Source: Synechococcus sp. PROS-9-1
GTDB lineage: Bacteria; Cyanobacteriota; Cyanobacteriia; PCC-6307; Cyanobiaceae
Direction: 5' to 3'
NCBI RefSeq assembly: GCF_014279775.1
Contig: NZ_CP047961.1
Location: 1,550,001 to 1,614,000 of the forward strand
DNA: 64,000 nucleotides
Below are positions 1 to 64,000 of this stretch, piece by piece. The translations under genes and the position numbers were made by a program. The notes beneath the pieces were generated by a model that made no database searches, was not told the origin of the DNA, and saw only the letters and a program-made list of their open reading frames with translations. The number at the start of each line of letters is the position of its first letter. The stretch's first letter is position 1.

Positions 1-84
1 GGACGAGACCTCGCCCACAAGCTCAAGGATCAAGGAGCCGGTGAAATCCTTCAGGAGATCTTTGAACAGGAGCGAGGCCAGTAA
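1..84 (+). CDS. hemC: Hydroxymethylbilane synthase, C-terminal end (partial)
   Basis: The window opens inside a reading frame that ends with TAA at 82-84. The 27 visible residues read GRDLAHKLKDQGAGEILQEI and then an acidic tail. The pattern LA..L..QGA.EIL matches the C-terminus of porphobilinogen deaminase, which polymerises four porphobilinogens to hydroxymethylbilane in tetrapyrrole (chlorophyll, haem) synthesis. Only the last tenth of the protein is present, so the call rests on this short motif. It converges with the L,D-transpeptidase gene 9 bases away. Confidence 0.65.
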   Translation, partial: GRDLAHKLKDQGAGEILQEIFEQERGQ

Positions 85-93
85 TCGCTGGGT

Positions 94-621
94 TCAACGC
101 ATAATTTCCACTGCCATCCCCACTTCCACGTGGTCATACAGCTGCTGAACATGCGCATTCAACATGCGCACACAGCCGTTGGAGACGGCCGCTCTGGTTT
201 TCACCCAATGAGGCCAGGGAGTGCCATGAATGCCGAATTGATTGGGTCCACTTCGCAAGAACCCAATCCAGCGATGCCCCAACGGGCTTTGAGGACCACG
301 TTTGGGATGCAGCTTCCCTGACTTAGTGCTCTGGTACTGAGGGTTCATCATCATGTTCTCGACCTTGAACACCCCAGAAGGTGAAGGGGTCGCGGGATCA
401 CCAATCGCTACAGGCCATGGGCCAAGGGTCTGGCCCTGTCGCACAACACTGATTTGCCTGCGGCCCAGATTCAACACAACACGCCCCTGTTCTGGCGGAC
501 GAACAGCCATCGTCACTTGGATGGACTCTGATCGAGACAGCGCGGGAGCCGCCACGAGAAGAGAGGAGGCGAGCAACGCAACTGGAAGAGCAGGAACGCA
601 AGCAGTGCATTTGAGACCCAT
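94..621 (-). CDS. L,D-transpeptidase (YkuD family), secreted
   Basis: Predicted periplasmic enzyme that cross-links peptidoglycan stem peptides or attaches proteins to them. The frame is open upstream to 681, but the ATG at 621 is preferred because it is followed at once by a hydrophobic signal-like segment ending in AAPALS. The protein is then 175 aa. The YkuD catalytic signature is complete: IHGTP with His at about residue 132, and SNGCVRM with the nucleophilic Cys at about residue 150, followed by the conserved Arg. Length is usual for a single-domain YkuD protein. The gene stands alone and converges with hemC. Confidence 0.85.
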   Translation of the reverse strand: MGLKCTACVPALPVALLASSLLVAAPALSRSESIQVTMAVRPPEQGRVVLNLGRRQISVVRQGQTLGPWPVAIGDPATPSPSGVFKVENMMMNPQYQSTKSGKLHPKRGPQSPLGHRWIGFLRSGPNQFGIHGTPWPHWVKTRAAVSNGCVRMLNAHVQQLYDHVEVGMAVEIMR

Positions 622-748
622 TGGTGGACAACCAAGACTCACTGGTCTCAACGTATGCACTGCGCGACAAAAAAACCGCACACTGCGATGAGTGAAACCT
701 TAAGGATTCAAGAAATGTGCGCCCAAGCTCCAACCCATCAAGACTGGA

Positions 749-919
749 ATGAAGAACCAACCATCCTGGCCTGAAGAGGACGCAAAGCTGTTCTTACAAG
801 CCATGCACAAAGTGGGCTCCATGGGAGGCATTGCAGAGATTGAGCCCATCACTTTGGAAATGATGGAGCCATCTAAAGGGCATCGAGCCTGCAGATTTAT
901 CAGAAAAAACATCCGATAA
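749..919 (+). CDS. Small hypothetical protein (56 aa)
   Basis: A short open frame from ATG at 749 to TAA at 917. It begins MKNQPSWPEEDAKLF and ends in a basic tail (CRFIRKNIR). No signal peptide or membrane segment is seen, and I do not recognise the family. The composition is protein-like rather than random, and no better gene covers this interval. A real short gene is plausible but unproven. Confidence 0.35.
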   Translation: MKNQPSWPEEDAKLFLQAMHKVGSMGGIAEIEPITLEMMEPSKGHRACRFIRKNIR

Positions 920-971
920 AAAGAAACGCGAGCAACTCCTTCAAATCCTCATTCTTCTTTCTTATGTTGAC

Positions 972-1067
972 ATGAAGGTTGAGATGAAGGTTGAGATGAA
1001 GGTTGAGATGAAGGTTGAGATGAAGGTTGAGATGAAGGTTGAGATGAAGGTTGAGATGAAGGTTGAC
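972..1067 (+). repeat. 12-bp tandem repeat, 8 copies (ATGAAGGTTGAG)
   Basis: Eight consecutive copies of a 12-bp unit, perfect except that the last base of the final copy is C. The unit is a multiple of three, so one frame reads MKVE repeated eight times. Every unit carries an in-frame ATG. Copy number would be expected to vary by slippage without changing the frame. Confidence 0.97.
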
Positions 1068-1607
1068 CCGAGGAGGGTAGCTGTTGTCGATAACTTTGCA
1101 GAGCAGCTAGAGATTCATCCCAATACAATCAAAGGCCTGCATCGAGTTCGAGACAATCACATAAAGTGACTTCTAATCGATTATGGACGCAGGAGTCTAG
1201 GCGAGTTTCTAGGCCTCGACTCAGCGCCGAAAGTGATTAAAGGTGTGATCACAATGTTCCATCAATCCATCGGAGATTGGGCTGTTTACGAGCGCTACCA
1301 GCAATGAGAGGCCTATCCAGAAGGCAGCCTGGGGCACACTGTTCATTGGTACCGGGATAGGAATTGGGCACTACCTGGAGATAAAAAAAGCACGTCTGAA
1401 TTGCTCTTAAATCACGATTGCTTCCACATCCTCGGTGGATTTATTACAGACGACCAAGGCGAAATCAATGTAGCGGCATTTAAGGCCGGGCTTTTTGATG
1501 ATAGTTTTGGCTTTGAATCTCTTCTCGGAGTTGTCCGCGACTTTCACTTAGGGAGAGCTTTCAGTACTGTTGGAGATATCATTCTACCCTCCTTGATCCT
1601 CTTTTAA
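972..1607 (+). pseudogene. Coq4-like gene, decayed: one frame broken by two TGA codons
   Basis: The frame that begins in the MKVE repeat runs to TAA at 1605-1607, interrupted only by TGA at 1167-1169 and at 1305-1307. The first section ends with an HTH-like tail (FAEQLEIHPNTIKGL). The last section contains LNHDCFHILGGF and then GEINVAAFKAG. This matches the HDxxH...GE metal-binding signature of Coq4, the ubiquinone-biosynthesis scaffold or decarboxylase family, which has short homologs in bacteria. A stretch with GSLGHTVHWYRDRNWALPG, typical of the region before the motif, lies between the second TGA and the HDxxH. I read this as a pseudogene. Translation of a truncated product from TTG at 1401 is possible but less likely. 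Confidence 0.6.
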
Positions 1608-1636
1608 TTAAGCCCTAAATCAACTTCTAAGCAATA

Positions 1637-1661
1637 AAAAGCGGGGTATCACCCCGCTTTT
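1637..1661. terminator. Bidirectional Rho-independent terminator
   Basis: A hairpin with stem GCGGGG/CCCCGC and loop TATCA is flanked by an A-run on the left and a T-run on the right, so it can act on both strands. It lies between the Coq4-like remnant (plus strand) and ppa (minus strand), which converge here. Confidence 0.85.
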
Positions 1662-1691
1662 GCCTAATTATTCAAGGAGAACATAAGGACA

Positions 1692-2279
1692 TCAGTCAAC
1701 CAACTTTGGATCGATGTCAGTCATGTAGCGAGCTTCGCAGCTCTTGATAATCTCCACAGCTTTTTCGGTGCCGAAAAATCCATTCACCGTGCAGGTTCCT
1801 GGCTTTTTCAAATCCTTGTAGTGCTCCCAGTAGTAAGTGGTTTCCTTTTTCCATTGCTCACCAAGATCTTCAAAGCTCTTGATGTGATCAACACGCTTGT
1901 CATCGGCCAAAACGGCGATCACCTTGTCATCAACCTCACCACCATCATCAAAGGTCATGATCCCGATGATCCTTGCTTCCACGATCGAACCCGGAATTAA
2001 GGGTTCGGTCACATTCACGATCTCAATATCGAGAGGATCTCCGTCCTCATCCCAGGTGCGAGGAATACAGCCATAGGCGAAGGGGTAAGCCAGAGAGGAG
2101 TAGCCAACCCGATCCAACTTGAGATGGCCTGTTTCCGTAATGAGCTCGTACTTGTTGATCGTGTTGGAGTTGAGCTCCACGATGGTGTTGAGGCGTAGCT
2201 CAGCCTCATCAGCAAAGGCCGGCAGCACATGAAGCAAGTTGGGCATGCTGCGGCTTGGAGCCTGGTCGAGATTGGCCAT
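1692..2279 (-). CDS. ppa: Inorganic pyrophosphatase
   Basis: Soluble family I pyrophosphatase that hydrolyses PPi to two phosphates and so drives biosynthetic reactions. The protein is 195 aa. The signature is visible: DEDGDPLDIEIV supplies the catalytic Asp cluster, KYELITETGHLKLDR holds the early substrate-binding residues, and EHYKDL the later Tyr-Lys pair. Length and motifs fit the bacterial family, with an N-terminal extension before the core. The terminator at 1637-1661 lies just downstream. Confidence 0.95.
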   Translation of the reverse strand: MANLDQAPSRSMPNLLHVLPAFADEAELRLNTIVELNSNTINKYELITETGHLKLDRVGYSSLAYPFAYGCIPRTWDEDGDPLDIEIVNVTEPLIPGSIVEARIIGIMTFDDGGEVDDKVIAVLADDKRVDHIKSFEDLGEQWKKETTYYWEHYKDLKKPGTCTVNGFFGTEKAVEIIKSCEARYMTDIDPKLVD

Positions 2280-2361
2280 GAAAGAGGACGATCAGCGCCG
2301 GAATCCTACGGGGAGCCAGATCCCAGCGATAAAGCACGCATCCGTAACAATGGCGTAACGA

Positions 2362-3897
2362 CTAGGTGCCGCCAACTTGGCTCGCGGCTAAAACCCGATC
2401 GAGTTTGTCTTCCAAATAGCGCAGGAATGGTTCAGACGTCAGGGCTCGGCCACTCACGGCCTGTACCAGTTGTTCCGCATTCATCGCCCGTCCGACAGGA
2501 TGCACATGCTCCCGGAGCCAGTCCAACAAGGGTGCGACATCACCACGACGTACATGCTCCTCAGGGCATCCAATAGCAGCAGCCATCGCCTCGCTCAGCT
2601 GAGCACTGATCAGATGTCCAAGCAGATACGAAGGGAAGTATCCGAACAGTCCTTCGCTCCAGTGCACATCCTGAAGGCAGCCCTCTGCGTCATTGGATGG
2701 TGTCACGCCAAGAAGCTCTCCATAACGCCGATTCCATTCAGCAGGAAGCTCCTCCACCGACAGGCCTTGCTCGAGCAAAGCAATTTCTAGATCCGTTCGA
2801 ATCATGATGTGCAATCCATAGCTGAGCTCATCGGCCTCCACCCGGTTCAAACCAGGAGCCAAAGGATTCATCGCCCTCCAAAGATCATCTGCTGATGAGA
2901 GCGGAGCGCCGGCAGCCTCAAAATCCGGCCACCACTGCTGCGCAAACGGCTGACTTCTTGCGACCCGATTTTCCCAAAACAGCGATTGACTTTCATGCAC
3001 GGCCATGGATGTCGCCTGCCCCAGAGGCCAGGCAAACCATTGATGTTTCTGATCAGGAAGACCCTGCTCATAAAGGGAGTGTCCCCATTCATGGGCTGTG
3101 GCCAGGAAACAGGACAGCGGTTGCCCTGGAACAACTCTGGTCGTGATCCTGTAGTCGTTCGGACCAAGCGTGATCGAGAAGGGATGGGGGGATCGCGCAA
3201 CACAGGTCATCGACGCATCGCGTCCCCAGGAGGTCAACAAGGTGTCGCAGAGCTGTTGCTGTGCTGGTTCAGGGAGATCCCAACTGAGCTCTCGCTGACG
3301 TGGCTGCCGACCAGCTTGTTGCAACAACTCTGGCAAGCGCTGCCGAAGCGGTGCAAACAACTCCAGCAAACGCTTCAAGGTGAGATCGGGCTCAAATGGC
3401 TGAGCCAGTGTTTCCCAACAACTGCGCGGCTCTGCAAGCTGTCGAGCCTGTTCTTGACGCAATCCAATCATGGTGCGCAAGGAGGGAGCAAACACGCCGA
3501 AATCGGAGTTGGCTCGTGCTTGTTGCCAAGTGTTGTAGCCGTCGGCTTTAGCCGTTGCCAACGCTGCCACCAAAGCAGGGTCTAACGCCTGTTGCCGGCC
3601 TAGATCCTGCTCGAGCAAGTCAAGATTCCGGCCGCAAGCGGCCTTCTCTGTCGTTGAAAGCCCTGACTGGCTCCACTCAACACGGGCCTCCTGGATCAGA
3701 TCGGCGTAATCGCGGGAGCTCTGCCGTGAATGCAGTTGAATCGCCAGAAGCGCCAACTGCTCTCCTCGCCAAGATGCCCCACCGGAGGGCATGCGGGTGT
3801 TTTGGTCCCAATACAACGTGCTCGCAATGGAGCCAGTGATTTTGGTCTGATGCAGGTAATCGCCTAACCGATCCCAGGCCGTTGTCCTGGATCCCAT
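2362..3897 (-). CDS. Carboxypeptidase Taq, M32 metallopeptidase
   Basis: Cytosolic zinc carboxypeptidase that removes C-terminal residues from peptides, probably in peptide recycling. The 511-aa length is normal for M32. The zinc site is complete: HEWGH at residues 269-273 and the third ligand in HESQS at 301-305. The N-terminal part has the expected LYWDQNTRMP segment. There is no signal peptide. It lies upstream of ppa on the same strand with an 82-base gap, so it may share a transcript with ppa. Confidence 0.93.
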   Translation of the reverse strand: MGSRTTAWDRLGDYLHQTKITGSIASTLYWDQNTRMPSGGASWRGEQLALLAIQLHSRQSSRDYADLIQEARVEWSQSGLSTTEKAACGRNLDLLEQDLGRQQALDPALVAALATAKADGYNTWQQARANSDFGVFAPSLRTMIGLRQEQARQLAEPRSCWETLAQPFEPDLTLKRLLELFAPLRQRLPELLQQAGRQPRQRELSWDLPEPAQQQLCDTLLTSWGRDASMTCVARSPHPFSITLGPNDYRITTRVVPGQPLSCFLATAHEWGHSLYEQGLPDQKHQWFAWPLGQATSMAVHESQSLFWENRVARSQPFAQQWWPDFEAAGAPLSSADDLWRAMNPLAPGLNRVEADELSYGLHIMIRTDLEIALLEQGLSVEELPAEWNRRYGELLGVTPSNDAEGCLQDVHWSEGLFGYFPSYLLGHLISAQLSEAMAAAIGCPEEHVRRGDVAPLLDWLREHVHPVGRAMNAEQLVQAVSGRALTSEPFLRYLEDKLDRVLAASQVGGT

Positions 3898-3974
3898 CTG
3901 GGCTCCATCTCTGATTGAACCCTATACAGCTCGGTGCTTGAAGGTAAAGACACCAACACATTTCAGACAGAGTT

Positions 3975-4187
3975 TCAAGAGTCCTCTTGTCTGCTGTAAG
4001 CAGCAGGCACAAGCACCAGAAACAACATCCACCAAGCCAAAATTGCCAAGGTGATGGGAAGCGTGATCCAAAGTCGATGAAGGAATAGCCAGCTGCCAAG
4101 CGAAATAACAACGCCTGTGAGGACAATGCTCCAGGGCTGACACCACCACGGTTTAAGGGACCAAAAGGCAACCGGCTGCTGATTCAC
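3975..4187 (-). CDS. Small membrane protein (DUF6737-like)
   Basis: GTG at 4187 gives a 70-aa protein that starts after the stop of the upstream gene; the longer frame to 4247 would overlap it. The sequence contains FWSLKPWWCQPWSI, then two hydrophobic segments and a WWMLFLVLVP stretch. This is the pattern of a short cyanobacterial membrane-protein family that I associate with DUF6737. Function is unknown. It probably lies in one transcript with the Cys-rich gene at 4196, nine bases upstream. Confidence 0.7.
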   Translation of the reverse strand: MNQQPVAFWSLKPWWCQPWSIVLTGVVISLGSWLFLHRLWITLPITLAILAWWMLFLVLVPAAYSRQEDS

Positions 4188-4195
4188 GTTCCGAC

Positions 4196-4429
4196 CTACT
4201 TCTTCCTGCAATAACCAGCACCCACATTCATCCAGCCGGAGTCGCAAGCCTCACCATTTGTTGGCCTCATTTGATAATTAATGGGCGATACGCAGGTGGT
4301 GCCAAGAGTATTCACATAACCCAATGGGCACTGATTATGACCCTGTGCTTTTGGGATCCTTTTTTGAGCCAACGCCTCGGTTGGTGAGATCAACGACAAC
4401 AACATCCCGAGAGCAAATAAACGGACCAT
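4196..4429 (-). CDS. Cys-rich secreted small protein, copy A
   Basis: A 77-aa protein with a signal peptide (hydrophobic core, cleavage near EALA/QK) and a mature part of about 55 residues. The mature part shows CPLGYVNTLGTTC, then EACDSGW and VGAGYCRKK at the C-terminus. The Cys spacing and the terminal GYCRK are shared with the neighbouring gene at 4491, so the two are tandem paralogs. Exported to the periplasm or outside. Four cysteines suggest two disulfides. No known function. Confidence 0.75.
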   Translation of the reverse strand: MVRLFALGMLLSLISPTEALAQKRIPKAQGHNQCPLGYVNTLGTTCVSPINYQMRPTNGEACDSGWMNVGAGYCRKK

Positions 4430-4490
4430 TCAAATTGCAATAACTAAGGCACCTTAGTGATCACATTGCCGGGCGTCAGAAAACAACGAC

Positions 4491-4784
4491 TCATTGTTTG
4501 CGGCAATACCCTCCCCCCACATCCAGCCATCCGGATGGGCAGGATCGGCCATCGATGACTTGAACTGTATGAGTCATCATCCCGAGGGTGCTGCATTTTC
4601 CATTGAGCATGTCGACATAGCCCAAGGGACAACGGCTCTCGATCTTTTCAACAATCCTCTGCGCCGAAGCGGATGGTGCCTGACAGGCCCACAACACAAT
4701 CGATGTTGTGGCAACGACAGCGCTCACACTCCAGGTCCGCAAAGAGGACGAACGACCAAGCAAGGGCGTCATCGCCATCGGCAC
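4491..4784 (-). CDS. Cys-rich secreted small protein, copy B
   Basis: A 97-aa paralog of the gene at 4196. It has a longer N-terminus with a signal segment that contains a WAC (possible lipobox) and ends ASAQ. The mature domain repeats the layout CPLGYVDMLNGKC, SCPSGW, VGGGYCRKQ. The four conserved cysteines align with copy A; the mid-part differs. The two genes are 61 bases apart on the same strand and divergent from the pterin dehydratase gene. Function unknown. Confidence 0.75.
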   Translation of the reverse strand: MPMAMTPLLGRSSSLRTWSVSAVVATTSIVLWACQAPSASAQRIVEKIESRCPLGYVDMLNGKCSTLGMMTHTVQVIDGRSCPSGWLDVGGGYCRKQ

Positions 4785-4871
4785 TCAAAACGCCCTAAAA
4801 CATTAGTGGTGGTTTTACCCATGTTTGGGTTCTGAACCAAACTCCAGATATCTCAAGATCCAGATTCATCT

Positions 4872-5171
4872 ATGTCAAAGCAAGCTGTTTTGCTCGATGA
4901 CGCGGCACTTCAAAGCCTCTGCTCTTCTTGTCCTTCCTGGACGATTGCATCTGATGGACTGGAAAAAGAGTGGAGCTTCCACTCCTTCGTTGAAGCCTTT
5001 GGCTTCATGACTCAGGTCGCACTCCTAGCCGAATGCGCCAATCACCATCCCGAGTGGAGCAATGTTTATAACCGTGTCACCATTCGTCTCACGACCCATG
5101 ATCTTGGTGGACTCTCAAGCCGTGATGCCGAATTAGCCCTAGCGATCGACGCCCTCTCTCCAACCTTTTAA
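4872..5171 (+). CDS. phhB: Pterin-4a-carbinolamine dehydratase, copy 1
   Basis: A 99-aa protein of the PCD/DCoH family, which dehydrates 4a-hydroxytetrahydropterin and also has moonlighting roles. The signature is present: the [13 protein letters not shown] helix, then [14 protein letters not shown] with the catalytic His-His, and THDLGGLS. It lies 8 bases upstream of the CobW gene, so the pair is almost surely cotranscribed. That pairing is seen in other bacteria and suggests a role linked to metal supply rather than phenylalanine hydroxylation. A second paralog lies at 27622. Confidence 0.9.
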
Positions 5172-5179
5172 CTCCGGCC

Positions 5180-6256
5180 ATGTCAGCGACTGCTTCCAAC
5201 CAAAGGATTGAAACCAACGGAACACCTGTCACCATTCTCACCGGATTTCTAGGCGCCGGAAAGACCACTCTCCTCAACCACATTCTCAGCAATCAAGACG
5301 GTCTCAAAACTGCTGTTCTGGTGAACGAGTTCGGAGAGATTGGCATCGACAACGATCTTGTGGTGAGCACCAGCGCAGACATGGTGGAGCTCAGCAATGG
5401 CTGCATCTGCTGCACGATTAATGGGGAATTGCTGGAAGCTGTCGATCGCATCCTGAAGCGTCCTGAACCCTTGGACTATTTGGTTGTGGAGACCACAGGT
5501 CTTGCCGATCCACTTCCCGTAGCCATGACATTTCTAGGCAGTGAATTGCGGGATCAGACCAGGTTGGATTCAATCATCACCCTCGTTGATGCTGAAAATT
5601 GCAATGCTCGCGTTTTTGAAAGTGAAGTTGGGCGCTCCCAAATTATTTATGGAGACATTCTTCTTCTAAACAAAACAGATTTGGTATCAACAGAGCGTGT
5701 CAAAGAATTAGAAGAAAGCCTACGCAGTATCAAAAAAGATGCCCGTATCCTTCATTCCGTGAAAGGAGATGTTCCCCTGCCTCTCTTGATGAGTGTTGGA
5801 TTGTTTGAGAGCGATCGCGTTGCGACCAAAGCCGATCACGACCATCACGATCACGGGCACGACCATGACCATGACCATGGGCACCACGACCATCACGATC
5901 ATGACCATGGTCACGCGCATCACGGCCATGACCATGCTGACCATCTCGACATCGAGGGCTATACCTCCCTGTCATTCAGCAGTGACGGACCCTTCTCCCT
6001 CCGCAAATTTCAAAACTTCCTCGACAATCAATTGCCCGAGAGCGTTTTTCGCGCCAAAGGCATCCTTTGGTTTAACGAAAGCGAAAAGCGCCATGTTTTT
6101 CATCTGGCTGGCAAACGCTTCTCCATTGATGACAGCGACTGGGATGGCGAACGCAAGAATCAACTGGTGTTGATCGGTCAGGAGATGGACCACAGCACCC
6201 TGAGGGGACAACTCAAAGCGTGTGTCGCCAAGGATGCCGGCAAAGGCTTTTCGTAA
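5180..6256 (+). CDS. CobW/COG0523 GTPase with His-rich metal-binding loop
   Basis: G3E-family GTPase of 358 aa, a likely zinc (or other metal) chaperone that uses GTP hydrolysis to hand metal to client enzymes. Visible are the P-loop GFLGAGKT at 22-29, the metal-binding CxCC motif GCICC at 74-78, NKTD for guanine recognition at 164-167, and a His/Asp-rich segment at about 219-255. After this the C-terminal CobW_C domain (LRKFQNFLDNQLPESVFRAKG) follows. Cotranscribed with the pterin dehydratase. COG0523 genes with this arrangement are often under zinc-responsive (Zur) control; I did not identify a Zur site here. Confidence 0.92.
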   Translation: MSATASNQRIETNGTPVTILTGFLGAGKTTLLNHILSNQDGLKTAVLVNEFGEIGIDNDLVVSTSADMVELSNGCICCTINGELLEAVDRILKRPEPLDYLVVETTGLADPLPVAMTFLGSELRDQTRLDSIITLVDAENCNARVFESEVGRSQIIYGDILLLNKTDLVSTERVKELEESLRSIKKDARILHSVKGDVPLPLLMSVGLFESDRVATKADHDHHDHGHDHDHDHGHHDHHDHDHGHAHHGHDHADHLDIEGYTSLSFSSDGPFSLRKFQNFLDNQLPESVFRAKGILWFNESEKRHVFHLAGKRFSIDDSDWDGERKNQLVLIGQEMDHSTLRGQLKACVAKDAGKGFS

Positions 6257-6345
6257 ATCAACCACCCCATTCCAACGTTTGCGTTCAGGTTGAGATGTCG
6301 ATACCGAAACATTCTGATTAGAGTTACGCCAGCTTTGGGTTGGCG

Positions 6346-6495
6346 ATGTTTGAGCTCACCCTTCTGGGGACATGTTTCATTCTGATTGGCATCCTTCTCT
6401 GGTTTAACGCCAACTCTGACGATGACGACAACAGTGGTGGCGGATTAATGGAACCCGCACTCGTTCCAATTCCCGTAAGACAAGTCCGACGCTGA
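6346..6495 (+). CDS. Single-pass membrane microprotein (49 aa)
   Basis: An ATG-started frame of 49 codons. Residues 4-20 form one hydrophobic helix (LTLLGTCFILIGILLWF), followed by an acidic turn (NSDDDD), a Gly-rich link and a basic C-terminus (VRQVRR). The layout is that of a real small membrane protein, with one helix and a charged tail. It follows the CobW gene by 89 bases on the same strand. Function unknown. Confidence 0.6.
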   Translation: MFELTLLGTCFILIGILLWFNANSDDDDNSGGGLMEPALVPIPVRQVRR

Positions 6496-6688
6496 AAGGG
6501 CAGAGACCAAGCGAAGTGAGTCACTCTTGAGTACTGTTCTCAACAGTCTCTTGGTGCGAATGCAAGTCAGTGCCAATCCATGGCGACGACGTGGACCTGA
6601 CTGCTTCCTTCCTGTGAACGTTCGATCCCTAGGCGATTCGAGATCAATCGCTCGGTTGGGTGATCTCTGTGGATGAGCGCTACCACTC

Positions 6689-8227
6689 ATGACAAGCAAG
6701 AGCTTGCAAGGCCAGTGGCATCAGGGGAGGACCCTATTGGCAGTTGTGGCCTGCCTCCTCGCCGCACTCGCACTCTTTCCCTTGGGCGGATTAATTGGAG
6801 AGGGAGTCAGAGGCCTCCTTCTTGGTACGGCCAGCCTGGGTGCCGATGGTCTGATCCAAATCCGCGGAACAACCCTCCTGCTGCTTGGCACCGCGAGCCT
6901 CGGAGCCGTTCTTGGTTCAGCGAACGGCTGGCTGCTCGCCAATTGCCGCTTTCCAGGCCGACGCCTTCTTCGGGTTGCCCAACTGCTCCCTCTCGCCAGC
7001 CCTTCGTACCTTCTGGCTGCAACGCTCGTGGACCTGGGCAGCATCCATGGGATCCGAATTCATGGACTGGGTTGGGGGGTGCTGGTCATGGCTTTAAGCA
7101 CCTATCCCTACGTTTTCCTGCTCAGCACTGAAAGCTTCAGCATCTGCGGTCGTCGCCAGCTTGAAGCCTGCCGATGCCTCGGAGTTGGTCCATGGGAAAG
7201 CTTTCGACGCATTGCCCTGCCGATGGCTCTCCCTGCCATCGGAGCCGGAATCGCACTGATGGGAATGGAGGTGGTCAACGAACTTGGGGCCGTTCAACTC
7301 CTAGGCATCCCAAGTCTCTCCGCTGGAATTCTCCAGGCCTGGCAACTCGAAGGAAATCCAGCAGGAGCGGTCGGACTTGCCCTAGTCACACTGATCATCG
7401 TGACGGGACTGTTGATCGGCGAACGCAAACTGCGTCGTCGTAGTCGTCGATGGTCGGAAGGCCTAACGGGTGGAGAATCCCCAAACTGGACTCTCACTGG
7501 AACGAGAGCCTTGGCCGCTCAGGCCTTGGGGTTCATTCCACCGTTTCTGAGCCTTGGCACACCCTTGATCTGGGCCTGCTTGAACCTTGATCAACTTCAA
7601 ACCGGTTTACAGCCAGAGCTGTTTCTGCTGACCTTGCGCAGTCTTGGTCTCGCCCTTGCAGCAGCAGGCTTAGCCGTTGCAGCTGCCTTGCTCCTTGCCA
7701 TCACAAAGCGCTGGACCACGGCCCCTTGGCTGCACAGCCTCACCTTTCTCGCCGGGCTCGGGTACGCGATTCCAGGTGCCGTGCTCGCCCTGGCCTTGCT
7801 CATCATTGGTGGCCCCTGGCAGCTCTCACCCATCCTGCTTTTGCTCTGGGGCTATAGCGATCGTTTCCTTGCTGTTGCCAAAGGGGGCCTTGATGCAGGC
7901 TTAGAACGAATGTCACCAAGCCTTGATGAAGCAGCCACTGGCCTGGGCTGCCGCTGGCCTGATGTGCTCCGTCGCATTCACATTCCCCTGCTGCAAGGAC
8001 CGCTTGCGGTCGGTGCACTCCTGGTCTTCGTGGACACCGTGAAGGAGCTACCTCTGACCTTCGCGCTTCGACCCTTTGATTTCGACACCCTGTCGGTGCG
8101 AGTTTTTCAATACGCGAGCGACGAGCGGCTTGCCGCAGCGCTCTGGCCTGCATTGATGATCCTGGGACTCGGACTGATTGCCGCAGCTGCCCTCGTACCA
8201 GGCCTCGACCACACAACTGAGACTTAA
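6689..8227 (+). CDS. Iron(III)-type ABC transporter permease (fused two-half FutB/ThiP-like)
   Basis: A 512-aa inner-membrane permease with about 12 transmembrane helices in two homologous halves. Each half carries an EAA-type loop that contacts the ATPase: EACRCLGVGPWESFRR near residue 165 and EAATGLGCRWPDVLRR near residue 415. This double-length build is typical of Fe(3+) permeases (FutB/SfuB) and of ThiP. Neither a binding protein nor an ATPase adjoins it, so these must be encoded elsewhere. Iron is the most likely substrate in a marine cyanobacterium, but this is inference. Confidence 0.82.
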   Translation: MTSKSLQGQWHQGRTLLAVVACLLAALALFPLGGLIGEGVRGLLLGTASLGADGLIQIRGTTLLLLGTASLGAVLGSANGWLLANCRFPGRRLLRVAQLLPLASPSYLLAATLVDLGSIHGIRIHGLGWGVLVMALSTYPYVFLLSTESFSICGRRQLEACRCLGVGPWESFRRIALPMALPAIGAGIALMGMEVVNELGAVQLLGIPSLSAGILQAWQLEGNPAGAVGLALVTLIIVTGLLIGERKLRRRSRRWSEGLTGGESPNWTLTGTRALAAQALGFIPPFLSLGTPLIWACLNLDQLQTGLQPELFLLTLRSLGLALAAAGLAVAAALLLAITKRWTTAPWLHSLTFLAGLGYAIPGAVLALALLIIGGPWQLSPILLLLWGYSDRFLAVAKGGLDAGLERMSPSLDEAATGLGCRWPDVLRRIHIPLLQGPLAVGALLVFVDTVKELPLTFALRPFDFDTLSVRVFQYASDERLAAALWPALMILGLGLIAAAALVPGLDHTTET

Positions 8228-8464
8228 TTCTCCGGCAAAGACCGGCAACCAGGGCTACGGCGCGGAGCCAACAAATCCAGCAAATTTCCCAGGATCAAAC
8301 TGAAATTATCGTCACTCACACTCACGAGAGTGCAGCGGCCCTCGCTAACAATCCAAACCCCGTGATCGCTCGTAAGCACCAACCCAAGACGATCATCCGA
8401 TGCCTAGGAAGCAGCTTTTGAAAACCTCCCAGCGCATTGGGAGTTCAGGGAGCTGCCAAACCAT
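8224..8464 (-). pseudogene. Small conserved-looking gene split by a frameshift
   Basis: From ATG at 8464 the frame reads MVWQLPELPMRWEVFKSCFL and stops at TGA after 23 codons. The +1 frame takes over at once (DDRLGLVLTSDHGVWIV...) and runs to TAA at 8224-8226. The downstream part is clearly protein-like (GRCTLVSVSDDNFSLILGNL). The span is 241 bases, one more than a multiple of three. Both pieces together would give a protein of about 79 aa. It may be a pseudogene, a sequencing error, or a +1 frameshift near GGA-TGA at about 8394-8405. I do not recognise the family. Confidence 0.6.
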
Positions 8465-8476
8465 CAGAACAGCCGG

Positions 8477-9412
8477 TTAAACGCGAACCTTTGCCGTCAT
8501 CCAGGCATCACCCTTCACAGCAGCGGCAGCGATCAGATCCGCCATGGTCGCGAGCAATCGGTAGCTGAGTGCCACCGCAAGCAATGGCGCCTCCGGCACA
8601 ATCGTTCCCATACGAAACAGCAGAACCGCCTCAAACACCCCCAAACCACCTGGAGCAGCAGGAACAACAAGACCAGCCGTCCAGGCAAGGGCAAAGGCCG
8701 CAAGCCAAAGACCCAGAGGCTGCCCAGCCAAGAGTCCGAACGTTTGCAAGCAACACCAAAAACCGGCAAATCGACAGAGCACAAACAGCAGTTCAGAGAC
8801 CAAGGGCCACCAGGGGTATGACGTTCTGCCGCTGCCCAATTCCTCATCCTCAATGGAGGTCGTACCCCCCGGATCCACGCGATTGAGCTGGCGCAACTTG
8901 CTGGTCTCCAACCGACGCAACAAAGGCTCACGCCAACGCGGCAACAGCAGCGCGGAAGGGAGAACACAGAGCAACGCCAAACCGTTTTGAAACCCACCGA
9001 ACGGCACCCAAAGCAGGGCGGCAACGGCCATCACCATCGGCTCCATCAGCACCGATACCAAAGCCTTGCCACCACCAAGATCAGGCTGCAGAGCACGAAA
9101 ACGATCGAGGAAATGCCAGATGCCACCCGGCAAATATTTGAGCAAGTTGCTTCGCAGATAAAGCGGCACCAAAGCCAAGCGGCCCGGCCGATGTCCGAGC
9201 CAAACCACCAAAACCTTCCAAGCCAGAGCATTGACCACCAAGCTGAGCCAACTCAAACCAAGCCCCAACAACAACCAACACCATCCCTGTGGGCTGATCG
9301 TGAGGGCGCGCAATCCTGTGGCATGGCTTGCCAGCGCCACACCCACAAAGGCGAGGGTCAGCAGGGTGATCCAAAGGCGTAAACCACCAGGCAAAGAAAG
9401 CCGTTTCAGCAC
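8477..9412 (-). CDS. Lysylphosphatidylglycerol synthase-type membrane protein (UPF0104)
   Basis: Integral membrane protein of 311 aa with about eight hydrophobic helices. The pattern (long N-terminal helix pair, LRSNLLKYLPGGIWHFLDR, and late VVPAAPGGLGVFEAVLL) matches the transmembrane part of MprF/AglD-like proteins. No aminoacyl-transferase domain is present, so a flippase or lipid-related role is more likely than lysyl transfer. The start overlaps the larC stop by 7 bases; the genes from 11928 down to 8477 form one minus-strand operon. Confidence 0.8.
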   Translation of the reverse strand: MLKRLSLPGGLRLWITLLTLAFVGVALASHATGLRALTISPQGWCWLLLGLGLSWLSLVVNALAWKVLVVWLGHRPGRLALVPLYLRSNLLKYLPGGIWHFLDRFRALQPDLGGGKALVSVLMEPMVMAVAALLWVPFGGFQNGLALLCVLPSALLLPRWREPLLRRLETSKLRQLNRVDPGGTTSIEDEELGSGRTSYPWWPLVSELLFVLCRFAGFWCCLQTFGLLAGQPLGLWLAAFALAWTAGLVVPAAPGGLGVFEAVLLFRMGTIVPEAPLLAVALSYRLLATMADLIAAAAVKGDAWMTAKVRV

Positions 9413-10617
9413 TGCCAGTCCTCCTCGGGCACAAAAGCATCAGCCTCGAGAGAGAGGCGGTTACGAAGTTCCATCACGCTGAGACCAGCCTCAGCAGACA
9501 CACGCTGGAGCTCATCTTGCTCCCACTTGAGAGTGAAGGTCCCATCTGGACGGCGAGTCTGCTTGGCGCGAATCATGCCCCAAGGGGTTGCACTTGCCCC
9601 ACAACGACGGGGCAGCACCCAGCGCCCCTGTTCGCGCTCCCTTAAGCCGATGGTTGGACTATGGCGCCACCACACCTCCCGCAAGGCAGCAGCCTGATCT
9701 GGCGTTGTAAGGGCGATCACCGAAGTACCAGGCCTTTGCTTTTTCATCAACACGGCTCCCTGAACCACATCCAACGCGCCAGCTAAACGAAGGTGCTGAG
9801 CCAGGCTTGCCAGCTCTTCGGCAGTGGCGTCGTCAATCCAGGCCTCCTGCACCACAAGTTCCTGCCAACAAGGCTCTGTTCTGCTCGCCTCACGAATACG
9901 GATCAAGCGCAGCAGGTTGGGACGATCCAAACAGCGATGGCCGAGGCCAATGCCTACAGCTTCAACCTCCATTCTTGAGGGGCGTTGGAAGTGATCCGCC
10001 AACACAGCCACCAAGGCCAACCCGGTAGGGGTGGTGAGCTCAGCAGCAGGAAGATCCTCCCCGGTGAGGAGCGGCAGCTGATGACGCTTTGCCAATTCGA
10101 GTACCGCCGGCACCGGAACAGGAAGCACCCCATGGGCCGTCGTCACTCGACCATGGCCGGTGGGAGGGGCTGTGCAATAAATCGAATCAGGGGAAAGGTT
10201 CTCGATGCCAGCGCAGACGCCGATCACATCAACCAAGCTGTCGATCGCGCCAATCTCATGGAAGTGAACTTGATCAGGGGCACAACCGTGCACCGTGGCT
10301 TCCGCATCAGCCAGGGCCTGAAACACCTGCAACACCTTTGTCTTTAGGGAAGGTGACAGCAACGCCTCCGAGATCAAAGAGCGCAGATCTAACCAGCGAC
10401 GATGGGGAGGGTTGGGTTCCTCGCTGCTCACCGTGAGCCGAAGCCCACGCAATCCACCACTCTGAGCTTCCTCAACGTTGAGTCCATAGGCCTTGGCGAG
10501 ACCAAGAGCTTGCAAGGGCTCATGCAAAACCGACTCCGGCACTCCTAAATCCAGGACTGCCGACAACAACATGTCCCCGGCAAGACCCGTTGGGCAATCA
10601 ATCACCAGTGCACTCAT
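9406..10617 (-). CDS. larC: Nickel-pincer cofactor insertion protein LarC
   Basis: A 403-aa protein of the LarC/DUF111 family, which inserts nickel into the pyridinium-bisthiocarboxylate pincer cofactor of lactate racemase-like enzymes in a CTP-dependent step. The family start is clear (DCPTGLAGDMLLSAVLDLG), with VHFHEIGAIDSLVDVIG and the APPTGHGRVTTAHGVLPVP segment. It is a single uninterrupted frame. LarB and LarE homologs are not in this window. Overlaps the upstream protease-like gene by 4 bases. Confidence 0.88.
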   Translation of the reverse strand: MSALVIDCPTGLAGDMLLSAVLDLGVPESVLHEPLQALGLAKAYGLNVEEAQSGGLRGLRLTVSSEEPNPPHRRWLDLRSLISEALLSPSLKTKVLQVFQALADAEATVHGCAPDQVHFHEIGAIDSLVDVIGVCAGIENLSPDSIYCTAPPTGHGRVTTAHGVLPVPVPAVLELAKRHQLPLLTGEDLPAAELTTPTGLALVAVLADHFQRPSRMEVEAVGIGLGHRCLDRPNLLRLIRIREASRTEPCWQELVVQEAWIDDATAEELASLAQHLRLAGALDVVQGAVLMKKQRPGTSVIALTTPDQAAALREVWWRHSPTIGLREREQGRWVLPRRCGASATPWGMIRAKQTRRPDGTFTLKWEQDELQRVSAEAGLSVMELRNRLSLEADAFVPEEDWQC

Positions 10618-11252
10618 GCTGGGTCTAGAGGCATGCCGTCCAACAGCCTGTTGGCAATCGATTCGATCTCAGTGCGTCGCGAACGCAAAAGCTGCTCCAC
10701 CTCACGTCGGGCCCGGCGTTGCTCTCGCTGAGCCGTATCAACATCTTGTCCAGACACACCCCAGATGCGTCCCAACAGAGCCCTGTCATCTTCCCCTCCT
10801 TGAGGGGGTCCCTCGAGCAGCGTTTCCGCAGCCATTCCGGCCTGAAGAACCCGGCTCCAGCGACGCAAGTCTTCTAGAGACAAACGGGCCCGATCCGGTA
10901 GAGCAAATTCGGTGACACCATTGCAGCGCAACCCCGCCTGAAGACAACCACGGGTTCCAACAAGAACCCGTTTGACCTCAAGATTTTCCTCTTGAGCAAC
11001 CAACCAGTGACCAGCCTCGTGAAACGCAACTCTGCGCAATCTGTTGCGTCCACCGGGCAGTGATTCCGCCAAAAGGTGGCCTCCCATCCCGTTGAACTGA
11101 GCTGCATCAACGGTGAGGCCCAAGAGTGCACCTCCCAACCCGAGAGCAATCCATGCCGTCGACAGTCCGATCAGTGGTCCAAACACAGCCAAACCGGTGG
11201 CACTGGCCACCGCGACACCGGCAGTGGTGTTGAAGGTGGGGGAAGAGGGCAT
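10614..11252 (-). CDS. M41/FtsH-type zinc peptidase-like membrane protein without AAA domain
   Basis: ATG at 11252 gives 212 aa and avoids overlap with the upstream gene, whose stop is at 11257. Two hydrophobic segments (ASATGLAVFGPLIGL and AWIALGLGGALLGLTVD) anchor it. The zinc motif HEAGH follows in the context RRVAFHEAGHWLVAQEENL. The C-terminal half (WSRVLQAGMAAETLLEG...DDRALLGRIWG) resembles the M41 peptidase helices of FtsH. No ATPase domain is present. Such FtsH-like peptidase proteins occur in cyanobacteria and chloroplasts. Overlaps larC by 4 bases. Confidence 0.75.
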   Translation of the reverse strand: MPSSPTFNTTAGVAVASATGLAVFGPLIGLSTAWIALGLGGALLGLTVDAAQFNGMGGHLLAESLPGGRNRLRRVAFHEAGHWLVAQEENLEVKRVLVGTRGCLQAGLRCNGVTEFALPDRARLSLEDLRRWSRVLQAGMAAETLLEGPPQGGEDDRALLGRIWGVSGQDVDTAQREQRRARREVEQLLRSRRTEIESIANRLLDGMPLDPA

Positions 11253-11256
11253 CAGC

Positions 11257-11928
11257 TCAGGTCTTGGCAGGTCGGGGGCGAGCACCTCCCTTACGGGCTC
11301 CCTCCCGGCCTTTTCCGCCTCGCGTTGGCATCGGTGCAATCACTTCAACCCCCTCAACGGCGAGGAGCTGTCCTTGACGGCGCACATCCAAGCTCACGAA
11401 ATGCCTTAGATGCTCGAGGGGGAGCTCTCCTGTGAGCTGCACTTTGAACGGCAAAGGACGGAATCCATCTGCTCGAGGCAGCTGCCGCACCTTCACGACG
11501 AGCTCATTGGCTTCTGGCTTTGTGAAAATCAATTCGCCGCGAATCGAGAAAAAGTCGTCGCCTTCTGGAAGTTGATCCGCGGAACCCTGGGCTTCTGAGC
11601 CTTCGGCATCCACGGCCTCGATCTCCGAGGCCTCCGCTGTCGCCAACGTGCTTGGCTCCCAAATTCCTGCAATTTGGAGATGCAGCTGCTCAGACTCACG
11701 GCAGCGGGGGTACACCACCCACAGGTGAGGCGTTGTCATATCGAGATGACGACGCATGAGGGTAAGCATCCTGCCAAGAACAACAGCCTCTAATTCATTG
11801 CCATCGGAATCGATCAAGACTCCCCGGGTCAGCTGATCGTCAGATTCCGGTCGATAGATGCCCCTAACAACACCGATCGCCCGGTACTGGAGGGGTTCTG
11901 TAACCGGGGAAATCGGATGGTCGCGCAT
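11257..11928 (-). CDS. Conserved cyanobacterial hypothetical protein (223 aa)
   Basis: Soluble protein with no signal peptide or membrane helix. The N-terminal part (YRAIGVVRGIYRPESDDQLTRG) and the central part (FSIRGELIFTKPEANELVVK) are beta-rich. A Ser/Glu-rich linker separates them, and the C-terminus is a basic Gly/Arg/Pro tail (about residues 205-223) that may bind nucleic acid. It is the first gene of the minus-strand operon that includes larC. Function not known to me. Confidence 0.75.
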   Translation of the reverse strand: MRDHPISPVTEPLQYRAIGVVRGIYRPESDDQLTRGVLIDSDGNELEAVVLGRMLTLMRRHLDMTTPHLWVVYPRCRESEQLHLQIAGIWEPSTLATAEASEIEAVDAEGSEAQGSADQLPEGDDFFSIRGELIFTKPEANELVVKVRQLPRADGFRPLPFKVQLTGELPLEHLRHFVSLDVRRQGQLLAVEGVEVIAPMPTRGGKGREGARKGGARPRPAKT

Positions 11929-12057
11929 TGCTGTGAGTGGCTTCCATTTGCCTGTAAGGACTCTAGCCAGCTCGGGGGATTCGATTCACAGTGGTCTAAG
12001 CACTCCCCAACCAGATTGCCCGGCGCTAACCGACTACAGGCGGTTCGAGATCGATGG

Positions 12058-12825
12058 ATGATCGGATTGGGACTTCCTTTGGCCCTGATCACAGGCTGGT
12101 TAGTAGCCCAATCACTCAATCAAGCTCCAAAGGCAAATCAACAGATCAATCACCAGCTGCAGTCCCGCGTCAAGCCTGTCGAACATCCAGCCAAGACAAA
12201 GGCTCCTCAAACCATTGAGCCAGAGCAAAAGCTTGAGCAACTCGCCCTCTCCCATCCACGCGAGTGGCGTTGGCGCTTGCTCCTGGCCCAAATGAAGCTC
12301 CAACGAGGTGATCGCAATGGAGCAGGGCGTGAGCTCATCACCCTTCAAGCCCTATGGCCCAATCGCTCAGAAGTAAAGAACCTCCAACTGATCTTGGATA
12401 TGGGAACAAAGCGGCAGGCCTCCGCTTTGGAACAGACAAGCGATCGTTTCAAGCAAGCCCCCAAAGGTCAACGACTCTCTCTTGGATTGCGCCTTGCTGA
12501 TCTGCAACGTCTCTCCGGACAAGACATCGCAGCCATCGCCACCTACCGCCTCATTGCCACAGAATCTCCAGAGAGGGTGCAACCTCTTTTGGCCCTTGCC
12601 CTTCTCCATCGAGACAAGGGACAGAGACAGCTATCGCAAAAGGTATTGCTCAGTGTCCGAAACCGTCTTTCAGTCAATAAACAGGACAAGCAAGCCCTCG
12701 ATCAGCTAGCGGTGCGCTGGCAACTTGATTCCTTCCGAAAGGGAGAGGACAGAACGCCAACACGTCGCGCAACCGTGCTGCCCCCGCCTCCTAAGGCGCG
12801 GGTTGAGACGATTCCAAAGCCTTAA
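12058..12825 (+). CDS. Membrane-anchored TPR-like protein
   Basis: ATG at 12058 is chosen because residues 3-17 then form an N-terminal membrane anchor (LGLPLALITGWLVAQSL); the frame upstream to 11917 has no such feature. The mature part of the 255-aa protein is helical with tetratricopeptide-like helix pairs (WRWRLLLAQMKLQRGDRNGAG; LRLADLQRLSGQDIAAIATY). A Pro-rich, basic tail ends it. Such proteins usually act as periplasmic scaffolds. Its 3' end overlaps the convergent gene at 12791 by 35 bases. Confidence 0.7.
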   Translation: MIGLGLPLALITGWLVAQSLNQAPKANQQINHQLQSRVKPVEHPAKTKAPQTIEPEQKLEQLALSHPREWRWRLLLAQMKLQRGDRNGAGRELITLQALWPNRSEVKNLQLILDMGTKRQASALEQTSDRFKQAPKGQRLSLGLRLADLQRLSGQDIAAIATYRLIATESPERVQPLLALALLHRDKGQRQLSQKVLLSVRNRLSVNKQDKQALDQLAVRWQLDSFRKGEDRTPTRRATVLPPPPKARVETIPKP

Positions 12826-13111
12826 GCGCCGCATCGATGGCGTCGGCGGGAGGTGTGGCGTCATTCATCGCATTGGCCCTGCGCAAACGATTCATCAAGT
12901 CCATAGGATTGGTGGCATCAAGCACCGACTCCTGGTCGTTCTGGCCTGGCACGGTCTGGAACACATCACGCTGCTGGGGAGACTGATAGCCGCTTCCCAT
13001 CGGGCTTTCCTGAGCCAAAACCTCTACGGAGGTGAGCAGCGACATCGCACTGATGAGCCCAAGAAGATGAGGTCTTAACGCGGTAAGCGTTGGCACGTTC
13101 TCAGCTCCCAA
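12791..13111 (-). CDS. Secreted small hypothetical protein
   Basis: A 106-aa protein with an N-terminal signal segment (LLGLISAMSLLTSVEVLAQE) and a polar mature part rich in Asn, Asp and Gln, ending in an Ala-rich helix (ADAIDAALKALESSQPAP). No known domain. It converges with and overlaps the TPR-like gene. Function unknown. Confidence 0.6.
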   Translation of the reverse strand: MGAENVPTLTALRPHLLGLISAMSLLTSVEVLAQESPMGSGYQSPQQRDVFQTVPGQNDQESVLDATNPMDLMNRLRRANAMNDATPPADAIDAALKALESSQPAP

Positions 13112-13156
13112 ACAACGGCCTGATGCTAAGGGTCACCTTCAGAAGCCGCATCATCC

Positions 13157-13981
13157 GTGCAAATCGCCAGCTGGAATGTCAATTCCGTGCGAACCCGACT
13201 GGATCATGTCCTGAATTGGCTTGAACACTCGGAGGTAGACCTGCTGGCATTGCAGGAAACCAAGGTGGATGATCCTCAATTTCCGCTAGAGCCTTTTCGC
13301 CAGAGGGGATATCAAGTTCAGTTTTACGGACAGAAGGCCTACAACGGCGTTGCACTGATCAGTCGCACACCCGTTGAAGACGTGCGCATGGGTTTCAGTG
13401 CAGAGCTCATTGACGATGTACAAGCCGAAGAGCTTAGTGCTCAAAAGCGCGTCATCAGCGCACTCATCGATGGCGTTCGAGTGGTGAATTTGTACGTCCC
13501 CAATGGATCGAGTCTCAGCTCGGATAAATACAGTTACAAACTCACCTGGCTGTCCTGTCTGGAGCGCTACCTCAGGGCCATTGAAACCAGAGATGAACCG
13601 CTGTGCGTGGTGGGAGATTTCAATATCGGTCTTGAAGCGAGAGACCTCCCTGATCCGGATCGTTTGTCCGGGGGGATCATGGCTTCAGATCGCGAACGGG
13701 ACGCGTTAAGAGCGGCCTTAGGTCCTGATCTTCAGGACGCCTTTCGTCTGTTTGAACCGAACAGCGGCCATTGGAGCTGGTGGGATTACCGCAGTGGCGC
13801 TTGGGACCGAGATCGTGGCTGGAGAATCGATCACGTGTATCTCGATGAAACGCTTCGGGAGCTCGCGCGAAGCTGTTCGATCGACAAACAGGAACGGGGA
13901 CGGATCCAACCCAGCGACCACGCACCTGTGGTGGTTGACCTGGCCTGGGAGTTAGAGGACGACGAAGAGGCTGAGGACTGA
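13157..13981 (+). CDS. xth: Exodeoxyribonuclease III (AP endonuclease)
   Basis: Mg-dependent enzyme that cuts DNA at abasic sites and has 3'-5' exonuclease activity in base-excision repair. The start is GTG at 13157 (MQIASWNVNSVRTRL). The family motifs are complete: LALQETKVDD with the metal-binding Glu, the conserved Tyr in VNLYVPNGSS, VVGDFNIG with the Asp-Asn pair, and the terminal SDHAPVVVDL His/Asp. Length 274 aa is normal. It ends 3 bases before the convergent glcD stop. Confidence 0.95.
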   Translation: MQIASWNVNSVRTRLDHVLNWLEHSEVDLLALQETKVDDPQFPLEPFRQRGYQVQFYGQKAYNGVALISRTPVEDVRMGFSAELIDDVQAEELSAQKRVISALIDGVRVVNLYVPNGSSLSSDKYSYKLTWLSCLERYLRAIETRDEPLCVVGDFNIGLEARDLPDPDRLSGGIMASDRERDALRAALGPDLQDAFRLFEPNSGHWSWWDYRSGAWDRDRGWRIDHVYLDETLRELARSCSIDKQERGRIQPSDHAPVVVDLAWELEDDEEAED

Positions 13982-13983
13982 TT

Positions 13984-15501
13984 TCAATACACAATTGCTT
14001 CTTCGGGAAGCGATTGTCCTTCTGCCTGCAACTGCACGGAACGTCGCATCGACTCGCCGCAGCTCTGTGGTGTGGGGAAAATTTTTCCGGGATTGGCACG
14101 ACCAAGCGGATCAAAAGCAAGCCGAACCCATTGCATGCTGACCAGATCGTCAGCGCTGAACATTTGGTCGAGATAACAGCGCTTATCGCTGCCAACGCCG
14201 TGTTCACCGCTGATGCTGCCACCCACCTCAAGGCAAAGATGCATGATCGCGCCTCCGAGTGCCTTCACCCTTTCATTCACACCCTGTTCTGATGCGCGAT
14301 ACAGGATCAACGGATGCAGGTTGCCATCACCGGCATGAAACACATTCGCCACCACCAGACCATGTTCCGCACTGAGCTGATCGATGGCCTTGAGAACCCT
14401 CGGGAGAGCCGTACGCGGCACCACGCCGTCTTGGAGGTAATAGCTGGGATATTGCCTGCCAAGCGCAGAAATGGCACTTTTACGTCCTTTCCAGAGACGG
14501 GCGCGATCTTCTTCACTCCAGGCTTCACGGATATCGCCCGCCCCAGCCTCTCGACAGAGAGCCGAGGTGACTGTGACTGCTTGCTTGACCTCCGGTTCCT
14601 GGCCATCCAGCTCAATCAATAAAACAGCTCCAGCCTCCGGCGGATATTCCTCTTCTCCAAACGCTTCATTCACCGCTTTGATGCAGGTTTGATCCATGAT
14701 TTCCAGCCCAGCCGGTAACACCCCAGCGCGAGTGATCAAGCGCACAGCCTCTCCAGCGGCCTGCATGGAAGGAAAATCTGCCAGCAACACGCCCACGGCA
14801 TCCGGAGCATGCAACAAGCGAAGCGTGATCGCCGTGGCAATTCCGAGCGTTCCCTCACTCCCAATAAACACGCCCCGCAGATCGAGCTCAGCCGCATCGC
14901 ATAACGAGGTTCCAAGGCGCGTGGGTGTGCCATCCGGCAGCACAACATCCAAGGCGAGCACATGGTTGCTGGTGACGCCGTACTTCAAGCAATGCACACC
15001 GCCTGAATTTTCAGCGATATTGCCGCCGATGCTGCAGACCACCTGACTCGAAGGATCTGGGGCGTAATAAAAGCCATCACCAACGACGGCACGACTCACC
15101 CAACTGTTGATCACACCGGGCTCCACCGTGATCGTCTGATTCTCGAGATCAATCTTGAGAATTCGGCGCATGCGACTGGTCACGACCAGAAGCGCTTCTT
15201 GCTCCACCAATGCACCGCCTGAAAGCCCAGTGCCACTCCCTCGAGCCACAAAAGGAATGCCCTGGCGGTGGCAACACGCCAAGATTTTGGCCACCTGATC
15301 GGCCGTTTCTGGCAAGACCGCAAGCTTCGGCATGTGGCGATCCATGGTGAGACCATCACAGTCGTAAGACAACAATTCCTGCCGCTTCGCGACGACTGAC
15401 TTCGAGGGGAGGAACCCCCTCAACTCCCGCTCAAGCGCTGGCCAGTCGTAGTTCACTAATGACGTGCCGAACTGAAGCAACCTAGGCAGCTTTGTGATCA
15501 A
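13984..15501 (-). CDS. glcD: Glycolate oxidase FAD-linked subunit GlcD
   Basis: FAD enzyme of 505 aa that oxidises glycolate to glyoxylate in photorespiration. The FAD-binding domain is evident (PFVARGSGTGLSGGAL near residue 90; SSQVVCSIGGNIAENSGG near 150; GSEGTLGIATAITLRLL). The C-terminal cap has the NVFHAGDGNLHP motif and SGEHGVGSDKRCYL. The related D-lactate dehydrogenases share these motifs, so glycolate is inferred from cyanobacterial metabolism. GlcE and GlcF are not neighbours. Divergent from hemL, with the two starts 91 bases apart. Confidence 0.9.
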   Translation of the reverse strand: MITKLPRLLQFGTSLVNYDWPALERELRGFLPSKSVVAKRQELLSYDCDGLTMDRHMPKLAVLPETADQVAKILACCHRQGIPFVARGSGTGLSGGALVEQEALLVVTSRMRRILKIDLENQTITVEPGVINSWVSRAVVGDGFYYAPDPSSQVVCSIGGNIAENSGGVHCLKYGVTSNHVLALDVVLPDGTPTRLGTSLCDAAELDLRGVFIGSEGTLGIATAITLRLLHAPDAVGVLLADFPSMQAAGEAVRLITRAGVLPAGLEIMDQTCIKAVNEAFGEEEYPPEAGAVLLIELDGQEPEVKQAVTVTSALCREAGAGDIREAWSEEDRARLWKGRKSAISALGRQYPSYYLQDGVVPRTALPRVLKAIDQLSAEHGLVVANVFHAGDGNLHPLILYRASEQGVNERVKALGGAIMHLCLEVGGSISGEHGVGSDKRCYLDQMFSADDLVSMQWVRLAFDPLGRANPGKIFPTPQSCGESMRRSVQLQAEGQSLPEEAIVY

Positions 15502-15592
15502 TTCTTAGGCTTCAACTACAGAAAAAACACATCGGGCCGATCTTGGGTCAAGATGTTGCACGGTTTGCAACTGCCCTTTGGCTCCCGTCCCC

Positions 15593-16894
15593 GTGACTGC
15601 TTCCACTCTGAACACCAGCCACTCCGAGGCCATCTTCAATGCGGCCAAGGCTCTGATGCCCGGCGGCGTGAGCTCTCCAGTGCGCGCTTTCAAGTCGGTC
15701 GGCGGACAACCCATCGTGTTCGATCGGGTCAAAGGGCCTTATGCCTGGGATGTTGATGGCAATAAATATGTTGATTACATCGGCAGTTGGGGACCAGCCA
15801 TCTGCGGTCATGCCCATCCTGAGGTCATTAGCGCTCTCCAAGAAGCCATTGAGAAAGGCACAAGCTTTGGTGCTCCCTGCGCTTTAGAAAACACCCTGGC
15901 TGAGATGGTGATTGAAGCCGTCCCCAGCGTGGAGATGGTCCGCTTTGTGAATAGCGGCACGGAAGCCTGCATGTCGATGCTGCGCTTGATTCGAGCGTTC
16001 ACGGGGCGCGACAAGATCATCAAGTTCGAAGGCTGCTACCACGGCCACGCGGACATGTTCCTCGTCAAAGCTGGCTCAGGGGTGGCAACACTCGGCCTAC
16101 CCGATTCACCCGGAGTGCCACGGAGCACGACCGCGAACACGCTGACCGCTCCTTACAACGATCTGGAATCGGTCAAGCAGCTTTTTGCTGAAAACCCCGA
16201 CGCGATCGCCGGGGTCATTCTCGAACCGATTGTTGGCAATGCAGGGTTCATCCAACCAGAACCAGGATTTTTGGAGGGTTTGCGAGAACTCACCAAAGAG
16301 AACGGAGCACTTCTGGTCTTTGATGAAGTGATGACTGGATTCCGTATCAGCTATGGCGGAGCCCAAGCACACTTTGGAGTGACTCCAGATCTCACCACGA
16401 TGGGCAAGGTGATTGGAGGAGGTTTACCCGTTGGTGCCTATGGCGGTCGCAGGGAGATTATGGAAATGGTTTCCCCAGCTGGCCCTATGTATCAAGCAGG
16501 AACCTTGAGTGGCAATCCTTTGGCGATGACAGCTGGGATCAAAACACTCGAATTGCTCAAGCAGCCAGGCAGTTACGAAAAGCTCACCGCCACAACCGAA
16601 CGCTTAATTCAAGGAATCCTGGAAGCGGGCCGCGAGGCTGGTCTTCCGATCACCGGCGGAAGCGTTGGTGCCATGTTTGGCTTCTTCCTCTGTGAAGGTC
16701 CAGTCCGAAATTTCGAAGAAGCGAAAACAACCGATGCAGTGCGGTTTGGACAACTGCACAGAGCGATGCTTGAACGCGGTGTTTACCTTGCACCATCAGC
16801 ATTTGAAGCAGGCTTCACATCACTCGCCCATTCCGATGAGGACATCGACGCAACCATCAAGGCCTTCCGAGAAAGCTTCGCTTCTATCGCCTGA
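15593..16894 (+). CDS. hemL: Glutamate-1-semialdehyde 2,1-aminomutase
   Basis: PLP enzyme that converts glutamate-1-semialdehyde to 5-aminolevulinate, the entry to chlorophyll and haem synthesis. GTG at 15593 gives the usual N-terminus ([15 protein letters not shown]); TTG at 15578 is also in frame. 433 aa is the family length. [16 protein letters not shown] holds the PLP lysine; [15 protein letters not shown] and [10 protein letters not shown] are further family signatures. A probable beta-barrel remnant lies downstream. Confidence 0.96.
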
Positions 16895-16949
16895 ATAAAT
16901 AAATCAAGTTGATGGCTCATTGAGTCGCAAATGCGATGCAGGGCCTTAA

Positions 16950-17264
16950 GTACAGAGCATTTGGGGCGGAAACTTCTGTACAGATGACAACTACTGCGGA
17001 AATATATTTGCAACAAGTAGCGCACGAATCAGCTTCGGCTGGAACCCAAATAATTACTTCAATCTCTCACTAAGCAATTAATTCACAGGCGCCTATATAA
17101 ATGGCATATCTCCAAGCAATGCATTTTTAGGGAGTGTCAAAATCTATCCTTTTGGAGACAAGAAACTGTTTACATCTCTGAATGGTCAATTCATCTATAA
17201 TTCATTTACAGCTCCCCAAGTCGACAACAGCTTTTCATTGCAACTTGGCACACAACTCTTTTAA
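16950..17264 (+). pseudogene. 3' remnant of an outer-membrane beta-barrel protein gene
   Basis: One frame runs from just after TAA at 16947 to TAA at 17262, broken only by TAA at 17079-17081. The translation has alternating polar/hydrophobic strands (ARISFGWNPNNYFNLSLSN; KLFTSLNGQFIYNSF; NSFSLQLGTQLF). It ends in a C-terminal Phe, the signal used by the BAM complex for outer-membrane proteins. No start codon or N-terminal part is found, so only the last 100 or so codons survive. It overlaps the ggt stop by 4 bases. Composition is more AT-rich than hemL. Confidence 0.55.
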
Positions 17265-19084
17265 AACTGTTCTGCCACAGCAGCTCCTTCTCCCCTACGA
17301 GGATCAGCCGCTCCATAACTTCCGCCATTGCGTTTCAACTCCACGCTGTTAGCGGAGCCCATCGAGCGTGTAAACCGCAATGCATGACCTCGCTGTCTCA
17401 ACAGCTGAACGGTGTCTGGACTGAAACCCTGCTCAAGCTGCAAGGAGTCAGGCCATAGCTGACTGTGGATTCTTGGTGTAGCAACACTGGTCGCAAGATT
17501 GAGACCATGAACAATTCGGTTTAAAAGGACTTGAAGAACAGTTGTAATAATCCGGCTGCCACCAGGGCTACCCGTTGCCAACCAAGCATCACCCGCTTGA
17601 TTCAACACAATGGTGGGAGTCATTGAGCTAAGGGGTCTTCGACGTGGAGCCACTGCATTTTGCTCCCCTTGCACCAAGCCATAGGCATTAGGGACACCAG
17701 GCTTGGCCGTGAAATCTGCCAACTCATTGTTCAAGAGAAAACCAGACCCTGGAACGGCGATTCCATTGCCATAGGCAAAATTCAAGGTTGTCGTTAACGC
17801 CACCAATGAACCATCACGGTCAGCAACAGAAAGATGGGTTGTATTGAAACCAGACGGCATAGGGGATTCTCCAGCCAAATCAGCCGCTGGAGTATGGGAG
17901 TTAAGATTTAATTGATTACGCAGATTATCAATATTTGATTGAGAAAGAAGCCTCCGAATCGGAATATCAATCTGATCTGGATCTCCTAGGAACTGATTAC
18001 GATCCCGATAAGCGAGATTCATGCTCTCTGTGAGCAAATGGATAGAATCAGCACTGTTCACGCCTAAGGCCTCAAGATCAAAAGGCGCAATTAGCTTCAA
18101 GATCTGAAGGAGGGTAATTCCGCCACTACTTGGAGGTGGCATGGAGATCACCGCATGGCCACGAAAAACTCCCTTCACAGGTTCTACCCAAGGAGCAGTG
18201 AAGTCTGCTAAATCCCGATAATCAATAAGCCCACCCTGATCCTTCATTAAAGCAACAATATTGTGAGCAATCGTTCCTTCATAAAAACCCGAGATACCCT
18301 TCAGTGAAATGAGTTTTAGGGACTGAGCCAGCTCAGACTGACGCAGCTTTTCACCAGATTGATAAGGAATCCACTGAGCTCCACCATCAGGGAGCTCGAC
18401 TTGTCGATAAAAAAGTGACCGTGCTGTGGGATCTTGGCTCAGACGTGAAAAGGCTCTTTTCAGAGAATCGGCCAATTGCGGATAGATCACAAAACCGTCG
18501 TCCGCAAGTTGGATTGAAGGAGCCATCACCTCTGCCCGATCCAAACGGCCAAAACGCTCCTGAGCCTTCAGAAGGCCAGCCACACTTCCGGGAACCCCGG
18601 TGCTCAATAAACTAAAAAATTCCTTGCTCTTACTCACTTCCCCATCAGGATCAAGAAAGAGGTCTCGATGCGCTAGATGAGGAGCAATCTCACGAAAATT
18701 AAGCGCATAGGATTTGCGCTCAGGTGCATGCCAGAACACAAGGAATCCACCTCCACCGAGATTTCCTGCCTGAGGCAAGGTCACTGATAGGGCAAAGGCC
18801 GTGGCGACAGCAGCATCCATGGCATTCCCCCCCTTTCTAAGCATTAAGGCACCCACCTCACTCGCCAATCGCTCCTGGCTACTGACGATTCCGAGTGATG
18901 AATGCACAGGGTGAAACCTCTGTCCAGACTCCTGCAGGAGATTTTTGGAGGTGGGCCTGGCCAAATGAACTTGATTGGCACGAACCAGAGGGGAACCTAA
19001 GAGCACAGCAATGCCTGTACATAGATTGACGGCCAAAAAAGTCGCGTACTTGTGAGTCACTAAGGAATCAAGAATAGACATCAC
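17261..19084 (-). CDS. ggt: Gamma-glutamyltransferase (gamma-glutamyltranspeptidase)
   Basis: Exported 607-aa Ntn-hydrolase that cleaves the gamma-glutamyl bond of glutathione and related peptides. An N-terminal signal segment lies at about 14-36. Self-processing would occur before Thr415 in FNTTHLSV, giving the two subunits. GNAMDAAVATAFALSVTLPQAGNLGGGGF and SMPPPSSGG are conserved. NFAYGNGIAVPGSGFLLNNEL and the later SSMTPTIVL segment belong to the small subunit. It stands alone between a beta-barrel remnant and a 318-base intergenic region. Confidence 0.93.
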   Translation of the reverse strand: MMSILDSLVTHKYATFLAVNLCTGIAVLLGSPLVRANQVHLARPTSKNLLQESGQRFHPVHSSLGIVSSQERLASEVGALMLRKGGNAMDAAVATAFALSVTLPQAGNLGGGGFLVFWHAPERKSYALNFREIAPHLAHRDLFLDPDGEVSKSKEFFSLLSTGVPGSVAGLLKAQERFGRLDRAEVMAPSIQLADDGFVIYPQLADSLKRAFSRLSQDPTARSLFYRQVELPDGGAQWIPYQSGEKLRQSELAQSLKLISLKGISGFYEGTIAHNIVALMKDQGGLIDYRDLADFTAPWVEPVKGVFRGHAVISMPPPSSGGITLLQILKLIAPFDLEALGVNSADSIHLLTESMNLAYRDRNQFLGDPDQIDIPIRRLLSQSNIDNLRNQLNLNSHTPAADLAGESPMPSGFNTTHLSVADRDGSLVALTTTLNFAYGNGIAVPGSGFLLNNELADFTAKPGVPNAYGLVQGEQNAVAPRRRPLSSMTPTIVLNQAGDAWLATGSPGGSRIITTVLQVLLNRIVHGLNLATSVATPRIHSQLWPDSLQLEQGFSPDTVQLLRQRGHALRFTRSMGSANSVELKRNGGSYGAADPRRGEGAAVAEQF

Positions 19085-19402
19085 GAACTTGGTTCAGTAT
19101 CAACAATAACCAACATAAAAATGCAGCAATGGTTCTATTAAACATCCTAAGTCCTATCGACATCATCCAGAGAGGATTAATTCATGAGAAACTGATTCTC
19201 ATAAGAGCAGGCAACCCAGTCCAGCCTCCCTGAGGCATGAAGCAAAACCTAGAAAAAACATCCAACTCATGCGATTATTTCAGGGAGAAGGGGCGTTCGA
19301 TTGAATAGCACTATCACGGGCAGAAATAATCACACTTTTTGAATCGAATAACTATTTGATGTCAGGATTTAAGCAGCAATATCAAGACCAGTAACTTTAA
19401 AT
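19085..19402. other. Intergenic region without recognisable gene
   Basis: AT-rich stretch between ggt and the YajQ-family gene. It presumably holds the ggt promoter and the 3' end of the YajQ-family transcript. A short inverted repeat (TGAGAAACTGATTCTCA) lies near 19184-19200. I see no coding frame, terminator or tRNA. Confidence 0.6.
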
Positions 19403-19897
19403 TTAGCGATAATTCTCGAATTGAAGTGGAACGTCTAATTCTTCCTCCTTACTTTTCACGAGTTGAATCGCAGCCTGAAGGTCATCCTTACTCTTGCCAG
19501 TAATGCGAAGACTTTCCCCTTGAATGGCAACCGTTACCTTCTTCAATTCATCGCGAACCATTTTGCTCAGCTTTTTCGCAAGCTCTTGACTAAGGCCCTT
19601 TCGTAATTGAATGACCTGCTTCACGCGATTTCCGCCAACAGCCTCAGAAGTTTGGAAGTCAAAAATCTTTAAAGAAAGATCTCGTTTAGTCGCTTTAGTC
19701 CTCAAGATATCTTCAACAGCTTGCAATGTCATATCACTAGCTGTGGTGATAACCACTTCCGTTTCCGCTAGATCAATCTCTGTGCCGGAGTCCTTAAGGT
19801 CATAGCGATTTCCAACATCCCGGCGGACTTGATCCAGAGTATTGACCAGCTCCTGGCGGTCAAAATCAGAAACCACATCAAATGAATATGACGCCAT
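19403..19897 (-). CDS. YajQ-family nucleotide-binding protein
   Basis: A 164-aa protein of the YajQ/UPF0234 family, with two ferredoxin-like halves. Some homologs bind cyclic di-GMP, GTP or tRNA. The start SYSFDVVSDFDRQELVNTLDQ, the SGTEIDL strand and the EEELDVPLQFENYR C-terminus match the family along the whole length. No other domain is present. It has its own transcript; the next gene upstream is about 75 bases away. Confidence 0.92.
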   Translation of the reverse strand: MASYSFDVVSDFDRQELVNTLDQVRRDVGNRYDLKDSGTEIDLAETEVVITTASDMTLQAVEDILRTKATKRDLSLKIFDFQTSEAVGGNRVKQVIQLRKGLSQELAKKLSKMVRDELKKVTVAIQGESLRITGKSKDDLQAAIQLVKSKEEELDVPLQFENYR

Positions 19898-19975
19898 AGT
19901 GCTGTGCTGCTGTTCCGAACAGGTCTTCGCTCAACTTACTCACGTTGAGCGATCATGGCAGGTTAACAAACAAAC

Positions 19976-20071
19976 TCACAGCATCACCGTTGCTTTTGGC
20001 GATAAAAGCAAAGTTCCAAGCCCCAAGCCCAAAAGCAGTTGCAACATCCATGCCATAACATCACACGCCAT
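19976..20071 (-). CDS. Possible membrane microprotein (31 aa)
   Basis: An ATG frame of 31 codons on the minus strand, upstream of the YajQ-family gene. Residues 8-24 form one hydrophobic segment (WMLQLLLGLGLGTLLLS), followed by PKAT. It resembles the many one-helix microproteins in this window, but such short hydrophobic frames also occur by chance. Confidence 0.25.
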   Translation of the reverse strand: MACDVMAWMLQLLLGLGLGTLLLSPKATVML

Positions 20072-20214
20072 GTCACAGGGCGATCCAACGATGATCTGAA
20101 ATGTCTAATAAATATTATTTAAAGCAAAAAATTGGCGGACAATTGATATTGAGCCCATCTCAAATCTAATTTATGATTTCGAAAGACTTACCAACTCAAG
20201 AATCCAGGCTCTTC

Positions 20215-20457
20215 ATGACAACACCACTCGATCAGGCTCGCTTCATTGCCGATGAAATGGAAAACCTTGCTGATCAGCTGAAGCCTGAGGTGATTCGAGC
20301 GGCTCGATCTGATGCAGAAGGCCGCAAGAATCTCGATCGTCTTGAATATGCCCTTGGAACGATTGGGAAGGCACTCATCCTTACTGACTACAGCGTGGAT
20401 GAACAAAAAGACCTCGACAAACTTGAGGAGTTCAGGGAACTGCATGGAAAGCAGTGA
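20215..20457 (+). CDS. Small helical hypothetical protein (80 aa)
   Basis: ATG at 20215 (MTTPLDQARFIADEMENLA) is preferred to the in-frame ATG at 20173, because the extra 14 residues look unstructured. The protein is acidic and almost all alpha-helical, with an amphipathic pattern (LEYALGTIGKALILTDYSVDEQKDLDKLEEF). No motif or membrane segment. Function unknown; codon use is ordinary. Confidence 0.6.
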   Translation: MTTPLDQARFIADEMENLADQLKPEVIRAARSDAEGRKNLDRLEYALGTIGKALILTDYSVDEQKDLDKLEEFRELHGKQ

Positions 20458-20498
20458 GGCCCTAAAACATCCATCCTCAGGTCAAATCCAAACCCCCG

Positions 20499-20684
20499 TT
20501 ATGGGTTAAACCCATCGGATGCAGCTTGCTCTAAGTCTTTCCAGGTTAAGTCAATCAGGGGGAGCGCTTCATCAATTTCTCTTTTCAAGCCTGAGGCCTC
20601 ATCACTCAGCCCCTGCTCGATCAGCTGCTGATATTTCTTGTATTGGTTGACCCAGATCAGGATCGTTGGGGTGCTGTTCGTCAT
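20499..20684 (-). CDS. Small helical hypothetical protein (61 aa)
   Basis: ATG at 20684 begins MTNSTPTILIWVNQYKKYQQ. An ATG at 20720 is in frame but gives a less likely basic extension. The sequence is helical and acidic (LSDEASGLKREIDEALPLIDLTWKDLEQAAS), resembling a small coiled-coil or adaptor protein. Convergent with the gene at 20215. Function unknown. Confidence 0.55.
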   Translation of the reverse strand: MTNSTPTILIWVNQYKKYQQLIEQGLSDEASGLKREIDEALPLIDLTWKDLEQAASDGFNP

Positions 20685-20893
20685 GCTTCTAGTGTGACGC
20701 GACATTTCGAAACATCCCATAGGCAGAGGATGTTAGTGAAATGCCATTGGGGATCAAGTCAAAACCAAAGCTAATCGATTTATACGCTGGTAAGGCCTGG
20801 TTGCTCGAGACCTCACGTATCAACTAGCTAGTCAATACTGACATCCAAGAGTGCTGGTGCAGGTTTTCAGCTGAAATAGCGTTCCTACAGCCA

Positions 20894-21067
20894 ATGGAGT
20901 CCGACCATCAAAGTGTTTTCAAGGACACAATTCTGAACCCAAGCGTGCAACACGTTGAAAGAATATCCAAGACGTCAGAAGAATCTGATCCATCGTATGA
21001 ACGAATCAAAAGCATGAAACGGCTTTCAGGCATTCCTTCTAAAACAATTCTCACTCAACTGGGTTGA
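20894..21067 (+). CDS. Possible small protein (57 aa)
   Basis: Open frame beginning MESDHQSVFKDTILNPSVQH and ending SKTILTQLG. It is mixed polar and shows no membrane segment. It is the only plausible gene in the interval 20721-21097, where nothing else is recognised. A 10-bp hairpin overlaps its stop codon. Confidence 0.3.
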   Translation: MESDHQSVFKDTILNPSVQHVERISKTSEESDPSYERIKSMKRLSGIPSKTILTQLG

Positions 21068-21072
21068 GTGAG
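21050..21072 (-). terminator. Hairpin, possible terminator of the gene at 21098
   Basis: A perfect 10-bp inverted repeat (CTCACTCAAC / GTTGAGTGAG) with a 3-base loop. On the minus strand it lies 26 bases after the stop of the 21098 gene and is followed by AATTGTTTT, a weak T-rich tract. On the plus strand no T-run follows. Confidence 0.5.
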
Positions 21073-21097
21073 TCAACAAACAACCCCAAACAAGAGG

Positions 21098-21445
21098 CTA
21101 GAAGTCATGTTTTTCGCCCTCAACCACCATCGCAACCAATAAAGGCCAGTAGCGATAGCTCGATCGAATCAAGAGGGCCCAAATGAGCCAGAGAAGCCAA
21201 AAATTCACGCTCTCATCAGTGGCCTGACGGCAGTCCTGTTGCAACCGTTTCGCCACAGAACCTGAAACTTGCTCTTGCAACGAGCGATTCATCACTGCAC
21301 ACACCCTCCCGGCTGGAAGGCGGAACAATTCTGCAGAGAGCCAAGCCGGAGCTAAAGCCACTGGGATAGCAACCAACCATCTACCGACAAATCGTTCTAA
21401 GGAACGACTCGGCACGATGCGTATCGGCTTGGGAGAGGGCATCAA
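21098..21445 (-). CDS. Hypothetical membrane protein (115 aa)
   Basis: Two hydrophobic segments frame a soluble loop: WLVAIPVALAPAWLSAELF near residues 23-41 and FWLLWLIWALLI near residues 82-93. The loop holds two cysteines (RVCAVM...QQDCRQ) and would be periplasmic if the N-terminus is inside, by the basic residues before helix 1. No family recognised. It stands alone. Confidence 0.6.
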   Translation of the reverse strand: MMPSPKPIRIVPSRSLERFVGRWLVAIPVALAPAWLSAELFRLPAGRVCAVMNRSLQEQVSGSVAKRLQQDCRQATDESVNFWLLWLIWALLIRSSYRYWPLLVAMVVEGEKHDF

Positions 21446-21460
21446 ACTCCAATCCAGACG

Positions 21461-21712
21461 CGCACTGTCCTGAAATTAGAAACGGTTGGAGAACAAGACC
21501 AGCGCATTGACATCAAGCGAAAGCTTTTCCATCGATTACACGTTGACGAACCGCTCTGATCAAGGCTTAAGGAGTCAGCATCACGCAGCTTGATTCAAGG
21601 AAGTCAGGATGATTACTTCAGTTGGTGGTGGCATCCTCTGCCCAAAACTCACTCCAGCCAGCAGTTCCGACGTCATTGGGATAAAGCCAAACGCCGTTTC
21701 GGCCAACGTTGA
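21461..21712 (+). pseudogene. Possible gene remnant with an in-frame TGA
   Basis: This lies in the otherwise gene-free interval 21446-21993. One frame reads KLETVGEQDQRIDIKRKLFH, meets TGA at 21557-21559, then continues to TGA at 21710 (DDYFSWWWHPLPK ... FRRHWDKAKRRFGQR). There is no ATG. The Trp-rich, basic composition is protein-like. I do not recognise a family. Downstream to 21993 I see nothing convincing. Confidence 0.3.
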
Positions 21713-21993
21713 TCGCCATGAACAACGACCGATTTTGTTGGATTTTCACTGGAACGATCAACACTCACTTCACAAAGTGATCCACAGAGATACCTCACCT
21801 GCTCTAATGCCATGGCACGCCCAGGGGAAAAAGAGCAAATGCTAGGGGCACAATCCACAACTCAGAAAGCCGCTTGAAACCAACGAGCAAATCAATATCA
21901 ATGAACATTCTATGACGCACCAATACAAGCAGATTGCGACACATCTGTGATCACAGAAATCACATTCAACCCAAATTATTTAGCGATCAACTC

Positions 21994-22230
21994 TTACGTT
22001 TGACGCTTAAATGTATAACATCCACCGTGGTACCCAGTAAAGGGCTGCGCATAGGTAATCAGTTCCCAGCCTTGTTGCCCAAGCTCATTCATCAATCCCA
22101 CCAAAGTGACCTCATGCTGTGGATTCCTTCGAGAAATTAACTGCTTTTCATCAAGCCAAAGCTCTTCGATTTCTCCAGTCCAAGACTTTCCTTTCGGAAC
22201 AAAACGCAATTGCGTGTATTCCCACGTCAT
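21994..22230 (-). CDS. DUF4177-like small protein (78 aa)
   Basis: A short soluble protein starting MTWEYTQLRFVPKGKSWTGE. The pattern WEYTQLRF, then LVGLMNELGQQGWELITYAQ and a terminal YTFKR strand is that of DUF4177-type proteins, a beta-beta-alpha-beta fold with the GWEL motif. Molecular role unknown. Stands alone on the minus strand. Confidence 0.75.
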   Translation of the reverse strand: MTWEYTQLRFVPKGKSWTGEIEELWLDEKQLISRRNPQHEVTLVGLMNELGQQGWELITYAQPFTGYHGGCYTFKRQT

Positions 22231-22332
22231 TGAGGTCAGCCATCATCTTATTGACTGTAAAGCAAAGATGAGCTGACTAACCCTCGAAAACACAATCTCC
22301 ATGCACTAAAAGGTCGCCACTGCACCTGAAGC

Positions 22333-22422
22333 ATGAGCAACCGTGATAAAGCGAGGGCTGATGCATGGTTCAACATCGCAACGCACGGATGCCTCAAGGC
22401 TGCGCAAACCAGTGGTGAGTGA
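22333..22422 (+). CDS. Possible micro-ORF (29 aa)
   Basis: ATG frame reading MSNRDKARADAWFNIATHG and ending SGE. The composition is hydrophilic and protein-like, but the frame is too short for confidence. It could be the remains of a longer gene. Confidence 0.25.
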   Translation: MSNRDKARADAWFNIATHGCLKAAQTSGE

Positions 22423-22442
22423 TCCGGATCAGGCATCTGCCC

Positions 22443-22535
22443 TCAGCCAACGACAAACACGGCCGTGACAAAAACAGCAGAAATAGCGGCTAGAAAACTG
22501 CCGATACCGGCAGCTTGAATCAAGTTTGGGCTCAT
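22443..22535 (-). CDS. Single-helix membrane microprotein (30 aa)
   Basis: MSPNLIQAAGIGSFLAAISA continues into a hydrophobic end (VFVTAVFVVG). It is one transmembrane helix with a polar N-terminus and almost no C-terminal tail, similar in size to small photosystem and cytochrome subunits, but I cannot match it to PsaM, PsbM, PetN or others. On the minus strand it follows the structured region 22630-22899, which may be its leader. Confidence 0.5.
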   Translation of the reverse strand: MSPNLIQAAGIGSFLAAISAVFVTAVFVVG

Positions 22536-22629
22536 CAGAAGTCCTCAATGCCCATGGTCTGGCTCAATCCAAGCTCTGATATCAAGGTCTGTCGTGAAAC
22601 GGAAACGAAAAAGCGACCAGAAGAAGAGA

Positions 22630-22899
22630 GGCCGCCCCTCCCGGATGGAAGAGACGGCCTAGCTCGCTCGTTTATGCATATCGCTAACCAAGATCCAGTG
22701 AATCTGTATCGGAGAAGCGTGAACCTCGAAACGACAACAGTGAACGGAAAGAGGAGTGCGAAGCGTTTGGCGTTTGGCGCCTGGGGCCTGGTTCCTAAGT
22801 GGTGAGTGGTTGAACTCCTTAGGGCACCTGTTTCGGTGCAGATGGAGTGTCGATCGACGTGGCGTTCAAGAGATTGCCTACCGAAGGACGGAACTCGCC
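22630..22899 (-). ncRNA. Candidate structured RNA or 5' leader
   Basis: No gene is convincing between 22536 and 23398. Three stems lie here. A 13-bp stem at 22630-22659 pairs fully only on the minus strand, where its mismatches become G-U pairs, and it is followed by a pyrimidine-rich tract. A two-part hairpin at 22814-22848 has ACTCC/GGAGT outside and GCACC/GGTGC inside. A stem at 22861-22899 has GGCGTTC pairing with GAACTCGCC. The last hairpin could end a small RNA, or the whole could be the leader of the 30-aa gene. No known RNA family matched by eye. Confidence 0.35.
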
Positions 22900-23398
22900 G
22901 TTGGGTGAAAAACTGTTGGAGCAGGGGCCAAGTGGTCAGGCTGCTTCTTTGATCTGCTGAGGTGGAGTATCGGCCGTCATGGCTCCTCCGATTTCGATAC
23001 ACAAACTGTGGCGCAGGCGAGCGAAAAGCACATCGGTGCAATGGCGCATTGCTATCAGAAGCAAAACCGACGACATTAGGAATGGCGTGATTGTGATCCT
23101 TCTGAACTGGAAAGGCATCGCGACCTTTAGCACTTCAGGAGGAAGAGCAACCAAGACGCACAGTGAAGCGAGGAGCAACAGAACAAAAGCTCATAAAGCC
23201 AGGTTCACTGTGCATGTTCGTAGCAAAGACGTCGTCTGTTGCGAAGGAACATTTGGGAGCACATCCAGAAGATCAATAGCGAGGAGAAATCCAGGCCTCT
23301 CTCCGTTTCCTTTATCCTCCATCTCTTTCACGATGCCAACTCAGCAAAGAATGAGATAACCACCAGAAGACATCGAATAAAGCACGTGGGCGAATCAC

Positions 23399-23605
23399 CT
23401 ACTCGAGCAAGTCGAAGGCTTGCAGTACTTTCAAGCGAATGCCTCCAAGTTTTGCCCAAGCCGCTAAGGCATCAGCTTTGGAGGCATAAGGTCTCCAATC
23501 GTCTTCAACAATGCGACGCTGAATATGAGCCGCCACGCGTTGAGCTACAGCTTTATCACTAGGGCGATCGAGATAGATCGTTGTCCCGTTTAGCTCAATA
23601 TCCAT
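23399..23605 (-). CDS. Small hypothetical protein (68 aa)
   Basis: Starts MDIELNGTTIYLDRPSDKAV. A beta-hairpin is followed by two amphipathic helices (AVAQRVAAHIQRRIVEDDW and SKADALAAWAKLGG). Soluble, no motif known to me. The composition and start are convincing for a real gene. It is divergent from the gene at 23795. Confidence 0.6.
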   Translation of the reverse strand: MDIELNGTTIYLDRPSDKAVAQRVAAHIQRRIVEDDWRPYASKADALAAWAKLGGIRLKVLQAFDLLE

Positions 23606-23794
23606 TTCAGTTCGAGTCTCTTCGCAAAGTGGGGATCTCTACGTTGCTGCTAACAACCTTAATCCACTCTCTCATCCTCGAGTCCACCGACGACCTACCC
23701 CTAGCAAGAAAGAAGGCGAAGCACCTCTTTTTTTAAGACCGTACCTTCAACCGAACAGCAGTCAGGGATAAAACTCAATAGATTTCATGAAGTA

Positions 23795-24031
23795 TTGACC
23801 CAGCAAATGACCAACCATCGCTTATCAATCGAACAAAAATTTCAACTAGAAGCCGCTTTTAGAGACATTGATGCTTGCGATGACATTGGCAAACTTCGCG
23901 AGATCACTAAAGCAATCATCACAGCACAAGAAAATGAGAAAGCTTTTGCAAGAGAAGCTATTTCACGAATGCGTCAAGAGATAGATGTACAAATGATTTC
24001 TAGCTTTGGATTCAATCGTGCTGCTGGCTGA
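23795..24031 (+). CDS. Small helical protein, weakly NblA-like (78 aa)
   Basis: Mostly alpha-helical protein. The segment LSIEQKFQLEAAFRDID near residues 10-26 resembles the start of NblA (LSLEQQFNL...), the adaptor that directs phycobilisome breakdown under nutrient stress. The rest (LREITKAIITAQENEKAF) has helix spacing of the right type, but the protein is longer than NblA, usually about 55-60 aa, and the resemblance is partial. The start could be the second Met (MTNHRLSIEQ). Confidence 0.5.
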   Translation: MTQQMTNHRLSIEQKFQLEAAFRDIDACDDIGKLREITKAIITAQENEKAFAREAISRMRQEIDVQMISSFGFNRAAG

Positions 24032-24453
24032 AAAGAGCATGACCAGTTAATCGCAATATTTAGCTTGCAAGTTACAACGCAATTATCGTTAACATCGGAC
24101 ACAAATTATCCATAATTTTCGTTAATTCGGAAAACTTAAAACGATTATCTCTAAAACTAGGTCCTAGCATTTTCTTATTTACTTTCATTGATGCAAATAT
24201 TTCCTGTTTCCAATCCTAAGGATCCTTGTTCAAATAGCTTGATCGCCTGGAGTTTCGTTGTTCCCACGATAAAACTCAATAGCTCACAAATGTGTTTGGA
24301 TTTAGCACTTTTACTTCCAGCGTACGGCGCTCATGGCTGGGCTCATCGCCGAGATCATGCATCAATTTCAAGGGCATCTGCACACTCACCAATAGAAAAA
24401 CATGACACCAACCAAAGGTTGGGGCATAAAGAGGAGACACAGTAGATCCACAC
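24032..24453. other. AT-rich intergenic region, no gene recognised
   Basis: AT-rich stretch with a few weak frames on either strand and none with convincing composition. An imperfect palindrome (CTAGGTCCTAG) lies near 24158-24168. It probably holds the promoter of the small membrane protein at 24454. Confidence 0.5.
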
Positions 24454-24639
24454 ATGCCACTACCCAAATGGGAAACGATGACGGACGAAAGTCAAGCGAT
24501 GGTTAAGAAGACCGGTATTGGAATAGGTGCTGGCATCTTGGTGGTTTGGGTTGCCTTGGGGTTCATCAAGGCAATCCTTCCAATCATTTTCCTTGGCGGT
24601 GCAGGCTATATGGGTTGGAAAGTCCTCAATAAAAAATAG
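24454..24639 (+). CDS. Small membrane protein (61 aa)
   Basis: MPLPKWETMTDESQAMVKKT is followed by a Gly-rich hydrophobic helix pair (IGIGAGILVVWVALGFI and AILPIIFLGGAGYMGW) with a short polar turn, and a basic end (KVLNKK). It is a typical small two-helix membrane protein. Function unknown. Confidence 0.65.
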   Translation: MPLPKWETMTDESQAMVKKTGIGIGAGILVVWVALGFIKAILPIIFLGGAGYMGWKVLNKK

Positions 24640-24659
24640 AGCTGATTGCTGATCAGTCC

Positions 24660-25031
24660 ATGGGGCTGCAGCGTTGCAACAGAGAGAGGGGGATATCGCT
24701 ACGCTCCCATAACAAGCAACGCATCGACTCTGCAGTGATTCCAGAGGACTTCGACTATTCGGCCTCCATTTCCATGATGGACGTCAGAGAAAATCTGCCT
24801 TTCGTTGATCCTGAGAATCTCTCATCCCAAGACGTGTTGGAGGTGCTTCTGCACCTGTTTCGGCAAAAACCCGGATTTGTTGACCGAGGGCATGAAATCA
24901 ATAACAAGGAAACGGCCTGGGTGAATGCATTCCTGTTTCGACTCAAGCCAGGCATCGATCACGATGGAATGGAAGCATTCGTCGTTGAGGTCATCGGCTC
25001 GAGTGTTGACCGGATGGCAAACCTACGTTGA
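24660..25031 (+). CDS. Hypothetical protein (up to 123 aa)
   Basis: The frame opens at ATG 24660. Internal ATGs (for example SISMMDVRENLPF) could be the true start, because the first 40 residues look weak. The conserved-looking core is LSSQDVLEVLLHLFRQKPGF and FLFRLKPGIDHDGMEAFVVE. Soluble, acidic, without a motif I know. It follows the membrane protein by 20 bases and may be cotranscribed. Confidence 0.5.
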   Translation: MGLQRCNRERGISLRSHNKQRIDSAVIPEDFDYSASISMMDVRENLPFVDPENLSSQDVLEVLLHLFRQKPGFVDRGHEINNKETAWVNAFLFRLKPGIDHDGMEAFVVEVIGSSVDRMANLR

Positions 25032-25105
25032 GCATCACGCACTGCATCAAAAGGATTGGCGAATCAGATCTCAGGAGTAAACAATCACCATAGAAAACTC
25101 ATATA

Positions 25106-25408
25106 TCAAGCCATCAGCTGCAGACCATCCAGGGAGCGGACAATGTGCGTGACTTCATCACCATTGACCCAGTGGATAACGCCATCATCTACATCGGAGA
25201 CTTGAAACATTGTGTTCACCATCGGATCCCTTGCTCCCCCTTCACAGAACACCACCTGTCCCATCCACCAGTTGCCATCAACCTTTCGCGCAACCTGCTG
25301 CTCCGCCTGCACAATCACAAAGTCGCCAGAACTAACGCTCAGGAATACAGGAGCATCCTTGCCCGCAAACGGACTCCTGCTCTGGAGAGAGTGGTCGATA
25401 CTCACCAA
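25106..25408 (-). CDS. DUF3104 protein (100 aa)
   Basis: Conserved in marine Synechococcus and Prochlorococcus. The family pattern is visible: FLSVSSGDFVIVQAEQQVAR, then NWWMGQVVFCEGGARDP and FQVSDVDDGVIHWVNGD. It is a small beta-rich soluble protein with no known function. The start overlaps the upstream gene by 7 bases, so the cluster 25754 to 25106 may be one transcript. Confidence 0.8.
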   Translation of the reverse strand: MVSIDHSLQSRSPFAGKDAPVFLSVSSGDFVIVQAEQQVARKVDGNWWMGQVVFCEGGARDPMVNTMFQVSDVDDGVIHWVNGDEVTHIVRSLDGLQLMA

Positions 25409-25638
25409 TACGCCTGAACTACTTCTCGCGTTCTAGGGCGTCTGCTTCGGTTGGTCAAGTCCCTGGCCAAGGCTGTACCGAGAAAAGCTTGCGCTCCCAA
25501 TCGCGTAAGCAAAGGGGGGAGAAGATCTTGGTCATTAGCTTCTTGAAGACAATGCCAGCTCTGCAGGTCATAGCAGACAGAGTGAAGTGGTGAAAATGTC
25601 CAGTGAGGAGCACTGGTGAGCAGTTGGATACCAATCAA
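25402..25638 (-). CDS. Hypothetical protein (78 aa), TTG start
   Basis: No ATG exists in this frame. TTG at 25638 overlaps the stop of the upstream frame (TTGA), the usual sign of translational coupling. The sequence includes LQSWHCLQEANDQDLLPPLL and ends in a basic tail (NRSRRPRTREVVQAYW). No domain recognised. It overlaps the DUF3104 start by 7 bases. Confidence 0.4.
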   Translation of the reverse strand: MIGIQLLTSAPHWTFSPLHSVCYDLQSWHCLQEANDQDLLPPLLTRLGAQAFLGTALARDLTNRSRRPRTREVVQAYW

Positions 25639-25754
25639 CAGCTCTCTATCCCCCGCGAAAACGATCTAAAAAGATCCTGAAACCGAACCTCCAATGCGGG
25701 TAGCACCTCTTCCAAACCAGAAACCATTGGAATCACATCACCACTGACTCCCAT
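25635..25754 (-). CDS. Short ORF coupled to the next gene (39 aa)
   Basis: ATG at 25754 gives MGVSGDVIPMVSGLEEVLPA and continues as an amphipathic helix (EVRFQDLFRSFSRG). Its stop TGA overlaps the TTG start of the following gene. In-frame TTG and CTG codons lie upstream, so the protein may be longer. No family recognised. Confidence 0.3.
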   Translation of the reverse strand: MGVSGDVIPMVSGLEEVLPALEVRFQDLFRSFSRGIESC

Positions 25755-25803
25755 CAGCAAAGGGCGCAGCGAGCTAAATCAAAGGGCCCAAATCAAATGA
25801 CAA

Positions 25804-26340
25804 TTAGAAGCGAATATTTGATCTGTAGACATCTAAACGCAGGACTGGGCCAAGCGTTTGAGAGGGAAGCAGGGAAGGAGATTCAGGGTAAAAACTTGCC
25901 GACCATTCGTAAACCCCCTGCTTTGGATTAATACTTGGGATAACCACGCTAACGATCTGACCAGGCTTAATGGAAGGTGTGAAGACAATCTCAGTAATTC
26001 CACTCTCATTATTGAACTGTATACTTGCAAGACCTTTTTCTCCACGCTTACGCATATTATAAAAGCCAGAATAAACCGAGAGATCCTTACCTCGCCATTT
26101 CCATCTCTCAGTACCATTAATTTGCGACAAAGAAATTCTTTTTAGATTCGCCCCAGCATTTACTGGAAGCTCCAATGAAATAACCGGATAAGACCTCTGA
26201 TACGCATTGGAATATGAATTATGAATTGAAATATTTTTAGGAGGACTTTCGAAAAACTCCAGACCGTATAGCTCTGTCGATTGCGCGCTCAATGGCTGAG
26301 CAAAAAGAAAAAGAAGAGAGAGAGTCGCAGCCTTATTCAC
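25804..26340 (-). CDS. DUF2808 secreted protein, copy 1
   Basis: The ORF opens at 26448, but GTG at 26340 is chosen because it yields a good signal peptide (NKAATLSLLFLFAQPLSAQS) and has an AAAGG-like site upstream. The 178-aa protein has the DUF2808 pattern: LEFFESPPKNISIHNS, FNNESGITEIVFTPSIKPG, then VIPSINPKQGVYEWSASFYP. DUF2808 proteins are exported cyanobacterial proteins with beta-rich folds; function unknown. A second family member lies at 41152. Confidence 0.7.
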   Translation of the reverse strand: MNKAATLSLLFLFAQPLSAQSTELYGLEFFESPPKNISIHNSYSNAYQRSYPVISLELPVNAGANLKRISLSQINGTERWKWRGKDLSVYSGFYNMRKRGEKGLASIQFNNESGITEIVFTPSIKPGQIVSVVIPSINPKQGVYEWSASFYPESPSLLPSQTLGPVLRLDVYRSNIRF

Positions 26341-27274
26341 AGATCCTTTTCTTTTGATTCTAGGAGACAATTGAAGGAAAGATGCAAAGAGCAGACGCAT
26401 GCAACAGGGCTGATGCATCCATAGGGCAGAAGAACAGAGCCGTCGCACTGGAGTGAAGTCATCTCCTTGTCAAAGGAGTCTGCATCTCAGCAAAACACAA
26501 CCCCCTCACATCATGAAATTTCCGGTGATCTTTCGGACTCCCTCATTGCTGATCCCTGGCCTGGGCCATTGGTAAAAACTAGATCGCGAGCCTTTGGATC
26601 ATGCCTTTTGGCTGTTTCCCGCTGATGCTTATCGAACAAACGTGGGGCTCACAATCCCTTGATGCAGGCGGAGCAGCAAGGGATTAGAGGCCAACAAAGA
26701 TGGGGGGCAAATCGACAAACCACTCTTTTTTACGCCATGGCAGAAGATAGCCCTGCCAGTGGCCAGGATTCAACGAGTGATTGAGAAACTGTGAACCCGA
26801 ATGGGCTGCAGCGAGCTTTTAAAAACCACCAAAACGCAAAGCGAGCTCCAGGGCCCCATAACCAAAAAGGAACGTGCTTCCAAGCAGTGCCAACTCTTTT
26901 TTAGAACTTGCCATAGGAAGAAGGGACGAACCCACCAGCAACGCTCCAAAGAATCTAAAGGGAATCTGAAGTTCCAATATTTAGAAAACTATCAATTTGG
27001 GCATTATGAGCGGCCTCTTTACGCAATTTCATGAAAAAAGCGTAACAAGGCACGCTTTTGAGCCACCACGCAATCTTTCTATTTATATCTAGCAAGATAA
27101 AAATCCATCAGCTCCAGTGACAACCCCCTTCTAACGAGCACAGTCCTTGTGGCCCACAATCTTGTTTTAGCCAGAGATTTTGGCCAGCAATTGCGCAAAG
27201 CATCAGCCTGATCTTCCCCAAGTCACTGGCTTCACTGAAATTTTGGTGGTTGCCGCGATAGAGAGAAGCTTTTT
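26341..27274. other. Long stretch without a convincing gene
   Basis: About 930 bases with many stops in all frames. A 25-codon ATG frame (MKLRKEAAHNAQIDSF...) lies at 26955-27032 on the minus strand, and a 77-codon basic plus-strand frame spans 26801-27034; neither is convincing. Fragmented frames suggest decayed material. No tRNA, terminator or repeat seen. Confidence 0.5.
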
Positions 27275-27505
27275 GTGCCTGTGCATGCCTTGCTTTCTGG
27301 TTTTCGCTTGGCAAACTGGGCCACCTATCCGATTGTCCTTTTGTCAGTCGATCGCAATTTAAGAGCTGTCGCGGCCAAGTCCCCTGCAGATGCAGCCCGT
27401 CTTCAGCAGGAGGAGCGTCTCCGCATGCCAGGTTTCCGTGGAACCCAGGCTGCACCGAGAGCGGATCTCAACGGGATAGGAGCGGCTTCGGCTTCAATTA
27501 GTTGA
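27275..27505 (+). CDS. Possible hypothetical protein (76 aa), GTG start
   Basis: GTG at 27275 with an AGAGAAG site upstream. It begins MPVHALLSGFRLANWATYPI, with a short hydrophobic part, then a polar, Ala- and Arg-rich helix (AKSPADAARLQQEERLRMPG) and a low-complexity tail. Codon use is reasonable but no family is recognised. Confidence 0.35.
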   Translation: MPVHALLSGFRLANWATYPIVLLSVDRNLRAVAAKSPADAARLQQEERLRMPGFRGTQAAPRADLNGIGAASASIS

Positions 27506-27621
27506 TTCATTCAATGCAGGGAAGTCTGCTGGCTAAGGGCGTTACAACACCCGAAAGGGAAAGCTTTATGAGCAGAAGCCTTCTCCTTCGTTTCAGATCA
27601 CCTTCCTCAAGAAAAAAACTT

Positions 27622-27948
27622 CTAAACGTCAATTGCATTCAGCTTTGCTGCCAAGACAGCATCGGCTTGCGTTAGGCCATCAACCTTATGGGTGTAAATC
27701 ACCGCTTCCGCATGTGCCCAGCCCAGGGAAAACTCAGCATGGTGTCCCTCGACCTCACAGATTGCTCCTGCTGCATTCACCCAATCGAGGGCCGTCTGGA
27801 AGTCGATAAATCGCAGCGATCGAGAGAGATGATGGTTATCGACCACCTGCCATCCAGGCAGTTGAGGCAGCAGATCAGCAAGTTCCACTTCTGTGAGCTT
27901 GGGAGCACCTTCCTGGCAGGGGATACAGGTCTGTTTTGCTAAATCCAT
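27622..27948 (-). CDS. phhB: Pterin-4a-carbinolamine dehydratase, copy 2
   Basis: A 108-aa PCD family member. LADLLPQLPGWQVVDNHHLS, then RFIDFQTALDWVNAAGAI, the EGHHAEFSLGWAHAEAVIYT active-site segment with the His-His pair, and THKVDGLTQADAVLAAKLN form the complete fold. It differs clearly from copy 1 at 4872, which has HHPEW at the same place, so the two belong to different subfamilies. This version resembles the canonical bacterial PhhB. The N-terminus has CIPC. Confidence 0.9.
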   Translation of the reverse strand: MDLAKQTCIPCQEGAPKLTEVELADLLPQLPGWQVVDNHHLSRSLRFIDFQTALDWVNAAGAICEVEGHHAEFSLGWAHAEAVIYTHKVDGLTQADAVLAAKLNAIDV

Positions 27949-28076
27949 TGAGATCTCCGGCAGCCTTTGAAGTATGGCCGTAGCACTTAAGACAATGACG
28001 CGGGAGCTGAGGCTAAAAATCCAGCCTCTACATGGGCCACTCCTTCCGTAGCCTCAAGATCAAGTGCCGGTGACGC

Positions 28077-28220
28077 ATGGACGAAGACAGCAGAAAGGCC
28101 AGACGAACTACTTTTGCCTGGGTTATCGGCGCCAACATCGCCGCATGGGGCCTCTACCTCGTCCTAACAAAGGTCGTGGGGATCGATTTCGACATGATTC
28201 GCCAGGCCAATTACGGCTGA
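28077..28220 (+). CDS. Single-pass membrane microprotein (47 aa)
   Basis: MDEDSRKARRTTFAWVIGAN begins with a charged N-terminus followed by one hydrophobic helix (FAWVIGANIAAWGLYLVLT), then KVVGIDFDMIRQANYG. The orientation rule (basic side inside) and clean start support a real gene. Function unknown; it stands alone, about 128 bases from the divergent PCD start. Confidence 0.6.
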   Translation: MDEDSRKARRTTFAWVIGANIAAWGLYLVLTKVVGIDFDMIRQANYG

Positions 28221-28262
28221 CTCCGTAAGAAGAGTTTGGCCGGAATCGCCTAGACGAACGAA

Positions 28263-28394
28263 TTAGACAGCCGTTGCTCGAAGCACAGCCGCGATTGCTT
28301 GTGGTGAGCCTTGATAAGAGGAACCATTCATCGTCAGGATGACGGCATTTTCTGCACGCTCAGCTTTGATGTCTTCTCGGGTGCGCCGCGACAT
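28263..28394 (-). CDS. Small hypothetical protein (43 aa)
   Basis: ATG at 28394 gives MSRRTREDIKAERAENAVIL, then a polar middle (TMNGSSYQGSPQ) and a hydrophobic end (AIAAVLRATAV). The frame extends upstream to 28463, but that part overlaps the tRNA, so the internal ATG is preferred. No family recognised. It lies just downstream of tRNA-Arg on the same strand. Confidence 0.5.
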   Translation of the reverse strand: MSRRTREDIKAERAENAVILTMNGSSYQGSPQAIAAVLRATAV

Positions 28395-28438
28395 AAAAAA
28401 AGAGCTCGACTTTCGCTGAAACCCCTTGCTGTGATTAA

Positions 28439-28512
28439 CGCCCCCTGTGTGATTCGAACACACGACCGACTGCTTAGAAGGCAGTTGCTCTATCCAGCTG
28501 AGCTAAGGGAGC
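28439..28512 (-). tRNA. trnR: tRNA-Arg (anticodon UCU)
   Basis: A complete 74-nt cloverleaf. The acceptor arms GCTCCCT and AGGGGGC pair, the T-loop GTTCGAATC is present, and the anticodon stem ACTGC/GCAGT encloses loop CTTCTAA with anticodon TCT. This reads AGA codons. CCA is not encoded. It marks the edge of the low-density region at 20-28 kb and may be an integration site. Confidence 0.97.
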
Positions 28513-28578
28513 ATCTACTCATTTTGACAGTCGACGTACGCCACCCCCCTTAAGCTTCTGAGCTGTGCGGTACAGACG

Positions 28579-29376
28579 ATGGCCCCCAGCCGGCTTAACA
28601 ACAGCCACAAACAGGAAATTGTGGAGCGGTACCGCGCTGGAGACACAAGCGCCCAGATCGCCGCGGCCTATGGCTGCAGTACCAACACGGTGAGTCGAAC
28701 CGTAAGGTCCCTGCTCAGCGCTGAGGAGTACGCCGAGCTCAAAGCCCAGCGTTCTACCAAAAGTTCTGGCGTTGAGGGCAGCGTGCCTGATATCGAAACC
28801 GCTGAGGTCAGCTATCCCGAGAGCGTACAAACCAGCCTCGAAGACTCCAGAACTGAAGCATCAAGCGCCAAGGGAGATGGAGGGGAGAAGACCGGTGATA
28901 TTGAAGGGAATGGCGAAGGCCAAAGAAGCCTCGCTCTCGAGGATGCCGGGGATTTCGGTGGCGCCGATCTCGACGACAACGAGATCTTCAACATGGACGA
29001 TGAAAATGTCTTTCATGAAATAGCGGTGCTGCCGGTCGACCTGCCACAGGTCACCACCCAACAAGTCATTTGCCGACCCTTCGCATCTGAACTTTTGCCA
29101 GATAGCGTTTACATGCTGGTCGACAAAACGGTGGAGCTCGATCCACGGCCGCTCAGTGAGTTCCCTGAATTGGGCCTCAGTGATCCTTCAGAGCAACAAC
29201 GCCAGGCTTTATGCCTCTATGCAAGTCCGCGCGCTGCTAAACGCCAGTGCGGCCGCAGTCAGCGCGTGATCAAAGTGCCAGACACCCAGGTCTTTGAACA
29301 AACATCCTCTTACTTGCTCGCTAGAGGAATTACGCACTTGGTCGTTGAAGGCTCCCTATTCGCAATCAAGTCCTGA
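28579..29376 (+). CDS. HTH-domain protein (265 aa)
   Basis: Residues 7-45 are a helix-turn-helix of the transposase/resolvase type (KQEIVERYRAGDTSAQIAAA then GCSTNTVSRTVRSLL). A long acidic linker follows (about 60-140, rich in Glu, Asp, Gly and Ser). The C-terminal domain (ICRPFASELLPDSVYMLVDK and LLARGITHLVVEGSLFAIKS) is conserved-looking. DNA binding is likely, targets unknown. It resembles a cyanobacterial regulator-like family rather than an active transposase, as no catalytic domain is present. Confidence 0.75.
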   Translation: MAPSRLNNSHKQEIVERYRAGDTSAQIAAAYGCSTNTVSRTVRSLLSAEEYAELKAQRSTKSSGVEGSVPDIETAEVSYPESVQTSLEDSRTEASSAKGDGGEKTGDIEGNGEGQRSLALEDAGDFGGADLDDNEIFNMDDENVFHEIAVLPVDLPQVTTQQVICRPFASELLPDSVYMLVDKTVELDPRPLSEFPELGLSDPSEQQRQALCLYASPRAAKRQCGRSQRVIKVPDTQVFEQTSSYLLARGITHLVVEGSLFAIKS

Positions 29377-29377
29377 T

Positions 29378-29632
29378 CTAGCGATCTTGATCAGGAGCTG
29401 GTGCCAGCACCGCGGCCACACTGCCGCCGCTAATAATCCCCAACACCAAACTGACGCCAACAATGAAGCCTGAGGGAAGAGGTGCAGACTGACCAACGCC
29501 AAGATTGAGGCGATGGCGATCATTCAGGTTCTGAGCACCAAGGCAGAGAACTAACAGCAGCGTTAGCCCACTCCCCAAACTCAACAAGATCAGTCTCAGG
29601 CGGATGAGCATCACAATCGCTTTTGACTCCAT
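29378..29632 (-). CDS. Small two-helix membrane protein (LapA-like)
   Basis: An 84-aa protein. LRLILLSLGSGLTLLLVLCL forms the first helix, NLNDRHRLNLGVGQSAPLPS is a periplasmic loop, and FIVGVSLVLGIISGGSVAAV the second helix. The layout resembles LapA/DUF1049 proteins. The ATG overlaps the last base of the rsmI stop (TGATG), so translation is probably coupled. Confidence 0.6.
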   Translation of the reverse strand: MESKAIVMLIRLRLILLSLGSGLTLLLVLCLGAQNLNDRHRLNLGVGQSAPLPSGFIVGVSLVLGIISGGSVAAVLAPAPDQDR

Positions 29633-30498
29633 CAGTCTGCATGTTCGGTCTCCGCATGAAGCAACGCATAAAGCTCGCGTTTGGAACGTCCAACCCTGCT
29701 GGACAACAGCTTGGCCGCATCCTTGGCACTCATCCCCTCTGCAGTGAGTGCAAGTAACTGCTCACAACACTGTGTGTCACTTAAGGGTTCGATCTCTACC
29801 GGTACGGCTCCACCCAACACCACAGTGCATTCCCCCTGGGGGCTGTGTTCTTGAAAATGATTTCGCGCAGCACCAACGGTTGGGCCCACCTGTTGCTCAT
29901 GCCGCTTCGTTAGTTCTCGAGCCACTTGTAACGGTCGCTCCTCACCACAGAGTTCCAACAACTCCTCCAGAAGTTGGCACAACCGATGAGGAGCTTCGTA
30001 AATCACACTGGTGCGCTGCTCGCTGGCAAGGAAGGCCAGCCGATCTCGGCGTTCACGGCCTTTTGCAGGGAGAAAACCCTCGAAACAAAACCGGTCGGTG
30101 GGAAGCCCGCTGCTCACCAACGCCGTCGTCGCCGCGCAGGGACCAGGAATAGAAATCACCTCACAGCCCGACAGCCGCGCGGCAGCGACCAAATCCTGCC
30201 CAGGGTCACTAATCCCAGGCAACCCTGCATCACTGATCACCGCAACGCTGCGGCCCTCTTCCAGTTCCAACAACAGCTGGGGAATCCGCGTGCGGGTGTT
30301 GTGCTGATGAAACGAGCAACGTCGAGCTGTTGAACCGATACGGCTCAGCAGCTGTCCGCTATGACGCGTGTCCTCACAAGCGATCGTGTCCACAGCGATC
30401 AACAGATCACGCGCTCGAGGCGACAGGTCACCGAGATGGCCAATCGGAGTGCCTACGACATAAAGCACTCCAGCCGCAGGTTCAGCGCGTTGCTTCAC
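29632..30498 (-). CDS. rsmI: 16S rRNA 2'-O-methyltransferase RsmI
   Basis: Methylates the 2'-O of C1402 in 16S rRNA with SAM, tuning decoding. The 288-aa protein has the whole tetrapyrrole-methylase fold: LYVVGTPIGHLGDLSPRARD, then AVISDAGLPGISDPG for SAM binding, and CAATTALVSSGLPTDRFCFEGFLP. The C-terminal region continues as usual (EGMSAKDAAKLLSSRVGRSK). Divergent from the CysQ-type gene, with starts 23 bases apart. Confidence 0.95.
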   Translation of the reverse strand: MKQRAEPAAGVLYVVGTPIGHLGDLSPRARDLLIAVDTIACEDTRHSGQLLSRIGSTARRCSFHQHNTRTRIPQLLLELEEGRSVAVISDAGLPGISDPGQDLVAAARLSGCEVISIPGPCAATTALVSSGLPTDRFCFEGFLPAKGRERRDRLAFLASEQRTSVIYEAPHRLCQLLEELLELCGEERPLQVARELTKRHEQQVGPTVGAARNHFQEHSPQGECTVVLGGAVPVEIEPLSDTQCCEQLLALTAEGMSAKDAAKLLSSRVGRSKRELYALLHAETEHAD

Positions 30499-30521
30499 AA
30501 TGGCTCCGCCCAGATCAAACC

Positions 30522-31439
30522 ATGATGCCGAGCTCGCCGACCCTTCTTGCTGGTATCAACCTGGAAGATGTTTTAAAGGTTCTTCGCCCTCTCAGCTGGG
30601 GGGCTGCAGATATCCTGCGCGCCTATGCCCGTGGAGAACAGCCACCCCACGGGTTTTCGAAAGCCCTCAGCGTTGATAACGGCGGCGAAGGCCCAGTGTC
30701 CGCCGCTGATCTAGCGGTCAATCAATGGCTCCTGGATGGCTTAAAACAATCATTTCCTACCGCCGATTGGACCCTTCTCAGTGAAGAAACCGCCAAGGAG
30801 CAACTGACAGAAGGGCAACCCTTGGCTGCAGAGTGGCTGTGGATTTTGGATCCACTCGATGGAACCAAAGATTTCTTGCAAGGCACAGGGGAATATGCCG
30901 TCCATCTGGCCTTGGTGCATCAACAACGCCCAGTGCTTGGGGTCGTGCTGGTTCCAGAACGAGAAGAGCTTTGGATTGGTGTGGTGGGTGACGGCACCTG
31001 GTGCGAAAACCGCTCCGCTGAGCGAACACCGGTTCGTTTCAGTGATCGAGACGTCACAAATGAGCTCATTTTGGTGGCAAGCCGCAGTCACAGGGATCAA
31101 AGGCTTGAACAGTTGATCACCGCCCTAGAACTCGGCGATTCAAAGGCAGTGGGCAGTGTCGGCTGCAAAGTGGCCACGATCCTTCGCGGCGAAACCGATC
31201 TGTACATTTCCCTGTCTGGAAAAAGTGCTCCGAAAGATTGGGATATGGCCGCACCAGAAGCCGTCCTTCTCGCTGCTGGTGGTGCCTTTACCCATGCCAA
31301 CGGAGCAGAGCTCACTTACAACACGGGCGATGTTCGCCAAGCAGGCTGTTTGATCGCTAGCCATGGAAAAACCCATGCCGCTTTATGTGAAAAAGCGACA
31401 CGGGCCATGGGACTCATTGATCCCGGTTTTCTGGTCTGA
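30522..31439 (+). CDS. cysQ: 3'(2'),5'-bisphosphate nucleotidase, CysQ-type
   Basis: Mg-dependent phosphatase of the inositol monophosphatase superfamily. It likely hydrolyses the PAP formed in sulfate assimilation. ATG at 30522 begins MMPSSPTLLAGINLEDVLKV; the ORF upstream to 30330 runs through antisense rsmI and is not needed. The protein is 305 aa. The superfamily motif DPLDGTKDF and the later DWDMAAPEAVL metal site are visible, with SEETAKEQL supplying a metal-binding Glu. Converges with pnp. Confidence 0.88.
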   Translation: MMPSSPTLLAGINLEDVLKVLRPLSWGAADILRAYARGEQPPHGFSKALSVDNGGEGPVSAADLAVNQWLLDGLKQSFPTADWTLLSEETAKEQLTEGQPLAAEWLWILDPLDGTKDFLQGTGEYAVHLALVHQQRPVLGVVLVPEREELWIGVVGDGTWCENRSAERTPVRFSDRDVTNELILVASRSHRDQRLEQLITALELGDSKAVGSVGCKVATILRGETDLYISLSGKSAPKDWDMAAPEAVLLAAGGAFTHANGAELTYNTGDVRQAGCLIASHGKTHAALCEKATRAMGLIDPGFLV

Positions 31440-31456
31440 GCCTGGGTGGGCTCCTA

Positions 31457-33622
31457 TCAGGAAAGCGGCGCTACTGGCGTGGGAGCCGGTTGGGAGTCAG
31501 GAGACTCGCCGTTCTGGGGAACGCCACGCAGGGTGAGGTTGATACGGCCGCGATTGTCAATTTCACGGACGCGCACTGTGACCTCATCTCCCACCTTCAC
31601 CACATCTTCAACTTTCTCGACCCTTGCCTCAGAAAGCTGTGAGATATGAATCATTCCCTCTTTACCGGGAAGAATTTCAACAAAGGCTCCGATCGGAATG
31701 ATGCGAGTAATGGAGCCCGTAAACACCTCGCCCTCATTCACCTTGCGGGTGAGGCCTTCGATGATCTTCTGAGCTTCCTCAGCCGCTGCACCGTCATGGG
31801 AAGCAATGGTGACAATGCCACTGTCCTCAATATCGATCTTGGTGTTGGTGCGCTCCGTGATGTTCTTGATGGTGCGTCCACCAGGTCCGATCACCGTGCC
31901 AATCAGCTCAGGATCAATGCGGAAACTCAGCAGGCGAGGTGCATGAGGAGACAGCCCTTCACGCGGACTCTCGATCGCTTCCATCATCTTTTCAAGGATG
32001 TGTAGACGCGCAGGACGAGCCTGATTCACCGCCTCAGCAATGATGCTCACGGGGAGACCCGTGATCTTCATGTCCATCTGCAGCGCGGTAATCCCCTTAT
32101 CGGTACCCGCCACTTTGAAGTCCATGTCGCCGAGGAAGTCTTCAATGCCTTGGATATCGGTGAGGATTTTGACCTCATCTCCCTCCTTGATCAGGCCCAT
32201 CGCCGCACCACTCACAGGCGCCTTCAGAGGAACACCTGCATCCATCAGAGCCAACGTGCTTCCACACACGGAACCCATTGAAGTAGAGCCGTTAGAGCTC
32301 AACACTTCACTGACAACACGCACCACGTAGGGGAAGGTGTCTTTCGCGGGGAGCACGGGCACGATGGCGCGTTCAGCTAGAGCACCGTGACCAATTTCAC
32401 GGCGACCCGGAGAGCGCATCGGACGGGTCTCACCGACGGAATAAGCCGGGAAGTTGTAGTGGTGAAGGTAGGTTTTTTCATTGCTTGGGTTGAGATCATC
32501 CATCTCCTGGGCATCACTTGGGGTGCCAAGAGTGGCGGTCGACAACACCTGGGTGAGACCGCGTTGGAATAAACCTGAGCCGTGCACACGCTTGGGAAGC
32601 ACTCCCGCAGCGGCACTGATCGGACGCACCTGATCAAGGTTGCGACCATCCACCCTTTTGCCGTCCTTAAGGATCTGCTGGCGCATCAAGGTTTTGGTGA
32701 GCGCTTTGAAATTGTTCGGGAGAGCCTTGCCGTTGGCACTAACAGCAACTCGAACAGGATCGGAGTCCTTGAGACCCTGAATCTTTTCCGCGGTTGTGCT
32801 GCGAATGGCATCCAGCTTTTCGTCACGCTCAGCCTTGGTCTGCTCGAACTGGCCGAGCACCTCACCAATTGATTTGCTGCAGGCTTTCTCCAGATAGACA
32901 GGCAGCGTTTTGTCTTGCTCAGGAGTCTCTGGAATCACTTGCTCGATCCCAGCCTCTTTGAGGATGGATTGCTGAGCTTTGATCAACTCAGAAACAGCTT
33001 CGTAGCCAAAGTCGATCGCTTCAATCACATCTCCTTCTGGGAGCTGATTCGCACCGGCTTCCACCATCACCACACCTTGTGGGGTGCCGGCAACAATGAG
33101 GTCAAGATCGCCTCGCTCAATCTCCCGATAGCTGGGATTCAGCACAAAATCGTCACCCAGCAAACCGACGCGAACAGCGGCCATCGGCCCATAGAAGGGA
33201 ATCTTTGCCAGGAGGGTGGCCATGGAGGCCCCTGTGACGGCGAGCACATCAGCGGGAACCCGCTCATCTAGCGACATGCAAGTCGCAACAATCTGCAAAT
33301 CGTCGCGAAGCCAGCTTGGAAACAACGGGCGCATCGGCCGATCGATGAGTCGGCAAATCAGCGTGGCGCGCTCAGGAGGGCGACTCTCACGCCGCATAAA
33401 ACTTCCAGGAATCCTGCCTGCTGCATAGAGGCGCTCTTCGTAATCACAGATCAGCGGGAGAAAATCAATTCCATCTCGACCTGTGGAGCGTGTAGCCGTG
33501 ACCAATACGGAGGTGTCTCCGCACTCAATCATCACCGAGCCGCCGGCTTGGGGGGCATACCGCCCTGTGGTCAGCCGTATCTCCCGACCGTCAAAGGAGA
33601 TCGACTGCGTCTGACCTTGCAC
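31457..33622 (-). CDS. pnp: Polynucleotide phosphorylase
   Basis: 3'-5' phosphorolytic exoribonuclease of RNA turnover, 721 aa. The first RNase PH domain is at about 1-140 ([35 protein letters not shown]), the second RNase PH domain at about 315-540 ([41 protein letters not shown]), a KH domain at about 560 ([17 protein letters not shown]) and an S1 domain at about 625 ([21 protein letters not shown]). A Pro/Ser-rich tail ends it. Next in line after rpsN, but rpsN has its own terminator. Confidence 0.97.
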
Positions 33623-33742
33623 GTTGGTTTATGTCTTTCTGTCAATTCTGATTCTTACATTTGGGCGGAACCCATTGTTGGGGTTATCGGGTTAGATCCA
33701 CAAAATCCAACAGATCCATCGTCATAAAAAGCGTCATAAAAA

Positions 33743-33764
33743 AAGAGGTGATCACTCACCTCTT
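33743..33764 (-). terminator. Rho-independent terminator of rpsN
   Basis: On the minus strand a 9-bp stem (AAGAGGTGA pairing with TCACCTCTT) with a 4-base loop is followed by seven T. It lies 33 bases after the rpsN stop, so it ends the rpmH-to-rpsN transcript or part of it. pnp starts beyond it. Confidence 0.85.
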
Positions 33765-33796
33765 CATTCGATGGGTTGGGAGAGAGTGAACTCAAA

Positions 33797-34099
33797 TCAC
33801 CAGCTGGATTTCACAACACCGGGGAGTTCACCGTTGTGAGCACGCTGACGAAGCTGATTGCGGCAGAGTCCAAAATCGCGATACACACCACGGGGCTTTC
33901 CAGTCGCCCAGCAGCGATTGCGCACACGGTTTGGAGCGCTATTGCGGGGCAAACCCTGGATCTTGCGATGAATCTCTAAACGCTCCATCGGATCTTTAGC
34001 GGCATGGAACGCAGCCATAAGAGCTGCGCGCCTGTCCGAAAACCGAGCGACTATTTTTTTCCGCTTCACATCGCGGGCAATCATCGACTTCTTGGCCAT
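33797..34099 (-). CDS. rpsN: Ribosomal protein uS14
   Basis: 30S ribosomal protein of 100 aa. ATG at 34099 ([15 protein letters not shown]) is the normal S14 start; the frame upstream to 34168 is not used. The long basic helix and the C-terminal [20 protein letters not shown] and [20 protein letters not shown] are diagnostic. It is the long, zinc-free type. Last in the operon before the terminator. Confidence 0.97.
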
Positions 34100-34142
34100 G
34101 CAGCGAGTGAGATCAGACGTCTTGTGATGGCACTCTATCGGT

Positions 34143-35225
34143 TCACTGTCCAAGCAAGCGCTGAACAACCGAGAGTTGACTTGTATCGCGCACGATCAGA
34201 AGAACACTTAGGCCAACGACGAGCAAAAAGCTGGATTGCATCACGATCAGCTGAAGGCGCTCTGGCATAGGCCGTCCGCGGAGCCCCTCCAAAAGAATGA
34301 ACACCAACTGACCTCCATCAAGAAGCGGCAATGGGAGCGCATTAAGCACTGCGAGATTGATCGAAATCAAAGCCATGAACAGAGCAAGACCACTCCCTCC
34401 CTGACTGGAGAGCTGGGCGCCCATCTCCACGATCTTGACTGGACCACTCACCTGCTGAGCCGTCGTTCCAAAATCAGTGAACAAGGCTCCATATCCGGCC
34501 ACGGTGCGTTGCAAGAGTCCACCGAATTGCTCCGATCCACTCGCGATTGCTTCACCCAAGCCATGGACAGCGCGCGTCGTTCCGCCGAAATTTGCCTGAA
34601 GCTGAGCACCGATGCGTCCCTGCCCTTGATGGTCTTCCGGAGTGAGCTGGATTACGCGAACCAATCCATTCCTCTGCACTTCAAGTGACAGGACTTTGGA
34701 AGGGTTGTCTCGCACTGGCGTAACAGCCTCTTTCACGGCCTTCTCGCCACGACCCAGTGACAATCCTTCAATGCTCAAAATTTGATCACCGGCTTGCAAG
34801 CCCGCTATCTCAGCGGGCTCTCCCTGCTGAACTGCCATCACCATCACCCCCGGATCAGGGTCGCCTGGCACTCCTGCCAAAGCGGTATGTCCTACGAGAA
34901 CCACCCAGGCGAGCAGCAAATTGGCGAGGACCCCTGCGCTAATGACCAGGGCTCTCTGGGGAATCGGGCGGTTGCGCAGAAGATCAGGGTCATCCGCAGG
35001 AATAGGACTGTCGTCTTCGTCGTCAGGGAAGGACACAAATCCGCCAAGCGGAAGAACGCGCAGGGCATAGGTCACACCTCCACGCTCAATTTTCCAAATG
35101 GCAGGGCCAAATCCAATGGAAAACCCGTTTACACGGATGCCTTGAAGTCTGGCTGCAAGAAAGTGACCAGCCTCATGGATCACGATCAGCAGCCCCAGAA
35201 CCAACAGTGCTGCCAGAACGTTCAT
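34143..35225 (-). CDS. rseP: Site-2 protease RseP
   Basis: Intramembrane zinc metalloprotease of 360 aa that cleaves membrane-bound anti-sigma factors or signal peptides. HEAGH at residues 17-21 lies in the first helix, and [15 protein letters not shown] near residue 302 supplies the third zinc ligand. A PDZ domain lies between ([19 protein letters not shown]). The family is also called EcfE/YaeL. It follows serS by 19 bases on the same strand. Confidence 0.95.
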
Positions 35226-35244
35226 ATCGGATCCATTAATCGGT

Positions 35245-36543
<1,299 letters not shown>

Positions 36544-36586
36544 CTAAATAGCCTACGTCTCGGTTCAGTACGAACGATCAGAGTTC

Positions 36587-36748
36587 TTAGAGAACTTGTC
36601 CAACCATCACCGCGGCAACAGCCGAGAACAAGGTGATGCCGAGAGCTGTCATTGGGTTCTGCCCCTGAGCGACAGCAACGGTTGTGATCACACCAGCACC
36701 AAGACAGGCCACAGCAAGTTGGGTGGTGAGATCCGAAAAACGATTCAC
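36587..36748 (-). CDS. Small membrane protein (53 aa), GTG start
   Basis: GTG at 36748 starts MNRFSDLTTQLAVACLGAGV. The frame is open further to 36790, where the residues look weaker. Two hydrophobic segments (LAVACLGAGVITTVAVA and TALGITLFSAVAAVMVG) with a short polar loop (QGQNPM) indicate a two-helix membrane protein. Function unknown. It lies between ycf46 and serS on the same strand. Confidence 0.6.
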   Translation of the reverse strand: MNRFSDLTTQLAVACLGAGVITTVAVAQGQNPMTALGITLFSAVAAVMVGQVL

Positions 36749-36819
36749 GTACAAAGAGGCGCTATTCACAAAACATACGGAGGTCCCCAAACGTTGTCTG
36801 GACGCATGCCCCTGCTTCG

Positions 36820-38319
36820 TTACCCCCTGTCAGGGTTCGTTACCAGTCGCAATGAAGCTGGCCGTGCCCGGCCGCTACTAGCCCATTGCTTGAGGCCTTC
36901 CAATTGTTCTTTAGCGGTGCGCGAAAGAGGAACCAATTGAGCCGCAGCTTGAATTAAATCGGACTCAGCCAATTCACGGCCCTCCGCAAAGGCGAGGTGC
37001 ATTGCTTCGATCACCGTTTGCTCTAGCTCTGCACCGGAGTAACCATCCGTCCGGTCCACGACGGTTTCAACAGGAAGGAGGAGACCTGGCCGTCTGCGAC
37101 TGATATGCAATTCCATGATGCTCTGACGTTCAGAGCGAGCTGGCATATCAAGGAGAAAAATCTCGTCGAAGCGGCCCTTCCTTAGGAGTTCAGCGGGGAG
37201 CCTCTCCACTCCATTGGCTGTGGCCACAACAAACACAGGAGACGTTTTCTCCGCCATCCAGGTCAGAACGGTGGCCAACACCCGTTGGCTGGTTCCGCCA
37301 TCACTTCGGCCGTCGCTGCCAAATCCTTTGTCGATCTCATCAATCCAAAGCACGCAAGGAGCCATCGCTTCAGCCCTTTGAATCATTTCGCGCGTGCGTG
37401 CTTCGCTCGCTCCAACGAGTCCTGCAAAAAGACGCCCCACATCCAAACGCAGGAGTGGCATCGACCAGCTGTGGGCAATCACTCGCGCCGTCAGCGATTT
37501 ACCCGTTCCCTGCGGTCCGACCAAGAGAACACCACGAGGGAGGGGTAAACCAAAGCGCCTGGCCTCATCACTGAAGGCACGATGACGTTGCTCTAACCAC
37601 TGCTTGAGAGCCTCCAGCCCGCCAATATCTGCGGGGGTGGCATCTGTACGGCAGAACTCCAGCACTTCACTGCGAGCCAAAGCGAGGCGCTTCTCCTCCA
37701 ACACGTCAGCAAGGTCCTGGCGTCCGAGCTCACCGCGCTGAGCCAACGCCTTCGCCGCCACGTGCCGAACCCGTGATTCACTCAATCCGCAGCAGGCATG
37801 GGTGAGCTCCTCAAGCACCTCGCTATTGAGAGGCGATCCTGTTGCCTTGGAAATATTCCCAAGCAGGGTCATCAGTTCCTGCTCTTGCGGAAGGGGTAAG
37901 TCGAGCAGGGTGAGGGCTTCTTCCAAATCGGGTGGCGGCGTCCAGCTGCCACAACCGAGCACGAGGGTGTGAGGGCGTCCACGCAACAAACTTGTGAGAT
38001 TGCGCAGCATGCGGGCGATACCCGGGTCATCGCAGAAGCGATGCACATCTTTGAGCAAAAGCAGCGTGGGGCTGTTGCCATCTAGATCCTGCAACCACTG
38101 CAAAACAAGCATCGGCTGGCGAGCACCGAGTCCCTCGCTGCCAAGCACGCCTGACAGGCCGCTCACAAAGTCCCAAGACGCCAGCCGACGCCCTGGCAAG
38201 CGTTCTGCCGCCTGGCTCAGCAGAGATTCAACGCGCTCCTCCTCGTGGCTGCGAATCCAAATCAGAGGGGTCCCCGCGCGAATGAGCAGATCGAGTTGTT
38301 GTGCCCACTGTTCAGTCAT
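36820..38319 (-). CDS. ycf46: Ycf46-type AAA ATPase
   Basis: AAA protein of 499 aa, conserved in cyanobacteria and red-algal plastids; reported to be linked to CO2 uptake and photosynthesis. Walker A is GPQGTGKSLTAR and Walker B VLWIDEIDKGFG, with the arginine-finger region RKGRFDEIFLLDMP. The N-terminal half is a degenerate AAA-like domain (LDLLIRAGTPLIWIRSHEEER). Start overlaps the DUF177 gene stop by 8 bases, as expected for a coupled operon. Confidence 0.9.
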   Translation of the reverse strand: MTEQWAQQLDLLIRAGTPLIWIRSHEEERVESLLSQAAERLPGRRLASWDFVSGLSGVLGSEGLGARQPMLVLQWLQDLDGNSPTLLLLKDVHRFCDDPGIARMLRNLTSLLRGRPHTLVLGCGSWTPPPDLEEALTLLDLPLPQEQELMTLLGNISKATGSPLNSEVLEELTHACCGLSESRVRHVAAKALAQRGELGRQDLADVLEEKRLALARSEVLEFCRTDATPADIGGLEALKQWLEQRHRAFSDEARRFGLPLPRGVLLVGPQGTGKSLTARVIAHSWSMPLLRLDVGRLFAGLVGASEARTREMIQRAEAMAPCVLWIDEIDKGFGSDGRSDGGTSQRVLATVLTWMAEKTSPVFVVATANGVERLPAELLRKGRFDEIFLLDMPARSERQSIMELHISRRRPGLLLPVETVVDRTDGYSGAELEQTVIEAMHLAFAEGRELAESDLIQAAAQLVPLSRTAKEQLEGLKQWASSGRARPASLRLVTNPDRG

Positions 38320-38863
38320 GTGTCACCTCCGACTCCTCGCCTGGGTCAGAGCGCAAGCTCAAGAGAGCCTGCCAACGCGGATCGGCAGACGGCGTCACCG
38401 AAGCAGAAAGCTCTTGGTTGACCAATTGAGGCATTCCTGGGCAACCATCACCGCAGAAATTTACAGCTGGCAGTTGAAGACTCAATTGCTCAAACACCCA
38501 TCGTTCTGGTTGAAAGCTGCCCCTTGGATCCAGGCACTCAACAAGTCCATCCACGGAAGAGACATCCAGGCCCTCTTCCGTCATCTCCGCTGCAGCTTCA
38601 CTATCACCAAGCCAGATCAGCTCGGTGGTCCCCATAGACAACTTGCGATTGAACTGATTCAGGCAGCGATCGCAGCAGAGGCACACGATGGTCTGTGCTG
38701 AACCGGAGACCTCAAGAATATTGCCGCGATGCTCGGCCCGAATGGTTCCGCGAACTGGGGTGAGGGAGGGCATCTCATCCAGTTGGCCTTCGAATTCCCA
38801 ATTACGAACGGAACCAAGAGCTTGCAGCTCGCGAAGGGGAACGGGCTCAAGCCCAGGGATCAT
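38312..38863 (-). CDS. DUF177 (YceD) protein
   Basis: A 183-aa protein of the YceD family, which in bacteria and plastids is linked to 23S rRNA accumulation. The characteristic cysteines are visible: [11 protein letters not shown] and FCGDGCPG, probably a zinc site. The C-terminus ([10 protein letters not shown]) is also typical. Overlaps ycf46 by 8 bases and yidC by 4 bases, in the block with ribosome-related genes. Confidence 0.85.
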
Positions 38864-40008
38864 TTGTTTCCGCCTTTGGGCTCAAAAGGCATGCGTCCTG
38901 ACGTAGATCCACCACCTGCGGAGGCCGCTGCAGGCTGGGAATTCTGCAGTCTTTGGTCATCAAGAATCGACTGAAGATTTTCCGGCAGAGCCTCGCGAGT
39001 AAGCAGAAACGTTTGTAGCGCCTGAAAAATATTGGCGATCACCATGTAGAGCAAAACACCGGCAGGGAGGGGGAAGAACAAGAACATCCCTGTGATCATC
39101 ACAGGAGTGATCTTGTTAGCGGTGGACTGCTGCGGATTGGCAGGCATTCCCATTCCGGAGAGAAGCTGGGAAGCAAACAAGCTCAGACCGAATGCTCCAA
39201 TGAGAATTGCGATGTCCCAATTGATCGCACCCTCGGTGTAGAAGCCAACCTGACCGAGGGCTTTGATGAACAAGAAGCCGCTGCGGGCTGCCAATCCTGT
39301 GATTTTTCCTTCAACGGTTGCATCGCCGGTTGTGAGGGCCGTAATCGTTCCCGTCTCACTCACGCTGACAATGCCCTCTCCCTTGGTAACCGTCCAAGTT
39401 GGAAGGAATCTTTGGCCGTTATCAACACCTGAAATCACATTCCGGAAACTCTCTCCACTGCGGGTCTCGAGCTGAATCGGAACGGTCTCTCCAGCGCCGA
39501 TCTTGGTACCGCCAGGAAGGCTCGCGATGATGGGGACGTGATTCGTTTCTGTAATGAAGATCGAATGACTGGCGCTGGTGAAAGGCTTGGGCTCAACAGC
39601 GGCAATCTGATCAGCGGGAAGCACCTTGAGATTGAGGGTGTAGGGCACATCCGCGAAAGGTGATCCCCGCAAAGTCGCGAACAGCGCAAACAAAATGGGC
39701 ATCTGAACGAGCAGCGGCAAGCAGCCCGCCAGCGGGCTGCCAAACTCCTTCATCAACTTTCCGAGTTCGGCTTGCTGCTTTTTGGGATCACTTGCGTAGC
39801 GGGCCTTGATCTCAGCCTGGCGCTTCTGCATCACAGGCTGGGCGATGCGCATGCGTCTAGCGCTGCGAATTGACCCTGCGCTGAGAGGGAACAATGCAAG
39901 GCGAATTACCACCGTGAGGGCCACGATCGCCAGGCCATAGCTCGGGACCAATCCGTAGAAAAAATCCAGGATTGGCAGCAGCAGATTGTCGGAGATGTAC
40001 CCGATCAC
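38860..40008 (-). CDS. yidC: Membrane protein insertase YidC
   Basis: Inserts proteins into the thylakoid and plasma membranes with or without SecYEG; 382 aa. The helices and family motifs are present ([40 protein letters not shown] near 90-115). The large extra-membrane loop lies between. Late helices show [20 protein letters not shown] and [21 protein letters not shown] Gly/Ser-rich tail ends it. The gene order rpmH-rnpA-(PH protein)-yidC is the classical one. Confidence 0.95.
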
Positions 40009-40098
40009 GATGGCGTTCCGAGTGGTTGGTGAATGTTGATGCCAGTGTGCAACAGCACAGGGGCTTCTGTGGCAATTCGCTTGAGGCGAACACCTAAC

Positions 40099-40515
40099 TC
40101 AGGCAGCAAAGCCCTTGCTGTCTTCGTCCTTCTCACTCGCGTTTTCACGTCGGGCACGGATGCGCTCTTCGATGAAAGCCTCCAGCTCCCGGAACCGTGG
40201 GACCGAGCGCAATTCCAGGCGTGATCCGTCTGTCAAGACAAGAACCATGTCACCCCAGGCCCCAAAGCCACGCGACACGCTGCGAACTTCACGCACCTGA
40301 CTAAAGACCACCTGGCTGCGATCCCGTCCCATCCAGCCGCCAGTCACAGAAATCCGACGACTGGTGATGTTGAAACGCAACCAGACCGCACGAACAATCG
40401 CTCCAACCGCAAAGGGCAGACCGATCAAGGTCAGTCCAAGCAAAAGATTGAAGATCAAGTCACCGCGAGCTGGACCCCCTTCGTAGAAGGTCTCTTCTTG
40501 GATGGAAGTTGGCAT
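40099..40515 (-). CDS. PH-domain (bPH2/YdbS-like) membrane protein
   Basis: ATG at 40515, just after the rnpA stop, gives 138 aa (MPTSIQEETFYEGGPARGDL). A hydrophobic pair (LIFNLLLGLTLIGLPFAVGA) is followed by a bacterial PH domain (TSRRISVTGGWMGRDRSQVVF; VREVRSVSRGFGAWGDMVLV). The charged C-terminal tail (ENASEKDEDSKG) is cytoplasmic. Membrane-associated with unknown ligand; its place between rnpA and yidC is common in cyanobacteria. Confidence 0.8.
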   Translation of the reverse strand: MPTSIQEETFYEGGPARGDLIFNLLLGLTLIGLPFAVGAIVRAVWLRFNITSRRISVTGGWMGRDRSQVVFSQVREVRSVSRGFGAWGDMVLVLTDGSRLELRSVPRFRELEAFIEERIRARRENASEKDEDSKGFAA

Positions 40516-40517
40516 TG

Positions 40518-40907
40518 CTAATACCCCGCTTGTTGGAGCAATCTGTCGCATTCTTCCAGGACGGGGGCATCTTTGACCTCTGCGCCGGGTTTAAGGCTGA
40601 TCAAAACCCAGGTATTGGAGTGCTGAAACGACTGCTCAAAATGCTCACGTAAATGGTCGTGCAACAGGCGTCTCAGCCGATTACGGATGACAGCCCGTTT
40701 ACTGACCTTGCTACTAATCACCACAGCACATCGGCAAACAGCCGTCTCGCCCTTCTGCTCGACAGGGCGACACTCCCAACGCAGAAGCCTCGGCATCGCC
40801 GAGGCTTTACGCAGAGTCATCAACGATCCCTGGAAGCGCTGACCGCTGCGATGCAAATAATCGAAACAGCGGTGACCGCGCAATCGCATTGACGTCGGAA
40901 GCACCAT
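40518..40907 (-). CDS. rnpA: Ribonuclease P protein component
   Basis: Protein subunit that helps RNase P RNA to mature tRNA 5' ends. ATG at 40907 gives 129 aa (MVLPTSMRLRGHRCFDYLHR). The RNR motif KRAVIRNRLRRLL and the RCAVVISSKVSKRAVIRNR strand are diagnostic. The gene lies just downstream of rpmH, as in most bacteria. Confidence 0.95.
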   Translation of the reverse strand: MVLPTSMRLRGHRCFDYLHRSGQRFQGSLMTLRKASAMPRLLRWECRPVEQKGETAVCRCAVVISSKVSKRAVIRNRLRRLLHDHLREHFEQSFQHSNTWVLISLKPGAEVKDAPVLEECDRLLQQAGY

Positions 40908-40959
40908 CGAAATTCGTTCAAACGTCACCCTTCAAGGGGCTAGGCGTTGCTGATCAGGC

Positions 40960-41097
40960 TCAAGCAGCTAAGCGTGAACGTCCACGCTTACGACGCGTTC
41001 GAATCACCCGGCGGCCGGTGTGAGATCGCATGCGAACACGGAAACCAGAGACGCGTTTGCGCTTACGGCTGGTGCCACCAAAAGTTCGTTTGGTCAT
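40960..41097 (-). CDS. rpmH: Ribosomal protein bL34
   Basis: A 45-aa basic protein, [20 protein letters not shown], continuing with [20 protein letters not shown]. The family core RTRRKRGR and the C-terminal SRLAA are clear. It is the first gene of the minus-strand housekeeping block. Too short for most gene finders, but unmistakable. Confidence 0.97.
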
Positions 41098-41151
41098 GGA
41101 TTCACTCCGGCGCCCAGCCTTTCATCAGTAGAAGAGCTTATCAGCCAATGC

Positions 41152-41742
41152 TTAGTCGATACTGAAGTTCCAGCTTCCTAAGTAGCCGGCCACTGGGACG
41201 TCTCCAGGAGCCTGTGCCAGAGCATTTAACTGAAACATCCCAGATTGATTGGGATTGAAGATCGTCATCGACACGGCGTAGGTGTCTTCAGTGGGAATCG
41301 GAGTTTCAGGGAAAACCTCAATCGCCGTTTGGTTCTCACTGACTTCGAAAACAGCAGGGATGACCTCTTCGCAACGGCTTCTGCTGAGCATGCCGCCCTT
41401 CTTCATCTTGCAGAGCTCCAATTTGTTTGGACGGATCTTTGCGTTGAAGTAATCAGGAATGGTGATGGTCAATTTCAGGATCGCGGTTTTGCGATCTTTC
41501 GGCCGAAGCATCAGGAAGTATTCCGATCGCTCGCGTTTACGGTCGCTCGTTTGGACGTAGTACAACTTGCGATAGTTTCTATCGCTTTCCCAGCGAAACT
41601 CCATCAAAGAGGGGGTGTTCTGAGCTTGAACAGCAACCGGTTGGAGCATCTCAACCACCGAAGCAGAAGCAACAACTCCGCAACCGATCACCCCCGCAAC
41701 AACGGCAAGGCGGCGGATCGGGGTCTTAGGCGAAAGGTCCAT
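41152..41742 (-). CDS. DUF2808 secreted protein, copy 2
   Basis: A 196-aa exported protein. The signal-type N-terminus (RRLAVVAGVIGCGVVASASV then VQAQ) leads into the DUF2808 fold: FRWESDRNYRKLYYVQTS, KLTITIPDYFNAKIRPNKLE, FPETPIPTEDTYAVSMTIFN. One Cys pair is visible (ELCKMKK and SRCEE). Homologous in pattern to the 25804 gene but not adjacent. Function unknown; the family is common in cyanobacteria. Confidence 0.8.
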   Translation of the reverse strand: MDLSPKTPIRRLAVVAGVIGCGVVASASVVEMLQPVAVQAQNTPSLMEFRWESDRNYRKLYYVQTSDRKRERSEYFLMLRPKDRKTAILKLTITIPDYFNAKIRPNKLELCKMKKGGMLSRSRCEEVIPAVFEVSENQTAIEVFPETPIPTEDTYAVSMTIFNPNQSGMFQLNALAQAPGDVPVAGYLGSWNFSID

Positions 41743-41841
41743 TAATTCAGCTGGTGAAAATAATCACCGCAATGGTTAGTTCCCATGATTGTCCTAAGGA
41801 CAGGCAGCGGCATGGGGTTAGAAGGGCCGGCGTGGCATCTG

Positions 41842-42243
41842 TCAGTTGTTACTGGATCGGTCTGGCCTGAGGCGGCTGGCTTCCCCAAGGTAGGCGTGGC
41901 GAAGCTCCTGATCTTCTGGCATCCAGGCGTGGGCCAGAAGACGAATGCACCTGGCCAAGTCACCCTCAACAGCCATCTGCTGACAATCGAGGAGGGCCAC
42001 CCCATCCCAACCTTCGCGGCGCCTTGCAACGGCAGCTGGAAAACACGCATCCAGATCGGTCGTCACAGAAAACGTGATCGAAACGATGCAGTCCGGATTC
42101 AGAGCGTTGTGTTTCACCAGAGCGTCCATCAGTTCAGAGACCGCCTGCTCAATCGCAACAACTGTGTTGGCGCTGCAGGTGGTCGCACCACGTAAGCCGC
42201 GCAAGGCCAATCCGCTCTCCATGGTCATGGCCGAAACAACCAC
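41842..42243 (-). CDS. aroH: Chorismate mutase, AroH type
   Basis: Converts chorismate to prephenate for phenylalanine and tyrosine. The 133-aa length and the sequence GLALRGLRGATTCSANTVVA, SITFSVTTDLDACFPAAVAR and a late RHAYLGEASRLRPD fit the AroH family (Bacillus type). The active-site Arg and Cys-type positions are present. The start overlaps the sppA stop by 19 bases. Confidence 0.93.
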   Translation of the reverse strand: MVVSAMTMESGLALRGLRGATTCSANTVVAIEQAVSELMDALVKHNALNPDCIVSITFSVTTDLDACFPAAVARRREGWDGVALLDCQQMAVEGDLARCIRLLAHAWMPEDQELRHAYLGEASRLRPDRSSNN

Positions 42244-43046
42244 AAAGGTTGACCACTCAGCTCCATTTCAACCGTGACAAGCTCCTGAAGTCGTACGAGC
42301 AGATTGGACCCTGACAACCCTTGCAGCAATGGCTTACGGGGTTTTCCAAGTGTCACTACGCGGCAGCGCTCCTCATCCAGATCAGCCAACTGTGCCGCAA
42401 GCACCCTTGCGCGCTCTTCGTCACCCAGCTCATCCACGAGACCAAGATCTTTGGCCTGAGCACCACTGAATACCCGACCGTCAGCAAACTCGCGAACGCG
42501 GCTTGGATCAAGCTTTCGTCCTTCTGCAACGGCCGCCACAAATTGCTCATAGCTGCTATCAATCAGAGCTTGAAGCAGCTCACGCTCTTCTACGCCAAGA
42601 GCGCGATCCGGAGAAAGGATGTCTTTGAAAGCACCGCTTTTTACCGTTTCAAATTTGACACCAACGCGATCCAGCAATTTGGACAGGTTGTTGCCGCGAA
42701 GAATCACACCGATGGACCCGGTGATCGTGCCTGGATTGGACACGATCGTGTCTGCAGCAACACCCACATAAACCCCACCAGATGCAGAGATATTTCCGAA
42801 GCTGGCGACAACATGACAGCCTTTTTCGCGCAGCCTGAGCAAGGCTGCGTGAATCTCCTGGCTGTCGCCAACAGTCCCTCCAGGGCTATCAATTCGCAGC
42901 AACAGTGCAGGGAATTCCCGTTCCTGAACCTCTTTTAGCGCTTTAAGGACGCGACGGCGCGTGGAGCCAGTGATCGCCCCCTCAATGGCGATCCTCGCCA
43001 TCGTTCGCCGGGACTTGCGGCGCCAGGGCCAGATCATGACGGTCAA
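42225..43046 (-). CDS. sppA: Signal peptide peptidase SppA (short form)
   Basis: Membrane-linked serine protease of the S49 family that degrades released signal peptides. The 273-aa protein has ALLLRIDSPGGTVGDSQEIH, then the nucleophile in GNISASGGVYVGVAADTIVS and the NPGTITGSIGVILRG stretch. This is the single-domain type. The start may be the second Met (MIWPWRRKSRRTM). Divergent from the EamA transporter. Confidence 0.92.
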   Translation of the reverse strand: MTVMIWPWRRKSRRTMARIAIEGAITGSTRRRVLKALKEVQEREFPALLLRIDSPGGTVGDSQEIHAALLRLREKGCHVVASFGNISASGGVYVGVAADTIVSNPGTITGSIGVILRGNNLSKLLDRVGVKFETVKSGAFKDILSPDRALGVEERELLQALIDSSYEQFVAAVAEGRKLDPSRVREFADGRVFSGAQAKDLGLVDELGDEERARVLAAQLADLDEERCRVVTLGKPRKPLLQGLSGSNLLVRLQELVTVEMELSGQPLWLFRP

Positions 43047-43091
43047 TCGAACACGTCTAGATCTTAAAAAGGAGCCTGTTCGCAGCAGCCC

Positions 43092-44054
43092 ATGGGATCT
43101 CTCCGCCGAGGGCTGCTGATGGTCCTTCCGTTCGTCCTCTGGGGAACGGCGATGACAGCAATGGCTCCTCTGGTCAGCACAGGAGGTCCGATTCTGGTGT
43201 CCTGCCTGAGGCTGCTCCCGGCTGGAATCGTAGTGATCGCCGTTGTTCCACTCCTCGGGCGTTCATTAGCGATTGATCCTGGAGATCGGGGTTGGTTTCT
43301 CCTGTTCACCCTGATTGATGCCCTGCTGTTTCAGATCTGCCTCGCCCGCGGACTCGAAGGCACTGGCGCCGGCCTCGGTTCAGTGTTGATTGATTCTCAG
43401 CCCTTGATGGTTGCACTGCTCGCCCGCTGGCTTTTTGCAGAAACGATCAATCCCATCGGTTGGATGGGATTGGTTCTTGGTCTGGTGGGAATTGTCTGTC
43501 TGGGCGTTCCCCAACCGCTTCTTCAGCACTGGTGGCTGTTGGGTGAGGGGGTGTCATTTCAATCGGGTTGGCAGGCTGGAACGGGCTGGATGTTGGCTGC
43601 TGCCATTGCGATGGCTGTGGGCACCGTTCTAAGTCGATTTGCCTGCCGAAACAGTGATCCTGTGGCCGTCACGGGGTGGCACATGCTGCTGGGGGGACTC
43701 CCCTTGCTGATTTGGCATGGCCTCGACGGAGCCTTCCCGTTGATTCCTCCTTGGTCCGCCTTTGCTTGGACGCAAATGGCCTACGCATCACTGATGGGAG
43801 GGGCCGTGGCCTACGCCCTATTTTTCTGGTTTGCCAGTCGTGAAGACCTCACAGGGTTCACCACACTCGGATTTCTCACACCCGTTTTTGCACTTGTTTC
43901 CGGGGGTCTGTTGTTGCAAGAACGACTCAACAGCCTTCAATGGTTGGCGGTGCTTTTGGTTCTGATTTCGGTGGTATTGGTGAGCCAACGCAAACGTCTC
44001 TGGGAGCCGGTTGTTCTCGTAAACGAACCCCAGCAAAACGATCTCGGAGCATGA
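43092..44054 (+). CDS. EamA-family transporter (10 helices)
   Basis: Drug/metabolite exporter-type membrane protein of 320 aa. The two EamA repeats are visible, with about ten helices (LLMVLPFVLWGTAMTAMAPL; FAWTQMAYASLMGGAVAYAL). Substrate unknown; related proteins export amino acids or metabolites. The stop overlaps the ATG of the next gene, so the three genes to 47007 are one operon, and a role with envelope glycans is possible. Confidence 0.85.
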   Translation: MGSLRRGLLMVLPFVLWGTAMTAMAPLVSTGGPILVSCLRLLPAGIVVIAVVPLLGRSLAIDPGDRGWFLLFTLIDALLFQICLARGLEGTGAGLGSVLIDSQPLMVALLARWLFAETINPIGWMGLVLGLVGIVCLGVPQPLLQHWWLLGEGVSFQSGWQAGTGWMLAAAIAMAVGTVLSRFACRNSDPVAVTGWHMLLGGLPLLIWHGLDGAFPLIPPWSAFAWTQMAYASLMGGAVAYALFFWFASREDLTGFTTLGFLTPVFALVSGGLLLQERLNSLQWLAVLLVLISVVLVSQRKRLWEPVVLVNEPQQNDLGA

Positions 44055-45163
44055 GCACCCCACCTCTTGATTTAATTCTGGTGAGCACACCCATCGGACA
44101 CTTGGGCAGTGGTCGAGGTGGTGGTGTGGAACTGACGCTGACCTCGTTGTTGCGAGGTCTCGCAGCGAGAGGGCATCGGATCACCTTGGTCGCCCCTAAC
44201 GGATCGGTTGCGCCTGACGACTGCCCTGGACTCGCAATACACACCGCAGGGGGGGCAGATCAACCCAGCTGGCAACATGCCGAAAGAGACGCTTCTGTTC
44301 AAATTCCCTTTGATGGTGTGCTGCCCCATCTGTGGGACCTTGCTTTGTCCTTAGGCGAGAACGCCGATGCGGTGATCAACTTCAGCTACGACTGGTTACC
44401 GCTCTGGCTCACCCCCCATTCCAAGTGCTCGTTATTTCATCTGGTGAGCATGGGGTCTGTGTCGCAGGCGATGGATGAGGCCATCTCTCAACTCGCCCGC
44501 TGGGACCAGAGGCGAATGTCATTCCATACCGAACGACAGGCTGGGGATTTTTCGTTGACCAGTCCACCCTCAATTGTGGGGAATGGCTTTGACCTCACGC
44601 GTTACCAGTTGCAGTTGACCCTCCATGGCCCACTGGGTTGGGCCGGTCGAATCGCACCTGAAAAAGGCCTCGAAGATGCTGCAGCTGTTGCCGCTGCTCT
44701 GGGAGAAACGCTTCTGGTTTGGGGCTACGTCGAAGATGCTGGATATGCGCAATCGGTCGAAGCCGCCGTGCCTCCCGGAACCATTAATTGGCGTGGTTTT
44801 CAGCCAACCCACCAACTTCAGAAGGAGTTGGGATGCTGCCGCGCCCTTCTGAATACGCCCAAATGGAATGAGGCCTACGGCAATGTGGTGGTAGAAGCCA
44901 TGGCCTGTGGTGTCCCTGTTGTGGCCTATGACCGCGGCGGTCCGGGCGAACTGATTCAAGACGGAATAACAGGATGGCTTGTGCCTCCCGATGATCTCGA
45001 GGCCCTAAAAATGGCCAGCAGCAAACTTGATCAAATCGATCGACACGCTTGTCGCCTTTGGGTGGAGCAGAACGCCAGCCATACGGTGTTTGCGCAACGC
45101 GTTGAGGCTTGGATCAGGCAGGGCCTCTCTGCAAGGAATGGCACGATCGCCCCATGTCGATGA
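44051..45163 (+). CDS. Glycosyltransferase, group 1 (GT4-like)
   Basis: ATG at 44051 lies in the ATGA overlap with the EamA stop. The 370-aa protein has a GT-B fold: PIGHLGSGRGGGVELTLTSL in the first domain, GWAGRIAPEKGLEDAAAVAA in the second, and the EAMACGVPVVAYDRGGPGEL motif with the two catalytic Glu. Probably adds a sugar to a lipid-linked or extracellular polysaccharide. Overlaps the next start by 10 bases. Confidence 0.88.
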   Translation: MSTPPLDLILVSTPIGHLGSGRGGGVELTLTSLLRGLAARGHRITLVAPNGSVAPDDCPGLAIHTAGGADQPSWQHAERDASVQIPFDGVLPHLWDLALSLGENADAVINFSYDWLPLWLTPHSKCSLFHLVSMGSVSQAMDEAISQLARWDQRRMSFHTERQAGDFSLTSPPSIVGNGFDLTRYQLQLTLHGPLGWAGRIAPEKGLEDAAAVAAALGETLLVWGYVEDAGYAQSVEAAVPPGTINWRGFQPTHQLQKELGCCRALLNTPKWNEAYGNVVVEAMACGVPVVAYDRGGPGELIQDGITGWLVPPDDLEALKMASSKLDQIDRHACRLWVEQNASHTVFAQRVEAWIRQGLSARNGTIAPCR

Positions 45164-47007
45164 TCAACGCTCCCGCCGACCCACGGATCTCGCCACGACA
45201 GCGCAGCCGAGGGATGTGGCTGATTTTGGCGCTTGGCCTTGCCCTGTTCTGCTGGCAGCTGGGTTGCACTGGTCTTGTCGATGAAACCCCACCGCTCTTT
45301 GCAGCCGCGGGTCGTGCCATGGCACGCACCGGTGACTGGTTAACACCTCGGGTCAATGGATTGCCCAGATTCGACAAACCGCCCCTGGTGTACTGGCTGA
45401 TGGGGTTGGTGTACTCGATTCCTGCCAACGAGCTCTGGGATCCACTGGGCACCTGGGCCGGCAGGCTTCCCTCAGCCCTTGCGAGTGTGGCCACCATGCT
45501 GATGATTGGGGACACCTTGATGGTGCATCCGGCCGAAAATGACCATCACCCTCGCCGCACCGCAGTCGCAGCAGCACTGGCCTTCGCTCTTTCCCCCTTA
45601 GTACAGCTCTGGAGTCGGACGGCCGTCAGTGATCCCTTACTCAGCGGCACTCTCGCTCTGAGCCTGCTCTGCCAGTGGCGTTGTTATGCCAGCGGAACGT
45701 CTCGGCGCTGGTGGCTCGCCTGGATTCTGCTCGCCTCAGCCGTTCTCACCAAAGGGCCTGTGGCCGTAGTCCTCAGTGGCATGACCCTTGCACTGTTTGC
45801 TCTGTTGCGCAGGGATCTCAAGGGCATCTCGCACTGCATCAAACCGCTTCGCGGCCTTGCTCTCACTGCCTTGATCAGCCTCCCCTGGTATTTCGCAGAG
45901 CTACTGGTCGAAGGCCAGCCTTTTTGGGACAGCTTTTTTGGCTATCACAACCTGCAACGCTTCACATCGGTCGTGAATAGCCACCTCCAACCCTGGTGGT
46001 TTTTCGGGGTGATTTTGGTTGTGGCATCCCTGCCCTTCACCCCCCTGTTGCTGCTTGGGCTGGGGCAAACCCTGCACCCTTCAAACCTGAAACGTGCCAT
46101 TTCATCCATCCAACCGCGCGCAACGCTGTCTCTTCAGAGTTTTGCCAGTTGCTGGCTTATTTCTGTATTGCTGCTGTTCACCACCGCGGCAACCAAGCTT
46201 CCGAGCTACTGGATTCCGGCAACGCCTGCTGCTGCCATTCTCATCGCCCTTGCAGCAAGGCCCCCTGAACGACAGAACCGCCTCCCTTTGGATTGGGCCT
46301 GGGGCACAACAATCTTGCTCACGTTTGTTTTGGCGGTGGGGTTCTGGAGTTCCTCGATCTGGATTCCTCTCATCGATGACCCCGAGATGCCCACGCTGCC
46401 AGCCGAATTGCTTGCAAGCCGCTTGGTTCTAAGGGCAGCGGTGTGCTTTTCGACCGCTATCGTTTTGGGCCTCTGGATGATCAGCAGGAAGGCCTCCGGT
46501 CGCTTGCTAGCCGTTCAGGGACCGCTGGTCGTGTTCCAGCTGATTGCCCTCATCCCGATGATTGGCCTAGGCGATCGCGTGCGTCAGCTTCCAGTGCGAA
46601 AGGCAGCAGCCACGATGCTTCGCGTCCAGACGCCGTCCGAACCCCTGGCGATGGTGGGAGCGATGAAGCCCTCTATGCACTTCTACACAGAGCAGGTGGT
46701 GGTGTATGAGGGACGCTCAGATTCTGCCCTCGTCAATCTTTCAGATCGGTTAAGCCATGAACGGCGCCGTGGATGGGTGGGACATCCCATCCACGCCAAT
46801 GAAGGGTCGCCAACCGTTCTGATCGTGATTGATTCCGGAACATTGGAGCGTTCTCACTGGAAAGGACTCGATCTCCAAGTGCTTGGGCAATTCGGGGTCT
46901 ACCAGGTTGTACGCCTCGACAGGGCCAAGCTGGAGCGACGGGCTGCCAAGCTTCAAACCGAAGGGGTCACACTGACGTGGAAGACTCCTCGTCCCGAGCG
47001 TTTTTGA
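45154..47007 (+). CDS. ArnT-like glycosyltransferase (GT83, PMT type)
   Basis: Polytopic membrane enzyme of 617 aa that uses a polyprenyl-phosphate sugar donor. ATG at 45154 (MSMINAPADPRISP) is preferred over the upstream GTG. LVDETPPLFAAAGRAMARTG is the conserved first loop with the catalytic acidic residue, followed by DWLTPRVNGLPRFDKPPLVY. About 11 helices follow, then a periplasmic C-terminal part. Likely modifies lipid A or a cell-surface glycan. Ends the three-gene operon. Confidence 0.87.
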   Translation: MSMINAPADPRISPRQRSRGMWLILALGLALFCWQLGCTGLVDETPPLFAAAGRAMARTGDWLTPRVNGLPRFDKPPLVYWLMGLVYSIPANELWDPLGTWAGRLPSALASVATMLMIGDTLMVHPAENDHHPRRTAVAAALAFALSPLVQLWSRTAVSDPLLSGTLALSLLCQWRCYASGTSRRWWLAWILLASAVLTKGPVAVVLSGMTLALFALLRRDLKGISHCIKPLRGLALTALISLPWYFAELLVEGQPFWDSFFGYHNLQRFTSVVNSHLQPWWFFGVILVVASLPFTPLLLLGLGQTLHPSNLKRAISSIQPRATLSLQSFASCWLISVLLLFTTAATKLPSYWIPATPAAAILIALAARPPERQNRLPLDWAWGTTILLTFVLAVGFWSSSIWIPLIDDPEMPTLPAELLASRLVLRAAVCFSTAIVLGLWMISRKASGRLLAVQGPLVVFQLIALIPMIGLGDRVRQLPVRKAAATMLRVQTPSEPLAMVGAMKPSMHFYTEQVVVYEGRSDSALVNLSDRLSHERRRGWVGHPIHANEGSPTVLIVIDSGTLERSHWKGLDLQVLGQFGVYQVVRLDRAKLERRAAKLQTEGVTLTWKTPRPERF

Positions 47008-47026
47008 GCAACGGAGCGGTCTCGAC

Positions 47027-47572
47027 CTAGGACGAACCATTCAGCTCTGAGAGCTTCAGTCTTCGACAAAACCCGCAGTGGCCCCAGAGTGCCATCTCTC
47101 CAGCAGGAGCAGGGCTTTTGCAGCAAGGGCATGAGGCCATTCCATGCACATCGATCCGGCTCGGATGGCGAGCCCAAACACTTTCTTCCGTGTCTAAATC
47201 AGCAGTGGGTGAAGGATGGTGTTGTTGGATCCTCAGATCACGCACGGCATGGCCTGCGCTTCGCACTGCCGCCAAGAGTTGAGGCTTGCTGTACTGCAGA
47301 GCCTGCCGCCATTGAGGGTGGCGGGCTCCCACCGTGAGGATCCCATGGCTCAAATTCAAGGGCTTGCAGTGATCAGCCAAGGGACGCCCCGCCAATTGGG
47401 GCCAGTCCTGCCAAAGCGCAGCAAGGGAGCCTTCTCGTCTCCAGGTGCTTCGCAGAGACTCCAGGCACTCCACAAGGGGCTGAACCGGCTGTGCCTGCGG
47501 CGGCACCAACACCTCTCCCAGACCAAAACGGCGCCGTTGGGATCGAGGTGCTCGCCCCATATCGTCATCCAA
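47027..47572 (-). CDS. DUF721/DciA-like protein with zinc ribbon
   Basis: A 181-aa protein. The N-terminal half (LVECLESLRSTWRREGSLAA; WPQLAGRPLADHCKPLNL; LTVGARHPQWRQALQYSK) is the DUF721 domain of DciA, which loads replicative helicase in many bacteria. The C-terminal part adds a four-Cys zinc ribbon (SCPCCKSPAPAGE and HCGFCRRL), not part of the usual DciA. Convergent with the ArnT-like gene and divergent from pspA. Confidence 0.8.
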   Translation of the reverse strand: MDDDMGRAPRSQRRRFGLGEVLVPPQAQPVQPLVECLESLRSTWRREGSLAALWQDWPQLAGRPLADHCKPLNLSHGILTVGARHPQWRQALQYSKPQLLAAVRSAGHAVRDLRIQQHHPSPTADLDTEESVWARHPSRIDVHGMASCPCCKSPAPAGEMALWGHCGFCRRLKLSELNGSS

Positions 47573-47639
47573 TGAAATTCGACCTTAGTGGGGAAAGGTG
47601 GTCCAGCTCGCTAATCTCTTGCACTGCTCGCACCGATCC

Positions 47640-48407
47640 ATGGGTTTCTTCGACCGGCTCAGCCGTCTGCTGCGCGCCAACCTCAATGATCTCGTCAGCA
47701 AAGCTGAGGATCCCGTCAAGATCCTCGATCAAGCCGTCTCGGACATGCAAGACGACCTGGTCAAGCTCCGACAGGCTGTTGCGATGGCGATAGCCAGTCA
47801 AAAAAGGCTCAAAAATCAAGCAGAGCAGGCCGAGTCTCAAGCCCGTACCTGGTATGAGCGCGCCGAACTTGCACTCAAGAAAAACGAGGATGACTTAGCG
47901 CGCGAGGCCCTCACCCGTCGCAAAACCTTTCAGGAAACGGCTACTTCTCTTGGCACCCAGGTTCAAACTCAGAGCGCTCAAGTTGAAACGCTCAAAAAAA
48001 GCCTGGTCGCTCTGGAGGGAAAGATTGCCGAGGCACGAACCAAGAAAGACATGCTCAAAGCCAGGGCTCAAGCCGCCCAGGCCCAACAGCAGCTCCAGAG
48101 CGCTGTTGGCAGCATGGGAACCAATTCAGCCATGGCTGCCTTCGAGCGCATGGAAGACAAGGTTCAATCTCTCGAAGCCAGTAGCCAGGCAGCAGCTGAG
48201 CTCGCTGGTGCTGACCTCGATAGCCAGTTCGCTGCGCTGGAAGGTGGCGACGATGTGGACGATGAATTGGCAGCTCTGAGAAAGCAGGTCGAGGGAGGCG
48301 CCGAGACTGCGGCTCTCCCAGCAGCCGACTCCGAGGTGAAACCCGTCAAAGTGGAAGAGGTGGATGCTGATCTGGAGGAGCTGCGTCGATCTATCGACAA
48401 ACTGTGA
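47640..48407 (+). CDS. Phage-shock protein A / Vipp1 (IM30) homolog
   Basis: ESCRT-III-like membrane-remodelling protein needed for thylakoid maintenance. ATG at 47640 gives MGFFDRLSRLLRANLNDLVS, the amphipathic membrane-binding helix. The rest is a long coiled coil to about residue 200 (RTWYERAELALKKNEDDLAR). The C-terminal tail (EEVDADLEELRRSIDKL) forms the Vipp1-type helix that separates it from PspA. Total 255 aa. Confidence 0.92.
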   Translation: MGFFDRLSRLLRANLNDLVSKAEDPVKILDQAVSDMQDDLVKLRQAVAMAIASQKRLKNQAEQAESQARTWYERAELALKKNEDDLAREALTRRKTFQETATSLGTQVQTQSAQVETLKKSLVALEGKIAEARTKKDMLKARAQAAQAQQQLQSAVGSMGTNSAMAAFERMEDKVQSLEASSQAAAELAGADLDSQFAALEGGDDVDDELAALRKQVEGGAETAALPAADSEVKPVKVEEVDADLEELRRSIDKL

Positions 48408-48464
48408 TGAATCAACGCCTTCAGCAGCCGAGTTCATAGGATTCATTCAGTTCAACGATCACCC

Positions 48465-48791
48465 GTGTCTTCAGCTGTTTCCGACTTCACAGATGCAGCG
48501 TTCGAGCAGGAGGTGTTGAATGCGTCTACGACCGTTTTGGTTGACTTCTGGGCCCCATGGTGTGGCCCATGCCGGTTAATGGCACCTTTGATGGACTGGG
48601 CCTCTGAGACCTACACCGATCGCCTTTTGGTGGGAAAGCTTGAAGTGGATGGCAATCCGATCACCCGCGATGGTTTCAAAGTTCAAGGCATTCCAACCCT
48701 GATTCTGTTCCGTAACGGCCAGGAAATCGCTCGACACGAAGGGGCCATTGCCCGCCCTCAGCTGCAAGCCTTTCTGGATGCTCACCTCTAA
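48465..48791 (+). CDS. Thioredoxin
   Basis: Redox protein of 108 aa that reduces target disulfides. GTG start at 48465. The active site is WCGPC in FWAPWCGPCRLMAPLMD, and the cis-Pro loop GIPTLILF follows. The DGNPITRDGFKVQ segment and the total length are normal. The gene overlaps the aminotransferase start by 14 bases, suggesting coupling. Confidence 0.95.
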   Translation: MSSAVSDFTDAAFEQEVLNASTTVLVDFWAPWCGPCRLMAPLMDWASETYTDRLLVGKLEVDGNPITRDGFKVQGIPTLILFRNGQEIARHEGAIARPQLQAFLDAHL

Positions 48792-49971
48792 GCGTCTGGC
48801 TCGCCTCGGGAGCGGAGTATTTGATCGCAATGATCAGCGCAAGCGCCTGTACAAGCTCGGAGCAACACAACAGCAGCAACCGCTGATCGACCTCTCCTTG
48901 GGATGCACTGATCTGCTCCCCCCGCCCGCTGCAGTGCAGGCCATGGGGGACCACCTCCAGGAGCCAAGGAGCGCGGCGTACTGTCTGCACGCGGCCACGG
49001 CTTCGTTTCGAGAGGCCGCCGCAGCCTGGTGTGAGCAGCGTCTGGGGGTGACGGTGGATCCTGAGCGAGAAGTCCTGCTCCTGGTTGGATCTCAAGAGGG
49101 GACCGCCCATTTCCCGCTGACGGTCTTGGATCCAGGAGATCAAGCCCTAATTCTTGATCCGTCTTACCCCTCCCATCGCGGGGGCCTTGAATTAGCAGAT
49201 GCCTCCATTCAGACCCTGCCTCTCACACCGGAGCGAGGTTGGGCACCAAATTTCAAGGCGATCACAGCCAGTGAGTGGGATCAACTGCGTCTGTTAATGC
49301 TGGGTTTTCCCCATAACCCCACAGCTTGTGTTGGCCAACAATCCTGGCTTGATGAAGCAATGAGTCAGGCCCAACATCATGATCTGGTGGTCGCCCACGA
49401 CAATCCTTATCTAGATCTAGCGCTTGAAGGAGAAGCCCCTTCCCTACTGCGTTGTCCCCACTGGCGGGAACGTGGGATCGAGTTCTTTTCTCTTTCCAAG
49501 GGATGGTGTCTTGGTGGCTTTCGCCTGGCATTCGCAATCGGAGCCGAACCCCTGATTACGGCCTTGAGGCAGATCAAAAGCGTGATCGACTTCAATCAAT
49601 GCCAGGCGCTGCAGCAGGGTGCTGTTGTGGCCCTATCGGCGCACGCCGATTGGCCAGCCAATCTCCTGCCGATCTACCGCGAACGGCGTGATCGAACGCG
49701 CGCTGCACTGTCTGGTCTTGGATGGTCGGTCCCATCGCCATCCATGGCCCTTTATCTCTGGATGCCCCTTCCTGCATGGGCCCGCGCCAAAGGATGGGGC
49801 GACGAGCAGATGGCTGCTCAGCTTCTGGAACATTGCGGGGTTGTGCTCACACCTGGCTCCGGGTTTGGAAAGGCTGGACGTGATTGGTTACGCCTTGCCT
49901 TAGTCCGTCCAGTCGACGAACTTGAGGCTGCCGTCGAACGACTCACGCCTTGGTGGCAACAGCAGTGCTGA
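48778..49971 (+). CDS. PLP-dependent class I/II aminotransferase
   Basis: Fold-type I aminotransferase of 397 aa, close in pattern to LL-diaminopimelate aminotransferase and related enzymes. ATG at 48778 (MLTSKRLARLGSGVFDRNDQ) overlaps the trx stop. PLP binding is by the Lys in SLSKGWCLGGFRLAFAIG; LMLGFPHNPTAC holds the substrate-Asn segment, and NPYLDL follows. The substrate cannot be told from sequence alone. The stop region overlaps the birA start by 22 bases. Confidence 0.88.
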   Translation: MLTSKRLARLGSGVFDRNDQRKRLYKLGATQQQQPLIDLSLGCTDLLPPPAAVQAMGDHLQEPRSAAYCLHAATASFREAAAAWCEQRLGVTVDPEREVLLLVGSQEGTAHFPLTVLDPGDQALILDPSYPSHRGGLELADASIQTLPLTPERGWAPNFKAITASEWDQLRLLMLGFPHNPTACVGQQSWLDEAMSQAQHHDLVVAHDNPYLDLALEGEAPSLLRCPHWRERGIEFFSLSKGWCLGGFRLAFAIGAEPLITALRQIKSVIDFNQCQALQQGAVVALSAHADWPANLLPIYRERRDRTRAALSGLGWSVPSPSMALYLWMPLPAWARAKGWGDEQMAAQLLEHCGVVLTPGSGFGKAGRDWLRLALVRPVDELEAAVERLTPWWQQQC

Positions 49972-50747
49972 ACCATCACCAACGCGCAGGAGCGCTGCTC
50001 CATCGCCTTCGCAGACAGCAATGTGATGGTTGGAGGCTGAAATGCAAACCAGTTTGTGCAAGCACGGAAATTGAACTGAGCCATTGGCTTCAGTCGGTGC
50101 CCTGGCGCGGAGAACGTCCTCGAGCTGTTCTGGCCGATCATCAAACCAGAGGACAGGGCCAGCGTGGCCGCCGCTGGGTAGCAGCCCGTGGAGGGGTCTG
50201 GATCAGCGCTGCTCTTCCCTGGGATTCGCGCAGCGGTCATGCCGACATGCTCGGGCTGATGGTGGCGTACGCCTTATGTGACCGCCTGGAACAGGCGGGG
50301 CTACCCGTCCAAATCAAATGGCCCAACGATCTCCTCATCGATTCCCGCAAACTGGCTGGATTGCTTCCTCGACTGGTTTTTCGTGGCGGCCGTTTGCGCA
50401 TGGTGCGCATTGGAGTTGGAATGAATGTGGCCAACCCCGTTCCCGCTGGGGCCATTGCCCTTCGCGACCTCCTGCCACCTGGATGCGCCAGACGAGAGGT
50501 TTGGACAGTGGAGGTCTTAAGGGCCTTGGAGAGAATCCAGACCCTGGCAAACCGTCCAGAGCTTGTGCGTCGTGAGATAGAGAACCGCCTTTGGGCCAAT
50601 CAGGTGAAGGATCCTCAGAGCGGAGAGATCTGGGAGATCCAAGGATTGGCCCCGAATGGAGCCCTTCAACTTTGCCAAGGAGCCCGGGCCGCCAGCTGGA
50701 CCCGCTGGCCTCATACCAACCATGACAATCTCTACAATCTCGTCTGA
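49950..50747 (+). CDS. birA: Biotin-[acetyl-CoA carboxylase] ligase
   Basis: Attaches biotin to the carboxyl carrier protein of acetyl-CoA carboxylase. The catalytic loop GQGQRGRRW, KWPNDLLIDSRKLAGLL and GVGMNVANPVP are complete. No N-terminal HTH is present, so this is the monofunctional form, not a repressor. GTG start at 49950. 265 aa with the usual C-terminal SH3-like domain. Confidence 0.92.
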   Translation: MVATAVLNHHQRAGALLHRLRRQQCDGWRLKCKPVCASTEIELSHWLQSVPWRGERPRAVLADHQTRGQGQRGRRWVAARGGVWISAALPWDSRSGHADMLGLMVAYALCDRLEQAGLPVQIKWPNDLLIDSRKLAGLLPRLVFRGGRLRMVRIGVGMNVANPVPAGAIALRDLLPPGCARREVWTVEVLRALERIQTLANRPELVRREIENRLWANQVKDPQSGEIWEIQGLAPNGALQLCQGARAASWTRWPHTNHDNLYNLV

Positions 50748-50765
50748 GAAGACTTTTGAAACGAA

Positions 50766-51713
50766 GTGGTCCTGCGCTGGCTTGCTGCTCCCTTGGTGCT
50801 GACCCTGCCCTCTGCTCCGCAGAGCCCTCAAGGCCTTCCAGCACCACTGGCGCCCCTGCTTCCTCCTGCTGAACTTCGCGTCAAGCCGCCCCAACGTTTC
50901 GATCGCTCGTTGGAGGCCCTCGAACGCAATCAAATCATCACCCCGCAAGAGCGTCGAACGCTGGTAAGAGGAGCGGTGGCCAAGCCCATTGATATGCAGC
51001 GCTTTCAACAAGCCTGTCGAAGGGGCGCTCTGTCCAGGCGTGAATGTGCGACTGGTGTTGCCTTTCGCGGGCGTTCCAATCGCGCAAGCTTTCGCCAAAC
51101 GAATTGGCGTCTCGCTCCGATCTCGGTCCCCGTTTCTGCGCTTCTTGCAGGAGCCGGACATGGATTTCGATTGGAGTCCGTCTTCTCTGTATCGCCCAGA
51201 CCTCTTGCGATCGCAGGCAATGGTGATCAGCGCTTGCTCTTTCCCATCATCGGCTCTGCAATCACCACAAGTGAATTCGGAATGCGTCAGCATCCCGTGA
51301 TCGGCCGTTGGTTGATGCATGCAGGAAAAGACCTGGCCGCCCCAGAAGGAACTCCAGTTATCGCGGCACTCTCAGGCACGGTCATGAGCAGTGGACTCGC
51401 CGGGGGCTATGGCATCGCTGTGGAAGTGGAGCACAAGTTGCCCAGGCGACGCACGCTCTACGGGCATCTCTCAGAGATCTACGTCAAATCTGGGCAGAAG
51501 GTCCAACAGGGTGAGGTCATTGGAAGGGTCGGAAGCACCGGCCTGAGCACTGGGCCTCATCTTCATTTTGAACTGCGAACGAAGCAGGGAAAGGGATGGG
51601 TAGCAAAAGATCCCGGCGAGCTGGATCTCAACCCCATAACAACGTCTGGCACTGATGCCGTCTCGCTGCTTATTGGACAACTCATGAACAGTCTCGAGAG
51701 AGACAAAGCCTGA
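50766..51713 (+). CDS. M23 metallopeptidase (LytM-type), secreted
   Basis: Cell-wall hydrolase with a zinc active site. GTG start at 50766 and an N-terminal hydrophobic signal (LRWLAAPLVLTLPSA). The domain at about 185-290 shows the H...D pair in WLMHAGKDLAAPEGTPV and the HLHFEL motif in STGPHLHFELR. The region before it is low-complexity and may be a linker. Last gene of the plus-strand cluster, convergent with the response regulator 6 bases away. Confidence 0.88.
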   Translation: MVLRWLAAPLVLTLPSAPQSPQGLPAPLAPLLPPAELRVKPPQRFDRSLEALERNQIITPQERRTLVRGAVAKPIDMQRFQQACRRGALSRRECATGVAFRGRSNRASFRQTNWRLAPISVPVSALLAGAGHGFRLESVFSVSPRPLAIAGNGDQRLLFPIIGSAITTSEFGMRQHPVIGRWLMHAGKDLAAPEGTPVIAALSGTVMSSGLAGGYGIAVEVEHKLPRRRTLYGHLSEIYVKSGQKVQQGEVIGRVGSTGLSTGPHLHFELRTKQGKGWVAKDPGELDLNPITTSGTDAVSLLIGQLMNSLERDKA

Positions 51714-51718
51714 GCTAT

Positions 51719-52471
51719 TTAAGAGCTTGAGGAGACACTTTCATCTCTTAAAATAAAACCAACACCACGAACGGTATGGATCAAAGTCGGGAGATCCTTG
51801 CTTTCTATTTTTTGCCTTAAGTAGCGTATATAAACATCAAGCAAGTTGTCGTCTCCATAGAAATCTTCCCCCCAAACACCCTTCATGATTTCAGGCCTTT
51901 CCAACACTTTTCCGCTTCCACGCATCAGGAAACAAAGCAACTCATACTCCTTAACCGAAAGCTGGATTCTTTGCCCAGAACGATGCACATCCCTGGTTTG
52001 CATATTGATTGTTAAATCTCCAACCTCCAAATATGTTCGCTCGGCATCTTTCCCTTGCCCTGATACCGAAAAGCCTTGCGCTCTTCGCTGCATCGCTCTC
52101 AACCGAGCCATCAATTCTTCGATTGAAAAAGGTTTCACCAAATAGTCATCTACACCGGCATCAAGAGCTTTAACGCGATCGGCAATATCATCGTGACCGG
52201 TCAACATTAGGATCGGAGTTGTCACTCCGCTACTGCGAATTCGCTGACATATGTCCACACCGGAGAAATCCGGAAGGTTCCAATCCAGAACAATGAGATC
52301 AGGCTCTGGGTGGCTTCTGGCTTTGATTAATCCAGTGGCGCCATCAGACGCGACCTCAACGTCATACCCCTCAACGTCTAACTCCAATCGCAACAACTCA
52401 GTCAAGCGGACTTCGTCATCCACAAGCAGAATTCGAATCTTTTGATCAGAGGGTTCTGGCAACTGAGCCAT
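51719..52471 (-). CDS. OmpR-type response regulator
   Basis: Two-component transcription factor of 250 aa. The receiver domain (1-125) has acidic pocket residues D18/D19, phospho-acceptor D63 in VLDWNLP, T91 and K113. The winged-helix output domain is at about 150-245 (SVKEYELLCFLMRGSGKVLE; YIRYLRQKIES). It belongs to the OmpR/PhoB family, but I will not choose a specific name. No histidine kinase adjoins it. It follows the ABC ATPase by 20 bases. Confidence 0.9.
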   Translation of the reverse strand: MAQLPEPSDQKIRILLVDDEVRLTELLRLELDVEGYDVEVASDGATGLIKARSHPEPDLIVLDWNLPDFSGVDICQRIRSSGVTTPILMLTGHDDIADRVKALDAGVDDYLVKPFSIEELMARLRAMQRRAQGFSVSGQGKDAERTYLEVGDLTINMQTRDVHRSGQRIQLSVKEYELLCFLMRGSGKVLERPEIMKGVWGEDFYGDDNLLDVYIRYLRQKIESKDLPTLIHTVRGVGFILRDESVSSSS

Positions 52472-52491
52472 TTTCTCAGCAACTCCCCTTT

Positions 52492-53235
52492 TTAATGAGG
52501 TGAAGGCGTTTTAAGGCCTGGGTTAATGCGGTTTTGTGCCACTCGCTCGACCTTCCCGTCGTGAAAGTGAATCACAGTCTGGGCACGAGCTGCCACATCG
52601 TCTTCATGGGTGACGAGAACGATCGTGATGCCTTGAGCATGCAACTCATCAAACAAATTCAGAACGTCATGCGTCGTGCGTGAATCCAAAGCACCGGTGG
52701 GCTCATCAGCGAGCAGAAGAGCGGGCTTGTTAATCATCGCTCTCGCGATGGCCACCCGCTGCTGCTGACCACCCGACAGTTGGTTGGGGCGATTTTCCAT
52801 TCTTTTCCCAAGGCCAACCTGCTTAAGAGCTGCAACAGCCCTTTGCTCGCGCTCCAAGGAAGGAAGGCCTGCATAAATCATTGGCAGCATCACATTCTCC
52901 AGTGCCGTCGCATGGGGTAAGAGATGGAACTGCTGAAACACAAAACCCAGTTCCTTGTTGCGCAGATCTGCTAACGCATCGTCATCAAGCCGCTCAACAG
53001 CACTCCCATTCAGCCAATAGGAGCCGCTGGTGGGTCGATCCAGGCATCCCAAAACATTCATCGCTGTGCTCTTGCCCGATCCACTCGCACCCATCACAGC
53101 CAGGTAGTCACCACGACGCACATCAAGATCAAGCCCATTGAGAGCTTTGACCTCCGTTTCTCCAGAGCCATAGACCTTGCTGACATCTCGGAGCTGAGCC
53201 ACCGCTGGGCGGCCTTCATCAAAGAGATCAGCCAA
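52492..53235 (-). CDS. ABC transporter ATP-binding protein (MacB/LolD type), TTG start
   Basis: ATPase of 247 aa. Walker [10 protein letters not shown], signature [15 protein letters not shown] and Walker [14 protein letters not shown] are complete. The Q-loop and [20 protein letters not shown] place it in the LolD/MacB group. TTG at 53235 overlaps the ndhB stop by 8 bases; the frame is open farther upstream (to 53310) but that would run through ndhB. The partner permease is not in the window. Confidence 0.85.
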
Positions 53236-54799
53236 GGGAGGCGCCTGAGGAAGTAGCAATCGCCTGCTGCAGCAAAGGTGTGCCAGCCACCGTGCTGCTG
53301 GCCCATTCAAACAGCGGGTTGGAAAGGATTCCGCCCACGGCAGTGACCACGACGCACAGCACGAGAGCCACTCTCAAGGGAGGAAGTCCAATCGTGCTCC
53401 AGTTGATCGGTGGATAGGCCTTCACAACATCTGAAGCCTCTTGAGGCTCCTTCACCACCATCATCTTGATGACGCCGATGTAGTAGTAAATCGAAATGAC
53501 CGAGGTCACGAGGCCAACCACGACCAAGACGTATTGGTGGTCTGCCCAACCAGCAAAAAACAAATAAATCTTCCCGAAGAAACCAAGCATCGGTGGAATT
53601 CCACCAAGGGAAAGCAAGCAGAGACTCAGGCCAAGCGTGATCAAGGGATCTTTCTGATACAAGCCCGCATAATCAGAAATCCGGTCGCTTCCCGTTCTGA
53701 TCGAAAACAGGATGATGCAAGCGAATGCACCAAGATTCATGAAGAGATAGGTGGCCATGTAGAGCACCATTGCGGCAAAGCCGTCTTCAGTGCCGCACAC
53801 AAGGCCGATCATCACGAATCCGGCCTGTCCAATCGAGCTGTAGGCCAGCATCCTCTTCATCGAGGTCTGGGCTAACGCCACCACGTTGCCCAGCGTCATG
53901 CTGAGAATCGCCAAGACCGTGAATAGAAGTTTCCATTGCGTATCGAAACTTCCAAAACAGCCAACGAGCAATCTCAGAGCCAGGGCAAAACCTGCAGCTT
54001 TGGAACCCACCGACAAGAAGGCCACAACCGGAGTCGGTGAACCCTCATAAACATCAGGAGTCCACTGGTGAAAAGGAACGGCAGCGATCTTGAAAGCCAC
54101 CGTTGCAAGAACGAAGACCAGCGCTAGAGCGGCTAATGGTGTGGGGCTAGTCACCAAAGCCTCACCAATCACTTCCAAACTGGTTGAGCCACTCAGGCCA
54201 TACAGAAGCGAAGCTCCGTAAAGGAATACGGCCGCAGCAGCCGAACCCACCAACAAATATTTGAGCGCTGCCTCAGAACTACGTGCATCACGTTTCATGT
54301 ATCCCGACAGCAAATAACTGGCCACGGAAAGCGTCTCTAGCGACACGAAAACGCTCACCAGGTCTGTTGCACCACAAAGCATCATTCCGCCAAGGGTGGC
54401 AGCGAGCAGGATGGCCGCGTATTCCCCAACAGGAGTGCCGCTTTGCTCGGCATATCTCCAACTAATCAGAAGAGATAAGAGCGTTGAAAGAGCAACAATC
54501 GCTCTGAAAGCAATCGCAAGGTGATCGGAAAGGAAAGCCCCTAAAAACGAAGGCTCGAGGGGTGCATTCCACTGCAGAGCCAGCAGAACCAGGGCCGTAC
54601 CTAAGCCCGCATAACAAATGGGTGGAACCCAGCGAACTGAAACTTTTTCTCCGGCTAAATCAACCAACAAGGTCGCGATCATCGCCACTAAAACAGCTGC
54701 CTCAGGCCCAACCGTGCCGGCATGCAAAGCAAGGTTGAGCAGCTCCCCAGGAGCTGCCACGGCCTGGGTGGACAGAAGCAGAGCACCCAATTCGGGCAT
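53228..54799 (-). CDS. ndhB: NAD(P)H-quinone oxidoreductase subunit 2 (NdhB)
   Basis: Thylakoid membrane subunit of NDH-1, which drives respiratory and cyclic electron flow and CO2 uptake. ATG at 54799 ([20 protein letters not shown]) is the proper start; the ORF upstream to 55069 lies in the topA promoter region. 523 aa with about 14 helices. Antiporter-like motifs are visible ([40 protein letters not shown]). Divergent from topA. Confidence 0.96.
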
Positions 54800-54925
54800 G
54801 GAGAGTGTGGTCAAACCAATTGGAGGGACTGTAGCTGCGCTCCTGCTCTTCCCTGAGTGAATTCCCTGATTTCGCTGCAGAAAGCTCGGCGGTGCGATAA
54901 AGAAGGAGACGGTTACCGACCCCAC

Positions 54926-57673
54926 GTGGCGAACACCCTGGTCATCGTTGAGAGCCCCACAAAGGCCCGCACCATCCGTGGATTCCTTCCGAAGGGCTAT
55001 CGGGTGGAAGCTTCGATGGGCCATGTGCGGGATCTGCCGAACAACGCAAGTGAGATCCCTGCAGCTCAAAAAGGTCAGAAGTGGGCCAACCTCGGAGTCA
55101 ACACTGAGGCGGACTTCGAACCCCTTTATGTGGTTCCGAAGGACAAGAAAAAAATTGTGCGCGAGCTCAAAGACGCCCTGAAGGGCGTTGATGAACTCCT
55201 GCTAGCGACTGACGAAGATCGAGAAGGGGAAAGCATCAGTTGGCATTTGCTCCAGCTGTTGTCACCCAAGGTCCCCGTGAAACGGATGGTGTTTCACGAG
55301 ATCACGAAAGAGGCGATCTCCCGGGCACTCGATGACACGCGTGAGCTCGATATGGAGCTGGTGCATGCCCAGGAAACCCGAAGAATCCTCGACCGATTGG
55401 TGGGCTACACCCTCTCGCCCCTGTTGTGGAAGAAAGTTGCCTGGGGGCTTTCGGCCGGACGTGTTCAATCCGTAGCTGTCCGTCTGCTCGTGCAGCGAGA
55501 GCGGGCTAGACGAGCCTTTCGCAGTGGAAGCTATTGGGATCTGAAAGCTGCACTCGAACAGCAGAGCATCCGCTTTGATGCCAAGCTCACGCACCTCGGC
55601 GGGACGAAAGTCGCCACCGGCAATGATTTTGATGAAAGCACCGGAGGCCTCAAGCAAGGCAGCAAGGTGCGCCTCCTGAGCGAAGACGATGCTCGCTCCC
55701 TATCGCTTGCTCTTCAATCGTCGGATTGGAACGTCTCCTCCGTTGAGGAAAAGCCCACGGTGCGCAGGCCCGTTCCGCCGTTCACCACCAGCACGCTGCA
55801 GCAAGAATCAAATCGCAAATTGCGTCTGTCAGCGCGGGAGACGATGCGCTGCGCTCAGGGCCTGTATGAACGCGGTTACATCACCTACATGCGCACCGAT
55901 TCGGTGCATCTCTCCGATCAAGCCATTACGGCTGCACGCAGCTGTGTGGAATCGCGCTACGGCAAGGAGTATCTGAGCAACGGGCCCAGGCAGTTCAGCA
56001 CCAAGTCACGCAATGCTCAGGAAGCCCATGAGGCGATCCGACCTTCTGGGGAGAGCTTCCGAGCCCCCTCCGAAACTGGCTTGGAAGGGCGTGATTTGTC
56101 TTTGTACGAGCTGATTTGGAAACGCACAGTCGCTAGCCAAATGGCAGAAGCCCGACTCACCATGCTCGCGGTGGACCTCACGGTTGGAGAAGCCCTGTTC
56201 CGTTCCAGTGGAAAGCGCATTGATTTCCCCGGCTTTTTCCGCGCCTACGTCGAGGGCAGCGATGACCCTGATGCGGCTTTGGAAGGTCAGGAAGTGTTGT
56301 TGCCCGCCCTGAACGTTGGCGATTCACCCAAGGTTCATGAGGTTGAAGCTCTCGGACACCAAACCCAGCCGCCCGCTCGCTTCAGCGAAGCCTCCCTGGT
56401 GAAAATGCTGGAGAAAGAAGGGATCGGTCGTCCTTCCACCTACGCCAGCATCATCGGCACGATCGTGGATCGTGGCTATTCCTCGCTCAACAACAATTCG
56501 CTCACCCCAAGTTTCACAGCCTTTGCTGTGACCGCTCTGCTTGAGGAGCACTTCCCCGATTTGGTGGATACCGGATTCACTGCCCGCATGGAAACCACCT
56601 TGGATGAAATCTCCACCGGGAAAGTGCAATGGCTGCCTTATTTGGATGGATTTTTCAAAGGCGATGAAGGACTGGAGTCCCTGGTCCACAAACGTGAGGG
56701 AGACATCGACCCTGGAGCGTCACGCACGATTGACCTCGAGGGCTTGCCGTGCGTGGTCAGGATCGGTCGCTTTGGGGCCTATCTCGAATCCAAGCGCGTT
56801 GGTGACGACGGAGAAGAGGAGCTGATCAAAGCAACCCTTCCAAAAGAGATCACCCCTGGTGAACTGGATCAGGAACAAGCAGAACTCATCCTCAAGCAAA
56901 AGGCGGATGGTCCAGAAGCGCTCGGTGAGGATCCAGAAACGGGTGATCTTGTTTATTTGCTCTTCGGTCAGTACGGCCCCTATGTGCAAAAGGGTCAGGT
57001 CAGCGACGAAAACCCCAAGCCGAAACGGGCCTCCTTGCCGAAAGGAGTGAAGCCCGAAGAGCTGAAACTTGATGATGCGCTCGGGCTACTGCGCTTGCCC
57101 AGGCTCCTAGGCGAACATCCAGAGAGCGGAAAGGTTCAGGCTGGCTTGGGTCGCTTTGGCCCCTACGTGGTTTGGGACAAAGGAAAAGGCGAAAAGGACT
57201 ATCGCTCCCTCAAAGGCGAAGACGAAGTCCTTGCCGTTGGTCTCAGTCGAGCCCTGGAACTACTCGCCATGCCAAAGCGGGGCCGAGGGGGAAGGACGGC
57301 GCTAAAGGACCTTGGCAAACCGGAGGGAAGCGAAGAGACCGTGCAGGTCTTCGATGGCCCCTACGGCCTCTATGTCAAACAGGGAAAAGTGAATGCTTCA
57401 TTGCCTGAGGGCAAAGGGGCCGACGACATCACCCTGAAGGAAGCGATCGAACTCCTCGACGCAAAAGCCGCCACAAAAAAAACCACGAAACGCAAAACCT
57501 CAACAACCAAAAGCACCAGCAAAGCCAAAAGCACCACCAAGGGTGAAACCGCCAAGGGCACAACCGCCAAGGGCACAACCGCCAAACCTGCTGCCCGTAA
57601 AGCACCGGCAATGACGAAGACCGGGCGCCTTCGCGCGAGTGCCGTGCGCGTCATCCGTCCTGGTGACGCTTAA
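54926..57673 (+). CDS. topA: DNA topoisomerase I
   Basis: Type IA topoisomerase that relaxes negative supercoils. GTG at 54926 ([20 protein letters not shown]) is the family start; upstream GTG would add 23 residues of no known role. The Toprim domain has DEDREGE, and the active-site Tyr lies in [13 protein letters not shown]. The C-terminal part has topo C-repeats and a low-complexity Lys/Thr/Ala tail (about residues 850-915) that should bind DNA. 915 aa. First in a five-gene plus-strand chain. Confidence 0.96.
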
Positions 57674-58149
57674 TGCTCGCGCGGTGGTTGCTGATACCGC
57701 TGCTGCTCGCCTTACAGGCCTGCTCAGGGACAACGTTTGGACAAAAGCTGGCCGATAGCTTCGATTCACCACCCACACCCGCCGCGGCCCAGCCGACATT
57801 GAAGGAACCGGCGAAGGCTGAAGACCAGAGCTTGAAGGACCAGACGACCTCGGATTCGGAGGCGGAAGTGGAGCCCACAGACTCGTCAGAACCGAAGACG
57901 ACAAAAAAAGAGTTGACCAAAGTCCAACCCGCCACAACAGAATCAGCCCCCGTCCGTCGGATGCCCGCTGACCCTCGGCCTTATCGCATCACGATTCGCT
58001 TGGCGGCCGCTGATCCTGCCGCACCTGCGGAAAGTGTCACGGATGCCTTACGTCGCGCTGGAATTGGTTTCGAAGTTGAAACGATCGAGAAAATCCCTTC
58101 GCGTCAGGCCTCCAAAGAAGCCACCAATGACAGCGAAAGGCAGCCCTAA
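57673..58149 (+). CDS. Small lipoprotein with acidic linker
   Basis: ATG overlaps the last base of the topA stop (TAATG). A lipobox (LLALQACSGTTF) indicates export and lipid attachment at Cys17. After it comes a Ser/Thr/Lys/Glu-rich stretch, and the C-terminal half (about 100-145) has a short folded part (YRITIRLAAADPAAPAESVT; LRRAGIGFEVETIEKI). 158 aa. Function unknown. It sits between topA and the DUF2232 gene. Confidence 0.75.
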   Translation: MLARWLLIPLLLALQACSGTTFGQKLADSFDSPPTPAAAQPTLKEPAKAEDQSLKDQTTSDSEAEVEPTDSSEPKTTKKELTKVQPATTESAPVRRMPADPRPYRITIRLAAADPAAPAESVTDALRRAGIGFEVETIEKIPSRQASKEATNDSERQP

Positions 58150-58151
58150 GC

Positions 58152-58799
58152 GTGATGGAACCACGCCTCAGCCGTCGACAAGCTCTGCGCATGATGGAGG
58201 CCTCATACCTGGCGGCGGCGGCAGCCTTAATTTGGCTGGCTCTCTATTACTTACCCATCGGTGGAGCCCTGTTCCGTCTTGCCCTGCCGCTTCCTTTAGC
58301 GCTGCTTCTTGTTCGACGGGGCCGGCGGGCCGGACTAGAGGGCGTCGTTGTAGCAATTCTGCTGCTGGTGGTGCTCATGGGTCCTCTGCGTGGGCCCCTG
58401 ATGCTGTTTCCCTACGGATTGCTGTCCATTTGGCTCGGATGGTGCTGGCACAAAAAGGTGAGCTGGTGGATCAGCTGGGGGCTAGGTGTCGTCATTGGAG
58501 CGGCAGGATTCCTGGTGAGGGTGGTCGCGCTGTCCTTGATGGTGGGCGAGAACCTTTGGGTGGTGATTACAAGAGCCGGCGCCGGACTCCTCGATCGTGT
58601 CCTTGAGCTGATGCAGTTGCCCCTCGCCCCTGATCTGCTTTTGGTGCAAGCCATGGCTATCACGCTCGTTGTGGTGCAGCAGCTCGTTTACGTACTAGCT
58701 CTCCACGCCTTGGCCTACTGGATCTTTCCCCGTCTCCAAGCTCCGATTCCTGAACCTCCTCCCCTGCTCCATGGCCTGGTCGCCCTCGACCCTCTTTAA
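58152..58799 (+). CDS. DUF2232 membrane protein
   Basis: A 215-aa membrane protein with about six helices (YLAAAAALIWLALYYLPIGG; LLLVVLMGPLRGPLMLFPYG; WWISWGLGVVIGAAGFLVRV). The family resembles the S component of energy-coupling-factor transporters, but the function is not proven. GTG start at 58152, two bases after the lipoprotein stop. Its end overlaps the cobT-like gene by 29 bases. Confidence 0.78.
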   Translation: MMEPRLSRRQALRMMEASYLAAAAALIWLALYYLPIGGALFRLALPLPLALLLVRRGRRAGLEGVVVAILLLVVLMGPLRGPLMLFPYGLLSIWLGWCWHKKVSWWISWGLGVVIGAAGFLVRVVALSLMVGENLWVVITRAGAGLLDRVLELMQLPLAPDLLLVQAMAITLVVVQQLVYVLALHALAYWIFPRLQAPIPEPPPLLHGLVALDPL

Positions 58800-60006
58800 G
58801 CTCCCAGCGGGATGCACGCGCCTTTCGGGCCCAGCATCCGAGTTTTGGTCAGGAGCCACTCACCGCTTTTGGTCCGACCCGGGACCAGCTCCTGATCTTT
58901 TACTGCTGCTGTCCTCCACGTTGACCGCAGAGGTGAAAGGCATCTCTGCTGCCGGTGCAACGTCTGAATCACGCCGCTACACCGCCATTGCTGACGCTGA
59001 GCTGCTTCTTTATGGGCCCTCACATCGGCCCCGCTGGCCATTGCCGCCTCTGCCCGCCGGCGTCTCGCCTGCGTTGATCAGTTGGGTTGCTGCGCAGGCC
59101 ATCCAGATTCAGCCCTGGGTGGGATCGATTGGGCTGTCCAAGTTGCCTCCCTTCGCTCATCTGCGCTTTGAGGATCCGCAGCTCGGTCCAGCCGCATGCA
59201 TCAGCACCGGGCACTCCATGACGCCTCAGCGAGTCCAGCAGCTGCTCAGCAAAGGCCAACGTTTCGGTGAGCGTTTGCGGCAACCACTGGTTCTTGCTGA
59301 ATGTGTCCCCGGAGGAACCACCACAGCGTTAGCCGTTCTTTGTGGTCTTGGACTTCCCGCCAATGACCTGATCAGTGGTAGTGCCATCCATCCACCGATG
59401 GCGTTAAAACGAGAACTTGTGCATCAGGGGCTGCAATCGGCAGAGCTCGGCGCAACGCCTTCTGCTCAGGAGCTTTTAGCTGCCGTGGGAGATCCTTTTC
59501 AGGCCTTTGCAACCGGGTTACTGATCGGATCCCTGGTTAGCAGTCAACCCCTCCTGTTGGCTGGGGGCAGTCAGATGGCTGCCGTGCTGGCACTCGCCCT
59601 CAGCATGGTGTCGTCCAGAGAGCGGCGCTTGCTTTCCAATCAAGTGCTGATTGGCACAACGGCCTGGTTGGCTGGGGAAGTGCTGACACCAACCGGGAGC
59701 AAGCGCGCATCTTTGGTAGAGCTGCTGGCACTACTGGAAGATCATTTCGATGTTTCCATCTCTGCCCTGGCGAGTGGTCTTCGCTTTCGCAACAGTCGAC
59801 ACCGCTCGCTGCGTGACTACGAGCTTGGCCACGTCAAAGAGGGCGTAGGTGCCGGTGGTCTTACGTTGCTTGCACAACTGCGGGGACTGTCCCTAAACCG
59901 CATCAGCCAGGCATGCGACAACGCCATGGATCAATTGCTCGAATCCAGGCTCAACCCCCCTGAATTCCCAACGAATTCCCAAGTGATCCAGCCCCGTAAG
60001 GTTTGA
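58771..60006 (+). CDS. cobT: CobT-like NaMN phosphoribosyltransferase (TIGR00303 type)
   Basis: Related to the enzyme that activates the lower-ligand base of cobamides (DMB or adenine). The 411-aa protein has VAECVPGGTTTALAVLCGLG, PFQAFATGLLIGSLVSSQPL and GGSQMAAVLALALSMVSSRE, the pattern of the cyanobacterial and archaeal branch, not the classical CobT. Marine Synechococcus make pseudocobalamin with adenine, so a role in that pathway is plausible but inferred. Overlaps the DUF2232 gene by 29 bases and ends just before the solute-binding protein. Confidence 0.83.
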   Translation: MAWSPSTLFKLPAGCTRLSGPASEFWSGATHRFWSDPGPAPDLLLLLSSTLTAEVKGISAAGATSESRRYTAIADAELLLYGPSHRPRWPLPPLPAGVSPALISWVAAQAIQIQPWVGSIGLSKLPPFAHLRFEDPQLGPAACISTGHSMTPQRVQQLLSKGQRFGERLRQPLVLAECVPGGTTTALAVLCGLGLPANDLISGSAIHPPMALKRELVHQGLQSAELGATPSAQELLAAVGDPFQAFATGLLIGSLVSSQPLLLAGGSQMAAVLALALSMVSSRERRLLSNQVLIGTTAWLAGEVLTPTGSKRASLVELLALLEDHFDVSISALASGLRFRNSRHRSLRDYELGHVKEGVGAGGLTLLAQLRGLSLNRISQACDNAMDQLLESRLNPPEFPTNSQVIQPRKV

Positions 60007-60008
60007 GG

Positions 60009-61022
60009 ATGATCGGCCCATCTGCTCAGCCCGTTTCGTTTCGCCGGCGACAGCTGCTTCAGGCCGGCTTCATTGCCGGACTCTCATCGCTGGCAGGCTG
60101 TGCGCGATCCAATGGTTCGCCCCTTTTGCGGGCCCCAGAGAAGAGCCTTCCTGCACTGTGGCAAAAGCAGCTCAAGGCTCCCTGGCGTACTAAAGAGCTG
60201 AAAGCCATCAACAGCTCCGCCGCCGCCTCGTGGCTCTCGTCCACCGATCTACTCACGATTGGGGATGGTTGGTTATCGAGTCTTAACCCGGGATCGTTTC
60301 AAGCCATTGATGCCGCTCCTCTTCAAGCGCAACTAGGAGCGGCATCAGAGCGGTTTCTGTCTGAATTACCCACCGCCTGGAAAGGCAAAATTTTCCCTGT
60401 GGGCGTTAGCCCCTGGGTCATGCTGTTTCGAGGAGAACCAACCCTCAGAAACCAAGCGGCCAACAGCTGGGAGGTGCTTCTGGATCCAGAACTCAAGGGA
60501 AAAGTCCTTTTCCCGTCGAGCCCGCGACTGGTGATGTCGCTGACAGCTCACATGCAGACCCCTGATGCGCTGCGACAGCTCAGACAGGCAGCCATCAGTT
60601 TTGATGATCGACACGCCCTCAACTGGTTGCTGCAAGGCGATGCACAAGTTGCAGTGCTGCCTCTGCAACGGTGTATGGGAGCGCTCCTTCGAGACCAAAG
60701 GCTGCATGCAGTGCTGCCTTTGCAGGGTGCGCCTCTGAACTGGACCCTGATGCTGCGCCCGAGTTCAAGCAAAGAGCCCTTACCTCAAGACTGGGTCAAA
60801 AAAGCCTGGGAAGAACCGCTGCTTAGTCGGCTGCTCTCTGCAGGATGGGTTCCGCCCCTGGCTCGTTCACAACTCAGCATCGCCATGTCGCGAGTGCCAA
60901 AACGGCTTCGCGCCCTTGTCCTTCCCTCCAACGAGGTCTGGCAACGCTGCTGGAATCTTGCCCTTCTGGATCCGTCGGAGCAGGACGCGATGAAAGCCAA
61001 GTGGAAGGCATCAACCCCATAG
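60009..61022 (+). CDS. Periplasmic solute-binding lipoprotein, Tat-type signal
   Basis: A 337-aa protein. The ATG at 60009 starts MIGPSAQPVSFRRRQLLQAG, with a twin-arginine motif (RRRQLL) and a lipobox ending LAGC. The mature part (TKELKAINSSAAASWLSSTD; WVMLFRGEPTLRNQAANSWE; LNWLLQGDAQVAVLPLQRC) is of the type found in polyamine and iron ABC systems. No permease or ATPase lies next to it. Start is 3 bases after the cobT-like stop. It ends in an overlap with the convergent reductase gene. Confidence 0.75.
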   Translation: MIGPSAQPVSFRRRQLLQAGFIAGLSSLAGCARSNGSPLLRAPEKSLPALWQKQLKAPWRTKELKAINSSAAASWLSSTDLLTIGDGWLSSLNPGSFQAIDAAPLQAQLGAASERFLSELPTAWKGKIFPVGVSPWVMLFRGEPTLRNQAANSWEVLLDPELKGKVLFPSSPRLVMSLTAHMQTPDALRQLRQAAISFDDRHALNWLLQGDAQVAVLPLQRCMGALLRDQRLHAVLPLQGAPLNWTLMLRPSSSKEPLPQDWVKKAWEEPLLSRLLSAGWVPPLARSQLSIAMSRVPKRLRALVLPSNEVWQRCWNLALLDPSEQDAMKAKWKASTP

Positions 61023-62168
61023 ACGTCGTCGAGGGGACGCGGCCAATAGCTGATGGGTCTCCGCCAACAGATCAGGGATCGCCAGTTGATGCGGGCAACG
61101 GGGAAGGCAATCCCCACAGCTCTCACACCCTTCGGCATTCACCTCCTCCCACCAGTGGCCAGCGCGCCCAATCAAGTTGTAACGCTCCTCTGTGAACTCC
61201 TGGAGGTCGTGGGCGAGTCGCAGGTTGCGCAGTCGCAGCAACTCAGGAATGGGCACCTCTTTCGGACAGGGGAGACAGGCTTTGCATTGATGGCAAAGCG
61301 TTTCACCGAGCCGCTGTTGACGCAACAATTCCAGTCGGGTCATAGCGGTCTGTTCTGCATGGGTAAGCGCCCCATCGCTGCTGGCCATGGAGGCGGCAAG
61401 GTTGAGATCGCTCGGGCTGCTGGCCCCAACCGTGAGGGTGCTAACCCCAGCGGCCAACAGGTAGCGGTAAGCAAGAGCTAAGGGTTCCCACGGCTGGCAA
61501 TCTGCCTTTAGCAATGGGCTTGGAGCTTGCAAGCGACCACCCTTATCCGCGGGAGAGATCGCCATCACTCCCATTCCTGCATCCAACGCTTCCAACGCCA
61601 AGGGGAGCCTTGCTGGATCCAACAAATGGAGATGCAGGCTGCAAAACCGAAAGCGACCACTTGCTATCGCACGAGCGATAAGTGGATTGGAGCCATGGCT
61701 GCTGAAACCCACCTGACCCACAAGCCCAGATTTCAGGGCCCAGTCCAGGAGCCTGGCTCCATCCCCTTCGAGCGCCCAATGCAGGTGTTCCTCTCGATTC
61801 AGACCATGGACCGCCAAGCCGTGCAGAAAAGGGCGTCCCAAGCGGTCAAGGCATGAAGACAAGGCGCGTTGTCCTTGCTCCAAAGACAGGCCTGGAAGGA
61901 GTTTGCTGGTGATTAACCACCCCCCCTCAGGGGCAATCCCTTCTTGAGCCAACTGATCCAAGGCCTGCCCCAAAAAGGTTTCAGCAGGGCCGTAGGCGGG
62001 TGCCGTCTCTAAATGATTGATCCCAGCGGCATGGGCTGCCCGCACAATGGCAACCATTTGCTCGCGGTCTTTCAAAGCACGCATTGTCCCCAGGGTGAAC
62101 AAACTCACCGCAGGACCAGTGCCAAAGGCACGTCGAACCCCAGCACCAGAGCAAGGCTTTGTTGTCAT
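61011..62168 (-). CDS. Aldo/keto reductase with two 4Fe-4S sites
   Basis: A 385-aa protein with an NAD(P)H-linked aldo/keto reductase domain at about 12-270 (LFTLGTMRALKDREQMVAIV; INHLETAPAYGPAETFLGQA) and a C-terminal ferredoxin-like domain. The cysteines are CHQCKACLPCP and CESCGDCLPRCPHQ. This is the 4Fe-4S-containing subfamily of unknown substrate. The start overlaps the BFN gene stop by 4 bases. Confidence 0.85.
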   Translation of the reverse strand: MTTKPCSGAGVRRAFGTGPAVSLFTLGTMRALKDREQMVAIVRAAHAAGINHLETAPAYGPAETFLGQALDQLAQEGIAPEGGWLITSKLLPGLSLEQGQRALSSCLDRLGRPFLHGLAVHGLNREEHLHWALEGDGARLLDWALKSGLVGQVGFSSHGSNPLIARAIASGRFRFCSLHLHLLDPARLPLALEALDAGMGVMAISPADKGGRLQAPSPLLKADCQPWEPLALAYRYLLAAGVSTLTVGASSPSDLNLAASMASSDGALTHAEQTAMTRLELLRQQRLGETLCHQCKACLPCPKEVPIPELLRLRNLRLAHDLQEFTEERYNLIGRAGHWWEEVNAEGCESCGDCLPRCPHQLAIPDLLAETHQLLAASPRRRLWG

Positions 62169-62770
62169 CCCAGATTGTCGTCGTCCGTTACCTGGTCCGT
62201 TTCCTCGTCCTTGTGCTGTCTTGACTGAAGGTGCCTGACCATGGCGGCAGGACTGACCTGATCTAAAAATCGACGAAACTCATTTCGATCCTCTGCATCC
62301 GCTTCGACATCCACAGCAATCGAGGCTTCAGCGACAACTTCTTCCAACATCCAAATGCTGCTACCAGTGCGGATGGCAAGCGCAATGGCATCACTGGGCC
62401 TGGCATCAATGTCTAAGAGCTCTTCCTTTGCCTCGCTCTCCTCGATCGGCTCACCTTCTGGGGAATCTTCGATCGCGTCGATTGGCGCGTCATGGCTGAG
62501 TTTCAACACAGCGCGAAAGGTGCTGTCTTCAATCGCATGGATGATGACCCGGTCGAGATGAAGTTCACCAGCAGCCAACAAGCGCACCATCAAGTCATGG
62601 CTTAAGGGGCGAGGAGATGGCTCTCCATTCAATCCGGCCATGATGTTGTGGGCCTGGGCCTGGTCGATCCAGATCGGCACTTGTCGCCGTCGAGATGGAT
62701 CTCGAAGCAGGACGATTGGACTTCTACTGGCGGCATCCAACGCAATCCCGCACACACTCATTTCCACCAT
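62165..62770 (-). CDS. Bifunctional nuclease-domain protein (BFN/DUF151)
   Basis: A 201-aa protein. The first part shows MVEMSVCGIALDAASRSPIV and the family core is LLRDPSRRRQVPIWIDQAQA then DARPSDAIALAIR. Members have RNase and DNase activity in plants and archaea. The C-terminal extension (SPAAMVRHLQSRQHKDEETD) is highly charged. It starts the two-gene minus operon with the reductase, 58 bases from ribE. Confidence 0.85.
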   Translation of the reverse strand: MVEMSVCGIALDAASRSPIVLLRDPSRRRQVPIWIDQAQAHNIMAGLNGEPSPRPLSHDLMVRLLAAGELHLDRVIIHAIEDSTFRAVLKLSHDAPIDAIEDSPEGEPIEESEAKEELLDIDARPSDAIALAIRTGSSIWMLEEVVAEASIAVDVEADAEDRNEFRRFLDQVSPAAMVRHLQSRQHKDEETDQVTDDDNLG

Positions 62771-62828
62771 CGACAGCTCTCACCCCCTTCCTCGATTATG
62801 ACCATTGAACTCACGCTGAATGCACAGC

Positions 62829-63491
62829 ATGTTCACGGGTCTAGTGCAAGCTGTTGGTCGGATTGAACGCCGCGGCAGTGGCCTCGTCGTGAGTGGCTGC
62901 GCTCCGTTCGCTCCCCTTCAGCTGGGGGACAGCGTTGCCGTCGATGGCGTCTGTCTCACGGTGGCGGCATTGGTCGGTGATGGATTTCTCGCCAATGTCA
63001 GCGAGGAAACGCTGCAACGCAGCACACTCGGACGCAAAGCATCTTCTGGCGGTTCGGTCAATTTGGAGCCAGCCCTCCGCTTGTCGGATCGCCTTGGCGG
63101 ACATCTCGTGAGTGGTCATGTCGACAGCATCGGCGAGGTGGTGGGCATCGAAGCCCTTAGCCAATCCTGGAATCTCGAGCTGCGCTGGCGAGATGCCGCC
63201 TATGGCCGGTACATCTGTGAAAAAGCCAGTGTTGCTGTCAATGGCATCAGCCTCACGGTGGCAGGGTGTGCCGATGCTGGCGCGCGATTTTGGATCGCCG
63301 TGATTCCTCACACCTGGATGGCCACGGCATTGCGCGATCTCGCACCAGGGGATCAAGTGAATTTAGAAATCGATCTTCTCGCTCGCTATACGGAACGCTT
63401 GCTCGACCACGCGCGGGAGGGAGCGCCAACCACCCCTGGAAACCACAGCTCTCTGAGCTCTGAATGGCTCGCCTCCAACGGTTGGAGCTGA
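62829..63491 (+). CDS. ribE: Riboflavin synthase (alpha chain)
   Basis: Dismutates two 6,7-dimethyl-8-ribityllumazine molecules to riboflavin. ATG at 62829 (MFTGLVQAVGRIERRGSG) gives 220 aa, the family length. The two tandem lumazine-binding repeats are visible (GDSVAVDGVCLTVAALVGDG and ASVAVNGISLTVAGCADAGA), with GGHLVSGHVDSIGEVVGIEA between. The last codons fall in the 13-bp repeat that follows. Confidence 0.95.
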   Translation: MFTGLVQAVGRIERRGSGLVVSGCAPFAPLQLGDSVAVDGVCLTVAALVGDGFLANVSEETLQRSTLGRKASSGGSVNLEPALRLSDRLGGHLVSGHVDSIGEVVGIEALSQSWNLELRWRDAAYGRYICEKASVAVNGISLTVAGCADAGARFWIAVIPHTWMATALRDLAPGDQVNLEIDLLARYTERLLDHAREGAPTTPGNHSSLSSEWLASNGWS

Positions 63492-63532
63492 AGGTTGGAG
63501 CTGAAGGTTGGAGCTGAAGGTTGGAGCTGAGG
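63481..63532 (+). repeat. 13-bp tandem repeat, 4 copies, at the 3' end of ribE
   Basis: Unit GTTGGAGCTGAAG repeats four times, with one change in the last (GAGG). The unit is 13 bp, so copies shift frame relative to one another, but the first copy holds the ribE stop TGA (63489-63491), so the protein ends before the repeat matters. The repeat lies between ribE and the DUF308 gene. Confidence 0.95.
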
Positions 63533-63603
63533 GAACATCACAAAAACGGGTCAGCGCTTCTGGGAATCAATACCGTTCGGGGGTTGTCTCTGATACAAAA
63601 TTC

Positions 63604-64000
63604 ATGACCGCTGACGATCGTTCCGATTCCGTTGGAACGTTTAAAGCTTTCGCCATCGCTGAAGGCATTCTGCTGATCATTTTGGGCGTCCTCGCCCTGG
63701 TCTTTCCTGTGATTGCATCCGTATGGGCCACTGGAGTGATCGCCGTTGTCTTTCTTGTTGGAGGCGTGGTGGGTTGGATCAGCAATCTGGCCCGCTCCAA
63801 ACGCATGGGGCGCTGGATTTGCTTCTGGCGATTAGTGGTTTCAACCCTATTCATCGTTGCGGGGGCTTCAATGATCAGCAATTTCCGCAGTCCTGCAGAC
63901 GCGGCGGAACAGGTCGCAACGCTGTCACTAGCGATCGGAATCGTCTTTCTTGTGGAGGGTGTTGTGGCCTTTTTCAACGGCCTATCTCACAGCAACCGTC
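63604..64000 (+). CDS. DUF308/HdeD-like membrane protein (partial)
   Basis: ATG at 63604 opens a frame to the window edge, so the C-terminus is missing. The visible 132 residues contain helices LLIILGVLALVFPVIASVWA, VIAVVFLVGGVVGWISNLA and VVSTLFIVAGASMI. This is the pattern of HdeD/DUF308 acid-resistance-type membrane proteins. The start follows TTC and is preceded by the 13-bp repeat and a 70-base gap. Confidence 0.8.
   Translation, partial: MTADDRSDSVGTFKAFAIAEGILLIILGVLALVFPVIASVWATGVIAVVFLVGGVVGWISNLARSKRMGRWICFWRLVVSTLFIVAGASMISNFRSPADAAEQVATLSLAIGIVFLVEGVVAFFNGLSHSNR

Follow-up and report, generated by a model that had tools for sequence, protein, structure and literature searches.

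The window, by which we mean the whole 64,000-nucleotide stretch of Synechococcus sp. PROS-9-1 analysed here, carries near its beginning a damaged reading frame that stands between two genes on the opposite strand, one that we take to encode an L,D-transpeptidase-like protein and one that presumably encodes inorganic pyrophosphatase (Table 1). Mechanical prediction places three short open reading frames in the interval, of 56 aa (749-919), 65 aa (972-1169), and 68 aa (1401-1607). A preliminary description, made from the letters alone, had singled out positions 972-1607 as a Coq4-like frame, and translation confirmed that these 212 codons, closed by a TAA, contain two TGA codons and no other internal stop, and that the Coq4 signature, HDCFH followed by GEINV, lies in their last third. 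Those limits nevertheless omit the true 5' part of the gene (749-971) and the remnant of its native stop codon (1616-1618).

Table 1. Features of the Coq4-like locus and its neighbours, in window positions unless a genome position is given; G024 is an intact relative.
Feature	Position	Strand	Basis or remark
Neighbour, open frame of 195 aa (taken as L,D-transpeptidase-like)	94..681	-	adjoins the site in relatives too
Native start ATG and codons 1-39, original frame	749..865	+	tblastn with G024 protein, residues 1-40, 85% identity
Profile match for native 5' part	genome 1550749-1550877		profile positions 1-43
Junction of 41-bp out-of-frame deletion, placed to within a few bases	865..866	+	eight-copy alignment
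Native codons 54-88, in the frame of the ORF first described	867..971	+	tblastn, residues 54 onward; profile positions 54-99
12-bp tandem array, 7 x ATGAAGGTTGAG + ATGAAGGTTGAC	972..1067	+	+84 bp in frame
Native codons 93-125, including the segment first called HTH-like	1068..1166	+	alignment with intact orthologs
First TGA, codon 126	1167..1169	+	Arg codon in 5/5 intact copies
Second TGA, codon 172	1305..1307	+	Leu codon in 5/5 intact copies
Junction of 3-bp in-frame deletion, approximate placement	1343..1344	+	eight-copy alignment
Remnant of Coq4 metal motif HDxxH-x11-E (here HDCFH...E)	1413..1463	+	motif as defined in PMC9774615
Junction of 148-bp deletion	1591..1592	+	eight-copy alignment
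Native 3' end remnant	1592..1618	+	match to G024 and G027 3' ends
Accidental stop TAA, from frame shift	1605-1607	+
Native stop position, TAA	1616-1618	+
Neighbour, 195 aa (presumed inorganic pyrophosphatase), synteny anchor	1692..2279	-

A search with the read-through product returned matches in 27 of the 31 genomes of the genus (own genome included), and the five best outside its own genome were 82-85% identical in open frames of 330-370 codons that had no internal stops. Two relatives that carry this locus are entitled Synechococcus and are marine. The pyrophosphatase gene served as the synteny anchor: 29 of the 31 congeneric genomes (again including its own) encode a relative 94-100% identical to it, the exceptions being G015, with none, and G026, with a distant one only. 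When the 29 anchored stretches, extending 1.5 kb to each side, were searched by tblastn with the intact G024 protein (E up to 1e-4), a Coq4-like gene was found in 17, unbroken in 14 and broken in 3 (the window genome, G000, together with G021 and G027); for two of the unbroken loci, in G013 and G016, the stretch contained residues 7-325 only. No Coq4-like gene was found in the other 12 stretches at that distance and threshold, and the L,D-transpeptidase-like gene was present in the stretch at every one of these 12 loci. Two of these 12 genomes (G010 and G029; loci L020 and L019) do have a relative with 36% identity on the far side of the pyrophosphatase gene, some 1.5 kb away from it, where nearly all of the match falls beyond the interval covered. 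Further, a profile built from ten intact orthologs matched in 56 of 151 family genomes, an even draw from a larger group, with many of the matches distant. Within G000, no second copy was detected at E up to 0.001, and the matches of the same profile (A1) were three pieces that all belong to this locus. The comparison with Coq4-like proteins of related Synechococcus proposed in the preliminary description thus found unbroken orthologs at the syntenic position, and those that align without gaps or stops (G001, G006, G007, G014, and G024) are 82-85% identical to the window product.

Lesions were located in a MAFFT alignment of eight copies, all placed in one orientation, relative to the G024 coding sequence (978 bases with the stop). 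In these coordinates, the window copy has lost 41 bp at 118, 3 bp at 553, and 148 bp at 804 and has gained 84 bp at 265; it also has stops at codons 126 and 172. The 148-bp loss took out some 49 of the final 58 codons and shifted the frame. None of these six lesions is present in the seven other aligned copies, and G007, G001, G014, and G006 have neither a gap nor a stop relative to G024.

The 84-bp insertion enlarges a 12-bp tandem array. The array comprises seven exact units of ATGAAGGTTGAG and an eighth that ends in GAC, so that the eight exact units first described are eight in number with one a variant, and GTTGAC stands directly before the first. Tandem Repeats Finder delimits the array at 966-1066, with a period of 12, 8.4 copies, and 98% matches, and an exact double unit of 24 bases occurs, genome-wide, inside this array only. 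Each of the seven other copies has one unit at the site, written GTTGAC-ATGAAG-GTCGAC in G024 and with small differences in the other six. Since the unit is single in the other copies, the array is an in-frame expansion of native codons (seven units, +84 bp, within the native stretch YVDMKVDPR, also written DMKVD), and the sequence that follows it is native protein, aligning with the intact orthologs without gaps. The preliminary description had supposed a repeat and an HTH-like segment to have taken the place of the 5' part. That replacement was rejected, as tblastn, the profile, and the alignment all recovered the native 5' part, with its start at 749 and its first 39 codons still in frame as far as the 41-bp deletion, and the supposed replacement segment is itself native in the gap-free alignment. 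The native protein may resemble a helix-turn-helix protein, given that Pfam HTH_60 gives weak matches, somewhere along the protein, in 4 of 10 intact orthologs (best E 0.0054). The array would have arisen by replication slippage, seeded by native 6-mers that differ by one base and start 12 bp apart, such as the outer two in GTTGAC-ATGAAG-GTCGAC of G024. An ATG heads the native frame and every repeat unit. A phase-variable switch operated through the repeat was rejected by reasoning, because 12-bp units leave the frame unchanged. The window holds two other tandem arrays, one at 63480-63530 (13 bp x 3.9, 100% matches) and one at 57547-57585 (15 bp x 2.6, 100% matches).

That both internal stops are TGA had been considered notable and is, at most, weakly unusual: for two nonsense substitutions placed at random in codons 1-272 of the intact G024 copy, the chance that TGA results both times is about 0.09, and the pair therefore needs no special cause. 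A functional gene in which TGA is recoded as Trp, selenocysteine, or another residue would account for the identity of the two stops, and a tRNA-Sec model does have one hit in the genome over its gathering score (48.6 versus 47 bits). ARAGORN, however, reads that hit as tRNA-Ser(tga), none of the best 8 of the 21 tRNA-Sec hits listed has a TCA anticodon, these eight being ordinary tRNAs, and 5 of the 14 genomes used as controls also have a hit over the model's threshold. It had been proposed to ask whether the TGA positions align with Trp, Cys, Arg, or Gly codons; in all five intact copies the first aligns with Arg (CGA, codon 126), as one of those named, but the second with Leu (CTA/TTA/TTG, codon 172). 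Since the two residues differ, recoding to one residue is excluded, and a gene that also carries frame-shifting deletions of 41 and 148 bp offers neither the single residue type nor the otherwise unbroken frame of a selenoprotein or other recoded gene. On the codon alignment and these deletions recoding was ruled out, and we regard it as vanishingly improbable.

Substitutions private to one copy were counted by parsimony, with no tree and no codon model, over 257 codons that are gap-free in all eight copies; in such counts close pairs (G006 and G021) mask each other's changes. The window copy has 32 private substitutions, distributed roughly evenly by codon position (8/13/11), of which 23 are nonsynonymous (two stops included) and 9 synonymous, compared to 23 nonsynonymous and 43 synonymous for the five intact copies summed (Fisher p = 0.001). 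The observed 72% nonsynonymous falls at the edge of the neutral expectation of 72-78%. Additionally, 21 of the changes in the window copy (stops included) are at residues invariant in the five intact copies, while each intact copy, compared with the other four, has 2-5 such changes. The intact G007 copy counts against a reading of relaxed selection, with a fairly even split as well (6/5/5; 9 nonsynonymous, 7 synonymous). The substitutions in the window copy fit an absence of purifying selection, and with 17 to 1 and 10 to 2 private nonsynonymous to synonymous changes, respectively, the G027 and G021 copies look unconstrained as well.

Sequencing or assembly errors in an intact gene would have to account for six distinct lesions together with 32 private substitutions that occur at all three codon positions; the adjoining pyrophosphatase gene of the same genome has 2 private changes, both synonymous, and the genome is a single contig of 2.27 Mb that is 99.98% complete. 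Error was rejected on the number and spread of the lesions and is, in our estimate, exceedingly unlikely. Somewhat less remote, but still very unlikely, is the suggestion that the fragments act as independent, functional small genes, such as one for a 65-aa protein headed by (MKVE)8 at 972-1169. The short open frames do exist mechanically. Against this, substitutions are near neutral over the remnant taken as a whole, the array occurs in the window copy alone among the eight aligned, and all 14 unbroken loci have the gene as a single frame.

We conclude that positions 749-1618 almost certainly hold the decaying, non-functional remains of a 325-aa Coq4-like gene, a conclusion drawn from comparative sequence evidence. 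The pseudogene proposed in the preliminary description is borne out by unbroken orthologs in place, by the four indels and the two nonsense codons, and by relaxed selection; its description as young is relative, given that 32 private substitutions have accumulated in 257 codons. On this reading it is an ordinary unitary pseudogene, its stop codons the result of decay rather than of a special code: the disabling lesions (the 41-bp and 148-bp deletions and the two stops) are absent from all five intact copies, purifying selection is absent by the parsimony counts (23 to 9), and a search at E up to 0.001 found the gene nowhere else in the genome. Counting against this assignment, H, D, H, and E of the motif survive, and translation from the ATG of the native frame or of the repeat units could yield short products (56 aa starting at 749, 65 aa at 972). 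The gene would have stopped mattering in this lineage, after which lesions accumulated, and the frame would look open simply because few stop-making mutations have occurred so far.

Two of the close copies are broken by other lesions. The G027 copy has 2-bp and 1-bp deletions and stops at codons 138, 188, and 193, and in the G021 copy 9 bp have been inserted and 1 bp deleted, and codon 120 is a stop. The three broken copies (G000, G021, and G027) have no lesion in common, which suggests three separate losses, and the gene thus seems to have been lost repeatedly. On the pyrophosphatase tree the label 'broken' needs three changes, of which the well-supported branches force two only, and G000 and G027 may share an earlier silencing that left no trace in the coding sequence. 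Inside the broken G021 copy (locus L041), a run of 22 G extends from position 1009 where the close relative G006 has GGGGGAGAAAAAAA, reflecting either G-tract slippage or an assembly fault. Being broken in 3 of 8 close copies by unshared lesions, the Coq4-like gene is a candidate for a niche-dependent function. A combined scenario, in which such a role brings changing selection across the genus and the remnant in this strain, through its repeat expansion, is now translated as a (MKVE)8 small protein, would have very little probability. The locus matters little except for annotation, where its reassessment keeps TGA recoding from being claimed in error and establishes the true limits of the gene. 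Among the titles and abstract openings retrieved for Coq4 in cyanobacteria and for pseudogenes and gene loss in marine Synechococcus, none dealt with this gene.

'Coq4-like' is right as a description of the intact protein, and formal membership in the family is not reached by score. The Pfam Coq4 cut-off of 22.9 bits was not attained by G024 (15.6), G023 (18.8), or the more distant G029 relative (20.9), these three being the intact relatives for which bit scores are shown; with an E threshold of 1, all ten orthologs give a match (best 0.00096). H209, D210, H213, and E225 are invariant in 10/10 aligned intact orthologs, and the window copy keeps all four, with Phe at codon 212 and Ile at codon 219 in the motif region differing from all five intact copies. 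Other resources gave faint signals: TerB (PF05099) over the N-terminal part at E 0.27 for the window (12 bits, cut-off 24.4) and at E up to 1 in 2/10 orthologs (best 0.099); no NCBIfam match for the window query and weak ones for orthologs (myb_SHAQKYF in 5/10, best E 0.018; CpsA in 1/10, E 0.077); and no PHROGs match for the one ortholog searched. A single-sequence structure model of an intact ortholog had a mean pLDDT of 34.8, and the best solved structure for profile A1 was 3msq ('Putative ubiquinone biosynthesis protein'), at an E of only 0.28. Elsewhere in G000, two other Coq4 matches over the Pfam cut-off, at 2137617-2138225 (+) and 764201-764635 (-) (L064 and L065), each fall in an uninterrupted open frame of 226 codons. 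To judge by the motif, the ancestor of the window copy was most likely a metal-binding protein and may have bound a lipid too, as Coq4 does.

Three comparisons place the window copy among known sequences. The copy of Synechococcus sp. AG-686-F08 (QCVQ01000016.1, taken as G014) shares the neighbours and, wherever the window copy survives, the protein, which is 85% identical to the window product, but differs in being unbroken, with one MKVD unit and 325 aa. That of the Synechococcus sp. SP2 MAG (JAVBIX010000053.1, taken as G027) is, like the window copy, broken at the same locus, but there the damage consists of deletions of 2 bp and 1 bp and of three stops, one TAA and two TAG. Coq4 itself (PF05019) is exemplified by Nostoc Alr8543 (PDB 6E12), and its metal motif defined, in PMC9774615, and PMC10783134 describes a Coq4 in a biosynthetic cluster. 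The intact orthologs share the HDxxH-x11-E motif with this family; compared to the 221 positions of its model, they are 325 aa long and the three scored fall below the cut-off, and the window copy is broken.
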